Of a stretch of DNA of 41,427 bases, positions 1 to 41,427 are shown in pieces. This DNA is from Candidatus Poribacteria bacterium (GTDB lineage: Bacteria; Poribacteria; WGA-4E; B28-G17). The number at the start of each line of letters is the position of its first letter. Position 1 is the first letter of the stretch. Both the position numbers and the translations under genes were made by a program. The notes under the pieces were generated by a model. That model was given only the letters and a program-made list of their open reading frames with translations. It ran no database searches and was not told where the DNA came from. Location of the stretch: assembly GCA_021162805.1 (NCBI GenBank), contig JAGGXZ010000064.1:1-41427 (forward strand), given 5' to 3'.

Positions 1-173
1 TCGGCCATCCTCATCAGATGATTTGTCACCTCAGCCGATACATATTCCTCTCCGCAATTTCCACAGATTTGAGCGGGGACGTTCTGAAAAACGATCGTCA
101 CTCCCTTCCGTTCCAAGGTAACGGTAGTATAGCCTTTACGGGTTTCCCCCTTCTTGCAGATGACACATCTCAT
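1..173 (-). CDS. YgiT/MqsA-type zinc-finger antitoxin (partial, runs off left edge)
   Basis: The minus-strand frame starts at an ATG read from 173 and is open to the window edge, giving about 57 residues. It begins MRCVICKKGE and continues to CGNCGEEYVS, so it has the paired CxxC motifs (VICK near the start, ICGNCGEEY about 40 residues later) of the YgiT-type zinc finger found at the N-terminus of MqsA-like and HigA-like antitoxins. A GGAGGAG ribosome site lies just upstream. The ATG overlaps the stop of the upstream DUF4258 toxin frame by four bases (ATGA), the usual toxin-antitoxin coupling. A DNA-binding HTH part may or may not follow outside the window. The family is inferred from the motif pattern and the partner gene. 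Confidence 0.8.
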   Translation of the reverse strand, partial: MRCVICKKGETRKGYTTVTLERKGVTIVFQNVPAQICGNCGEEYVSAEVTNHLMRMA

Positions 174-458
174 GGTTTTCTCCTCCTGCGGAAGTTATCT
201 CTCCAGAGTGAAGGGTCGGGCTGGTAGGCGGTAACTACAATCCCCATGCTTTCCTCCTCATTTACAGCAAGCACTACATGAATAGGACGATCATTTACGA
301 AGCCCAAGATGAGCATGCTTGGATACGGTTCATCATTTGGATATTCCTCTAATTATCTCGCCTTCCTGGATCACTTTGAGAACCTCCTCATCGGATATCT
401 CCCTTTCGAACATCCGCCTGATAGCGTGAAGGCGAAACTCAATCCTTCTAAGCTTCAA
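170..458 (-). pseudogene. DUF4258-family toxin, single-base frameshift
   Basis: Read on the minus strand from a TTG at 458 (GGAG seven bases upstream, in-frame TAA just before), the frame gives LKLRRIEFRLHAIRRMFERE and continues to EGEIIRGISK, then stops. Shifting by one base near 346-347 restores the rest of the family: EYPNDEPYPSMLILGFVND and on to QPDPSLWRDNFRRRKP, ending in an ATGA overlap with the antitoxin. The 289-base length is 96 codons plus one, so one extra G in the run at 346-347 explains everything. DUF4258 proteins are RelE/MqsR-like putative RNase toxins paired with YgiT-type antitoxins. Either the toxin is inactivated, which would leave the antitoxin unneeded, or this is a base-call error. 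Family assignment rests on the HA-RRMFER, PYPS and VV-A motifs. Confidence 0.8.
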
Positions 459-490
459 GTTAAAGCTCCTGCATCTGGATTACAGTTTTT

Positions 491-521
491 GTCCAAAGTC
501 CGAGATCCAAGGTCCGAAGTC
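491..521. repeat. Degenerate heptamer tandem repeat (GTCCRAR)
   Basis: Short units GTCCAAA, GTCCGAGA, TCCAAG, GTCCGAA and GTC follow one another with a 6-8 base period. The block lies in the 223-base non-coding gap between the DUF4258 gene and the aspartic protease gene. It resembles a short intergenic low-complexity island; no function is evident. A second heptamer island of different sequence lies on the other side of the protease gene. Confidence 0.55.
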
Positions 522-681
522 TTTTGGATCCCTCTTAAGGAACGTAGAACTTTACCACTCAACGGCATCCTGCACCCCCATTAATCATAAGGTCATAAAT
601 CATACGCATGCCCAAAAGCCGGGCCAGCACGATGCCGATATTTTCCCCGATAGAGCGATATCTCGGCTCGGCCTCCATTCG

Positions 682-1035
682 TCAGACAAGAAGCATGCGC
701 ATCGGCTCCAAGGTGCGCCTGAAGGGGTCAAACACCAGGCCCAGGACCTCGAGGGTCACCACGCCCAAAAGCGCCTCATCATCCCCTGGTTCGCCCAGGA
801 TCACAGGTGTGTGCCCCTCCCCCTGGGGCAGAACGATATAGCATTCAGAAACCTTCCGCGTGACTGTGCGCCCATCTGCCAAAACAAAGACATGTTCCCG
901 CTTCGGGGAAAGCCCGATTTTTCGCCACACGGGTTCGGAGAGCAAAGTATAGGTGGCTCCACTGTCCACAAGAAACCTAACCTGCTCCTCCCCTTTAGGA
1001 CCCCGCACCGTTCCCTCAATATAGGTTATGCCCAT
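682..1035 (-). CDS. Clan AA (retropepsin-like) aspartic protease, single domain
   Basis: A 117-residue protein on the minus strand. The catalytic signature V-D-S-G-A-T (LVDSGATYTLLS) lies near residue 25, followed by a flap-like GL region and a second hydrophobic block (VILGEPGDDEALLGVVTLEVLGL), ending RRTLEPMRMLL. This is the layout of small prokaryotic clan AA aspartic proteases, which act as homodimers with one Asp per subunit. The ATG at 1035 is preferred over the GTG at 1050 because GGGGAG lies seven bases before it. There is no signal peptide, so it is probably cytoplasmic. Its substrate is unknown. It sits in the same minus-strand accessory patch as the toxin-antitoxin genes but is separated from them by more than 200 bases. 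Confidence 0.85.
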   Translation of the reverse strand: MGITYIEGTVRGPKGEEQVRFLVDSGATYTLLSEPVWRKIGLSPKREHVFVLADGRTVTRKVSECYIVLPQGEGHTPVILGEPGDDEALLGVVTLEVLGLVFDPFRRTLEPMRMLLV

Positions 1036-1344
1036 TACGCTACTCCCCACAAAGGTCTTAAAGCGTTAAACGTTAGAACGTTGAACGTTAGACGTGCTAA
1101 CGCACGACGGGATATCTGTAGCCGGACTGGATTATTATAGCTTTACCGACCAGAAAACGCAACTTCTCTTAAGAGGCAAAGGTACATAATCTTCTCAACC
1201 TGAACCTGAACCTTAATCTAGAATTTAGACCAGCTCGCCGCGACGATGGGGTATATTGTAGCGGGGCGAGATAGGGGATGAAAGCCGTAAACCCTCGATC
1301 CTCAAGGGGCGTTTTCCCGATCTGCAGGCAAAGGGAGGTGGGGG
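1036..1344. other. Intergenic region, divergent side of protease and VWA genes
   Basis: These 309 bases contain no convincing gene. The left part holds the protease ribosome site and a heptamer repeat island. The right part contains a TATATT at 1252-1257 that could serve as a -10 for the VWA gene, but no good -35 lies at 17 bases. A weak inverted pair (CTCGCC at 1234-1239 and GGCGAG at 1265-1270) brackets it. I see no RNA gene. Confidence 0.5.
1064..1102. repeat. Degenerate heptamer tandem repeat (CGTTRRA)
   Basis: Consecutive units CGTTAAA, CGTTAGAA, CGTTGAA, CGTTAGA and CGTGCTA then ACG run from 1064 with a 7-8 base period. Because AACGTT is its own complement, the block also reads as overlapping small palindromes. 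It lies just upstream of the aspartic protease start. A related degenerate GCGTT block occurs at 37195-37216. Confidence 0.6.
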
Positions 1345-2373
1345 ATGTCCAGGAACCTTTTCTCCTTACATGCCCTCTTAATATCGGTTCTGTTGCATCT
1401 CATCGGGCTGGTATCGATCTATCTCCTCATTCGTCCCAACTCGTCCGGGAGGATCGGATCGACCACCGAGGTCTCCTTGATTCGGATTTACAGGAGACCT
1501 CGTCGTCCTATGACCCATCGTCTTCCTGTGCTATCCCTCGATTCGGGATCGGTCGAGGTGCGTTCCCCCGCCCTTTCGTTTCATCCTTCCCCTCATCCCG
1601 TTCAAATTCGGATGAGTGCGATGTCGCCGACGTATACGCCGGCGGAGCCCCGTATATCGGATTCCGGCTCCGTTCCCCTGTCCTATGGCGGAGGCGGCGG
1701 GGAGGGGAAGATCTTTGCGTTGAAGTTCAAGCCTAAGAGGCCGGTCGTTCCCCGCGTGTCCCCTCACATCGATGCTCTTCACGATTTCAGGCCCTTGCTC
1801 GATCCGACGGTCGAGCTCGATGTGCCCGATTCCCCTCTGGCATATCTCGGTGAGAGGATGGCGCGGCAGGGCGGCGACAAGCTGGATCTCGTCCTGGTGA
1901 TAGACACGAGCGAGAGCATGGCGAACGATATATTCTATGTGGAGATGCATCTGGAGGATATGCTGGAGAAGCTGAGGGGGGGCGGGGTGGATTACAGGAT
2001 CATCGTCGTTCAGTTCAGGCACAGCCTCGCGTATTCGATCATAGGCAGGGATGTCCTGATATCCAGGCCGATGAGGCGGATCGACGATGTGAAAAGGCTG
2101 CTCAGAGGGATAAGGTGTCGGGCGGATGAGAGGGCGCTGGACGCCCTATGGAAGGCGGCCAATGAGATAGAGTTCCGTCCCGGCGCCGATCGGCGGTTCG
2201 TGTTCATCACGGACGAGTATGTCTCGGGGAAGCACAGCTCGAATGAGGTGATGGACCTGATCAGGCGAAAGCGGATCAGGGTCGACGTCATAGGCCTGCC
2301 CGATCCGTTTCAGAGATCGATCGCCCTGATGACGGGCGGGAGCTGGCTACCCATATGGAAGCTCAGGGATTAA
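1345..2373 (+). CDS. Membrane-anchored VWA-domain protein with TonB-like N-terminus
   Basis: A 342-residue protein. Residues about 6-28 form one hydrophobic helix after a short positive start (MSRN), leaving the rest outside the cytoplasm, as in TonB/energy-transducer-like anchors. A proline- and arginine-rich low-complexity stretch runs to about residue 170. A von Willebrand factor A domain follows, with the metal-site motif D187-T-S-E-S191 after a beta strand (LDLVLVI) and a second acidic loop (FITDEY) near residue 290. The usual Thr of the metal site is not obvious: the corresponding loop reads RCRADERALDAL. Metal binding may therefore be altered. The ATG has a strong GGGAGGTGGGGG leader. 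The 3' end overlaps the convergent phosphodiesterase gene by 11 bases. Ligand unknown. Confidence 0.8.
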   Translation: MSRNLFSLHALLISVLLHLIGLVSIYLLIRPNSSGRIGSTTEVSLIRIYRRPRRPMTHRLPVLSLDSGSVEVRSPALSFHPSPHPVQIRMSAMSPTYTPAEPRISDSGSVPLSYGGGGGEGKIFALKFKPKRPVVPRVSPHIDALHDFRPLLDPTVELDVPDSPLAYLGERMARQGGDKLDLVLVIDTSESMANDIFYVEMHLEDMLEKLRGGGVDYRIIVVQFRHSLAYSIIGRDVLISRPMRRIDDVKRLLRGIRCRADERALDALWKAANEIEFRPGADRRFVFITDEYVSGKHSSNEVMDLIRRKRIRVDVIGLPDPFQRSIALMTGGSWLPIWKLRD

Positions 2374-3115
2374 GGAGGTTTATCAGCCTTCGCGGGTAGT
2401 TGGTGTAGATCGCGTCGACCCCCATCTCGATAAGCTCGCGCATCGTCGGCTCATCGTCGACGGTGAAGGTCCAGACCGAGAGCGCCTGCATATGTGCCCT
2501 GCGGAGGAGCTTCGGGGTGAGATATCTGTGGTTGAGGTTCAGGGCGGGCAGTCCCGCCGTTCTGGCCTGAGATATATAGGTTGAGATGAACTCATCCGTC
2601 CGTCCGTTCCTGGCGAGTTTCTCCACGTCGGGATGGAGGTTGAGGAGGACGGTCAGGTTGGGGTCCATCTCCTTTATCATCCTCGCCGTCGGGACGTAGC
2701 ATCCGCATATCACCACCTCGTCTCTCATCCCCGCATCGGTTACGGCTTTGAGGAGTGCCGGGATGGCCTTTTCGGTCTTAAGGTCGAGCGAGAACCCTAT
2801 TTTACCCTTTCCCAGCTCGAGGGCCTCCATCAGAGATGGTATCCTCTCCCCGGCGTACTTTCTCCCCTTCCACGAGCCCGCGTCCAGCTTTCTGATCTCA
2901 TCGAAGGTATAGCCGGATACCGGTCCCGTGCCGTCGGTGGTCTCATCGACGGTTGGGTTATGGATCAATATGGGGACCCCGTCGGCGGTCAGGTTGACAT
3001 CCACCTCCACCATATCGGCGCCCAATCGGATGGCCTCTTCAATGGCGATCAGGGTGTTCATCGGCGCCTCGCCCGAGTTGCCCCTGTGGCTGATCACTAT
3101 CGGTCTGTTGAGCAT
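2363..3115 (-). CDS. Glycerophosphodiester phosphodiesterase (GDPD)
   Basis: A 250-residue TIM-barrel enzyme of full family length. It hydrolyses glycerophosphodiesters to glycerol 3-phosphate and an alcohol. Seen motifs: HRGN near residue 10, metal ligands in MVEVDV (about residue 37), the catalytic HNPTVDETTDGTG segment around residue 52, the metal-site Glu/Asp strand equivalent FSLDLKTE near residue 110, and the C-terminal VWTFTVDDE and DAIYTNYP strands. There is no signal peptide, which suggests a cytoplasmic form of the UgpQ type. The ATG follows GAGGTGAAGG directly. A promoter lies upstream at 3149-3177. It is divergent from the MvhD-like gene and convergent with the VWA gene. Confidence 0.92.
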   Translation of the reverse strand: MLNRPIVISHRGNSGEAPMNTLIAIEEAIRLGADMVEVDVNLTADGVPILIHNPTVDETTDGTGPVSGYTFDEIRKLDAGSWKGRKYAGERIPSLMEALELGKGKIGFSLDLKTEKAIPALLKAVTDAGMRDEVVICGCYVPTARMIKEMDPNLTVLLNLHPDVEKLARNGRTDEFISTYISQARTAGLPALNLNHRYLTPKLLRRAHMQALSVWTFTVDDEPTMRELIEMGVDAIYTNYPRRLINLLNP

Positions 3116-3148
3116 CCTTCACCTCGCTGAGGATGAGATATCCTCAAG

Positions 3149-3177
3149 ATTATACCGTCTCGCCGTCTCACCGGCAA
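3149..3177 (-). promoter_or_regulatory. Sigma-70-type promoter for GDPD gene
   Basis: On the minus strand TTGCCG (3177-3172) is followed after 17 bases by TATAAT (3154-3149), about 35 bases before the GDPD ATG. The same TTGCC-N17-TATAAT arrangement precedes the NtrC-type gene. Confidence 0.7.
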
Positions 3178-3194
3178 CCACCCAGCGTAAGGTT

Positions 3195-3224
3195 TTGACT
3201 CGGCCTTCGAGGTTGTGATATACT
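3195..3224 (+). promoter_or_regulatory. Sigma-70-type promoter for the MvhD/FdhB-like pair
   Basis: TTGACT (3195-3200), an 18-base spacer and TATACT (3219-3224). Transcription would begin near 3231, giving a leader of about 30 bases with GAGGAGG before the GTG at 3260. It is divergent from the GDPD promoter, and the two -35 boxes are about 17 bases apart. Confidence 0.72.
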
Positions 3225-3259
3225 TTACCTGCATACATATCCGTCGAGGAGGAGGCGAG

Positions 3260-3697
3260 GTGAAGGAGAGGCTGAAGATCGTGGCCTTTCTGTGTAACTG
3301 GTGCAGTTATGCGGGCGCGGACCTCGCCGGCGTAAGCCGGCTTCAATATCCGACGGAGGTGCGCATCGTCAGGGTTCCCTGTTCGGGCAGGGTCGACCCG
3401 ATGCTTGTGATCAAGGCGCTTCACGACGGCGCGGATGCCGTGTTGGTATCGGGATGTCATCCCGGGGACTGTCATTACACGAGCGGCAACCTGATAGCCA
3501 GACGCAGATTCGCCTTCCTCAAAAGCCTGCTGGATTACGTCGGCATAGAGGAAGGGCGGGTTTTCTTCGCCTGGATCTCCGCCTCAGAGGGGGGGAAATT
3601 CGCCGAGATCATCAGGCGGATCTCCGATAGGGTGAGGGAGATAGGGCGTTTTGAGAAGCTGAACGTGAACGCGGAGGCGTCGATCGATGAGAGCTGA
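3260..3697 (+). CDS. MvhD-family hydrogenase/heterodisulfide reductase iron-sulfur delta subunit
   Basis: A 145-residue protein of the FrhD/MvhD family, which carries a [2Fe-2S] cluster and passes electrons to heterodisulfide-reductase-type partners. Cysteines are in the family positions: FLCNWCSYAGADLAG at the N-terminus (C12, C15), VPCSGRVD in the middle, and SGCHPGDCHYTSGN. The GTG at 3260 is chosen because GAGGAGGCGAG sits directly before it and the upstream frame has no domain. It overlaps the next gene by 11 bases, so the two are translationally coupled. No hydrogenase large subunit, HdrA, HdrB or HdrC gene is in the window, so the electron donor is unknown. Confidence 0.88.
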   Translation: MKERLKIVAFLCNWCSYAGADLAGVSRLQYPTEVRIVRVPCSGRVDPMLVIKALHDGADAVLVSGCHPGDCHYTSGNLIARRRFAFLKSLLDYVGIEEGRVFFAWISASEGGKFAEIIRRISDRVREIGRFEKLNVNAEASIDES

Positions 3698-4619
3698 GGA
3701 GAGAATGCGGGCGAGGTTCAGGGAACTGCTGGACGAGGGGAGGGTGGAGGTCGTCCTGGGATACGCGCGACGTCCCTCGGGCAGGATCGGACCGGAGTTT
3801 ATCGAGGAGCCCGACGGGGTGGATCGTCTCGTCTGGAATCCGCTCTGTGATGTCAATCTGGCCAGATATCTCCGTGACCTGTGCGATAGGAGGGTGGCCG
3901 TCATCCTCAAAGGCTGCGACTCGAGGGCGGTCGTCGAGCTGTTGAAGGCCAATCAGCTCAGGCGCGAGAACCTCTTCATACTGGGGGCGCCGTGTCGCGG
4001 GATCATCGACCGCAGGAGGTTTCCCACCCCTCCGGAGGATGCCGAATGGGAGCCGGACGGGATAGCCGTTCATCTCAATGGGACACGGAGGAGGTTTGAG
4101 GGTGAGGAGATATCCTTCGAGGCCTGCCGTTCATGCAGATATCCCAATCCCGTCATATACGACGAGCTGATCGAGGAGCCCGTGGAGGTGGATCAGAGCC
4201 GGAATCCCTACGATGAGATCGAGGGGATAGAGAGGCTGAGCGGTGAGGAGAGATGGGAGCTCTTCAGGAGGGAGTTCGAGCGGTGTATCAGATGTTACGC
4301 CTGCCGAAACGCGTGTCCCCTCTGTTTCTGTGAGGAGTGTTTCGCGGAAAGCCTTCGGCCGAAATGGGTCGGCAGAGGGGTGCAGGTTAAGGAAAACATC
4401 ACCTTTCATCTGATCAGGATGATGCATCTGGCCGGTCGGTGCGTCGGATGCGGGGCGTGTGAGAGGGCCTGTCCGATGGACATAAGGCTCCACCTCCTGA
4501 CGCGCAAGATCGAGAGGATCGCCGAGGAGATGTTCGGATATGTGGCGGGGCTGAGCGTCGATGAACCTGACCTGTTGACGACCTTCTCGCAGGATGATCC
4601 GGGGGATTTCATCCTTTGA
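3687..4619 (+). CDS. FdhB/HdrA-associated 4Fe-4S dicluster electron-transfer protein
   Basis: 310 residues. The N-terminal 110 residues resemble the FrhB/FdhB N-terminal domain (NPLCDVNLARYL, VAVILKGCDSRA, NLFILGAPCRG). A middle segment has EACRSCRYPNP. The C-terminal part carries two ferredoxin-like clusters: C200xxC203xxC206xxxC210P followed by extra cysteines at 213, 215 and 218, and C252xxC255xxC258xxxC262P. It is probably a soluble electron carrier between a flavin or F420-like donor and the MvhD-like partner. Its start overlaps the end of the mvhD-like gene, with GGAGG nine bases upstream. Similar pairs occur in anaerobes beside Hdr or methylene-THF reductase genes, neither of which is here. 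The extra cysteine group after the first cluster is notable. Confidence 0.85.
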   Translation: MRAEERMRARFRELLDEGRVEVVLGYARRPSGRIGPEFIEEPDGVDRLVWNPLCDVNLARYLRDLCDRRVAVILKGCDSRAVVELLKANQLRRENLFILGAPCRGIIDRRRFPTPPEDAEWEPDGIAVHLNGTRRRFEGEEISFEACRSCRYPNPVIYDELIEEPVEVDQSRNPYDEIEGIERLSGEERWELFRREFERCIRCYACRNACPLCFCEECFAESLRPKWVGRGVQVKENITFHLIRMMHLAGRCVGCGACERACPMDIRLHLLTRKIERIAEEMFGYVAGLSVDEPDLLTTFSQDDPGDFIL

Positions 4620-4647
4620 CTTAAGCCCTAGACTGCGGAGGAATCGC

Positions 4648-4676
4648 TTGACATGGTCGGGAAGCGGTGCTATACT
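4648..4676 (+). promoter_or_regulatory. Consensus sigma-70-type promoter for the Ycf48-like gene
   Basis: A perfect TTGACA (4648-4653), a 17-base spacer and TATACT (4671-4676). The start codon is about 46 bases downstream at 4723. This is the best match to consensus in the window and suggests high basal expression. Confidence 0.85.
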
Positions 4677-4722
4677 AAAGGGCGTCTATGAAGAGTTGAA
4701 AGCGAAGGAGGAGGAATTTGCC

Positions 4723-5736
4723 ATGTTCATCCGTAACTGGACCTCTGTCGTCGTGGGCGTAGTTCTGGTCTGCCTGAGCTCCCTCGCCTTCGGTGGTTCC
4801 TGGGAGCTTATCTACAAGTCCGATCCGAACTCGGATATCGATCTCTATGCCATTCAATTCGTCAGCCCGAAGGAAGGATGGGCGGTTGGCGGTAAATTCA
4901 CGGAGGACAAGGGGATAGTCCTCCATACGACCGATGGCGGGAAGACCTGGGAGGCGCAGGAGAACCCGGCGGGACATACGCTTTGGGATCTTTGTTTCCT
5001 CAACAACAGCCTCGGATGGGCCGTCGGGGCCGATGGAACTATAATCATGACCAAGGATGGCGGGAAAACGTGGAAGGCGCAGATAAGCAAGGTTCAGAAC
5101 TGGCTTTATGGTGTGACCTTCCTCACCCCCAAGCTCGGATATGCCGTCGGAATGGGTGAGACGATACTGCGGACACGGGATGGAAGGACCTGGAAGATCC
5201 TCAAGGGCGGCAAGCCTCCTTCCGGCGTGGGTGAAGGCGAGGTGATGTTATCCGATGTCTGTTTCGTCAACGAGAAGAAGGGATGGACGGTGGGACAGAA
5301 CGGCGAGATACTCCACACCGAGGACGGCGGCAGGACGTGGAAACCTCAGACCAGCGGTCTGGAGCAGATGGCGCAGGAGTATAACCTCGTGCTATGGGGC
5401 GTTCATTTCATCAACGAGCTGAAAGGATGGGCTGTGGGAGATTACGGTATAATAATCCACACCGAGGACGGCGGTAAAACCTGGAAGCGACAGAAAAGCC
5501 CCGTCGAGGAGAATCTAAAGGACGTCTACTTCCTGCCGAACGGCAAAGAGGGCTGGGCGGTCGGAGCGATGGGAACGATCCTACATACCACCGATGGAGG
5601 CAAAACCTGGACGAAGGAGGACTGGACGAGCCCGACCAGGAGCAAAAACTACGAGTTCCGTGGCCTCTCCGTTCTCGATCCCAAGCACTGTTGGATCACA
5701 GGAGAATGGGGATTCGTCCTCAGATATAAGCCTTGA
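4723..5736 (+). CDS. Secreted Ycf48-like / BNR-repeat beta-propeller protein
   Basis: 337 residues from the ATG at 4723, preceded by GGAGGAGG. Residues 1-23 are a signal peptide (MFIRNW, then a hydrophobic core ending LAFGG). The rest is built of about seven repeats of the form GWAVGxxGxIxHTxDGGKTWxxQ, the BNR/Asp-box signature shared by the photosystem II assembly factor Ycf48 and sialidase-like propellers. Asp-boxes (DGGKTW) recur about every 45 residues. In non-photosynthetic bacteria such proteins are periplasmic or outer-surface propellers of unknown role. The gene is monocistronic: it has its own consensus promoter and a hairpin after it. No catalytic residues of a sialidase are visible. 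Confidence 0.88.
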   Translation: MFIRNWTSVVVGVVLVCLSSLAFGGSWELIYKSDPNSDIDLYAIQFVSPKEGWAVGGKFTEDKGIVLHTTDGGKTWEAQENPAGHTLWDLCFLNNSLGWAVGADGTIIMTKDGGKTWKAQISKVQNWLYGVTFLTPKLGYAVGMGETILRTRDGRTWKILKGGKPPSGVGEGEVMLSDVCFVNEKKGWTVGQNGEILHTEDGGRTWKPQTSGLEQMAQEYNLVLWGVHFINELKGWAVGDYGIIIHTEDGGKTWKRQKSPVEENLKDVYFLPNGKEGWAVGAMGTILHTTDGGKTWTKEDWTSPTRSKNYEFRGLSVLDPKHCWITGEWGFVLRYKP

Positions 5737-5759
5737 GGTCAACCACAGCTCTCCCATGC

Positions 5760-5777
5760 GGGCGGTTTCAACCGCCC
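5760..5777. terminator. GC-rich intergenic hairpin (GGGCGGTT / AACCGCCC)
   Basis: An 8-base perfect inverted repeat, GGGCGGTT and AACCGCCC with TC between (in practice a 7-bp stem with a 4-base loop), 23 bases after the Ycf48-like stop. There is no U-tract. Nearly the same element recurs at 12043-12061, so it may be a dispersed intergenic repeat acting as a terminator or mRNA stabiliser. Confidence 0.55.
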
Positions 5778-5819
5778 TCACGTTAAACGGCGCGGGGTGA
5801 TTTCCGGGGGAGTCAACTG

Positions 5820-8519
5820 ATGGAATCGGAATGGCACGCCATCGATATATCTCAGCTCGCTCAGGAGCTTAACACCGATCTGACAAAAGGGCTGAAAAAC
5901 GATGAGGTTCCATCCAGGCTGATCAAGCGCGCCCCTCCTCGCGCGGAGGTCTTCCGGTATACCCCTCCGATTCAGCGATATCTTGTGATCTACCTCGCGA
6001 TTTTAATCCTTTCCTTCATCGCCCTGATGCTCACGGGTGAAAGGGGCGAGGCGATAGCCCTTCTCTCGTTCGCCGCTCTGGGGTCCCTCATCCTCCTTCT
6101 CGCCCGCCGTATCTCCTCCAGGGCAATGGATAAGGTCCCTATTCCCGAAGGCAAGGTCAAGGTTGTCAGGGAAGGCGAGCTCATAGAGGCGAGAGAGACG
6201 GCGATCGTGCCCGGGGATCTGATCGTCTTTGAAGCCGGCGATAGGGTCCCCGCCGATGTGAGGATCGTGAAATCCGAGGGGTTAAAGGTCGATCAAAACC
6301 GGATCTGGCCCGATAACCCTATCGCCGAGAAGAGAGCGGATGTCTGTCAGCCGGACGTCTCCCCTCCTGAGAGGCACAACATGATCTATAGAGGTTCATT
6401 CGTCCTGGAGGGGAAAGGGATGGGGGTGGTGGTGGCGGTGGACGACGAGGTTTCCCTCCCGGGGAGACGGAGGATCGGGCGACATTATGAGGAGACCGAG
6501 CCGCAGTTGATCGCCAATGATATATCCGTCAGGGCGCTCCTAGCATCGCTGATATTCGGATTGATAACCTTCGTCACCCTATGGGCGTTTAGGAGGAATT
6601 TCGCCTATAGCTTGAGCTTCGGCTCGGGCTTTATCGTCGCCTCCTTCCCGTGGACGCTCTCACTGCTGACATCGGGCATGATCCTGCGTTCCTTCGGGAT
6701 GATAAATCAGCGATATGCGCTGATGAAGCGTCTGATCGGAATGGATGATATCGACGATCTATCGATCCTATGTGTGGAAAGGGAGTGGGGGATAACCGAG
6801 GACAGATATCTGGTGGATATGGTCTTCCTGGATGGCAGGCTAATGACGAGGGAGGAGATGAGGGAGATCATATCCTTGGGAGATGCGAAAAAGGAGAACG
6901 ACCAGGGGGGAGAGGAAGGCGAGGAGGAGAAGGGTGATGAGGAGGATGAGAAGGAGCTCGCGGATGATCTGAAACTGCTCGCTACGACGGCCTATTTCTC
7001 GTTGAATTCCCGTTGGAACGAGGGCAGAGCACTACGGCTGTTGGACGAATACTCGTTCGATGAGGAGCTGGAGGGATTTTGCAGGGAGCTTGATCTCCCG
7101 TTGACGGAGTATCTGGCCACGCTGGAAAAGATATCGGAGCGGAATGGCGAGGACGGTTCCTTTCGGGCGGTTGTCATGCGAGATCCCGGTGGAACCTGTT
7201 TCACCTTCATGGCCGGATACGTCGGGGAGATGCTCAGCAAATGCTCCCACATCCTCGTGTTCGGTTCACAGGGTGGGATGGACGGCGAGAGAAAAGAGGC
7301 GCTCAGAAATGTGGCGGCGCATATGGAGAGGGAGGGGCTGAAGGTCATCGCCCTGGCATACGGTCAGCCCGAGGAGGTGGAGGAGGGGGAGTATAACCCC
7401 GAGAAGGCCGAATTCGGCCTCACGCTGGTCGGTCTGTTGGGGTTGAAGAATCCGGTAAGGGATGGGATCGCGGGCGCGATCTCATCCTGCAGGGAGTCGG
7501 GAATGAGGGTGGTAATAATGAGCGATGATGATCCGGAGTTCGCGTGTGACCTCGCGAGAGATATAGGTCTGATCGACTCAAGAACCTCCATGCTGGCGGA
7601 TGAGGAGATAGGGGAGATGACCGATCAGCAGTTGGAGGAGCAGATAGATCGCGTTTCGTTATACCTCTCCCTTTCGCCGCGGAACAAGGAGAAGGTGATA
7701 AGGGTTTCGCAGTCCAAGAAACATAAAGTGGGATTTATGAGTATCAGACATGAGGATTGGTCGCCTTTCAAGGCCTCGGACGTGAAGATCACATCCTTAC
7801 ATCGTGGGAGCGATCTGCTGGTGGAGGAATCGGATATCGCCTTAAGTCAGGGGGGGCTGGATGGGTTTGCAAAGGCGTTCAACCTCGTCAGATCGACCTT
7901 CCTCTCGGTTTACAACGCCATCAAGTGGCTTCTCTCATCACACCTCGGTCAGGGGTTGACCCTTCTGATCTCATTTCTGCTCTTGACCTTTTGGGCGGAT
8001 GGTTTCCCACTGCCGATGAGACTGAGACAGATACTGTGGCTCAATTTTTGGGCCGTGATGCTTCCCTCGATCGGCCTGATGGCCGAGGTCGGGCTATCCT
8101 CCGACCGGTGTGTGTCCTCGATCAGGAAGGTGAGGATCAACGAGGGATATAAGGTTGACATCTTGCTTCGCGGGGTTGTATTGGCGCTCATGGCTCTGTT
8201 AGGCGGGGTTTTGACGCTTGAATTCTCGAGATATGACGAATCCCTAGAGCTCAGGTTTCGCACGACCGTAGTGACGATCCTGCTTTTGGCCCAGCTTCTC
8301 TTCATCTTTCAGTGTCATCGCGGTCGAAGGGAGGGGCTGCTCGAAAGGATTGTGGCCAACAGGCCTTTGCTCGCCCTTGTGCTTTTAGCCATGGCGGCGC
8401 ATATCACCTCCATATATCTCACCCCCCTGGCAAATCTTCTCGGATTTTCGCCGATAGGCGTGGAGTGGGCGTGGATCGGCGTCCTGTGCCTCATACCTCT
8501 TTTGCCTTTAAACGCCTGA
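5820..8519 (+). CDS. Pseudo-P-type ATPase (P2-like fold, catalytic motifs lost)
   Basis: 899 residues, the full length of a P2-type cation ATPase. Order: N-terminal cation-ATPase segment (1-45), two helices (about 50-95), A domain with PGDLIVFEAGDRVPADVRI, helices 3-4 (about 237-290), P/N domains with an acidic insert (355-383), and six C-terminal helices (about 700-899) including RQILWLNFW. The scaffold matches strongly but the active site does not. DKTGTLT is E320-R-E-W-G-I-T, TGES is W163-P-D-N, PEGL is P277-W-T-L, KGAPE is M464-A-G-Y-V, DPPR is N544-P-V-R, TGD is S568-D-D, and GDGVND is S641-I-R-H-E-D. It is therefore unlikely to form the aspartyl phosphate. It has GGGGGAG before the ATG and lies 12 bases from the secreted cohesin gene. 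It may be a membrane scaffold, sensor or regulator. Confidence 0.87.
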   Translation: MESEWHAIDISQLAQELNTDLTKGLKNDEVPSRLIKRAPPRAEVFRYTPPIQRYLVIYLAILILSFIALMLTGERGEAIALLSFAALGSLILLLARRISSRAMDKVPIPEGKVKVVREGELIEARETAIVPGDLIVFEAGDRVPADVRIVKSEGLKVDQNRIWPDNPIAEKRADVCQPDVSPPERHNMIYRGSFVLEGKGMGVVVAVDDEVSLPGRRRIGRHYEETEPQLIANDISVRALLASLIFGLITFVTLWAFRRNFAYSLSFGSGFIVASFPWTLSLLTSGMILRSFGMINQRYALMKRLIGMDDIDDLSILCVEREWGITEDRYLVDMVFLDGRLMTREEMREIISLGDAKKENDQGGEEGEEEKGDEEDEKELADDLKLLATTAYFSLNSRWNEGRALRLLDEYSFDEELEGFCRELDLPLTEYLATLEKISERNGEDGSFRAVVMRDPGGTCFTFMAGYVGEMLSKCSHILVFGSQGGMDGERKEALRNVAAHMEREGLKVIALAYGQPEEVEEGEYNPEKAEFGLTLVGLLGLKNPVRDGIAGAISSCRESGMRVVIMSDDDPEFACDLARDIGLIDSRTSMLADEEIGEMTDQQLEEQIDRVSLYLSLSPRNKEKVIRVSQSKKHKVGFMSIRHEDWSPFKASDVKITSLHRGSDLLVEESDIALSQGGLDGFAKAFNLVRSTFLSVYNAIKWLLSSHLGQGLTLLISFLLLTFWADGFPLPMRLRQILWLNFWAVMLPSIGLMAEVGLSSDRCVSSIRKVRINEGYKVDILLRGVVLALMALLGGVLTLEFSRYDESLELRFRTTVVTILLLAQLLFIFQCHRGRREGLLERIVANRPLLALVLLAMAAHITSIYLTPLANLLGFSPIGVEWAWIGVLCLIPLLPLNA

Positions 8520-8531
8520 TGAGGTGAGAAG

Positions 8532-10478
8532 ATGAAGAGAGAGATATGTTTGTTTCTATTTCTCATCATATCGTCTCCCGCGTTCTGCGAAGTTCTGTAT
8601 ATATCGCCGGACGAGATCCAGCTTCCTTCCATAGGTGAGCTCGTCACGGTCGAGATCAAGGTGAAGGATGTCCAGAACCTCTTCGGCATCCAGCTCGACG
8701 TGCGGTATGATCCGAAGGTATTGAGTTTCGTCTCCGCCGAGGAGGGTGATTTTCTATCCTCCGATGGTGCCCCGACCTTTTTCAACCCTCCGGCCGATGA
8801 TGGGATGGGGACGGCTTCAGGGCTGGCCGTCTCCAGGCTTGGAAACGTATCAGGCCTTTCCGGTGAGGGAACGATAGCCAAAGTGACGTTTAAGGTCAAA
8901 TCCCATCTCCGATCCTCGATCGAGCTGGCCAATGTGCTGGCCTCCGATCCGAACGCTAACGAGATCTCCATGATCGTCCAAAACGCCACCCTGATCCCTC
9001 CCGCGGCCAATCAACCTCCTCAACCCTCGTTTCAGATATCGGGTGATCTCAAGGCGAACCGGTCCATCACCTTTGACGCCTCAGCCTCGACCGATCCTGA
9101 CGGTCAAATCGTCTCATACGAATGGGATTTCGGCGACGGGGAAAAGGGTGATGGGGTGGTGGTTCAACATGTATATTCCAAGGGCGGAACCTATACAGTT
9201 CTTTTGACCGTAACGGATGATAAGGGCGCCTCATCCCCTTTGTCCAGGACGATCGAGATCGAAAAGGTCGAGGTACAGAACCTTCCTCCCATACCGGTCA
9301 TGGTTATAGCGGGCAACCAGGTTGTTGGGGAGTCGATTAATTTCGACGCCTCGAGCTCCTCGGATCCCGACGGGCAGATCGTCTTATACGAATGGGATTT
9401 CGGCGACGGCGGTAGCTCGGATAAGAAGGTCATAAGCCATATCTATACATCGGAGGGCACCTATACGGTTAAGCTTACCGTCACGGATGACAAAGGGAGC
9501 TCGGTCACGGCGCGTAAAGATCTCGTCATATCCGGCAAACCGAAGCGGCCTCCAACCGCTTCCTTCAAGATCGAGGGGAGCCTTGTGGCTGGCGAGGAGA
9601 TCGTCTTCGACGCCTCGAGCTCTTCGGATCCCGACGGGCAGATCGTCTTATACGAATGGGATTTCGGCGACGGCGTTACCTTATCGGGCCAGCGCGTGGT
9701 TCATTCCTACCTCTCGCCGGGGCAATACCTGGTTAAGCTCGTCGTCAAGGATGATGCGGGCCTTTCGGCACAGACCGTTCGGGAGATCCGAATCTCGGCC
9801 AAGTTGGAGCCGGCGATAAGGGAACACAAGGCACACAGCCCCTCCCTTATGATGAACTTCAAGGTGGTTAAATCCGGCGAGCACGCCCACTGTTTCGTGG
9901 ACATATGGGAGGGTGAATACGAGATAAAAAGCGGCCAGTTCCTGGAGTATCAGATAATCTTCCTGTCGGGGGGAGCGGCTTATAACGGCGGGGTTGATCT
10001 CCTGACATCGGATGGGATCACCCTGGGAATGGTCCGTTCGGGCGATAAGACGGCGAAGGATCAGTATGGATTGGAGGCCGATGTCTCGACGGATCTAAGT
10101 CAGCCTGTGGAAAATCTCAAGCATGCGGCGCTTAACAGGTGGTATCATAGGAAGATATCGCTCGATCTGCTTGCGGGCGAGACATTGAAGAGGGTTATGC
10201 TCGGCTCGATCATAGATAACCCCTCGTCGGGGAAGGTCTCCTTCTTCGTCGATAACATCCAGATAACGGACGGCGAGCACAGGCTGCTTGACATCTACAT
10301 AGATCAGCCCAAGGTGCCCATAAACGGGGGGACAGACGTGGCCAGGACAAGCGATTATCTGGAACCGGTCAACGTCGTCGATCAATCCGTTGTGGTGAGC
10401 GGTCTTCCAAAGGCGGTTCATCCGTTGTGGAAGCTTCCCACCACCTGGGCTGAGATGAAACTGAGGGGAATGCGTTGA
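8532..10478 (+). CDS. Secreted cohesin-domain protein with three PKD repeats and C-terminal WG/WA tag
   Basis: 648 residues. Signal peptide 1-20 (MKREI, hydrophobic core, SSPAFC). Residues about 22-155 form a cohesin-like domain (FGIQLDVRYDPKVLSF, then GEGTIAKVTFKVK). Three PKD domains follow, each with the YEWDFGDG signature, at about residues 170-245, 255-335 and 340-425. A further beta-rich region of about 200 residues is not recognised. It ends WKLPTTWAEMKLRGMR, a version of the C-terminal signature seen on five other proteins here. GAGGTGAG precedes the ATG, and the gene lies 12 bases after the pseudo-ATPase gene, so the two are probably co-transcribed. Its likely role is surface adhesion or docking of dockerin proteins; one dockerin protein is encoded at 25506-28424. 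Confidence 0.85.
   Translation: MKREICLFLFLIISSPAFCEVLYISPDEIQLPSIGELVTVEIKVKDVQNLFGIQLDVRYDPKVLSFVSAEEGDFLSSDGAPTFFNPPADDGMGTASGLAVSRLGNVSGLSGEGTIAKVTFKVKSHLRSSIELANVLASDPNANEISMIVQNATLIPPAANQPPQPSFQISGDLKANRSITFDASASTDPDGQIVSYEWDFGDGEKGDGVVVQHVYSKGGTYTVLLTVTDDKGASSPLSRTIEIEKVEVQNLPPIPVMVIAGNQVVGESINFDASSSSDPDGQIVLYEWDFGDGGSSDKKVISHIYTSEGTYTVKLTVTDDKGSSVTARKDLVISGKPKRPPTASFKIEGSLVAGEEIVFDASSSSDPDGQIVLYEWDFGDGVTLSGQRVVHSYLSPGQYLVKLVVKDDAGLSAQTVREIRISAKLEPAIREHKAHSPSLMMNFKVVKSGEHAHCFVDIWEGEYEIKSGQFLEYQIIFLSGGAAYNGGVDLLTSDGITLGMVRSGDKTAKDQYGLEADVSTDLSQPVENLKHAALNRWYHRKISLDLLAGETLKRVMLGSIIDNPSSGKVSFFVDNIQITDGEHRLLDIYIDQPKVPINGGTDVARTSDYLEPVNVVDQSVVVSGLPKAVHPLWKLPTTWAEMKLRGMR
9342..9675. repeat. 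Near-identical 70-base direct repeats within the PKD region
   Basis: Bases 9342-9411 and 9606-9675 are 70-base direct repeats that differ at one position (CTCCT versus CTCTT). They encode the FDASSSSDPDGQ...YEWDFGDG core of PKD domains 2 and 3. PKD domain 1 (9070-9140) is clearly more divergent at the DNA level. This indicates recent duplication or gene conversion of one PKD module. Confidence 0.85.
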
Positions 10479-11176
10479 AGGTGAAGATATGCGGGACGAC
10501 CAACCTGGAGGATGCCCTTATGGCGCAAAGCGCCGGGGCTGATTTCATCGGGATATTGGTCGATGTTCCCTTTTCGGAGAGGTCCCTATCTCTGGAAGAG
10601 GCGGTGCATATCGCGGCAGGGCTTCATACACCCGTCGTCGCCGTTCTCTATGGGATGCCGATCTATCGGATCATCGATCTCGATCGTAAACTTCGGCCAC
10701 ATGCCGTCCAGCTGATGGATGATTCTCCACCTGGGAGGATACGTGTTCTGGCGGGACTGATAAGGGCAGAGATATGGAAAACCCTCTTCCTGCCGCCCAT
10801 CGTAACGGCGGACTGCGGACGGCCGACAGCGGACGTTATTCATGAGGCAGTTGAAAGAATGACGGGGGTTATGCTAAGATATATAAAGGTGGGGGTTAGG
10901 GCCTTCCTGATCGACACATCCACTTCCACGAGGCGCGGGGGGACGGGTAAACGGCATGATTGGAGGATCACCGCCGAGCTGATAAAAAGGGTGGAAGCAC
11001 CTATCTTCCTATCAGGTGGTATAACGCCTGAAAACGTGTCAGAGGCCGTTCGCCTTGTCGATCCCTATGGGATAGATCTCTGTAGCGGGGTCGAGATCAG
11101 ACCGGGCAAGCGTGATCCGGTAAAGCTGAAAAAGCTGTTGAACGTGATAGATCGATTGACAACAGGCCCCTCCTAA
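10475..11176 (+). CDS. trpF: Phosphoribosylanthranilate isomerase
   Basis: 233 residues, a TIM barrel converting N-(5-phosphoribosyl)anthranilate to CdRP in tryptophan synthesis. It begins MKVKICGTTNLEDA with the catalytic Cys at residue 6. It also has GADFIGILV, the general-acid strand AFLIDTSTSTRRGGTG with the catalytic Asp, and the phosphate-binding FLSGGITPENV and IDLCSGVE loops. The TTG start at 10475 overlaps the previous stop (TTGA) and has GAGGGG six bases before it. The usual QLHG segment reads QLMDD, an uncommon change. It is orphaned from other trp genes and sits behind a secreted protein, so the tryptophan pathway must be dispersed or the enzyme has drifted in role. Confidence 0.9.
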   Translation: MKVKICGTTNLEDALMAQSAGADFIGILVDVPFSERSLSLEEAVHIAAGLHTPVVAVLYGMPIYRIIDLDRKLRPHAVQLMDDSPPGRIRVLAGLIRAEIWKTLFLPPIVTADCGRPTADVIHEAVERMTGVMLRYIKVGVRAFLIDTSTSTRRGGTGKRHDWRITAELIKRVEAPIFLSGGITPENVSEAVRLVDPYGIDLCSGVEIRPGKRDPVKLKKLLNVIDRLTTGPS

Positions 11177-11185
11177 ATTTATAAT
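11156..11185 (+). promoter_or_regulatory. Sigma-70-type promoter for the LamG pair
   Basis: TTGACA (11156-11161), an 18-base spacer and TATAAT (11180-11185). It overlaps the last codons of trpF and precedes the first LamG gene, giving a leader of about 65 bases that ends in GAAGGAGGAAGG before the ATG at 11257. Confidence 0.78.
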
Positions 11186-11256
11186 AAGAGATAGAAACCG
11201 GTTTCTTATCGAAGATCCCTTTGAACTCGAAGACCTGAGAAGGAGGAAGGTGGAAG

Positions 11257-12033
11257 ATGGGGAGGCTTGTTGTGGCTTTGGCCCTGGTATTCAGCGGCGC
11301 AATTCTATCCTGGGCGGCTATACCGGTTCCAGAGCTTATAATCTACTACGACTACGAGGATTTCCAGAACGGGTTCGTCATCGACAAATCTGGACATGGC
11401 CATGACGGCAAGATCGTCGGCAACATCACGCAGGTTCCGGGCAAGCGGGGAATGGGAGCGCAATTCGAGAGGGGCAGCTATTTGGATCTGGATGGAGCTA
11501 ACTTCCCCGCCGATGACATACCCGAGGACGAGATGTCGGTCTGTGCATGGGTGAAATGTCAGAAGACGGGAGATCACCACGCCATTTTCAACGTCCGAGG
11601 CGGCGATGGGACATGGATAGTTCATCCGGAGCTGCGCAGCAACGGCCAGTTCAGATGGCTGTTGAGGACGAAGGGAGGATCAACCATATTCGACATCAGA
11701 GCGGGGACGGTGGAATGGGACACCTGGCTCCATTATGCGGGGGTATACAGTTCCATCCAGGGTTATGCGGCCCTCTATATAAACGGCAAGGAGGTCGCAA
11801 AGCAGAACACCTCCAAGCTTAAGCTGATGAAGGATTGGACCCAGGGAGCCCGTGTGGGATATAACATAGACAACGCCAGACCTTTCACGGGCATAATGGA
11901 TGATCTCTGCATCTGGGCTAAAGCGCTGACGCCCGACGAGATAAAGAACTTGATGGAGAACGGGCCTCTGCCCAAAGCCGTCTCAGCTCAGGATAAATTA
12001 GCGACAGTCTGGGGAGATCTGAAGAGGTTTTAA
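11257..12033 (+). CDS. Secreted LamG/concanavalin-like lectin protein with C-terminal WG tag (copy 1)
   Basis: 258 residues. Signal peptide 1-20 (MGRLVVALALVFSGAILSWA). The rest is one LamG-like jelly-roll domain (laminin G / concanavalin A superfamily): an IIYYDYEDFQNG opening strand, DKSGHGHDGKIVGN, MSVCAWVKC, LHYAGVYS, YINGKEV, ARVGYNIDNARPFTGIMDDL, then IWAKALTPDEIKNLMENG. It probably binds carbohydrate or acts as a surface structural protein. No catalytic residues are evident. The tail KLATVWGDLKRF is a clear case of the shared C-terminal signature. It is a tandem paralogue of the next gene and shares a 39-base identical stretch (11398-11436 and 12229-12267). Confidence 0.88.
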   Translation: MGRLVVALALVFSGAILSWAAIPVPELIIYYDYEDFQNGFVIDKSGHGHDGKIVGNITQVPGKRGMGAQFERGSYLDLDGANFPADDIPEDEMSVCAWVKCQKTGDHHAIFNVRGGDGTWIVHPELRSNGQFRWLLRTKGGSTIFDIRAGTVEWDTWLHYAGVYSSIQGYAALYINGKEVAKQNTSKLKLMKDWTQGARVGYNIDNARPFTGIMDDLCIWAKALTPDEIKNLMENGPLPKAVSAQDKLATVWGDLKRF

Positions 12034-12042
12034 GGTGTAACG

Positions 12043-12061
12043 CGGGCGGTCCAACCGCCCG
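12043..12061. terminator. GC-rich intergenic hairpin (CGGGCGGT / ACCGCCCG)
   Basis: An 8-base perfect inverted repeat with a 3-base CCA loop between the two LamG genes. It is almost the same as the hairpin at 5760-5777. It could be a weak terminator or a stabilising element that sets the ratio of the two paralogues. Confidence 0.55.
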
Positions 12062-12087
12062 AATCTTAACCTAAGAGGAGGGTAAAG

Positions 12088-12870
12088 ATGAAGCGATTAG
12101 GGATGCTGGCGCTTATCTGGGCCTTCGCCCTCGGGATGGCCGTTTGGAGTCTGGCCGCCCCGGAGATAGTGATCTACTACAGCTACGATAAGATCGTCGG
12201 CGATACGGTGGTCGACGAATCGGGCAACGGCCATGACGGCAAGATCGTCGGCAACATCACGCAGGTTGACGGCAAAAGGGGGAAGGCGGCCAAGTTCGAG
12301 AAGGGAAGCTATATCGACCTGGACGGGGCCAATTTCCCCAAAGAGGATATCCCAACCTCCGCCTTCACGATCGCCGCATGGGTGAACTGCGAGAACACCG
12401 GCGATAGCCACGCCATATTTAACGCGAGGGCGTCTGACGAAACCTGGCTCATCCACCCCGAACTACGCAGCGACGGGAGATTCAGGTTCTGTCTCCGCGG
12501 CTACGGCTCCAACAAGATCTGCGATATCAAGGCCGGAACGGTGACATGGGGCGAGTGGATACACTATGCCGGAACCTACGATAGATCCGCCAAGAAGGCG
12601 ATCCTCTACATCAACGGCGAGGTGCTCCAGGCGGTCGACGCCATGGCGGATGTGGACATCGCCGGCGACTGGGGATTGGGCGCACGGGTCGGATATAACA
12701 TAGATAACGCTAGACCCTTCACCGGATTGATGGACGATTTCGTCCTGTTCGGCAAGGCCCTTTCCCAGGATGAGATAAAGAGCCTCATGGAGAACGGGCC
12801 CCCCATCCCCTCCGCCGTGACGGGCAAAAACTGTCTCGCCACCTTCTGGGGCGCCGTCAAGACGTTCTGA
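12088..12870 (+). CDS. Secreted LamG/concanavalin-like lectin protein with C-terminal WG tag (copy 2)
   Basis: 260 residues, a tandem paralogue of the preceding gene with the same strand order: IVIYYSYDKIVGD, DESGNGHDGKIVGNITQV, FTIAAWVNC, WIHYAGTYD, YINGEVL, ARVGYNIDNARPFTGLMDDF, ALSQDEIKSLMENG. Signal peptide about 1-23 (MKRLGMLALIWAFALGMAVWSLA). GAGGAGGGTAAAG precedes the ATG. The tail reads CLATFWGAVKTF, another version of the C-terminal signature although with Cys where others have Lys. The copies share a 39-base identical segment while the rest has diverged, so local gene conversion or strong constraint on the GHDGKIVGNITQV loop is likely. Confidence 0.88.
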   Translation: MKRLGMLALIWAFALGMAVWSLAAPEIVIYYSYDKIVGDTVVDESGNGHDGKIVGNITQVDGKRGKAAKFEKGSYIDLDGANFPKEDIPTSAFTIAAWVNCENTGDSHAIFNARASDETWLIHPELRSDGRFRFCLRGYGSNKICDIKAGTVTWGEWIHYAGTYDRSAKKAILYINGEVLQAVDAMADVDIAGDWGLGARVGYNIDNARPFTGLMDDFVLFGKALSQDEIKSLMENGPPIPSAVTGKNCLATFWGAVKTF

Positions 12871-12882
12871 CCTTATCGCCAT

Positions 12883-12903
12883 GGGCAGGGTTATACCCTG
12901 CCC
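12883..12903. terminator. Hairpin after the LamG pair
   Basis: GGGCAGGGT, TAT, ACCCTGCCC: a 9-bp perfect stem with a 3-base loop starting 13 bases after the stop of LamG copy 2. It is followed by a C-run rather than a U-tract. It lies directly upstream of the nagA promoter and probably insulates it. Confidence 0.65.
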
Positions 12904-12918
12904 CCCCTCCTGAAATTC

Positions 12919-12947
12919 TTGACACGATATGGTTTTAAGTATAAAAT
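12919..12947 (+). promoter_or_regulatory. Sigma-70-type promoter for the nagA operon
   Basis: TTGACA (12919-12924), a 17-base spacer and TAAAAT (12942-12947). The ATG of nagA is at 13019, leaving a leader of about 65 bases. It probably drives nagA, the YibE/F gene and the TPR gene, and perhaps the DegT gene. Confidence 0.8.
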
Positions 12948-13018
12948 AGGCCAAAGGGCGATCTGATCTTCGACCGGCGATAATACGGCCGAATCGCCGG
13001 GGTGGAGGATACCGGGCG

Positions 13019-14185
13019 ATGGATCGTAAAGAATTGATCGTGAGGAACTGCAGGCTTTTCAACTCATCCGGGGATGAGCTCGTCTCGATATCGATCAGGG
13101 ATGGGGTTATAATCCGAATAGGCGAACCCGATCCTGAGGTGAGCTCGGTCAGGAGCCTGGACGCCGAAGGTCGCGTCGTCGCCCCCGGTTTTATAGACGT
13201 GCACATTCAGGGCGCGGGAGGCGGTGATGTGCTGGATGGAAGCCCGGAAGCCCTTCAGGCCATCTCCCGAACCTGCGCGCGGTTCGGCACCACCTCTTTC
13301 CTCGCTACCACCGTGTTTCGCCCGAAAGGGGATAACCGCCATATCGGCGTCGCCGCGGAAAACGTCGGCAGGGACCTGGGAGGCGCGGATCTCCTGGGGA
13401 TCCATCTGGAAGGCCCCTTCATATCGCCCGAAAAGAGGGGGATGATCCGGCCCGATTGTATATGTTCGCCATCGAAGGAGATCCTTGGGGAGATATTGGA
13501 ACTGACAGGTGGAACGTTGAGGATCATGACGATAGCGCCGGAGCTGAAGGGAAGTCTGGGGATAATAGAGGAGCTTCGCGATCGGGGGATAGTCCCCTCG
13601 CTCGGCCATACCAGCGCCTCGTATGAGGAGACGCTGGAGGGCATAAAGGCCGGGATATCACATGTGACGCATCTCTTCAACGCCATGGCCTCATTTCATC
13701 ATCGGAACCCCGGCCCCCTGCTAGCTATCTTCGAGTCGGAGGATCTAGACGTTCAGATCATAACGGACGGCGTTCACCTTCATCCCAAGGTGTTGAGGTG
13801 GGCGTTTAACCTCATAGGCCCTCGACGGAGCATAACGATCACGGACGGAATGCAGGCGATGGGTCTTCCGGAGGGAAGATATATCTACAACGGGATCGAA
13901 TACGAATCCAGGGATGGGACGGCCAGATATGCCGACGGCACCCTGATCGGTACCTCGATGGGATTGAATCGGATGATCGAGCGGCTCATGGAGTTCACCG
14001 GCTGTCCGCTCGATGTGGCGATCAGGACCGTTACGGAAAATCCAGCGAGGGCGATTGGAATGGAGGATAGAAAAGGAAGCATAGAAGTAGGCAAGGATGG
14101 AGATCTGGTTATACTGGATCCCGATCTCTCTATATGGGCGACCATAGTGGGCGGCAGAATCGTCTATCGGAAAGAGGAGATCTGA
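13019..14185 (+). CDS. nagA: N-acetylglucosamine-6-phosphate deacetylase
   Basis: 388 residues, usual family length. An amidohydrolase that converts GlcNAc-6-phosphate to glucosamine-6-phosphate and acetate. Visible motifs: PGFIDVHIQGAGG near residue 58, the metal-binding LEGPF near residue 130, metal His residues in SLGHTSAS (about 196) and THLFNAM (about 220), NPGPLLA, ITDGVHLHP, and the catalytic Asp in ITITDGMQAMG (about 278). It ends with the ENPARAIG and IEVGKDGDLVILD segments typical of amidohydrolases. GGTGGAGG lies about 12 bases before the ATG, a rather long spacing. It points to use of amino sugars from peptidoglycan or chitin, but no nagB or transporter is adjacent. Confidence 0.93.
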   Translation: MDRKELIVRNCRLFNSSGDELVSISIRDGVIIRIGEPDPEVSSVRSLDAEGRVVAPGFIDVHIQGAGGGDVLDGSPEALQAISRTCARFGTTSFLATTVFRPKGDNRHIGVAAENVGRDLGGADLLGIHLEGPFISPEKRGMIRPDCICSPSKEILGEILELTGGTLRIMTIAPELKGSLGIIEELRDRGIVPSLGHTSASYEETLEGIKAGISHVTHLFNAMASFHHRNPGPLLAIFESEDLDVQIITDGVHLHPKVLRWAFNLIGPRRSITITDGMQAMGLPEGRYIYNGIEYESRDGTARYADGTLIGTSMGLNRMIERLMEFTGCPLDVAIRTVTENPARAIGMEDRKGSIEVGKDGDLVILDPDLSIWATIVGGRIVYRKEEI

Positions 14186-14186
14186 G

Positions 14187-15368
14187 ATGAGAGGGCGCTG
14201 GCTGATCCCCATAGCGATATTCCTCATAACGCTCCTCACATATGTCTCTTACAACCTGAACCTGCATAACAACGCCGTCATAAGCCGATCCGGCGAAGGA
14301 CCTGACTCGTCGATCACCGAATACGTGAAGGGGAAGGTGGTCAGGCTTCTGGACACCAAGGTGTTCGAGGAGAGGGGGAGCGTCAACCACGTGCTCGAGG
14401 TTGAGCTTCTCGGCGGCAGATACAGGGGCAGGCATATCGTGTTGAGGAACGTCATCAAGCCTCTGGCTCTCCCGCTTATAAGCAGGTATATCTCCGTGGG
14501 GGATACGATACTCTGTCGTGTGACCGGCACGGGCGATAACCTGGACGCCGTAGGGTTGATCCAGGAATACGATAGGGACAGCTTCATCATCTTCCTGGTG
14601 GGTTTGCTTCTAATTCTCATAGTGGTCGTGGGAAGGGTGCAGGGAGTTCGGAACGCCCTCGCCCTCATCCTTTCCGGGATGGCGATATATCTGGTGATGA
14701 TGCCGCTTTTGAGGGGCGGACACGACCCGATTCTCTCCGTCTGTTTGGTCTCCGCCATCATAGCTATACTCTCGCTCATGTCGATCGTCGGGTTCAACCG
14801 AAAGACCTTTTCGGCGGTGCTTGGGACGATAGGCGGAGTGATAATAGCAACCGGCCTGGTTGCTTACGCACAGCACAGGCTTCATCTGACCGGTATGGCC
14901 ACGGCCAACGTGGCTTCCATCATCGAGGCGTTGGGCTCAAGCGGGGTGAAGGAGATGGGTTTCAATTTCGAGAAGCTGCTTCTAGGCGGCATGATCATCG
15001 GCGTTTTAGGGGTGGCAATGGATGCCTCGATAGATGTGGCCTCCGCTATGGATGAGATCAAACGGGCCGATCCTGACATCACGGCGCCGAGGTTGATCAG
15101 AGCCGGGATGAACGTCGGGACGGACGTTCTGGGGACGATGTCCAATACGCTCGTCTTCGCCTATTTCGGCCTGAGGCTTCTCCTGGTGATGGCCTCCCTC
15201 GGCACCAAGATCTTCGCACAGACGGGCATGCAGCTTCTGAGCGTGGATGTCATCTCGGCCGAGGTGATCAGGATGCTGGCCGGAAGCATCGGGATGGTCA
15301 TAACCATACCGTTGACCGCCCTGATAGCCGGTTTATGGTACTGTCGGAAACCGAAGCCCAAATTTTAG
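14187..15368 (+). CDS. YibE/F family multi-pass membrane protein
   Basis: 393 residues. An N-terminal anchor helix (8-25) is followed by a soluble beta-rich domain (about 40-125: VKGKVVRLLD, YRGRHIVLRN, VGDTILCRV) and then seven or so hydrophobic helices from residue 130. Family marks include GRVQGVRNALAL, LLLGGMIIGVLGVAMDASIDVASAM and GTDVLGTMSNTLVFAYFG. YibE/F proteins are conserved putative transporters or permeases of unknown substrate. The ATG is one base after the nagA stop, with GAGGAG inside the nagA end, so it is co-translated with nagA. Confidence 0.9.
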   Translation: MRGRWLIPIAIFLITLLTYVSYNLNLHNNAVISRSGEGPDSSITEYVKGKVVRLLDTKVFEERGSVNHVLEVELLGGRYRGRHIVLRNVIKPLALPLISRYISVGDTILCRVTGTGDNLDAVGLIQEYDRDSFIIFLVGLLLILIVVVGRVQGVRNALALILSGMAIYLVMMPLLRGGHDPILSVCLVSAIIAILSLMSIVGFNRKTFSAVLGTIGGVIIATGLVAYAQHRLHLTGMATANVASIIEALGSSGVKEMGFNFEKLLLGGMIIGVLGVAMDASIDVASAMDEIKRADPDITAPRLIRAGMNVGTDVLGTMSNTLVFAYFGLRLLLVMASLGTKIFAQTGMQLLSVDVISAEVIRMLAGSIGMVITIPLTALIAGLWYCRKPKPKF

Positions 15369-15377
15369 GGGTGCCCG

Positions 15378-16343
15378 ATGAGACCGCCGAAGATCGGAAA
15401 GGGATTTTGGGTTGAGTTCGGCCTGATAGCTGTTTTCATCATGATCGCTCTCCTCTCGCTCAGCTCATGGGTGAGGAGAACGGGAGGGGAGCTGCCGCTA
15501 AGCGGCGAGGAGTATCTCACGAGGGCCGATAGGTTCCTCGCCCAGGGGCGAATGGCCGACGCCATGGTGGCGAGTTGGTATGCCAGACTGAAGGACCCCG
15601 ATCTGTTGAAGGCGAGATACGATATAGCGGTGATCTACTACAGAAACCAGTGGACATTTGAGGCCATGGACGATCTGAATGAGATAATAAGGCGCGATCC
15701 GAATAACGTCGATGCGCTGCTTTTGAAGGCCAGGATACTGGGCGAGCACGGCGAAGTGGAAAAGGCGAACGGGATCTATCTCAACGTGATCGACATAGGT
15801 CCCGATAACGCTGAGGCGCATTACTATCTGGGGGTTAACTTCCAGGCTTCTGATCCCAAAACGGCGGAGAGGGAGCTGAGAAGGGCGATCGAATGCGATC
15901 CGACTCTGAAGCCCCATATCCTGGAGGATCACCCTTTCGGTCTGAAGGCGAGGCTTCAGCTCGGAAGGCTCCTATACAACAAGGGCGACCTCGACGGAGC
16001 CCTGGCGGTCCTCGAAGAGGGCTACATGCTGGATCCGAACTATCAGGAGCTCAAATCGCAGCTGGTCGATTATCTCAAGGTCAAAGCCCAGACCTATCAG
16101 ACGGGACATCGGGATTACTCGAAATCCCTTCAGTGTTACGAGAAGGTCGTATCGATCGATCCGAATGACGCCGACGCATGGGAGTGGATCGGTAAGATCA
16201 ACCGATACTACCTGAACGATTACGAAGGGGCTCTCAAGGCCTACAAAAAGGCATATGAGCTCACCAAAGATCCCTATCTGATAGCCGACATCAAGGAGGC
16301 AGAGCTACACCTTAAGGAGGAGAAGAACAAGAAAGATCGGTAA
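15378..16343 (+). CDS. Membrane-anchored TPR protein
   Basis: 321 residues. A signal anchor (14-32, VEFGLIAVFIMIALLSL) follows a short basic start. The rest is about seven tetratricopeptide repeats, for example AMDDLNEIIRRDPNNVDALLLKA style units (each shown by conserved A, L, Y and DPN positions), spanning residues 45-310, and a lysine-rich tail (EEKNKKDR). Such proteins act as envelope scaffolds for protein-protein contact. AGGGGTG precedes the ATG. It is ten bases after YibE/F and probably in the nagA operon. Its partner cannot be told from the sequence. Confidence 0.85.
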   Translation: MRPPKIGKGFWVEFGLIAVFIMIALLSLSSWVRRTGGELPLSGEEYLTRADRFLAQGRMADAMVASWYARLKDPDLLKARYDIAVIYYRNQWTFEAMDDLNEIIRRDPNNVDALLLKARILGEHGEVEKANGIYLNVIDIGPDNAEAHYYLGVNFQASDPKTAERELRRAIECDPTLKPHILEDHPFGLKARLQLGRLLYNKGDLDGALAVLEEGYMLDPNYQELKSQLVDYLKVKAQTYQTGHRDYSKSLQCYEKVVSIDPNDADAWEWIGKINRYYLNDYEGALKAYKKAYELTKDPYLIADIKEAELHLKEEKNKKDR

Positions 16344-16359
16344 ATTTATGGAGGTTAAC

Positions 16360-17580
16360 ATGGCGAAATTGGCGATAAACGGTGGAATGCCGGTGAGGAC
16401 GAAACCCTTTCCGGGATGGCCTTCCAAGGATGAGGCGGTGCTGCAGGCGCTCAGGGAGGTATGGGAGAGCGGCGTCTGGGGCATCGGGGGGAGCAAGGTG
16501 CCGCAGTTCGAACGGGAGTTCGCCCGATATGTCGGGGCACAGTACGGCGTGGCGGTTACGAGCGGCACGATAGCGCTCCAGCTGGCCGTCCAGGCCGCCG
16601 GGATAGGAGCGGGCGACGAGGTGATCGTCCCGCCCTACACCTTCATAGCCACCGCCAGTTCGGTCATAGCGGCAAACGCCATACCTGTGTTCGCCGACAT
16701 AGATCCCGACACCTTCAACATCGATCCCTCAAGCGTTGAGGCCGTCATAACGGGGAGGACGAAGGGGGTGATCCCCGTACACATAGGCGGATGTCCGGCC
16801 GATATGGACGCGATAAACGCCATCGCCCGAAAACACGGCCTTGTGGTTATAGAGGATTGCGCCCAGGCACATGGGGCTGAGTGGAGGGGGAAAAGGGTCG
16901 GTTCGATAGGCGATATGGGCTGTTTCAGCTTCCAGTCGAGCAAAAACCTGCCCGCAGGCGAGGGCGGCCTGATCACAACCAACGACAAGAAGCTGGAGGA
17001 GAAGGTCTGGTCGATCCACAATTGCGGCAGACGTAAGGAGGGGGCATGGTATGAACATAACGTCATGGGCGGCAACTACAGGATGACCGAGTGGCAGGCC
17101 GCCGTGTTGCTGGCACAACTGCCGAAGCTGGAGGAACAGACCGAGACCAGGAATCGAAACGCCCTTTATCTCGCCGAGAAGCTCTCCAATATCGAGGGCA
17201 TAAAGCCCCAGAAACGGGATGAGAGGGTAACGAGACATGGATGTCATCTCTTCATATTTAAGTTCGACTCCGAGCTTTTCAACCTGCCCCGCGAGAGGTT
17301 CATAGCTGCCCTGAGGGCGGAGGGGATCCCTTGCTCATCCGGATATAACCCGCTCTACAGGGAGAAGATGTTCCAATCCGATATCCGACGCTGCCCGGTG
17401 GGATGTCCGTATTACGGGAAGGAGATGGATTACTCGAAGGTATATCTCCCCAACGTCGAAAGGGCCTGCAGGGATGTGGTATGGATCTTCCAGAGCGTCC
17501 TTTTGGGGAGCAAAGAGGATATGGATGATATCGCCGGGGCGGTTGAAAAGGTGGTGGATAACATAGACGAGCTGAGGTGA
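16360..17580 (+). CDS. DegT/DnrJ/EryC1/StrS-family PLP aminotransferase
   Basis: 406 residues, fold-type I PLP enzyme. The ATG at 16360 is preferred over 16348 because GGAGGTTAAC lies directly before it. Motifs: AINGGMPVR at the start, VTSGTIALQLAVQAAG for cofactor binding, EVIVPPYTFIATASSV, VIEDCAQAHGAEWRG with the PLP Asp, and FSFQSSKNLPAGEGG with the Schiff-base Lys (about residue 198). It also has YRMTEWQAA. These enzymes transaminate keto-sugars or related carbonyl substrates. A sugar-specific neighbour is lacking, so the substrate is open. An insertion with RRCPVGCPYYGKEMDY near residue 350 resembles forms seen near Gfo/Idh-type sugar catabolic genes. Confidence 0.92.
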   Translation: MAKLAINGGMPVRTKPFPGWPSKDEAVLQALREVWESGVWGIGGSKVPQFEREFARYVGAQYGVAVTSGTIALQLAVQAAGIGAGDEVIVPPYTFIATASSVIAANAIPVFADIDPDTFNIDPSSVEAVITGRTKGVIPVHIGGCPADMDAINAIARKHGLVVIEDCAQAHGAEWRGKRVGSIGDMGCFSFQSSKNLPAGEGGLITTNDKKLEEKVWSIHNCGRRKEGAWYEHNVMGGNYRMTEWQAAVLLAQLPKLEEQTETRNRNALYLAEKLSNIEGIKPQKRDERVTRHGCHLFIFKFDSELFNLPRERFIAALRAEGIPCSSGYNPLYREKMFQSDIRRCPVGCPYYGKEMDYSKVYLPNVERACRDVVWIFQSVLLGSKEDMDDIAGAVEKVVDNIDELR

Positions 17581-17592
17581 AAATGGTATAAT
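17564..17592 (+). promoter_or_regulatory. Probable promoter for hicB
   Basis: TAGACG (17564-17569), a 17-base spacer and TATAAT (17587-17592). It overlaps the last codons of the DegT gene and precedes hicB at 17680 by about 80 bases. The leader contains the imperfect palindrome TCGCTGAGCGA. Confidence 0.6.
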
Positions 17593-17679
17593 CCATCCCG
17601 CTTTATCGCTGAGCGAGATAGCTTCAGCTACTGGGGAGTGATCGAGGATTGAGCTGTAGGTTTGCCGGGAGGTTTGATT

Positions 17680-17904
17680 ATGCCTTATAAAGTTACCGTT
17701 GTTATAGAAAGGGATGAACATGGATATTACGCCTTTTGCCCTGAACTTGAAGGATGTCACTCCCAGGGGGACTCCTTGGAAGAGGTGCTGGATAACATAA
17801 AGGAAGCTATAGAACTTTATCTGGAGACGCTATCTGAGGAGGAGATAAGAGAGACCCTAAGCAGGGATATTCTAACCACCTTTGTAGAGGTGAAAGTTGC
17901 CTAG
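17680..17904 (+). CDS. hicB: HicB-family antitoxin
   Basis: 74 residues, starting MPYKVTVVIERDEHGYYAFC. It has the HicB partial-RNase-H fold signature: a first strand ending in YYAFCPELEGCHSQGDSLEEVLDNIKEAI (split here as YYAFCPELEGC then SLEEVLDNIKEAIE), with no C-terminal DNA-binding HTH or ribbon-helix-helix, so it is the short form. GGGAGG precedes the ATG at 17680. HicB normally neutralises the mRNA interferase HicA. The hicA frame that overlaps its 3' end is cut off after 20 codons, so this antitoxin is an orphan. Confidence 0.88.
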   Translation: MPYKVTVVIERDEHGYYAFCPELEGCHSQGDSLEEVLDNIKEAIELYLETLSEEEIRETLSRDILTTFVEVKVA

Positions 17905-17959
17905 GCTGCCTCGACTGACCCCTCAGGAGGCTGAAAGGATGTGGGAGGGGGATCGATGA
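17897..17959 (+). pseudogene. hicA remnant (5' stub, 20 codons)
   Basis: In the +2 frame relative to hicB a TTG at 17897, with GAGGTG four bases upstream, reads LPRLPRLTPQEAERMWEGDR then stops. The first 15 residues match the N-terminus of HicA toxins, which typically begin with a K-LPR-LTPREA-like segment. The conserved GSH RNA-binding/catalytic part is absent. The frame runs straight into the acylphosphatase start at 17956. A 3' deletion that joined the stub to acyP would explain both the lost toxin and the tight spacing. Confidence 0.7.
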
Positions 17960-18249
17960 GCTCCTTCGCCGGTAAGATCGGCGCACATATAACGATCAAA
18001 GGGATCGTCCAGGGGGTTGGGTTCAGGTGGTTTCTGAGAAACAAAGCCCATCTCCTCGGCCTTAAGGGATGGGTGAGGAACCTTCCCGATGGAAGCGTCG
18101 AAGCGGTGGTGGAGGGCGACAAGGGGGCGGTTATGGAGTTCGTAGATTGGTGTAGGATCGGTCCCTCCTCCGCCAGGGTGGAGGATGTGAAGGTTAAGAT
18201 GCTTCCCTATTCGGGAAGATACAGGGTGTTCTCGATAAGATTATCCTAA
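17956..18249 (+). CDS. acyP: Acylphosphatase
   Basis: 97 residues, the usual length. It hydrolyses carboxyl-phosphate bonds of acyl phosphates. The signature KGIVQGVGFRWFLRNKA holds the phosphate-binding loop and the catalytic Arg. The second motif, GWVRNLPDGSVEAVVEGD, contains the catalytic Asn. The ATG at 17956 is chosen because GGAGGGGG lies four bases before it; the GTG at 17941 would add only GGGS. It is cytoplasmic and lies 24 bases before ftsY. Confidence 0.93.
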   Translation: MSSFAGKIGAHITIKGIVQGVGFRWFLRNKAHLLGLKGWVRNLPDGSVEAVVEGDKGAVMEFVDWCRIGPSSARVEDVKVKMLPYSGRYRVFSIRLS

Positions 18250-18273
18250 GTCAAAATCCGGAGGTTGACCTTC

Positions 18274-19245
18274 ATGTTAAGGGGAATTTTCGGCAGAAAG
18301 AGGGAACGGGATGATCGGAAGGCGGCTGAAAGGAGAAAAGGGCTTTTCGATCGGCTTCGGGATGGTCTTTCCAAAACCAGGCAGAACATACTGGGCAGGA
18401 TGAGCTCCATAATTCAGGGCAGGACCAGGATAGATGAGGAGCTGATGGAGGAGATAGAGGAGGTTCTCATCCAGGCCGATGTCGGAGTCGAGACCACGTT
18501 GAAGCTGATGGAGAGGGTCAGGGAGACGGTCCAGGAGAGAGGTGTCCAGGAGCCATCGCAGCTGATAGGGATTTTGAAGGAGGAGATGCTCCGGATATTC
18601 GGAGAGGACAGGCCGTTGGACGTCGGCGGGGCCAAACCCTACTCCATAATGATACTCGGCGTCAACGGGGTTGGTAAGACCACCACGATAGGCAAGCTGG
18701 CGGCAAGGTTCAAGGGCCAGGGTTTAAAGACGCTGGTCGCCGCCGGCGATACCTTCAGGGCGGCGGCGAGCGACCAGCTTGAGATATGGTGTCAGAGGGC
18801 CGGCGTGGAGCTGATCAAGGGCGCCGAGGGTGGCGATCCGGCCGCTGTGGTCTTCGATTCGATTCAGGCGGCAAAGGCGAGGAACGCCGATGTTCTGATC
18901 GTCGATACGGCCGGAAGGCTGCACACCAAAAAGCCGCTGATGATGGAGCTTCAGAAGATAGCGCGCGTGATGGGAAGGGAGCTTCCCGGCGCGCCCCATG
19001 AGGTTCTGTTGGTGTTGGACGCCACCACAGGTCAGAACGCCATCATGCAGGCCAAGACCTTCAACGAGGCGGTTCCCGTCACAGGCATCGCCTTAACGAA
19101 GCTGGACGGAACGGCCAAAGGGGGGATAGTCCTGGCCGTCAGGGACACGCTTGGGATACCGGTCAAGCTGATCGGCGTGGGGGAAGGGATAGAGGATCTG
19201 AGGGATTTCAACGCCCGTGAGTTCGTGGAGGCTCTCTTCGATTGA
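18274..19245 (+). CDS. ftsY: Signal recognition particle receptor FtsY
   Basis: 323 residues: a short basic, charged A-region, then the NG domains. N domain residues about 30-110 (ELMEEIEEVLIQADVGVETTLKLME split by helices). GTPase motifs: GVNGVGKTTTIGKLA (P-loop), AAGDTFRAAASDQLEIW, VIVDTAGRLHT, TKLDGTAKGG and GVGEGIEDLRDF. It binds the SRP on the membrane to deliver nascent membrane proteins. GGAGG nine bases upstream supports the ATG at 18274 over a TTG at 18265. The short acidic region suits species with minimal FtsY. Its 3' end overlaps the convergent TPR gene by 38 bases. Confidence 0.96.
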   Translation: MLRGIFGRKRERDDRKAAERRKGLFDRLRDGLSKTRQNILGRMSSIIQGRTRIDEELMEEIEEVLIQADVGVETTLKLMERVRETVQERGVQEPSQLIGILKEEMLRIFGEDRPLDVGGAKPYSIMILGVNGVGKTTTIGKLAARFKGQGLKTLVAAGDTFRAAASDQLEIWCQRAGVELIKGAEGGDPAAVVFDSIQAAKARNADVLIVDTAGRLHTKKPLMMELQKIARVMGRELPGAPHEVLLVLDATTGQNAIMQAKTFNEAVPVTGIALTKLDGTAKGGIVLAVRDTLGIPVKLIGVGEGIEDLRDFNAREFVEALFD

Positions 19246-21208
19246 GCTTTGCCTTGAGGGTGTTTATCCTGTCCATGATCTTTCTGGCGATTTCGGCCTG
19301 ATCCTCCGTCTGGAGGTTAAGCCCAGTTGTCTCCTCTCTGAGCATTCTCGCCTGTATAGGGCTTTCCAGGATCTTATCGACCGCCTTCTGATAGGCGTCG
19401 ATCGCCTCGGATATCTTCCCCTGCTGTTCGTATATCATCCCGATGAACACATATGCGGCGGCGAGCCTGGGGGATCTGGGGTTGGACCTGATAAGCTCCT
19501 GGAAGACCTTGAGGGCGTCCTTCACATCATGTAGGTTCTCGAAGTAGGTTCTTCCGATCCTGAAGTTGGCCGCGTCCACAAGGCTATCTACGAAACCGTC
19601 TCCGAGGTATCTGGTATGCGGCGGATATGATGCTATCTCCGAGTATGCCACCAGAGCGTCCCTGTGTCTGTTGAGGTGTTTGCGATAGAGCTCTCCCATC
19701 TGGTAGTAAGCCATCATGGCGTATTCGGTCTTTGGGAACTCATCCGTGATCCTCTTGAAGATCTTGACCGCCTCCTCGTATCTCTTCAGCCTCTCCTGAT
19801 AGATCATCCCCATCCTGTAAAACGCCTTTGCCCTCCACAGGTCATCCCCGCTTTGGGTTACCGCCTGGTATTCCCTCAAAGCCTGTTTGTAATCCGAGAG
19901 GTCGTTTTCATAGAGCTCGGCTATCCTGAAATGTGCTATGGCCGAGGCGATTGAATCCGGGTTTCGATCTATTATCCTGCGGCACTCCTGAACCTCAGCC
20001 ATCATCTCAGCTTTGGGCAGCATCGAGAGGGCATTGGCGGAGTAGGAGCTATCCGGGAAGAGGCTGATCAGCCTTCTGAACAGCTCCGCCGCCTGTGAGA
20101 ACCTCCCCTCCTTCATGGCGGTGGATGCCCTTCTCCAGAGGGACTCCGGCAGCTTAAGCTCAAGTTGTCGGATCTTAGCCGTCACCTCGGTCTCTATCTT
20201 GAGCTTGGGTTCGCTGTGTTTGCCTATATCTCCGGCCCAGATGATATGTTCCCGCCGGCTGAGGTAGACGTTCGTGAAGGTCTTAAGCGAATCGATGGCC
20301 TCGTCGTATTCATCCATCTTCTCATAACACAGGCCGAGCCAATAGAAGGCTGCCGGTAATTTCCAGAAGGCCGGTCGGGTCGTTATAAGCCTCTCGAAGG
20401 CGTCTGCTGCGTCCCTGTAGTCGCCGAGGGACATATAGAGCCTGCCCATCTGGAAGATGGCCTCAGCGTCGAACTTGCTGGCAGGATATCGCTTCGTCAC
20501 CTCCCTGTAGGCCGAGATCGCCTTATCGGGCATGTTCAGCGAGGCGTAGAGGTAACCGATCCACCACAGCGATTCCGGAGCGGCAGGGCTCGTGGGGAAT
20601 CTCTCGGCTATCAGCTTGTATTCCTGGATTGCCCTCTCGGGACGATTTAGGTCGGATTTGAACAGCTCCGCCATCTGGAGATGCAGCTGCACCTCGAGGG
20701 GTGTGCCTTGAACCTTCCCTATCATCTTCTGCTGTTCCCTCAGGTTTTTAAGGGCGTTTTGTATGTTGAGATATTTCTGGCGGGCCACCCTGTGATAGAG
20801 GGTTCCGGAGGGATAGCTTCGTGCTATATCCCTATAGATGCTGATCGCCCCTTCAAACCTGCCGGTTCTGCAGAGAACCTCCGCCTCGAGCATTCTGGCG
20901 AGTGCCACATAGGTTTCCCCCGGTTTCCCATCATTCAACCTCTCGATTTTGCGATATACCTCAAGAGCTTTGGGGTAATCGTGAAGGTATTTATAGTATA
21001 TATCGCCGATCTGAAACAGGGTATCGGCGGCCAGTTCCTTATCCTTGATCGATTTGAGGCGGGATTGGAGCCTGGAGATCGCCTCGTCATATCGGCCGGA
21101 ATCTATGAGGTTGGCGATCCCCTCATCGAAAGAGGTATCATCGCTTGAGCGTGCGATGGAACCAACGGCCAAGATGAGGATCAGCGCCAAGGTCGTTCTA
21201 CGTATCAT
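19208..21208 (-). CDS. Large secreted TPR-repeat protein
   Basis: 666 residues. Signal peptide 1-20 (MIRRTTLALILILAVGSIA). The whole mature protein is a series of more than ten tetratricopeptide units of the tol-pal YbgF / BamD-like form (for example YPKALEVYRKIE, YPASKFDAEAIFQMG, FPKTEYAMMAYYQMGELY), ending in a basic tail (PPRTHGR). It is probably a periplasmic scaffold. Its ATG overlaps the anti-sigma stop by four bases (ATGA), so it belongs to the sigma/anti-sigma unit and may be part of the sensing arm or of the envelope function controlled. The 3' end overlaps ftsY by 38 bases on the other strand, the longest convergent overlap in the window. Confidence 0.87.
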   Translation of the reverse strand: MIRRTTLALILILAVGSIARSSDDTSFDEGIANLIDSGRYDEAISRLQSRLKSIKDKELAADTLFQIGDIYYKYLHDYPKALEVYRKIERLNDGKPGETYVALARMLEAEVLCRTGRFEGAISIYRDIARSYPSGTLYHRVARQKYLNIQNALKNLREQQKMIGKVQGTPLEVQLHLQMAELFKSDLNRPERAIQEYKLIAERFPTSPAAPESLWWIGYLYASLNMPDKAISAYREVTKRYPASKFDAEAIFQMGRLYMSLGDYRDAADAFERLITTRPAFWKLPAAFYWLGLCYEKMDEYDEAIDSLKTFTNVYLSRREHIIWAGDIGKHSEPKLKIETEVTAKIRQLELKLPESLWRRASTAMKEGRFSQAAELFRRLISLFPDSSYSANALSMLPKAEMMAEVQECRRIIDRNPDSIASAIAHFRIAELYENDLSDYKQALREYQAVTQSGDDLWRAKAFYRMGMIYQERLKRYEEAVKIFKRITDEFPKTEYAMMAYYQMGELYRKHLNRHRDALVAYSEIASYPPHTRYLGDGFVDSLVDAANFRIGRTYFENLHDVKDALKVFQELIRSNPRSPRLAAAYVFIGMIYEQQGKISEAIDAYQKAVDKILESPIQARMLREETTGLNLQTEDQAEIARKIMDRINTLKAKLNRREPPRTHGR

Positions 21209-21819
21209 GGCTTATATCCCGCCTGGGCCAACTCCTCCATAGCCACCGTTGCGAGGTAGCTATCGGGATTTTCATGTATGACCTGTTGATATTCCCCCCA
21301 TGCCGACCAAGAGTCGCCGCGGATGTAGTTTATCACCCTCGCGTTTTCGAGTTTTCTCATCGCGCTTTCATCTGCGAACCTCTGGAGCCTCCTGCGGATA
21401 CACTCATCGGGGTTAAGCCTCTGAACGATCTGAGGTCGATTTCGAGGCGGATGTAAGGATGAGATATATGAGGAACCGATGTAGATCCCCAGCACTAAAG
21501 CGGCAGCGGCGGAGGCGATCTGAGCCCATGGACGCCATATCGCCCGCCACCGGCTCACCCTATCATTTTCCCTCACCGCCTGCCACGCCGCCTTTCGATA
21601 GACCTTCATCTCCAGATCCTCAAGCCGATCCGATGCGAGGTCCATCTCGATCGAGACGGCCCGTTGAATCAAAGAGGCGGTTTCCTCCATCTCCTCAAGC
21701 TCCCCTGCGCATCTGGGACATATCCTCACATGCTCCTCGACCCTTCTTCTCTCCTCCTGGGAGAGATCGTCATATATGTAAAGCATGAGGAGCGGCTTGA
21801 TCCTTCGACAATCGCTCAT
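21205..21819 (-). CDS. Anti-sigma factor with zf-HC2 domain and one membrane helix
   Basis: About 204 residues from the ATG at 21819 (GGCGGGGG upstream); a TTG at 21837 would add six residues. The N-terminus MSDCRRIKPLLMLYIYDDLS followed by the H-xxx-C-xx-C motif HVRICPRC is the zinc anti-sigma (ZAS/zf-HC2) domain that binds ECF sigma factors. A helix at about residues 97-115 (IASAAAALVLGIYIGSSYI) crosses the membrane. The periplasmic tail ends in a TPR-like unit (SAWGEYQQVIHENPDSYLATVAMEEL). It is encoded directly after the ECF sigma gene and overlaps the TPR gene, so the three form a regulatory module. The TPR-like sensor tail suggests contact with the large TPR protein. Confidence 0.9.
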   Translation of the reverse strand: MSDCRRIKPLLMLYIYDDLSQEERRRVEEHVRICPRCAGELEEMEETASLIQRAVSIEMDLASDRLEDLEMKVYRKAAWQAVRENDRVSRWRAIWRPWAQIASAAAALVLGIYIGSSYISSLHPPRNRPQIVQRLNPDECIRRRLQRFADESAMRKLENARVINYIRGDSWSAWGEYQQVIHENPDSYLATVAMEELAQAGYKP

Positions 21820-21833
21820 TTCGGCCCCCGCCT

Positions 21834-22451
21834 TCAAATCTCGCCCTTATCCCTCAGGGGTTTAAGGGCTTTTCTCAGTTTTGTCATGGCCCTGAAGAGG
21901 TGCATTTTAACCGTGCCCTCGGCGACGCCGAGCACCTCGGCCACCTCTTTAACCTGAAGCCCGCCGTAGTGGTATAGGATGAAGGCGTCCCTTTGTCTGC
22001 CCGACAGGTTCTCCTCGATCGCCTTGTTTATGAGCCTCCTGATCTCATTCTCCTCGGCCACCCTTTCCGGATCGCTCGCCAGATCCTCAGCCCTCAGCTC
22101 GGGCAACCTCGACTCCTCATCATCCACCGACTCCATCCTCCGTCGTATCCTGGCCCTATGATAGTCTATACACAGATTGGTCGTGACCTTATAGAGCCAG
22201 GTCGAGAAGTTGGCTCTGGGTTCCCAGTTGGGTATCGATCTGTAGGCCCGGAAGAAAACCTCCTGAGTTATATCCTCTGCGTCCTCGTAGTTTTTGGTGC
22301 TGTGAAACGCGATCATGAACACCCTTCGCTTGTGCTTCATCATCAGGATCTCAAAAGCCCTCTCATCGCCCTGCTTGATTCTCTCGACGAGCTCCCCGTC
22401 CTCCGGGAATTCCTCGATATGAAGAAGTTTCTCCTTTTTACCCTTTTTCAT
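21834..22451 (-). CDS. ECF (sigma-70 family group 4) sigma factor
   Basis: 205 residues from the ATG at 22451. Region 2 covers AFEILMMKHKRRVFMIAF and YEDAEDITQEVFFRAYRSIPNW, with FSTWLYKVTTNLCIDYHR. Region 4 covers LSGRQRDAFILYHYGGLQVKEV and the recognition helix AEGTVKMHLFRAMTKL. This is the RpoE-like ECF pattern. A TTG at 22481 could extend it by ten residues but has no ribosome site. It is followed by its zf-HC2 anti-sigma factor with a 14-base gap (measured to that gene's ATG), and preceded by the SLBB export gene 61 bases away. I do not see a second, ECF-type promoter that would show autoregulation. Confidence 0.93.
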   Translation of the reverse strand: MKKGKKEKLLHIEEFPEDGELVERIKQGDERAFEILMMKHKRRVFMIAFHSTKNYEDAEDITQEVFFRAYRSIPNWEPRANFSTWLYKVTTNLCIDYHRARIRRRMESVDDEESRLPELRAEDLASDPERVAEENEIRRLINKAIEENLSGRQRDAFILYHYGGLQVKEVAEVLGVAEGTVKMHLFRAMTKLRKALKPLRDKGEI

Positions 22452-22512
22452 CCGGTGGGCCTCTTCGAGGGCCACAGCCAAAATCGTGTAACGCCCTCTC
22501 GATGTGATGAGT

Positions 22513-23622
22513 TTACCTTTTCAGAAGAGTGATGGTCGTGGATATGACCGAAAGAAGGGTCAAGATCATAGCCCAGTTGATCTCGAACCCCCTTGGGATA
22601 TACAGCGTATCGCCCGGATACAGCTTGATCGATGTGTCGGGGTTTTCGTAGAGTTTTTTGATGTTCACCTCGGTTATCCTCCCGTCGGGATGGATTATCC
22701 GTGCGCCGCCGAGGTCGGCCTTATCCAAGGCGCCGCCGGCGAGGGCGAGCGCCTCGAAGAGGGTGACCTCCCTCTTCACCCTGTATGATCCGGGATTTCT
22801 GACGTATCCCAGGATGTTCACCTCATCATATCTGTAAGCGCTGGGCACATATAGCGTCTCGCCGGGGTGAAGTTTAGGGCTTGAGCTCGACCAGAACTCG
22901 TCCGTTATCCTCACCTCCTCCTCGCTCCCATCCGGTTTGAAGATGATCACCTTTCTGAGGTTCGCCTCGCCCTGGATCGGTCCGCCCGCCATGGCGAGAG
23001 CCGACGCTAGTGGGATGGGGCCTTTGACCCTATACGAGCCGGGCTGTATGACATATCCGCTCACCTTAACCTGTTTCATCTCGGGCACATATAGGCTGTC
23101 GCCGGGGGAGAGATAGGCCATCATACCCTTCCCGGCGAGCATCCTTTTGAGGTCGATCCTCTCAATATCGCCGTTCGATCTTATGATCAGCGCCGACTCG
23201 AGCTCAGCCTTCTCCTCATCATATCCCCCAGCCATGGCGATCGCTTTGAGTGCGGAGATCCTCTCCGATCGGAGGATATATCTGTTCGGCACTCGCACGG
23301 CCCCGAAGACGAAGATCTCGTTTCCCACAGGTTGAACGCTGATCAGAACCTCCGGGTTTTTGAGGAACCTCAGTCTCCCCTTTATCCTCTCCGAAAGCTC
23401 CTCCACCGTTAGACCGGCGGCCTGGAGATCGCCATAAAAATAGGAGATCTTCCCATCGGCCCTGACGGGTATGGTCAGGTTATATCCTTCATGGCCGAGC
23501 ACGAAGATGGAGAGGGTGTCCCCGGCTTTGATCCTATACTCCTCGGCGAAACCATCAAACGCGGCTGAGCTCATCATGAGGATAATAAGACATGAAAGGA
23601 TGGGGGCGAGATCCCTACGCAT
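22513..23622 (-). CDS. Polysaccharide export protein with SLBB repeats (Wza-like)
   Basis: 369 residues from the ATG at 23622, preceded by AGAGGAAGG. Signal peptide about 1-26. A polysaccharide-export domain (YRIKAGDTLSIFVLGHEGYNLTIPV, residues about 27-110) is followed by three SLBB domains, each with the V-GxVxxPGxYxL pattern (IFVFGAVRVPNRY, VKVSGYVIQPGSY, VNILGYVRNPGSY) and a PGDxLYVP end. A C-terminal hydrophobic helix (INWAMILTLLSVISTTITLL) suits the outer-membrane barrel helix of Wza-like proteins. It probably forms the exopolysaccharide channel. No glycosyltransferase is nearby. It is two bases after the DUF2007 gene and 61 bases before the ECF sigma gene. Confidence 0.9.
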   Translation of the reverse strand: MRRDLAPILSCLIILMMSSAAFDGFAEEYRIKAGDTLSIFVLGHEGYNLTIPVRADGKISYFYGDLQAAGLTVEELSERIKGRLRFLKNPEVLISVQPVGNEIFVFGAVRVPNRYILRSERISALKAIAMAGGYDEEKAELESALIIRSNGDIERIDLKRMLAGKGMMAYLSPGDSLYVPEMKQVKVSGYVIQPGSYRVKGPIPLASALAMAGGPIQGEANLRKVIIFKPDGSEEEVRITDEFWSSSSPKLHPGETLYVPSAYRYDEVNILGYVRNPGSYRVKREVTLFEALALAGGALDKADLGGARIIHPDGRITEVNIKKLYENPDTSIKLYPGDTLYIPRGFEINWAMILTLLSVISTTITLLKR

Positions 23623-23624
23623 GA

Positions 23625-23972
23625 TCAACCTTCCTCTACCCCTCGCATGTATTCCTCCACGATCTCCCTCGCTCTTTCGAGCTGCTCTTCGGGAACGATG
23701 AGCTCCCCCCACTGGTATTCAGACCATGATGATCCCTCTATGCCGTCGAACCAAGGGATCGTCAGTCCTTTCACCTCGGCCCTTATCCCCTCCTGTTCGA
23801 GAAGCGCCTTGAGCATATTCCCCACCATCTCGTTGGGCACTTTTCTGACGACCTTCCAGTGGATGTATTCGATTTTCTCCTCGGGCAGCTTCTCCACGAG
23901 TTCCACGTTACATTCGGGGCAGATCTTGATTCCCTCCACGTATTCAGATCTGCATTTCGGACAGAAAGGCAT
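23625..23972 (-). CDS. Zinc-ribbon protein with DUF2007 domain
   Basis: 115 residues. An N-terminal zinc ribbon (FCPKCRSEYVEGIKICPECNVEL) is followed by a DUF2007-like putative signal-transducing domain (VPNEMVGNMLKALLEQEGIRAEV then WGELIVPEEQLERAREIVEEYM). GGAGG six bases before the ATG fixes the start. It is the first gene of the minus-strand unit that continues into the SLBB exporter and perhaps the sigma factor. Function unknown; DUF2007 proteins are ACT-like and may sense small ligands or bind proteins. Confidence 0.85.
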   Translation of the reverse strand: MPFCPKCRSEYVEGIKICPECNVELVEKLPEEKIEYIHWKVVRKVPNEMVGNMLKALLEQEGIRAEVKGLTIPWFDGIEGSSWSEYQWGELIVPEEQLERAREIVEEYMRGVEEG

Positions 23973-24005
23973 ATCGTTCCTCCATATCGTTTTTCGGACG
24001 TGAAA

Positions 24006-24034
24006 AGTTTAGCATCAAAACCTCCCCGAGTCAA
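24006..24034 (-). promoter_or_regulatory. Promoter for the DUF2007/SLBB unit
   Basis: On the minus strand TTGACT (24034-24029), a 17-base spacer and TAAACT (24011-24006), about 34 bases before the ATG. It is placed back-to-back with the plus-strand promoter at 24036-24064, with a single base between the two -35 boxes, so regulation of the two directions is probably linked. Confidence 0.65.
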
Positions 24035-24035
24035 C

Positions 24036-24064
24036 TTGCATCGAGGATATCATTGTGATATACT
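24036..24064 (+). promoter_or_regulatory. Promoter for the cyclophilin-fold gene operon
   Basis: TTGCAT (24036-24041), a 17-base spacer and TATACT (24059-24064), about 30 bases before the ATG at 24095. It probably serves the long rightward series of closely spaced genes. Confidence 0.7.
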
Positions 24065-24094
24065 TGCTATTACAAAACCGAGGGAGGATGAGAG

Positions 24095-24472
24095 ATGGCC
24101 AGGGTAAGGATAAAAGCCGGCGACGTGTCGATGGAGGCCGAACTGAACGATTCCCCCACCGCTCAGAAGATCCTGAAGGCTCTGCCGATAGAGGGCAGGG
24201 GGAGCAGATGGGGTGACGAGATCTACTTCTCAATACCGGTTGAGGCCGGGTTAGAGCCTGACGCCAACGACGTGGTCTCAAAGGGAACCCTCGGATATTG
24301 GCCTCCTGGAACGGCCTTCTGCATCTTCTTCGGCAGAACGCCTGCGAGCCGGGGGAATGAGATAAGGGCAGCCAGCCCGGTTAACATAATCGGCAAACTC
24401 TTGGGAGATCCCGACGAGTTCAGAAAGGTTAAAAGCGGCACCAAAGTCGTAATTGAGAAAGCGGAGGGGTGA
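24095..24472 (+). CDS. Cyclophilin-like-fold protein (DUF369/TM1367-like)
   Basis: 125 residues. It has the sequence run of the cyclophilin-like TM1367/AF2241 family: RVRIKAGDVSMEAELNDSPTAQ, ILKALPIEGRGSRWGDEIYF, VSKGTLGYWPPGTAFCIFFG, and ASPVNIIGKL. These proteins are small beta-barrels resembling cyclophilin without proven peptidyl-prolyl isomerase activity. AGGGAGGATGAGAG precedes the ATG. It is seven bases ahead of a small membrane protein gene. Confidence 0.85.
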   Translation: MARVRIKAGDVSMEAELNDSPTAQKILKALPIEGRGSRWGDEIYFSIPVEAGLEPDANDVVSKGTLGYWPPGTAFCIFFGRTPASRGNEIRAASPVNIIGKLLGDPDEFRKVKSGTKVVIEKAEG

Positions 24473-24479
24473 GAGGGGT

Positions 24480-24815
24480 ATGCCGCTGGAAGATGAGGAA
24501 AAGAGGGAACTTCTGGAGAAGATAAGGGAACATCGTCGTAAGATATGGCTCGGCGAAGTAGCCGACGCAAGGCTCCGGAAGGAGAAGGAGATAAAAAGGA
24601 GGATCCTCGGAAAGGAGGGTGAATCCCCGGCGGAACCGCTTGTGACGAGACCGGTTAGGAAGAGAAGATCCAAGTCCGAGAGGGAGTTCTGGCAGGAGGA
24701 GGATGAGAGGGAGGATAGGTCAGGGATAGGGGTTATCGTTCTGGTGGTGAGCGGCCTCATCACGTCCATAGCGATAGGCGTTTTGATAGGCTATTTGCTC
24801 GCCATCTTCATGTGA
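24480..24815 (+). CDS. Small charged protein with C-terminal membrane helix
   Basis: 111 residues from the ATG at 24480, which has GAGAGGGGT upstream. Residues 1-85 are strongly charged and helical (EDEEKRELLEKIREHRRK, then RKRRSKSEREFWQEEDE). One hydrophobic helix follows (about 88-111, IGVIVLVVSGLITSIAIGVLIGYLLAIF), leaving a tail-anchored protein with its N-terminus in the cytoplasm. I do not recognise a family. It is seven bases after the cyclophilin-like gene and eight bases before the next secreted protein gene. Confidence 0.75.
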   Translation: MPLEDEEKRELLEKIREHRRKIWLGEVADARLRKEKEIKRRILGKEGESPAEPLVTRPVRKRRSKSEREFWQEEDEREDRSGIGVIVLVVSGLITSIAIGVLIGYLLAIFM

Positions 24816-24823
24816 GGTGATGT

Positions 24824-25504
24824 ATGCGATATGCCATGTCCTTCACCCTCATGACCTTTGTTATCCTCCTCCCCTCCGTCCCCGCTCTATCGCACGACTA
24901 TTACCCCCTGGCCGATGGCAACCGCTGGGTTTTGAAAAACACCGATCCGGATAACCCCAAGACGAGGTTGATCAAGCTGGAGCGCTACGGAGAGGAGGAG
25001 GGGGTCTACCTTCTAACCCGCCAGACCAACGACGAGGCCGACACGTTCGTGATAAGAGAGGCGGAATCCGGAATAGAGCTCCTTGAATCCCACGTCAAGA
25101 CCTTCTTCGGCGATGTGGATTTCAACTACGATCCGCCTCAGATCTTCTTCCCTAAGGAGCTCTTCCCGGGACAGACATGGATGATTTCCGGAACGACGAA
25201 ACTCGGCGATCTGGCGATAAACTCCGTCAGCAGGGCAACGGTTGAGGGGGTGGAGAACATCGAGGTTCCGGCCGGCTTTTTCAGGGATTGTCTGAGGATC
25301 AAACAGGATTACTACATCAACCTCCTCAAGATATCAACCGGTTATATGTGGCTCGCCCCGGAGGTCGGGATCGTTATGGAAAAGGGCGGTTCGGACGAGT
25401 TCCGGCTCGTCAAATACGTAATCCTGAACAAGGAGGTTGCCGTTCAATTGGGCGACAAAGTGGCGACGGTATGGGCGAATATAAAAGGTTTAAGGAATCC
25501 ATGA
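24824..25504 (+). CDS. Secreted protein of unknown function with C-terminal WA tag
   Basis: 226 residues. Signal peptide about 1-23 (MRYAMSFTLMTFVILLPSVPALS). The mature part opens HDYYPLADGNRWVLKN, a pattern of small beta-rich secreted proteins that measure or bind lipid-like ligands, and contains VEGVENIEVPAGFFRDCLRIK and YMWLAPEVGIVMEK. That set of motifs is found in DUF-type secreted proteins of several candidate phyla. I assign no function. It ends KVATVWANIKGLRNP, one of six proteins here with the shared C-terminal signature. GAGGTG lies near the ATG. The next gene starts one base after its stop. Confidence 0.8.
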   Translation: MRYAMSFTLMTFVILLPSVPALSHDYYPLADGNRWVLKNTDPDNPKTRLIKLERYGEEEGVYLLTRQTNDEADTFVIREAESGIELLESHVKTFFGDVDFNYDPPQIFFPKELFPGQTWMISGTTKLGDLAINSVSRATVEGVENIEVPAGFFRDCLRIKQDYYINLLKISTGYMWLAPEVGIVMEKGGSDEFRLVKYVILNKEVAVQLGDKVATVWANIKGLRNP

Positions 25505-25505
25505 G

Positions 25506-28424
25506 ATGCGAAATTTTCGATTTTTATCCCTTCTTCTCCTTCTGGTTTTCATCCTGTCGGCTACGTCGTTCGCCACCCGGGTCTATCATAAGCCTTTTAA
25601 CGGTGAGCTTACCGTCTCACGTCTGCCCCGTCTCGGCGGAGAGGGGACGCTCTCGCTTGAGCTGAGGTCTAGCCTGAGCGATCCTATCTTCGCCGAGGTG
25701 ATCCTCGTGGCTCCCGACGGCGTGAAGTTCCTCTCGCGGAGCCGTTTTGATCGGGTTTACCTCCCGCCTAGGGGTGAAACCTCGCTGAACGCCGTCATCG
25801 CCGTATCGCGTCCCGGCGAATACCCCATTCAGGCGATCGTCTACCCATCCGGACAGCATTTCTCGATATCTCTACACGTTGACGATTCGGGGTCAAGCGT
25901 CTCACGCGTCGTACATCTTCCCGAAAGGGCGCTCGTGCGAAGCGAGCTGGCCTCCGTCACCCCCCAGCAGCCCGACACGTTGAAGGTATTCGGCAGGGTG
26001 ACATATTACGACGACAACGAGCGCAAATTTATGCCGATAAAAGGGCTTCCACTGGAGCTTTTCGATTCGAACATGCTCCTCGACACGAAACTGGGTGAAA
26101 CCGTCACCGATAAGGATGGGAGGTTTGAATTCCCACCCGTCTCCAACCGCGAGGCGGACGGGACGCATCTTGACGTCTATATCCTCGCCACCTTCGACAA
26201 CGCGATCCTCTCGATCGAGGACGGATCCGGCAAGATCTATCAGATCATCTCCGAGGTGGTTCGGAACGCCCCCGACGGCGATGTGGAGATAAATCTCATC
26301 CTGGACGAAAACCACCCCAACAGAGGGCTAGGGGCGATATTCAATGAGGTTCAAAAAGTCCATGACTTCTTCCTGGAGAAGGTGGGATGGTCGCGCAGGA
26401 AGCTGCCCGTGCTTTATCCGTCTGAGGGGGATACCCTTTTCTACTCGTATTCCTACAATCAGCTATCGGGTCAGATAGTTTCCGAGAGGATGAACATCCC
26501 CTACGGCGAGGAGTGGCATAAGGTGGGTTTATTTCACGAATACGGCCATTCGGTCATGAGCGCCGCCTATGGGTTTAACTTCTACGAGCTTCCGATATCC
26601 GAGCGGTTTGCCGATAGACCACACTGGGTTTACACCGTCTCAGACGAGCGATTTGCCATGAACGAGGGATGGGCGGAGTTCGTGGAGTCGGCCGTCGAAG
26701 ATAGCGCCTTTAACCTCAGGGGATATGTGAACGCGGATCTCCCGAATATCGAGACCAACAGATGGTGGACAGGGGCGGTTGACGGCAAGGGGATCAACGA
26801 TAACGGGGCGATAGTTGAGGGATCGGTGGCCAGTATCCTCTGGGATATCTTCGACACACCTCAAAGCATTGATACCACGCCCGGTGTGGACGACGACCGG
26901 ATAAGCGATATGTTCGGGCAGCTCTGGCAGATATTCACCGCGGATCATCCCAAAAGCATACTGGATATAGTCGAGGGATGGCGTAAATACGGGTTTGAGA
27001 ACTACGACGCTCTGGTCGAGATATTCGCCTCAAACGGGGTTCAGCTCGATCTAAATCAACCTCCATCCATCCGAATAACCTCCCCATCCCAGCTGACCGT
27101 GACATCCGATGGGGTTCACATCTCCTGGGAGGTTTCCGATCCGGACGGAGACCCCGTCTCTGTAGCTCTCTACTATGATACCGACCGGACGCCGCCCGGG
27201 ACGCTGATAGCATCAGGGTTGACCGGGGAAGGCTACGATTGGAAGCCCGTGAAGATGGGGTTGCCCGATGGCAGGTATTACATCTATGCCGTCGCCGCCG
27301 ATCCGAAGGGAGCCAAAGCTCAATCATATGGGCCGATCCCGATCATAGTCGATAGGTCTCCGCTCCCACCTCCTCTCATAACCTCCCCAACCCATCCGGA
27401 TCGGGACAGATGGTATCCGACGGGAAATGTGACGTTGAAGCTGGAATCCCGTTCTCAGACCTTCAGCATCGTGCTGGACAGATCACCCGATACAACGCCG
27501 GATGAGAAGGCGGATATCTACAGGGATACGATCGCCTATTTGAACCTCCCGGACGGCATATGGTGGTTTCACGCCAGGGCGTATTCCGCTTTGGGATACT
27601 GGAGCGGAGCGTCGCATTTCAGCTTCAGGGTGGATTCCTCTCCTCCCCCGTCTCCGGATGGGATCGGCATACAACCCGTTAAGGGCGAGATGAGAGGAAT
27701 GATCACCTGGAAACCGGTCGAGGATCTGAGCGGCATATCCGGCTATGACGTGCAGGTTGAAGTTGATTCGACCGATTTTTCGCGGGGACTTGTGCTGAAC
27801 GAGAGGGTGAACGGGACTGAGGCGGAATTTGATCTCGCTCCGGGCCATACATATCGCGCCCGCGTCAGGGCGGTGAACGGAGCGGGGCTTTCGAGCGGAT
27901 GGAGCTATTCGCCCGATTTTGAGTCGCCAAAGGTCGTTCCGTGGGATGTCAACGGCGATGGGACGGTGGACATATTCGATTTGGTGTTGGTCGCCAGGAA
28001 TTTCGGCGGGGCTTCGGCTCAGGCCGATCTGAACGGGGACGGCAGGGTGGACGTGCTGGATCTGGTTCTCGTGGGGAGACATTTCGGCGAACAAACGGAA
28101 CAGGCCGCTCCGGCAAAGCCGGTCGTCGAGCTGACGGAGCTTCTGCAATGTTATCCCAACCCGTTTAACCCCGAAACATGGCTTCCGTTTACGCTCGGCG
28201 AGTTCGGAAAGGTGACGATCACCATCTATGATCTGAACGGCAGAGCTATCAGGCACATAGATATGGGGTACCTGGAGCCGGGGAGGTATATCGAGAAGTC
28301 CAGAGCACCGATGTGGGATGGGAGGGACGATAGAGGTGAGCAACTGCCCTGTGGGGTTTACTTCTATTCGCTTCAGGTGGATGGGAGATCAAAGGGCCTG
28401 AAGAAGGCCGTTCTGGAGAGGTGA
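25506..28424 (+). CDS. Secreted multidomain metalloprotease with dockerin and T9SS-like sorting domain
   Basis: 972 residues. Signal peptide 1-23. An N-terminal Ig-like domain and a carboxypeptidase-regulatory-like domain (about 155-235, VTDKDGRFEFPPV) come first. A zincin domain follows with H344-E-Y-G-H348 and, about 43 residues on, E387 in MNEGWAEFVE, a gluzincin-like ligand set. Two beta-sandwich domains (about 515-620 and 620-710) and an FnIII-like domain (about 720-810) follow. A dockerin-like pair of calcium loops sits at about 814 and 840 (DVNGDGTVDIFDLVLVARNF and DLNGDGRVDVLDLVLVGRHF). The C-terminus (883-972) is YPNPFNPETWLPF...MWDGRDDRGEQLPCGVYFY, the FlgD-like type IX sorting class. 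It is likely surface-bound or released by that system. Confidence 0.88.
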   Translation: MRNFRFLSLLLLLVFILSATSFATRVYHKPFNGELTVSRLPRLGGEGTLSLELRSSLSDPIFAEVILVAPDGVKFLSRSRFDRVYLPPRGETSLNAVIAVSRPGEYPIQAIVYPSGQHFSISLHVDDSGSSVSRVVHLPERALVRSELASVTPQQPDTLKVFGRVTYYDDNERKFMPIKGLPLELFDSNMLLDTKLGETVTDKDGRFEFPPVSNREADGTHLDVYILATFDNAILSIEDGSGKIYQIISEVVRNAPDGDVEINLILDENHPNRGLGAIFNEVQKVHDFFLEKVGWSRRKLPVLYPSEGDTLFYSYSYNQLSGQIVSERMNIPYGEEWHKVGLFHEYGHSVMSAAYGFNFYELPISERFADRPHWVYTVSDERFAMNEGWAEFVESAVEDSAFNLRGYVNADLPNIETNRWWTGAVDGKGINDNGAIVEGSVASILWDIFDTPQSIDTTPGVDDDRISDMFGQLWQIFTADHPKSILDIVEGWRKYGFENYDALVEIFASNGVQLDLNQPPSIRITSPSQLTVTSDGVHISWEVSDPDGDPVSVALYYDTDRTPPGTLIASGLTGEGYDWKPVKMGLPDGRYYIYAVAADPKGAKAQSYGPIPIIVDRSPLPPPLITSPTHPDRDRWYPTGNVTLKLESRSQTFSIVLDRSPDTTPDEKADIYRDTIAYLNLPDGIWWFHARAYSALGYWSGASHFSFRVDSSPPPSPDGIGIQPVKGEMRGMITWKPVEDLSGISGYDVQVEVDSTDFSRGLVLNERVNGTEAEFDLAPGHTYRARVRAVNGAGLSSGWSYSPDFESPKVVPWDVNGDGTVDIFDLVLVARNFGGASAQADLNGDGRVDVLDLVLVGRHFGEQTEQAAPAKPVVELTELLQCYPNPFNPETWLPFTLGEFGKVTITIYDLNGRAIRHIDMGYLEPGRYIEKSRAPMWDGRDDRGEQLPCGVYFYSLQVDGRSKGLKKAVLER

Positions 28425-28428
28425 TGAT

Positions 28429-29283
28429 ATGAAGGGTTTTCCCCTGATACAGGCTGTTCCACATCCGGATAAGGTTTTATTCACCTTTAACGGCGAGGAG
28501 CTGGTCGGATATGTCTTCAACCCATTTGGCTCAAGGCCGTTTCTGTTTCCCGTCGTGGGTCCTTCAGGCAGATATGTCACCCGGATAGGCCATCCGCATG
28601 ACCCACACGGCCACAACCATCATCTCTCTATCTGGCTCGGACACCAGAAGGTGAACGGGGTGAACTTCTGGGAGCAGAACTCGCCCGATGCCGGGAAACA
28701 GGTTCACAGATACGTCTCAGAGATATTCGATGGGGGTCTGATGAGCTTTCTCACAGCTCACGTGGATTGGGTGAATCCGGACGGGGATGTGGTCTTGAGG
28801 GAAACACGGACGGTTGGTGTGGAGTTCATGGCCGACACGCGGGAGTTCTTTATCGATTTAGAGCACGAGTTTATACCGTCCGTCGAGTTGACCTTCGGGG
28901 AAACCCCCTTTGGGTTTCTAGGGGTCAGAGTTGCCAAGACCATGACGGTCAACGACGGCGGAGGGATGATAATCAACTCTGAGGGTATGAGAAACGAGGA
29001 GGAGATCTTCTGGAAACGGGCCGAGTGGTGCGATTATTCGGGGCCGATATCGCCCGATGAATGGAACGGACTGGCGCTGTTCGACCACCCGGACAACCCC
29101 GATCACCCTCCACACTGGCACGTTCGGAACGACGGATGGATGTGCCCATCTCATTTCCTGAGGAAGGGCATGAAGCTCGGAACGAAGGAAAGCCTTAAGG
29201 TCAAATACAGGATCTTCGTCCACTCGGGCAAGGCCGACCCCGACCGTTTCGCAGATCTCTTCGAAGAATTCCGCCAAGAGTGA
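28429..29283 (+). CDS. DUF6807 (PmoA-like) family protein
   Basis: 284 residues. Family marks: FPVVGPSGRYVTRIGHPHDPHGHNHHLS (split in the gene as GPSGRYVTRIGHP and DPHGHNHHLSIWLGH), FWEQNSP, WVNPDGDVVLRETRTV, FIDLEHEF, and EWCDYSGP with HPPHWHVRNDGW. The family is named after methane monooxygenase PmoA in databases but is not a monooxygenase. It is common beside Gfo/Idh oxidoreductases in sugar-degrading bacteria. Histidine-rich motifs suggest a metal site. The ATG is four bases after the metalloprotease stop. With the next three genes it makes a catabolic or biosynthetic set of unknown substrate. Confidence 0.85.
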   Translation: MKGFPLIQAVPHPDKVLFTFNGEELVGYVFNPFGSRPFLFPVVGPSGRYVTRIGHPHDPHGHNHHLSIWLGHQKVNGVNFWEQNSPDAGKQVHRYVSEIFDGGLMSFLTAHVDWVNPDGDVVLRETRTVGVEFMADTREFFIDLEHEFIPSVELTFGETPFGFLGVRVAKTMTVNDGGGMIINSEGMRNEEEIFWKRAEWCDYSGPISPDEWNGLALFDHPDNPDHPPHWHVRNDGWMCPSHFLRKGMKLGTKESLKVKYRIFVHSGKADPDRFADLFEEFRQE

Positions 29284-29295
29284 GGGATTTAACAG

Positions 29296-30345
29296 ATGGA
29301 AGAGCTTAAGAGTTTGCCCGTTGATGAGGTAATCTCGAAGGTAGGAGTCGCCCGCGCCATAGGGATAAAACATGTGGCGAGCCTGCTTTTCACGTACAAA
29401 TGCACGATCTCCTGCAAGCATTGTCTTTTCAACTGCTCGCCGGATCAACCCTCCATTCGGGTCTCACTTGAGGATGGCGTTGAGTTTCTAAGACAGCTGC
29501 GCGCCACGGACAGGGTGGTTCACATATCGGGGGGCGAGCCGATGATATATTACGATGAGGTGCTCAAGATATGTCAGATAGCTCAAAAGGAGAGCGTATC
29601 GCCGCATTTCATCGAGACGAACGCATCATGGTGCGTAAACGATGATATGGCCAGAAAACGATATGAGGAGCTGAAAGAGGCCGGGGTAAGAGGGATGTAT
29701 ATAAGCTGCAGTCCGTATCATCAGGCTTTCGTGCTCCCCGACCGATTTGAGAGGGCATATCGGTGGGCGGTGGAGATATTCGGCGAGGAGAACGTCATAG
29801 TGGCCTCCCCCTCCAGAAAGGAGCTTGAGAGGATGGCTGAGATAGGGCGAAGCGAGGCTCTGCTCGCCGAATACACGCGCAAACACACGCCAAGGCTTGT
29901 CGGCAGGGCGGGCGAGGAGCTGGCTAGGTTTCTCCCCGATAGGCCGATCGAAGAGCTCGTGAAGGACACCCTATGGCATGGGGGAACCTCAGGTGAGAAA
30001 AGTTGTTGGAAAGAGTTCGACCCTCAGGAGATGTGGGAGATACATATCGATCCTTACGGCAACATCCAAACCTGCTGCGGGATCATCATAGGCAACGCCA
30101 ATCAGATCCCGCTGCCCGATATGATGGAAAGGGGATTCACCGACAACGAGATCATCAGGATCGTATATGAGGAGGGCCCTTTCGGCCTGCTCAAGCTGGC
30201 CGTCAAATTCGGCTATAAGCCCAGAAAGGGATATCCTCAAAAATGCAATCTCTGTTGGGAGGTCAGAAAATACCTGAGACCCTTCTTCCCGGGCACGTTC
30301 GGCCCGGAGGAGATCTACGATAGATATCAGCCGATGGATCAATAA
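29296..30345 (+). CDS. Radical SAM enzyme with C-terminal cysteine cluster
   Basis: 349 residues. The radical SAM 4Fe-4S motif is C36-TIS-C40-KH-C43 in YKCTISCKHCLFNC, with a further Cys at 47. HISGGEP is the SAM-binding GGE motif. ETNASWCVNDD and YISCSPYHQAFV follow. The C-terminal third has IQTCCGIIIGN and KCNLCWEVRKYL, so extra cysteines as in SPASM-like auxiliary cluster domains, though the full SPASM set is not seen. It is probably a radical-type modification or cleavage enzyme of unknown substrate. GAGGGA precedes the ATG. It is 12 bases after the DUF6807 gene and is followed by a 68-base gap with an inverted repeat. Confidence 0.88.
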   Translation: MEELKSLPVDEVISKVGVARAIGIKHVASLLFTYKCTISCKHCLFNCSPDQPSIRVSLEDGVEFLRQLRATDRVVHISGGEPMIYYDEVLKICQIAQKESVSPHFIETNASWCVNDDMARKRYEELKEAGVRGMYISCSPYHQAFVLPDRFERAYRWAVEIFGEENVIVASPSRKELERMAEIGRSEALLAEYTRKHTPRLVGRAGEELARFLPDRPIEELVKDTLWHGGTSGEKSCWKEFDPQEMWEIHIDPYGNIQTCCGIIIGNANQIPLPDMMERGFTDNEIIRIVYEEGPFGLLKLAVKFGYKPRKGYPQKCNLCWEVRKYLRPFFPGTFGPEEIYDRYQPMDQ

Positions 30346-30354
30346 CGTCCGCCG

Positions 30355-30387
30355 TCAACGGTCTATATATCGAAGGCTGACCGTTGA
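30355..30387. promoter_or_regulatory. Perfect 9-bp inverted repeat upstream of Gfo/Idh gene
   Basis: TCAACGGTC (30355-30363) and GACCGTTGA (30379-30387) are exact complements with a 15-base AT-rich spacer. They lie in the only gap (68 bases) of this operon, just before the AGGAGGTG ribosome site of the Gfo/Idh gene. It could be an operator, since the half-site spacing centre to centre is 24 bases, or an mRNA hairpin separating expression of the two halves of the operon. Confidence 0.6.
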
Positions 30388-30413
30388 AGGCCGAATTCTC
30401 AGGAGGTGAATCC

Positions 30414-31505
30414 ATGAGGAAGGTTAAAGTGGGTCTTGTGGGCTCACGGTTCGTCTCCGAGATACATATCGAATCTCTGAAGCGGGTGGCCGCGGCCGAG
30501 GTGATAGCGGTCGCCTCACCGACAGAGGAACACGTTAAAACCTTCGCCCGAAGACATAACATACCGAACTGGTTCACCGATTACCGCAAGATGCTGGAGA
30601 TGGACGAGCTGGATATGATCGTCATAGGAGCCCCCAATTACGTCCACGCGCAGATAACCCAGGACGCCGCGGCCGCCGGGAAGCATGTCGTGTGCGAAAA
30701 GCCGCTCTGTATGAACTTGAAAGAGGCCGATCGGATGATAGATGCCTGCAAGAAGGCGGGCGTCAAACTGATGTACGCCGAGGAACTGTGTTTCACGCCG
30801 AAATACGTGCGCCTGAAAGAGCTCGTGGATGAGGGCGCCTTGGGGAAAATCTACCATATCAAGCAGAGCGAGAAACACGACGGCCCGCATTCCCCCTGGT
30901 TCTGGAACGTGGACCTCTCAGGCGGCGGGGTGACGATGGATATGGGGTGTCACGCGATACAGTTCTTCAGGTGGATGCTCGGAGGTAACCCCAAGCCCCT
31001 CAGCGTCTACGCCGAGATGGACATATATGTCCACAAGGACAAAACACGGGGGGACGACAACAGCCTTGTGATAGTCAACTATGAAACCGATTGGGGCGTG
31101 GTGACCTGTCTCGCGGAGGAGAGCTGGGCCAAAAAGGGAGGGATGGACGATAAAGCCGAGGTCTATGGATCGGAAGGGGTGGCCTACGCCGATCTGTTGA
31201 GAGGCAACTCCATCGTAACCTTCAGCGAACGGGGTTACGGCTACGCCGTCGAAAAGGCGTCGACCACGGTAGGGTGGTCCTTCACGATATACGAGGAGGC
31301 GTGGAACTACGGATTTCCTCAGGAGATGGAGCATTTCGTGGACTGCGTGCTGAACGATAAAGAGCCGCTCGTGACCGGCGAGGACGGCAGGGCGGTGTTG
31401 GAGGTGATCTTCGCGGCATATCAGTCGGCGGGGACCGGCGAGAAGGTCGAATTCCCGTTCACCACCGACGCCGAGAAACCGATAGATCTCTGGAAGAGGG
31501 GTTGA
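30414..31505 (+). CDS. Gfo/Idh/MocA-family NAD(P)-dependent oxidoreductase
   Basis: 363 residues from the ATG at 30414, which has AGGAGGTG five bases upstream. The Rossmann start KVKVGLVGSRFVSEIHIESL, the EKPLCMNLKEADRM motif with the conserved Lys, and the C-terminal domain with GGGVTMDMGCHAIQFFRWMLGG are typical. The fingerprint GxGxxA is altered to GLVGSRF, seen in some members. Such enzymes oxidise or reduce sugar hydroxyls or ketones with NAD(P). The adjacent TIM-barrel frame and DUF6807 gene point to a sugar or cyclitol pathway. The stop is four bases before the next gene. Confidence 0.92.
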   Translation: MRKVKVGLVGSRFVSEIHIESLKRVAAAEVIAVASPTEEHVKTFARRHNIPNWFTDYRKMLEMDELDMIVIGAPNYVHAQITQDAAAAGKHVVCEKPLCMNLKEADRMIDACKKAGVKLMYAEELCFTPKYVRLKELVDEGALGKIYHIKQSEKHDGPHSPWFWNVDLSGGGVTMDMGCHAIQFFRWMLGGNPKPLSVYAEMDIYVHKDKTRGDDNSLVIVNYETDWGVVTCLAEESWAKKGGMDDKAEVYGSEGVAYADLLRGNSIVTFSERGYGYAVEKASTTVGWSFTIYEEAWNYGFPQEMEHFVDCVLNDKEPLVTGEDGRAVLEVIFAAYQSAGTGEKVEFPFTTDAEKPIDLWKRG

Positions 31506-31509
31506 TATC

Positions 31510-32292
31510 ATGGGGGGCTCGACATTTCCGACGTTCCAGGTTGAAGGCGCTCATATCCCCAAAGCTCTGATAGGTATAAACAGCCTGTTAGGATATTCCC
31601 ACACGAGCCGGGGTAGAGACGCCTGGATACGCAGATACTACGACACGCCCGTCAAGATCGGAAAGCTCTTCGCCTTCTGCATGGAGCGGGGGATGAAGGG
31701 GGTGCTCGGACCGATACAGCGCAAATTGGTCGACGCCATAAAGGCCGCCGAGGACCTATCGGGCGAGGGGATGCTCTTTGTGTCGACCACCATCGGTCCT
31801 AAAGATGAAACGGCTCAGCAGCTTAAGATGGCCTAGGAGGTCAACACACCCATCTGTTGTCTCCACGGCGGATGGCTGGACAGATGGCCGATCGAGGAGG
31901 GGAAGTTCAAAGGGCTGGAGGATTACCCCAAGGTGATCCGAGATGCCGGAATGATCCCCGGAACAGCCTGCCACAACGGGGAGAGGATGAGGCTGGCCCA
32001 GGAGCTCGGTTACGACTTCCAACTGTTCGTCATACCGGTCAACAGGATGGGATTTCTGATGAACCCCTCTAAGGAGGTCGTGCTGGAGGCGGTGGCCCAG
32101 AGCACAAAGCCGGTTATCGCCATAAAACCCCTTGCCTCGGGGAGATTTGATGAGAACAGGATAGAGGAGTGGCTCAGGTGGACGTATTCACAAAAGGGCG
32201 TCTGTGGGACGGTTATAGGGTTCATGAATGAGGAGGAGGCAGAGGAGGATATAGAGATACTGGAGAGGATACTCATCGGTGAGATGGGATGA
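31510..32292 (+). pseudogene. TIM-barrel (AKR-like) protein interrupted by an in-frame TAG
   Basis: The frame opens at 31510 (MGGSTFPTFQVEGAHIPKAL, GAGGGG upstream) and reads 108 codons before TAG at 31834-31836. The same frame then continues without another stop to 32292: EVNTPICCLHGGWLDRW, IRDAGMIPGTACHNGERMRLAQ, PVIAIKPLASGRFDE and GVCGTVIGFMNEEEAEED. Together they make one 260-codon protein with TIM-barrel strands and an aldo/keto-reductase-like end. Replacing the T by A, C or G would restore Lys, Gln or Glu. Nonsense mutation, sequencing error or recoding are possible. Both halves keep coding character, which suggests a recent event. The frame overlaps the next gene by ATGA. Confidence 0.8.
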
Positions 32293-33989
32293 TTTGGATG
32301 CTGCTCCTGGGCATCCTCTGTGCCCCGTCGAAGCTGAACCTTCAGTTGGAGGCGGGGATCGATGGGCTGTGCAAGCGGGGTGGATGGGTTGAAACGCTGA
32401 TCTTGGTGGAAACGGGCGACGAACCGCTTAACGGGAGAATTAGGGCGAGGATCGAGGGGGAGAACGTAGCGGCTTTGACCGAGGTGCGTATCCCACCTTA
32501 TGCCAGGCGCGCTCTCAGATTGAACCTGCCGTCCCCTAACTTCCCCTCTCGGCTTCAGGTGGAGATCGAGGATGAAAGCGGCGAGGTGCTCATCACCCGT
32601 AAGGCCGATCTTTATCCGCTGAGGGAGCAGGATCTGATCATCCTCCTGGTCTCGGATGTGCGTGAGGATCTGAGCTTCATAGATGGTAAGGTCATATCGA
32701 TAGATAGATCGCCGCTCGCCAGGAATCAGATCGTCAGGGCGGCGACCATCCCGCCTGAACGGATCGATGGGACGATGGGGCTCGCCAACGTCGATCTGAT
32801 CTTCCTCCATTCCTATCTTTCCGACGAGGATAAGATCAGGGAACTCAGAAGATGGGTTGCCTCAGGCGGCACTTTGATAACATGTAAGGGGTTTGAAACG
32901 GAAGGGTTGACGCCGGCACGGGTTAAGAGAGACTCGAAACCCATAACTATAAGGATGCCGTCCCTTTTCATCGGGGAATTGGAGATCGCCGACGTGGAGC
33001 CAAAAGGCGGGACTCTTTTGAGGACGTTGCATCCGAGCCCTTACCCCCTCATAATCTCAAAGGGGTTCGGCGACGGGGTGCTTATGTATGTCGCCTTCGA
33101 CCCGTTCTCCTCATCCTTCGTTTCACCCCAAGAGGGGGAGAGGTTCTGGAAGAGGCTGATCGCATATGGCCGACCACCTGTTAAACTTTACAGGGTATAC
33201 GATCCACAGCATAGGTTCCAGCGGAAGGTGACCTCAACCCTGAGCCGTCGAAAAGGGCGAGGTATTCTCCTGATCCTCTCATTGTATCTGGGAGCGTATG
33301 TCGTGATCCTCTCACTTCTGGCCTTGTTCGGCAGGGGATTAAGGTCTTTCCTGATCCTCTCACTTCTTACCTCCCTCGTCCTTGCAATCCAGATAATTTT
33401 CGGAAACAGGGTTGAACTTCGAAGGTTCGCGCTTCTCAGGGCGTATAAGGGGGAAGAGGTGGCCTTTAAATCGGAGTGGATCAACCTCTCGTCGAGCTTC
33501 AAGTCCAGGGTGAGATTAAAGCTGAAGGGTAGGGCGATCGCACCGACGGCGGGTTCTCAAACTTCCTTCCTCCTGCGCCCGGATGAGGACATCATCGAGA
33601 TGAGCCTTGATCCATTTTCAAGCGTCTCGCTTCATGCCGAATCAACTGGGGAGTTCAGTGGGATAAGCGTAAGGATCGCCGGAGATGAGGTGGAACTTGT
33701 GAACGATTCACCTTATGATCTGAGCGATCTGATCGTATCCGGACACGGCAAGCTGGGCTCGATCAATTACCTTGCGAGCGGCGTTCGAGCGAGGGTGAAA
33801 CTGAAAAAGGATCTGACCTATCAGGATATCCTGAGTCTGTCTCCCTCTTCCCCCTCGAGGAGGAGATTCTTCGAATCGGCCTTCAGAGAGGGGGTGTTGA
33901 GCTATCTTATTGAGGCACGGTTGGATTTCATCATGGGATGGATGGAGGGGAAAGAGGGGAAGGTGATGTTGATCTACCGTCCGTCCTGA
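32289..33989 (+). CDS. Membrane protein with GATase-like extracytoplasmic domain
   Basis: 566 residues. It starts with a short signal-like segment (MIWMLLLGILCAP). Residues about 14-100 are a beta-sandwich. Residues about 110-275 form a class I glutamine-amidotransferase-like fold (ANVDLIFLHSYLSDEDKIRELRRWVASGGTLI; the catalytic Cys is not obvious). Two helices follow at about 330-385 (LLILSLYLGAYVVILSLLALFG and FLILSLLTSLVLAIQIIFG), then a C-terminal beta-rich part. The layout resembles large membrane proteins beside BatA/ABC export genes in several phyla. The ATG overlaps the stop of the interrupted TIM-barrel frame. Its end overlaps the NtrC-type gene by 16 bases. Function unknown. Confidence 0.75.
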   Translation: MIWMLLLGILCAPSKLNLQLEAGIDGLCKRGGWVETLILVETGDEPLNGRIRARIEGENVAALTEVRIPPYARRALRLNLPSPNFPSRLQVEIEDESGEVLITRKADLYPLREQDLIILLVSDVREDLSFIDGKVISIDRSPLARNQIVRAATIPPERIDGTMGLANVDLIFLHSYLSDEDKIRELRRWVASGGTLITCKGFETEGLTPARVKRDSKPITIRMPSLFIGELEIADVEPKGGTLLRTLHPSPYPLIISKGFGDGVLMYVAFDPFSSSFVSPQEGERFWKRLIAYGRPPVKLYRVYDPQHRFQRKVTSTLSRRKGRGILLILSLYLGAYVVILSLLALFGRGLRSFLILSLLTSLVLAIQIIFGNRVELRRFALLRAYKGEEVAFKSEWINLSSSFKSRVRLKLKGRAIAPTAGSQTSFLLRPDEDIIEMSLDPFSSVSLHAESTGEFSGISVRIAGDEVELVNDSPYDLSDLIVSGHGKLGSINYLASGVRARVKLKKDLTYQDILSLSPSSPSRRRFFESAFREGVLSYLIEARLDFIMGWMEGKEGKVMLIYRPS

Positions 33990-35371
33990 TTATCTCTTTT
34001 AAAGAGCTTGCCGTTGATCCCGTATTTCTCCATCCTATACTGGAGCCTTCTCCGTGATATCCCGAGGAGTCTTGCGGCTTCCACCTGGTTTCCCTTTGCC
34101 TTTTTCAGGGCCGAGAGGATCAGCTGCCTTTCGACCTCCTCAAGCGATATCCCCTCTTCAGGTATCTCAATTTGGGTTTCAAACCTGAAGGATGGCGATT
34201 CGGACTTGATTTCCTCCGGAAGGTCGTCCACATCTATCATATTTGAATCGACCATGATGAAGGTGCGATGTACGACGTTTTCGAGTTGTCTGACGTTCCC
34301 CGGCCAGTTATACCTTCTCAGAACTGAGATCGCCTTGGGTGAGAACGTTTTGGGCTCCACCTTGTATTGCTTAGCGAACCTATCGAGGAAATAGTTGACC
34401 AGGAGCGGTATATCCTCTTTTCTCTCCCTCAGAGGGGGCACATGTAAGGGAATGACGTTCAGCCTATAGTAGAGATCTTCTCTGAACCTACCGGCTTTGA
34501 CCTCCAGCTCGAGGTTTTTGTTTGTAGCAGCTATCACACATAGATCGACCTTTATCGGCTTTGTGCCGCCCACCCTTTGGAACTCCCGTTCTTCGATCAC
34601 CCTGAGCAATTTCACCTGCAGGTTGGCATCCAGTTCGCCTATCTCGTCCAGGAATATGGTTCCGCCGTTTGCCTCCTCGAAGAGGCCGATCTTTCTGGTT
34701 TTGGCGTCGGTGAAGGCTCCCCTTTCATGCCCGAACAATTCGTTCTCAAGCAGGGTGGCCGGGATGGCGCTGATATTTACCGGAACAAACCTTCCCGATT
34801 TTCTCCTGCCGTAGCGATGGATAGCTCTGGCGACGAGTTCTTTACCCGTGCCGCTTTCCCCCGTTATGAGGACGGTATCGGGGCCGCGCAGGATGACCTT
34901 TGCCATCTCGCGATATAGCTTCACCATCCTCGGGCTTTCGCCGATTATCCCCTCAAAGCGAGGGGTCTCCCCCTGTTTCCTCTCCTCCCCCTTCTCTATG
35001 TTTCTCAAGCTTAAGGCCCTGCCAATCTCCTCAAGCATTTTCCCCACGTCAAGGGGTTTCACGAGATAATAGAAGGCCCCTTCGCGCGTGATCATCTCTA
35101 TGGCGTCCTCCAGCTCCGCGTAGGCGGTGATGAGGATGATCGGCACGTCCGGATCGATCTCCTTCGCCTTCCTCAAAAGCTCCCTCCCTGTCATCCGCGG
35201 CATCCGTATGTCTGTTATCACCAGATCGATCGGTTTGGATCTGAAGATCTCGAGGGCCTCATATGCGGATGAGGCTTTTTCCACGTCATATCCGGCTTTG
35301 ACGAGGATCTTACCCAGAATATTCCTCTGTGCCTCATCGTCATCCACGACTAGAATCAGGTTTCTTGCCAT
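33974..35371 (-). CDS. Sigma-54-dependent response regulator (NtrC family), GAFTDA variant
   Basis: 465 residues. A receiver domain (1-120) with DDD near residue 10, phosphoacceptor Asp in LVITDIRM (about 53) and Lys in LVKPLD. A sigma-54 AAA+ domain (about 140-370) has Walker A GESGTGKE, Walker B GGTIFLDEIGEL, and the arginine-finger region FREDLYYRLNVIPL. A Fis-type HTH at the C-terminus (GNQVEAARLLGISRRRLQYRMEKY). The sigma-54 contact loop, normally GAFTGA, reads G218-A-F-T-D222-A, so the second Gly is Asp. No histidine kinase gene is adjacent. GGTGGAG precedes the ATG. The promoter lies at 35430-35458. It overlaps the previous convergent gene by 16 bases. Confidence 0.94.
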   Translation of the reverse strand: MARNLILVVDDDEAQRNILGKILVKAGYDVEKASSAYEALEIFRSKPIDLVITDIRMPRMTGRELLRKAKEIDPDVPIILITAYAELEDAIEMITREGAFYYLVKPLDVGKMLEEIGRALSLRNIEKGEERKQGETPRFEGIIGESPRMVKLYREMAKVILRGPDTVLITGESGTGKELVARAIHRYGRRKSGRFVPVNISAIPATLLENELFGHERGAFTDAKTRKIGLFEEANGGTIFLDEIGELDANLQVKLLRVIEEREFQRVGGTKPIKVDLCVIAATNKNLELEVKAGRFREDLYYRLNVIPLHVPPLRERKEDIPLLVNYFLDRFAKQYKVEPKTFSPKAISVLRRYNWPGNVRQLENVVHRTFIMVDSNMIDVDDLPEEIKSESPSFRFETQIEIPEEGISLEEVERQLILSALKKAKGNQVEAARLLGISRRRLQYRMEKYGINGKLFKRDNQDGR

Positions 35372-35429
35372 CTCACTCCACCTGGTATCCTTGCCTCATA
35401 CTGAGGTACCTCCGAATTTCCTAAATGCT

Positions 35430-35458
35430 ATTATACCAGCAATGGCAGCTCCGGGCAA
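35430..35458 (-). promoter_or_regulatory. Promoter for the NtrC-type gene
   Basis: On the minus strand TTGCCC (35458-35453), a 17-base spacer and TATAAT (35435-35430), about 60 bases before the ATG at 35371. It is divergent from the ThuA-like gene promoter. Confidence 0.7.
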
Positions 35459-35479
35459 CTTTATTAATTTCGTATCAAC

Positions 35480-35508
35480 TTGAAACCGAACTGGTTTTAA
35501 CTTATACT
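35480..35508 (+). promoter_or_regulatory. Promoter for the ThuA-like secreted protein gene
   Basis: TTGAAA (35480-35485), a 17-base spacer and TATACT (35503-35508). The ATG is at 35551, with AAGGAGG about eight bases before it. Confidence 0.78.
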
Positions 35509-35550
35509 TTAAGGTAAATCACAGTCCCAACGATAAGGAGGTTTGGCACC

Positions 35551-36387
35551 ATGAAGAGATGTGTGCTGATATTAGCTTTGGCCGTGTTCTTCGCCCTTGC
35601 GAGCCTTGCATCGGCCGAGTATAAGGTGCTGGTGATAGCCAGCGATAACTACGTGGAGTCGGGTGGTGAGATCGACTACATCACCAGCCTCACCAAGATC
35701 GAGGGGTACACCTTCTCTTATGATGTGCTCAAGATCAACACGGATGAGGGAAACCGCGGATGGGCGGATGCGACGGACCTTTCCACGCTCAGCGAGGCTG
35801 AGATCAAGGACACGCTCTCTAAGACCGATATCATTTACTTCACCTGGAACGGTCCGGGCCATGACGAGGGCTATTTCATGAAGGGAGCGGAAAACGCCGT
35901 CAGGGAATGGGTGAAAAACGGAGGCGTCATCTGGATGGACGCCTTCGACGACAACTTCAAGGATGATCAAGGCAATCAGATCGGGTTGTGGTTCCCCGTA
36001 GACGAATTTCCGGCCCAGATCGCCAACACGGGCGATTCTGACGTGGAGATAACCCCCGAGGGAGAGGCTTCAGGGTTGTTCTCCAAGCCCAACAAGGTTG
36101 ACGTCAACGCCATCACGCTCGACGACAACTTCGCCGGAGATCTCAAGGGATACAAGATTCTGGCCAACAGGGCGGATGGAAAGGGTGCTGCGGCGATGCA
36201 GCTTCCCTACGGCTCCGGATACTACGTGGGGATGTGTATAGACACGAGGGATGCCGGAAAGCTTGAGCCCGCAAAGCCCCTGATCGAAAACGCCCTCTAC
36301 TACTGCGCGGCGTTGAAGGCATCGGCGGTGACGGCCGTCGATCCGAACGATAAGCTCTCCACCACGTGGGGGGAGATCAAGAGGTGA
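35551..36387 (+). CDS. Secreted ThuA/GATase-like protein with C-terminal WG tag
   Basis: 278 residues. Signal peptide 1-22 (MKRCVLILALAVFFALASLASA). The mature part begins YKVLVIASDNYVESGG and carries TDIIYFTWNGPGHDEGYFM, AENAVREWVKNGGVIWMDAFDDNF and YGSGYYVGMCIDTRDAGK. This is the Rossmann-like order of class I GATase/ThuA-like folds; no Cys-His-Glu triad is clear. A sugar- or cell-wall-linked role is possible but unproven. It ends KLSTTWGEIKR, the cleanest form of the shared C-terminal signature. A tandem copy lacking the start follows at once. Confidence 0.82.
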   Translation: MKRCVLILALAVFFALASLASAEYKVLVIASDNYVESGGEIDYITSLTKIEGYTFSYDVLKINTDEGNRGWADATDLSTLSEAEIKDTLSKTDIIYFTWNGPGHDEGYFMKGAENAVREWVKNGGVIWMDAFDDNFKDDQGNQIGLWFPVDEFPAQIANTGDSDVEITPEGEASGLFSKPNKVDVNAITLDDNFAGDLKGYKILANRADGKGAAAMQLPYGSGYYVGMCIDTRDAGKLEPAKPLIENALYYCAALKASAVTAVDPNDKLSTTWGEIKR

Positions 36388-37106
36388 TCGGATCAGGAAG
36401 GGGCGGTCCGATAGGGATCGTCCCTTACTACATTGAGGAGGTGACCTTAGAGGTGGTGCATATCAACTCAGATCCCGGCAACAGAGGCACCAAGGATGCG
36501 GTGAACTTCGGCAAGGAGATCGAGAAAGGGAACATCAAGCTCTCCGACTATCAGATAATCTGGTTCACCTGGAACGGGCCGGGGCATGATAACGGCTACT
36601 TCATGGAAGGGGCAGAGGACGCCGTGAAGGAGTTCGTCAAAAACGGCGGCGTGGTGTGGATGGGAGCCTTCGACAATAACTTCAAGGACCCCGACGGCAA
36701 TCAGGTCGGAGGATGGTTCCCGATCGATGAACATCCCGTTACGATCATGGATACGGGCGATGCTCCCGTCAAGATCACCTCCGATGGTGACTCGTCAGGA
36801 CTGTTCTCCAAGCCGAATAAGGTGGACATGAACGCCATCACGCTTGACGACAACTTCGCCAGCGTGGACAAGGATTTCGTGATCCTGGCAACCAGAACCG
36901 ATAACAATCAGCCTGCCGCTTTCGTGCTCCACTACGGCAAAGGCGCTTACGTTGAGGTATGCTACGACACGAGAGATGCCGGAAAGCTCGAGGCCGCTAA
37001 GCCTCTACTGGAAAATGGCCTATATTACTGCGCGACACTGGTGAAATCCGCCGCTGTCGATCCGGGATCTAAACTCCCCATCACGTGGGGTGAGATAAAG
37101 AGGTGA
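36366..37106 (+). CDS. 5'-truncated tandem copy of the ThuA-like gene
   Basis: The open frame runs from 36366 (a GTG inside the end of copy 1) to 37106 (246 residues). From about 36445 on it follows copy 1 closely: VVHINSDPGNRG, IIWFTWNGPGHDNGYFMEGAED, NGGVVWMGAFDNNFKDPDGNQVG, LFSKPNKVDMNAITLDDNFAS and YDTRDAGKLEAAKPLLENGLYYCA, ending KLPITWGEIKR. The first about 55 residues of copy 1, including the signal peptide and first strand, have no equivalent. A start might be a GTG near 36453, where GAGGAGGTG lies upstream, but export would fail. The copy is thus probably decaying or a recent deletion, although the C-terminal tag is intact. Confidence 0.7.
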   Translation: MGGDQEVIGSGRGGPIGIVPYYIEEVTLEVVHINSDPGNRGTKDAVNFGKEIEKGNIKLSDYQIIWFTWNGPGHDNGYFMEGAEDAVKEFVKNGGVVWMGAFDNNFKDPDGNQVGGWFPIDEHPVTIMDTGDAPVKITSDGDSSGLFSKPNKVDMNAITLDDNFASVDKDFVILATRTDNNQPAAFVLHYGKGAYVEVCYDTRDAGKLEAAKPLLENGLYYCATLVKSAAVDPGSKLPITWGEIKR

Positions 37107-37123
37107 GCCTTCGTTATAAATTT

Positions 37124-37161
37124 GGAGCCAGGAGTGAGAGACCACGCTCTCTCCTGACTCC
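37124..37161. terminator. Imperfect hairpin after the ThuA-like pair
   Basis: GGAGCCAGGAGTGAGAG pairs with CTCTCTCCTGACTCC with a few mismatches around a short ACCACG loop, 18 bases after the stop. There is no U-tract, but TTTATT occurs 20 bases beyond. It is a probable terminator or mRNA 3' structure. Confidence 0.5.
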
Positions 37162-37194
37162 CAGTTCCAGTTACTTGAGTTTATTGTGTTACTC

Positions 37195-37216
37195 GCGTTG
37201 AGCGTTCGTTGCGTTA
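37195..37216. repeat. Degenerate GCGTT short repeat
   Basis: GCGTTGA, GCGTTCG, TTGCGTTAAA in succession, of the same type as the CGTTRRA block at 1064-1102. It lies in the 159-base gap between the ThuA-like pair and the ROK-like gene; the rest of that gap has a hairpin and no gene. Confidence 0.45.
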
Positions 37217-37265
37217 AACCCGAGCGCGCAATAAGCCCTATAACGCAGTTAGGAGGCGGTTTCCC

Positions 37266-38726
37266 TTGTTGCCCGAATGCGACAGCCTCCGCCGCCAGAT
37301 TTCTGCGGGGAGGAAATGGCAGATCGTTCCGGTTTACGACCTCTGGGAGACCTTTCGGCGAATGGCGAGTGAGAATCCATCGGATTTCTATGAGGTCAAC
37401 CTCGCCTTTCACAAACCCGGCGTTGGAGCTTATAAAAGGAGGATTCCCATCCCCCTCAAGTCTTTCAGGTTTATGAACCTGGAGATAGATCCCTCTTTCG
37501 CTCTTGCCACGTTCATAAACAACCGTGCCGTAGCCCTCGGAGCCGGTCAGGTGTGGATCGATTGTCCGAGAGAGATCTTCCGGAAGCTGAAGGATATGTT
37601 CGAGGGTGGAACATCCTCAGGCGGATTTGGGTATCTACCCGAATTCATGGAGTCGATTTACGGTGAGCCCTTCATCCTGATGATGAGCCACAGGGAGGAG
37701 ATCAATTCTCTGCCCGATCCCTCATTGCCTAAGCTCAGAACGAAGCTTAGGAAGGGCGGATTTCTGGGTATAGATCTGGGCAGATCCGACGTCAAGGTGG
37801 CATATATCAGAAACGGCCGGTTCGTGGAGGGGTTCAAGAAACGATGGGCTCCGGAGAAGTTCTCATCGATCGAAATGCATCTGAACTTCGTCCTGACCGC
37901 CGCCGAGGAGCTGATGAGCTGGCTCGGCGAGCCGCCTCTGGCCGGTGTGGGACTCAGCACGGCCGGCGTGGTATATGAAGGTAGGATCAGGATAAGCGGT
38001 CTGTTCAGCGGGATTACGGACGTGGAGAAGATACCCCTCTTCGGCGAGATACTCTCGATGAGATTGAGAGGAAAACCCGTTCACGTGATACATGACGGCG
38101 ATGCGGCGATGTTGCAGGCCAGGGTTGACGGAAGATATAGAGGGGGAATCCTGGGGATATCCATGGGATCGGGGGTGGGGTTCGGATGCGTGAACTCAAA
38201 AGGGGAACTCGAAGGACTGAATGAAACCGGCAAGGCCGTCCTGGACCTCAATCCGAACGCCCCCATTCATCGAAACTATAGGTTCAGAGGAGCGGCCATA
38301 TTCTACCTCTCACAAAATGCGGCCTTCAGGATGGCCGAGGAGCTCGGGATGAGGCTCGATGAGCCGGCACGAAGGGCGATCTTCCTCGAGGAGATCAAGG
38401 ACAAGGCGGCGAAGGGTGAGCGGGGCTTTAGGGAGATACCACTTAAGATCGGCGAGTATCTGGGTTTAAGCGTACCGGAGTTTCTGGACATCTACAGCGA
38501 CTCCGACATAAGACATATCGTCCTATACGGCAGGGTCGTCAGCGGCCGATTCGGTCAGATCATAATCGGGAGAGCCCGTGAGATATTGAAAAAGCGAAGG
38601 CCGGAGATCGCCGATGAGGTTGAGCTGGGGTTTCCCATGGGGACACCTGAGGGGATGGATGGCGAGACGAACGCGGAGCTGGGCCAAGCGGTAGCCGCCG
38701 CCTATTATGCGGCGCTTTCGGGGTGA
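37266..38726 (+). CDS. ROK-like / ASKHA-fold protein with 160-residue N-terminal extension
   Basis: 486 residues. The TTG at 37266 has AGGAGG nine bases upstream. Residues 1-160 are not recognised (FMNLEIDPSFALATFINNRA region). From about 165 an ASKHA sugar-kinase-like fold starts: GGFLGIDLGRSDVKVAYIRNG (phosphate-1 loop, Asp 170), GVGLSTAGVVYEG, VHVIHDGDAAMLQARV, and LGISMGSGVGFGCVN (phosphate-2 loop). The ROK zinc motif CxCGxxGCxE is absent, so it is not a classical ROK glucokinase or repressor. No HTH is seen. A sugar kinase role is possible, but substrate residues cannot be assigned. Its stop overlaps the next permease start region. Confidence 0.7.
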   Translation: MLPECDSLRRQISAGRKWQIVPVYDLWETFRRMASENPSDFYEVNLAFHKPGVGAYKRRIPIPLKSFRFMNLEIDPSFALATFINNRAVALGAGQVWIDCPREIFRKLKDMFEGGTSSGGFGYLPEFMESIYGEPFILMMSHREEINSLPDPSLPKLRTKLRKGGFLGIDLGRSDVKVAYIRNGRFVEGFKKRWAPEKFSSIEMHLNFVLTAAEELMSWLGEPPLAGVGLSTAGVVYEGRIRISGLFSGITDVEKIPLFGEILSMRLRGKPVHVIHDGDAAMLQARVDGRYRGGILGISMGSGVGFGCVNSKGELEGLNETGKAVLDLNPNAPIHRNYRFRGAAIFYLSQNAAFRMAEELGMRLDEPARRAIFLEEIKDKAAKGERGFREIPLKIGEYLGLSVPEFLDIYSDSDIRHIVLYGRVVSGRFGQIIIGRAREILKKRRPEIADEVELGFPMGTPEGMDGETNAELGQAVAAAYYAALSG

Positions 38727-38728
38727 AG

Positions 38729-39967
38729 ATGAAGATCGCAGAGGGGTTATCGGCGGGTATAAGCTCAATATTCCGAAATAAGCTCCGATCCTTCCTAACG
38801 ATGTTGGGGATAATCATAGGTGTAGCCGCCGTGATAGGGATGATAGCGGTGGGAGAGGGCGCCAGAACGCTCATAATCCGCGAGCTAGAAAAGCTCGGCG
38901 GAACGAACCTCTTCATCGTCCAGAAACCCAGATGGATTCAGAAAGATGGGAGATGGATACGCAACCCCAGCACCGAATACCTCACCCTCGAGGATGCCTG
39001 GGCCGTGCTGGCGAACTGCCCCTCAGTCGAAAGCGTTAACCCGGAGGTGATGGACGGTGCGTATCTGGCCCATCGGGATAAATCCAGGGTCTCGCTCTAC
39101 GAGGCGACTACCCCGATGTTCACCGCCGCCCAGGACTGGTATACCGCCTTCGGACGCTTCATCTCGATGGGCGACCTGGACAACTGGGCGAGGATCTGTG
39201 TCATAGGGGTTAAGGTGTGGCATGACCTTTTCGGCGAGTCCAACCCGATCGGTCGAGAGATAAAGGTCAACTTCCAGAGGTTCACAGTGGTGGGCGTTAT
39301 GGAAGAGAAGGGCAAGCTCTTCGGAGGCGGATGGGACAGGGACGAGGAGATCCTCATCCCGCTCACCACAGCTCAAAGGCGGTTCAGGGGAGGCAGACAG
39401 GTCGATATCTTCTGGTGTAAGGCGAAAAGCTATGATCTCGTGGATCAGGCGGTTCAGGAGACACGGGTGCTTCTGATGAGAAGACATAAGGGCGAGGAGT
39501 TCTTCCGGATCAACTCCGCCAAACAGTTCCTCCAGGCGGTCGAAAAGGTGAGCCTCATCATAAAGTCGATGCTCGGCGGGATCGCCGCCATAGCCCTGAT
39601 CGTGGGCGGCGTGGGGATAATGAACATAATGCTCGTCTCGGTCACCGAGCGAACCAGGGAGATCGGGTTACGTAAGGCGGTGGGGGCAAAGAGAAGGGAC
39701 ATCATGTTCCAGTTCCTGATCGAATCCCTCGTCATGTGTTTGGTGGGCGGGGGGATCGGGATACTGGTCGGCGTCTTCATAGGGATGGGGATGTCAGGGG
39801 TTATAAACCTCTTCGTATTCAAGGGTTCAGGCTGGCCGTCGACAGTCTCGCCCCAGTCCGTCATGCTGGGAGTTGGGTTTTCGGCTTTCGTCGGTCTTCT
39901 CTTCGGGCTCTACCCGGCATATAAGGCTTCAAGGCTTGAGCCTGCGGAGGCTTTGAGGTACGAATGA
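38729..39967 (+). CDS. MacB-type ABC transporter permease (copy 1)
   Basis: 412 residues. One N-terminal helix (about 15-38, in FRNKLRSFLTMLGIIIGVAAVIGM), a large extracytoplasmic MacB-PCD domain (about 45-275), and an FtsX domain of three helices (about 275-405) with GGVGIMNIMLVSVTERTREIGLRKAVGAKRRDI, the coupling-helix signature. Ends GLYPAYKASRLEPAEALRYE. MacB-type permeases use ATP hydrolysis by a partner to drive efflux or lipoprotein-like substrate release from the periplasm. No ABC ATPase gene is adjacent. An alternative GTG lies at 38723. The ATGA overlap joins it to copy 2. Confidence 0.93.
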   Translation: MKIAEGLSAGISSIFRNKLRSFLTMLGIIIGVAAVIGMIAVGEGARTLIIRELEKLGGTNLFIVQKPRWIQKDGRWIRNPSTEYLTLEDAWAVLANCPSVESVNPEVMDGAYLAHRDKSRVSLYEATTPMFTAAQDWYTAFGRFISMGDLDNWARICVIGVKVWHDLFGESNPIGREIKVNFQRFTVVGVMEEKGKLFGGGWDRDEEILIPLTTAQRRFRGGRQVDIFWCKAKSYDLVDQAVQETRVLLMRRHKGEEFFRINSAKQFLQAVEKVSLIIKSMLGGIAAIALIVGGVGIMNIMLVSVTERTREIGLRKAVGAKRRDIMFQFLIESLVMCLVGGGIGILVGVFIGMGMSGVINLFVFKGSGWPSTVSPQSVMLGVGFSAFVGLLFGLYPAYKASRLEPAEALRYE

Positions 39968-41208
39968 ACATCTCGGAGGCCGTACTCATAGGCTTTTCGT
40001 CGCTCAGAAAAAACAGGCTCCGAACCTTTCTGACGATGCTCGGCATAATCATCGGCATAGCGGGCGTGGTGGGGATCGTCTCGGTCGGCAGCGGCGCCAA
40101 AAAGCTCGTGCTCTATGAGTTCGAGCGGATCGGCGGTTCAAACATGCTATGGGCCTATCGGAGGGATAGGATAAGGCAGCCGGATGGGAAATACGTACCC
40201 AACAGGCTTCCCGATTTCCTGGAGTATGAGGATGCGCGGCTCATTCAGGCCACCTGCCCCCACGTGATAAACGTCTCGCCTGAATTGACCGATATCCCCA
40301 TCACGGTGGAGTACCATGGAGAGTCGATGCGAACCAAAGGGGTAGGTGTGACCCCCGCCTATCAGCCGGGACATAGATGGACGGTGCAGTTGGGCAGGTT
40401 TATCACGGAGAGGGATGTTGAGGACACCTCGATGGTGTGCGTCATAGGATACAAGCTGTGGGAGGAGCTCTGTAGGGGGGGAGATGTGATGGGAGCTCAG
40501 ATCAGGATAAACGGAAAGAGGTTCACCATCGTGGGGGTTATGGAGGAGAAAGGGGATACGATGGCGACTCAGGGATGGGACAAATGGGTGCTGATGCCGA
40601 TCACGACCGTTCAGAAGAGGATGTTCGGCTTTCCATACGTCGGGGTCATGTTCATCCAGGCCGAGAGCTTCGAGACGGTGGAAAAGGCTCTGGAGGAGGT
40701 GAGGCGGGTTCTCAAGTGGAGGCATAAGAACGCCGATGTGGCCTTCAAATATGAGACCGCCAAGGACGCCCTCAAGGAGGTGGGCAAGGTTACGCTCATA
40801 ATCAAGGGGCTCCTGGGTGGAATCGCCAGCATCGCCCTCATCGTAGGCGGTATAGGGGTGATGAACATAATGCTCGTCTCGGTCGTCGAGCGGACCTGGG
40901 AGATAGGGCTTCGTAAGGCGGTGGGGGCGAAAAGAAGGGACATACTGCTCCAATTTCTGATAGAATCGGCCGTTTTGAGCATATCAGGCGGTATGATCGG
41001 GATACTGGCCGGGGCACTTTTTGGGATCGGGGCGGCGAAGCTCGTCTCGATCTTCGTCTTCAAGGGGAGCAACTATCCATCCGTTCTCTCCATGCGGGCC
41101 GTGGCAGCGGCCTTTCTCACATCCGCCTTTATAGGGCTGTTCTTCGGGCTCTATCCGGCCAACAGGGCGGCGAAGCTCGACCCGACCGAGGCGTTAAGAC
41201 GGAGATAA
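39964..41208 (+). CDS. MacB-type ABC transporter permease (copy 2)
   Basis: 414 residues, a tandem paralogue of copy 1 with the same topology: N-terminal helix with LRTFLTMLGIIIGIAGVVGI, MacB-PCD domain, and FtsX core GGIGVMNIMLVSVVERTWEIGLRKAVGAKRRDI. Ends GLYPANRAAKLDPTEALRRR. The ATG overlaps the previous stop by four bases. The pair probably forms a heterodimer. A GC-rich hairpin follows at 41233-41264. Confidence 0.93.
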   Translation: MNISEAVLIGFSSLRKNRLRTFLTMLGIIIGIAGVVGIVSVGSGAKKLVLYEFERIGGSNMLWAYRRDRIRQPDGKYVPNRLPDFLEYEDARLIQATCPHVINVSPELTDIPITVEYHGESMRTKGVGVTPAYQPGHRWTVQLGRFITERDVEDTSMVCVIGYKLWEELCRGGDVMGAQIRINGKRFTIVGVMEEKGDTMATQGWDKWVLMPITTVQKRMFGFPYVGVMFIQAESFETVEKALEEVRRVLKWRHKNADVAFKYETAKDALKEVGKVTLIIKGLLGGIASIALIVGGIGVMNIMLVSVVERTWEIGLRKAVGAKRRDILLQFLIESAVLSISGGMIGILAGALFGIGAAKLVSIFVFKGSNYPSVLSMRAVAAAFLTSAFIGLFFGLYPANRAAKLDPTEALRRR

Positions 41209-41232
41209 AGCAGACTCGGAGACGGTTTATGA

Positions 41233-41264
41233 GCGGGGCGCAAATCCTTGCCTTTGCGCCCCGC
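41233..41264. terminator. Strong bidirectional hairpin between convergent genes
   Basis: GCGGGGCGCAAA (41233-41244) and TTTGCGCCCCGC (41253-41264) form a perfect 12-bp stem with an 8-base loop, 24 bases after the permease stop and 32 bases before the end of the convergent gene. It lacks a clear U-tract on either strand but is the strongest hairpin in the window. Confidence 0.75.
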
Positions 41265-41296
41265 GTGAGATTCATCTCATGTTCGGCCCTCTATTT

Positions 41297-41427
41297 TCAC
41301 TTCAATATCACGAGCCTTTTGGTGAACCTCTCCTTACCGGCCGTCATCTGATAGATGTACACGCCACTCGCCACCCTCTCTCCCTGTTCGTTCCTGCCGT
41401 CCCAGTAGGCCGCCCTGCTCTTATCCA
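41297..41427 (-). CDS. C-terminal end of a secreted protein with T9SS-like sorting domain (partial)
   Basis: On the minus strand the frame enters at the right edge and reads 42 complete codons: DKSRAAYWDGRNEQGERVAS, then GVYIYQMTAGKERFTKRLVI and LK, ending TGA at 41297. The WDGRNEQGERVASGVYIYQ block is the FlgD-like/type IX sorting-domain end, matching MWDGRDDRGEQLPCGVYFYS in the metalloprotease at 25506-28424. Only the tail is present, so the protein's function is unknown. It is convergent with the MacB-type permease pair. Confidence 0.85.
   Translation of the reverse strand, partial: DKSRAAYWDGRNEQGERVASGVYIYQMTAGKERFTKRLVILK

Follow-up and report, generated by a model that had tools for sequence, protein, structure and literature searches.

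A phylum-specific P-type pseudo-ATPase in Poribacteria, very probably no longer a pump and possibly a membrane scaffold or sensor

What defines P-type ATPases is a phosphorylated aspartate, and the locus described here raises the question of what such a protein does when its fold persists throughout almost an entire bacterial class while the defining chemistry is gone. The locus lies in a window of 41,427 nucleotides, the whole stretch analysed (contig JAGGXZ010000064.1, positions 1 to 41,427, Candidatus Poribacteria bacterium assembly GCA_021162805.1). A preliminary description of the window, made without database searches, had claimed that one gene encodes an intact 899-aa P2-type homologue with substituted catalytic motifs and retained membrane helices and domain layout, that the protein carries an acidic 29-residue insert (355-383), and that it is probably kept for a non-pumping role such as scaffold, lipid sensor or ion sensor. 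Our analysis favors a pseudo-ATPase of P-type descent that is specific to the phylum and most likely serves as a membrane scaffold or sensor, binding a partner through M7-M10 and the L8-9 loop. We give this reading a probability of roughly 0.6, with role and partner both being inferences.

The open reading frame is uninterrupted over 899 aa, and its product matches the Pfam models E1-E2_ATPase (A domain with M4, 5.6e-21), Cation_ATPase_C (1e-13) and Cation_ATPase_N (2.5e-4). The same search did not find the N domain and picked up the P domain only as a trace below threshold. Scores against the NCBIfam Ca2+-, Mg2+- and Na,K-ATPase models are far under their cut-offs; the closest solved structure in a PDB search is the Listeria Ca2+-ATPase LMCA1 (6e-51). 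AlphaFold models built with orthologue alignments, one of the window protein (pLDDT 84.6, pTM 0.82) and one of a class-typical member (pLDDT 84.0, pTM 0.76), both match P2-type ATPases over their full length. The protein thus meets the definition of the P-type superfamily by descent, namely full-length homology together with A, P, N and ten-helix membrane domains, and this homology is established. On the evidence of the reading frame, the Pfam and PDB matches and the predicted full-length P2 fold, the claims of an intact homologue and of retained helices and domains held. For both models the top TM-scores among the listed PDB matches belong to open E1 pumps, e.g., E1-sarcolipin SERCA (4h1w) and E1-Mg Na,K-ATPase (8jfz). 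The P2 architecture is therefore predicted to survive in an E1-like form, with the caveat that the conformation of a model is no evidence for the resting state.

The coordinates of the gene, its domains and its substituted motifs are collected in Table 1. A column-by-column alignment agrees with every motif placement that had been proposed (TGES, PEGL, DKTGT, KGAPE, DPPR, TGD and GDGVND). In the P domain, DPPR has become NPVR (544-547), TGD has become SDD (568-570) and GDGVND has become SIRHED (641-646). The alignment adds losses that the preliminary description had missed, both at the ion site (E309 to W278, E771 to Q711 and D800 to V746) and at the nucleotide site (K515 to A465 and R560 to K508). 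The acidic insert failed as a special feature. The linker between the P and N domains ranges from 21 to 69 aa across the family (median 38), and the window protein has its lineage's version of it, 43 aa long, 44% acidic and low in pLDDT. Because linker length varies across the family, we ruled out the insert as a functional element.

Table 1 Features of the pseudo-ATPase gene and its upstream neighbor, with positions in the window.
Feature	Position	Strand	Basis
YCF48/BNR beta-propeller protein, 83 bp upstream of pseudo-ATPase	4594..5736	+	
P2-type pseudo-ATPase gene, 899 aa	5820..8519	+	ORF, homology, orthologues
A domain, aa 109-232; structural VPGD...GDxxPAD.R core retained	6144..6515	+	Pfam, column counts
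WPDN replacing TGES, aa 163-166	6306..6317	+	Alignment columns
PWTL replacing M4 PEGL, aa 277-280; ion-site Glu to Trp	6648..6659	+	Alignment columns
P domain, first part, aa 307-343	6738..6848	+	dN/dS by domain, model
E320 codon at phosphorylated-Asp position (DKTGT to EREWG)	6777..6779	+	Alignment columns
Degenerate N domain, aa 344-535; nucleotide-site residues gone	6849..7424	+	Column counts, Pfam
Acidic low-confidence linker between P and N domains, aa 355-383; variable length family-wide	6882..6968	+	
MAGYV replacing KGAPE, aa 464-468	7209..7223	+	Alignment columns
P domain, second part, aa 536-690; K623 and D646 retained	7425..7889	+	Column counts
M5-M10, aa 691-899; M7-M10 more constrained than in canonical pumps	7890..8516	+	Model, entropy
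Cytosolic L8-9 signature, aa 831-847, QCHRGRREGLLERIVAN in the window; newly conserved across most of the pseudo family	8310..8360	+	
C-terminal PLN signature, aa 896-898	8505..8513	+	Pseudo-specific columns

The substitutions are not peculiar to one genome. A search profile built from 17 orthologues and run over 85 poribacterial genomes found a match in all 85, and, among the 83 genomes analysed from the window's class, the window genome included, 82 carry the pseudo-ATPase gene. The only class genome without it (G054) is 81% complete. Orthologues are usually single intact ORFs of 900-980 residues, a few being contig-end fragments, and intact ORFs recur in independent assemblies across the 82 genomes, complete chromosomes among them. 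No second P2-type ATPase was seen among the listed class matches, the remainder of which are short-scoring P1B pumps; in the window genome itself, the pseudo-ATPase is the sole P-type ATPase recovered with the E1-E2_ATPase model.

Motif and column counts were read from 71 distinct family sequences, and TGES, DKTGT, KGAPE, DPPR and GDGxND are absent from all of them. TGE[SA] occurs in 0/71, with the reservation that one sequence (L004) reads FIES at this position and may retain the Glu under another gap placement. The phosphorylated-Asp column holds N in 37 sequences, D in 30, E in 2, and H and Q in one each; parsimony places a minimum of six switches to or from Asp on the tree, all within the pseudo clade and none in the canonical rows. 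Lys352 is kept in a single sequence and is Glu in 62/71, while neither Lys515 of KGAPE nor the Mg2+ ligand Asp703 of GDGxND is found in any. Positions 771 and 800, which are the Ca2+ ligands E771 and D800 in P2A pumps, never hold an acid (0/71). The E309 position in M4 is E in eight sequences and D in three, and W in the window protein; among membrane positions, the entropy of this column moves from the 5th percentile in canonical pumps to the 98th in the pseudo family. Pfam tells the same story for the cytoplasmic domains, with the N-domain model matched by 8 of 47 family members and the hydrolase model by 12 of 47. What remains are the A-domain VPGD and GDxxPAD signatures, the Asp707 equivalent (70/71) and a Lys or Arg at 684 (70/71).

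Other residues are newly fixed. In 80 columns the pseudo family conserves a residue that is rare in canonical pumps, including Phe for Thr181, Glu for Lys352 and Phe for Lys515. Most families also share an M8-M9 loop, QCxRxxWESLxxRxxAN, and a C-terminal LPLN, both pseudo-specific; the window protein, which is among the most divergent members, keeps these signatures in part. The former ion pocket is mostly neutral-polar class-wide (T768 in 54/71, Q796 in 53/71, T800 in 49/71 and Q at the M8 position in 57/71), whereas the window lineage has W, H, Q, N, A and V there and lacks the Q/T pattern.

Could the motif loss reflect the lineage or the search? All 40 P2 homologues checked from other phyla retain DKTGT, TGD and GDGxND, as do all 11 P1B pumps of the window's class, so neither the lineage nor the search accounts for it. 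Motif loss as a general trait of the phylum's P-type ATPases is excluded by the intact same-class P1B pumps, and an artefact of distant searching by the other-phylum homologues. In a tree computed with the motif columns removed, all degenerate sequences form one clade (SH-aLRT 100), and the pseudo-ATPase family has a single origin. The clade includes one copy from a genome of a sister class in the same phylum (G059), which also carries canonical P2-type copies (L083; L084 and L085), a living and a dead paralogue side by side; a second sister-class genome (G060) has only a canonical P2-type copy (L086). Branching order within the clade is uncertain because this was a quick tree with long branches. 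The simplest history, which we infer, is an early poribacterial P2 duplication, after which one copy lost catalysis and the working copy was later lost in the window's class.

The genes are under selection. Across 123 orthologue pairs, restricted to dS 0.05-1.2, the median dN/dS is 0.117 (range 0.074-0.290), which shows purifying selection. Neighboring genes in the same species pairs give 0.075 (thrB, homoserine kinase), 0.034 (AspAT, aspartate aminotransferase) and 0.109 (YCF48); the pseudo-ATPase thus evolves as an ordinary conserved gene. By region, the dead P domain is lowest (0.052 for its first half and 0.073 for its second), followed by M5-M10 (0.099). The window sequence and its only family relative (G001) give dN 0.49 and dS 1.73 over 357 codons, which is near saturation and well under 1. 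With catalytic residues missing from orthologues that remain under purifying selection (82/83 genomes, dN/dS 0.117), the family satisfies the sequence-based criterion for a pseudoenzyme. The preliminary description had also named three checks on itself, and none overturned it: no orthologue with canonical motifs was found; a pattern search for a DKTGT hidden under another alignment returned 0/71 family members, which rules that possibility out; and dN/dS is about 0.12 rather than near 1.

Over longer distances, constraint has shifted within the protein. Relative entropy in the pseudo family exceeds that of canonical pumps in M1-M2 (1.16 versus 1.00), M3-M4 (1.13 versus 0.95) and the second part of the P domain (0.94 versus 0.74), and falls below it in M7-M10 (0.98 versus 1.29, with canonical subsamples ranging from 1.24 to 1.36). 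Long-range constraint is therefore down in M1-M4 and the P domain and up in M7-M10. This comparison sets a one-phylum set against a many-phyla set and was normalised by overall entropy with no other correction. Subject to that difference in taxonomic breadth, we infer that the pattern is what would be expected if transport had become irrelevant and the C-terminal bundle had a job.

These results answer the first half of the question. An ancestral poribacterial P2 (Ca2+-type) ATPase has lost its phosphorylation, dephosphorylation, ATP/Mg2+ and ion-site acid residues and has kept its A, P and N domains and ten helices; that much is shown by the sequences. It is very likely, and strongly supported, that the pump cycle went with them, leaving no phospho-enzyme and no ATP-driven transport, although this is inferred without any biochemistry. 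Five lines of evidence support the claim of a protein retained for a non-pumping role: (i) class-wide conservation, (ii) purifying selection, (iii) repeated loss of the phosphorylated Asp, (iv) loss of the ion-site acids and (v) the shift of constraint to M7-M10. The evidence does not decide among scaffold, lipid sensor and ion sensor, but it disfavors an ion sensor relative to the other two, since the acidic ligands of M5 and M6 are absent in 71/71 and the M4 Glu column is highly variable.

In the mechanism we propose, the pseudo-ATPase would be unable to run the E1-E2 cycle and would rest in the membrane in a single E1-like shape. Its A-P core would hold the fold or relay a change of shape, the newly constrained M7-M10 bundle, L8-9 loop and C-terminus would bind a partner, and the whole would act as a scaffold or a ligand-responsive sensor. 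Na,K-ATPase accessory subunits and SERCA regulators bind the membrane bundle, so the P-type fold has surfaces fit for partner binding; the face bound by the Na,K-ATPase accessory subunits corresponds to the M7-M10 bundle, L8-9 and the C-terminus. The reading stands without partner, ligand, expression or knock-out data.

The alternative that survives best, which we nevertheless consider unlikely, makes the protein a carrier or channel, passive or gated by a ligand: the ATP machinery would have been discarded, and the ten-helix path would still conduct a solute, perhaps an amino acid or another neutral polar compound. In its favor are the mostly neutral-polar former ion pocket (T768, Q796, T800 and the M8 Q), the position of the gene behind AspAT and thrB in most families, and, among the PDB structure matches, an entry for Na,K-ATPase opened by palytoxin, a toxin able to turn that pump into a channel. 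However, the helices M1-M4, which gate and line the pathway, have relaxed more than any other part when compared with canonical pumps, the M4 Glu column ranks at the 98th percentile of variability, and conservation of the pocket columns is unremarkable. In addition, the window lineage is without the Q/T pattern and its genome is without a clear thrB.

A still less probable alternative, very unlikely in our view, is that the protein remains an enzyme whose substituted P and N domains handle ATP or a phospho-ligand, using the Asp retained in about 40% of sequences or Glu/Asn chemistry. At short range no region is more constrained than the dead P domain (dN/dS 0.05-0.07), and the equivalents of Asp707 and Lys/Arg684 (70/71 each) and Asp351 (30/71) persist; some P-domain chemistry or ligand binding is on these grounds not formally excluded. 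Against this, Asp703 and Lys515 are missing from 71/71, at least 70/71 lack the TGES Glu, and 62/71 carry Glu in place of Lys352; the phosphorylated Asp has been exchanged at least six times, and few members match the Pfam N-domain (8/47) or hydrolase (12/47) models. Finally, a remnant that is decaying or evolving neutrally, or an error of assembly or annotation, might be suspected because decay starts with motif loss and the data come from MAGs, but intact ORFs in 82 genomes, dN/dS of 0.12, a conserved neighborhood and 80 pseudo-specific columns refute this for the family, and we consider it extremely unlikely overall.

The preferred reading of a scaffold or sensor has few parallels among P-type ATPases. 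The P2A Ca2+-ATPases (LMCA1 of Listeria, PMR1/SPCA1 and SERCA) share full-length homology, the A, P and N domains and the ten-helix fold with the pseudo-ATPase, but the whole pseudo clade lacks the phosphorylation-cycle motifs, nucleotide-site residues and acidic ion ligands. C. elegans CATP-1, a Na,K-ATPase-like alpha subunit described as a Na+/K+ pump (PMC11631496), is a single P-type ATPase with a known non-pumping role (cited in PMC11631496); unlike the family described here, it belongs to a canonical pump family and not to a motif-less clade. In the P4-ATPase-guanylate cyclase fusions of apicomplexans and ciliates a P-type module lies upstream of signalling (PMC7858053), and in the P. falciparum protein the conserved catalytic Asp is required (PMC7858053), whereas the pseudo-ATPase can do without the Asp and carries no fused output domain. 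Pseudokinases and inactive rhomboids have kept a fold and lost catalysis under purifying selection, presumably for a scaffold or allosteric role, and the pseudo-ATPase resembles them in its retained fold, lost catalytic residues and ongoing purifying selection. No precedent for a clade-wide P-type pseudo-ATPase or for the poribacterial family was found in the literature searched, which was limited to open access.

A bolder reading, which we hold to be slightly less likely than not, is that the lineage swapped its P2 pump for a dead version that it cannot lose, an ATP- and ion-independent receptor or scaffold with an undiscovered partner; if true, one of the best-studied superfamilies of transporters would gain a new functional class. 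The newly constrained residues in M7-M10, the L8-9 loop and the C-terminus make a search for that partner directly testable, and the genome with living and dead paralogues is a natural experiment on other uses of the fold. There is also a warning for annotation. An automatic database label would still call the family a pump, and the name 'cation-transporting ATPase' does not fit it, since every defining enzyme feature tested fails.

In a survey of 61 loci, a set in which some genomes are counted twice, most families show the order YCF48/BNR propeller, AspAT, thrB, pseudo-ATPase on the same strand, with thrB directly upstream of the pseudo-ATPase and the gap usually <150 bp. This linkage points to co-transcription in most lineages, an inference from gene order. 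A functional tie to threonine synthesis is weakened by the window genome and by one other genus (g14 of family f6), neither of which has an adjacent thrB. In that genus the pseudo-ATPase is present and the cluster absent, and in the window genome no thrB match exceeded the curated cut-off. Since the pseudo-ATPase is retained even where thrB is missing, no role in threonine synthesis need be invoked. Of the ancestral YCF48-AspAT-thrB-pseudo-ATPase cluster, the window retains only YCF48 next to the gene.

Across poribacterial families, the YCF48-like BNR propeller gene is itself conserved in the neighborhood of AspAT, thrB and the pseudo-ATPase. At 3215-4619 the window encodes what we take, judging from sequence, to be a short MvhD-type iron-sulfur subunit overlapping a 4Fe-4S protein, a pair that resembles heterodisulfide-reductase-linked electron transfer pairs. 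A cohesin and PKD-repeat protein (8532-10478) starts 12 bp past the pseudo-ATPase, and its product may form a cohesin-dockerin pair with a dockerin-bearing protein encoded at 25506-28424. Two tandem LamG-domain (Laminin_G_3) proteins, at 11257-12033 and 12088-12870, are probably the result of a recent duplication.
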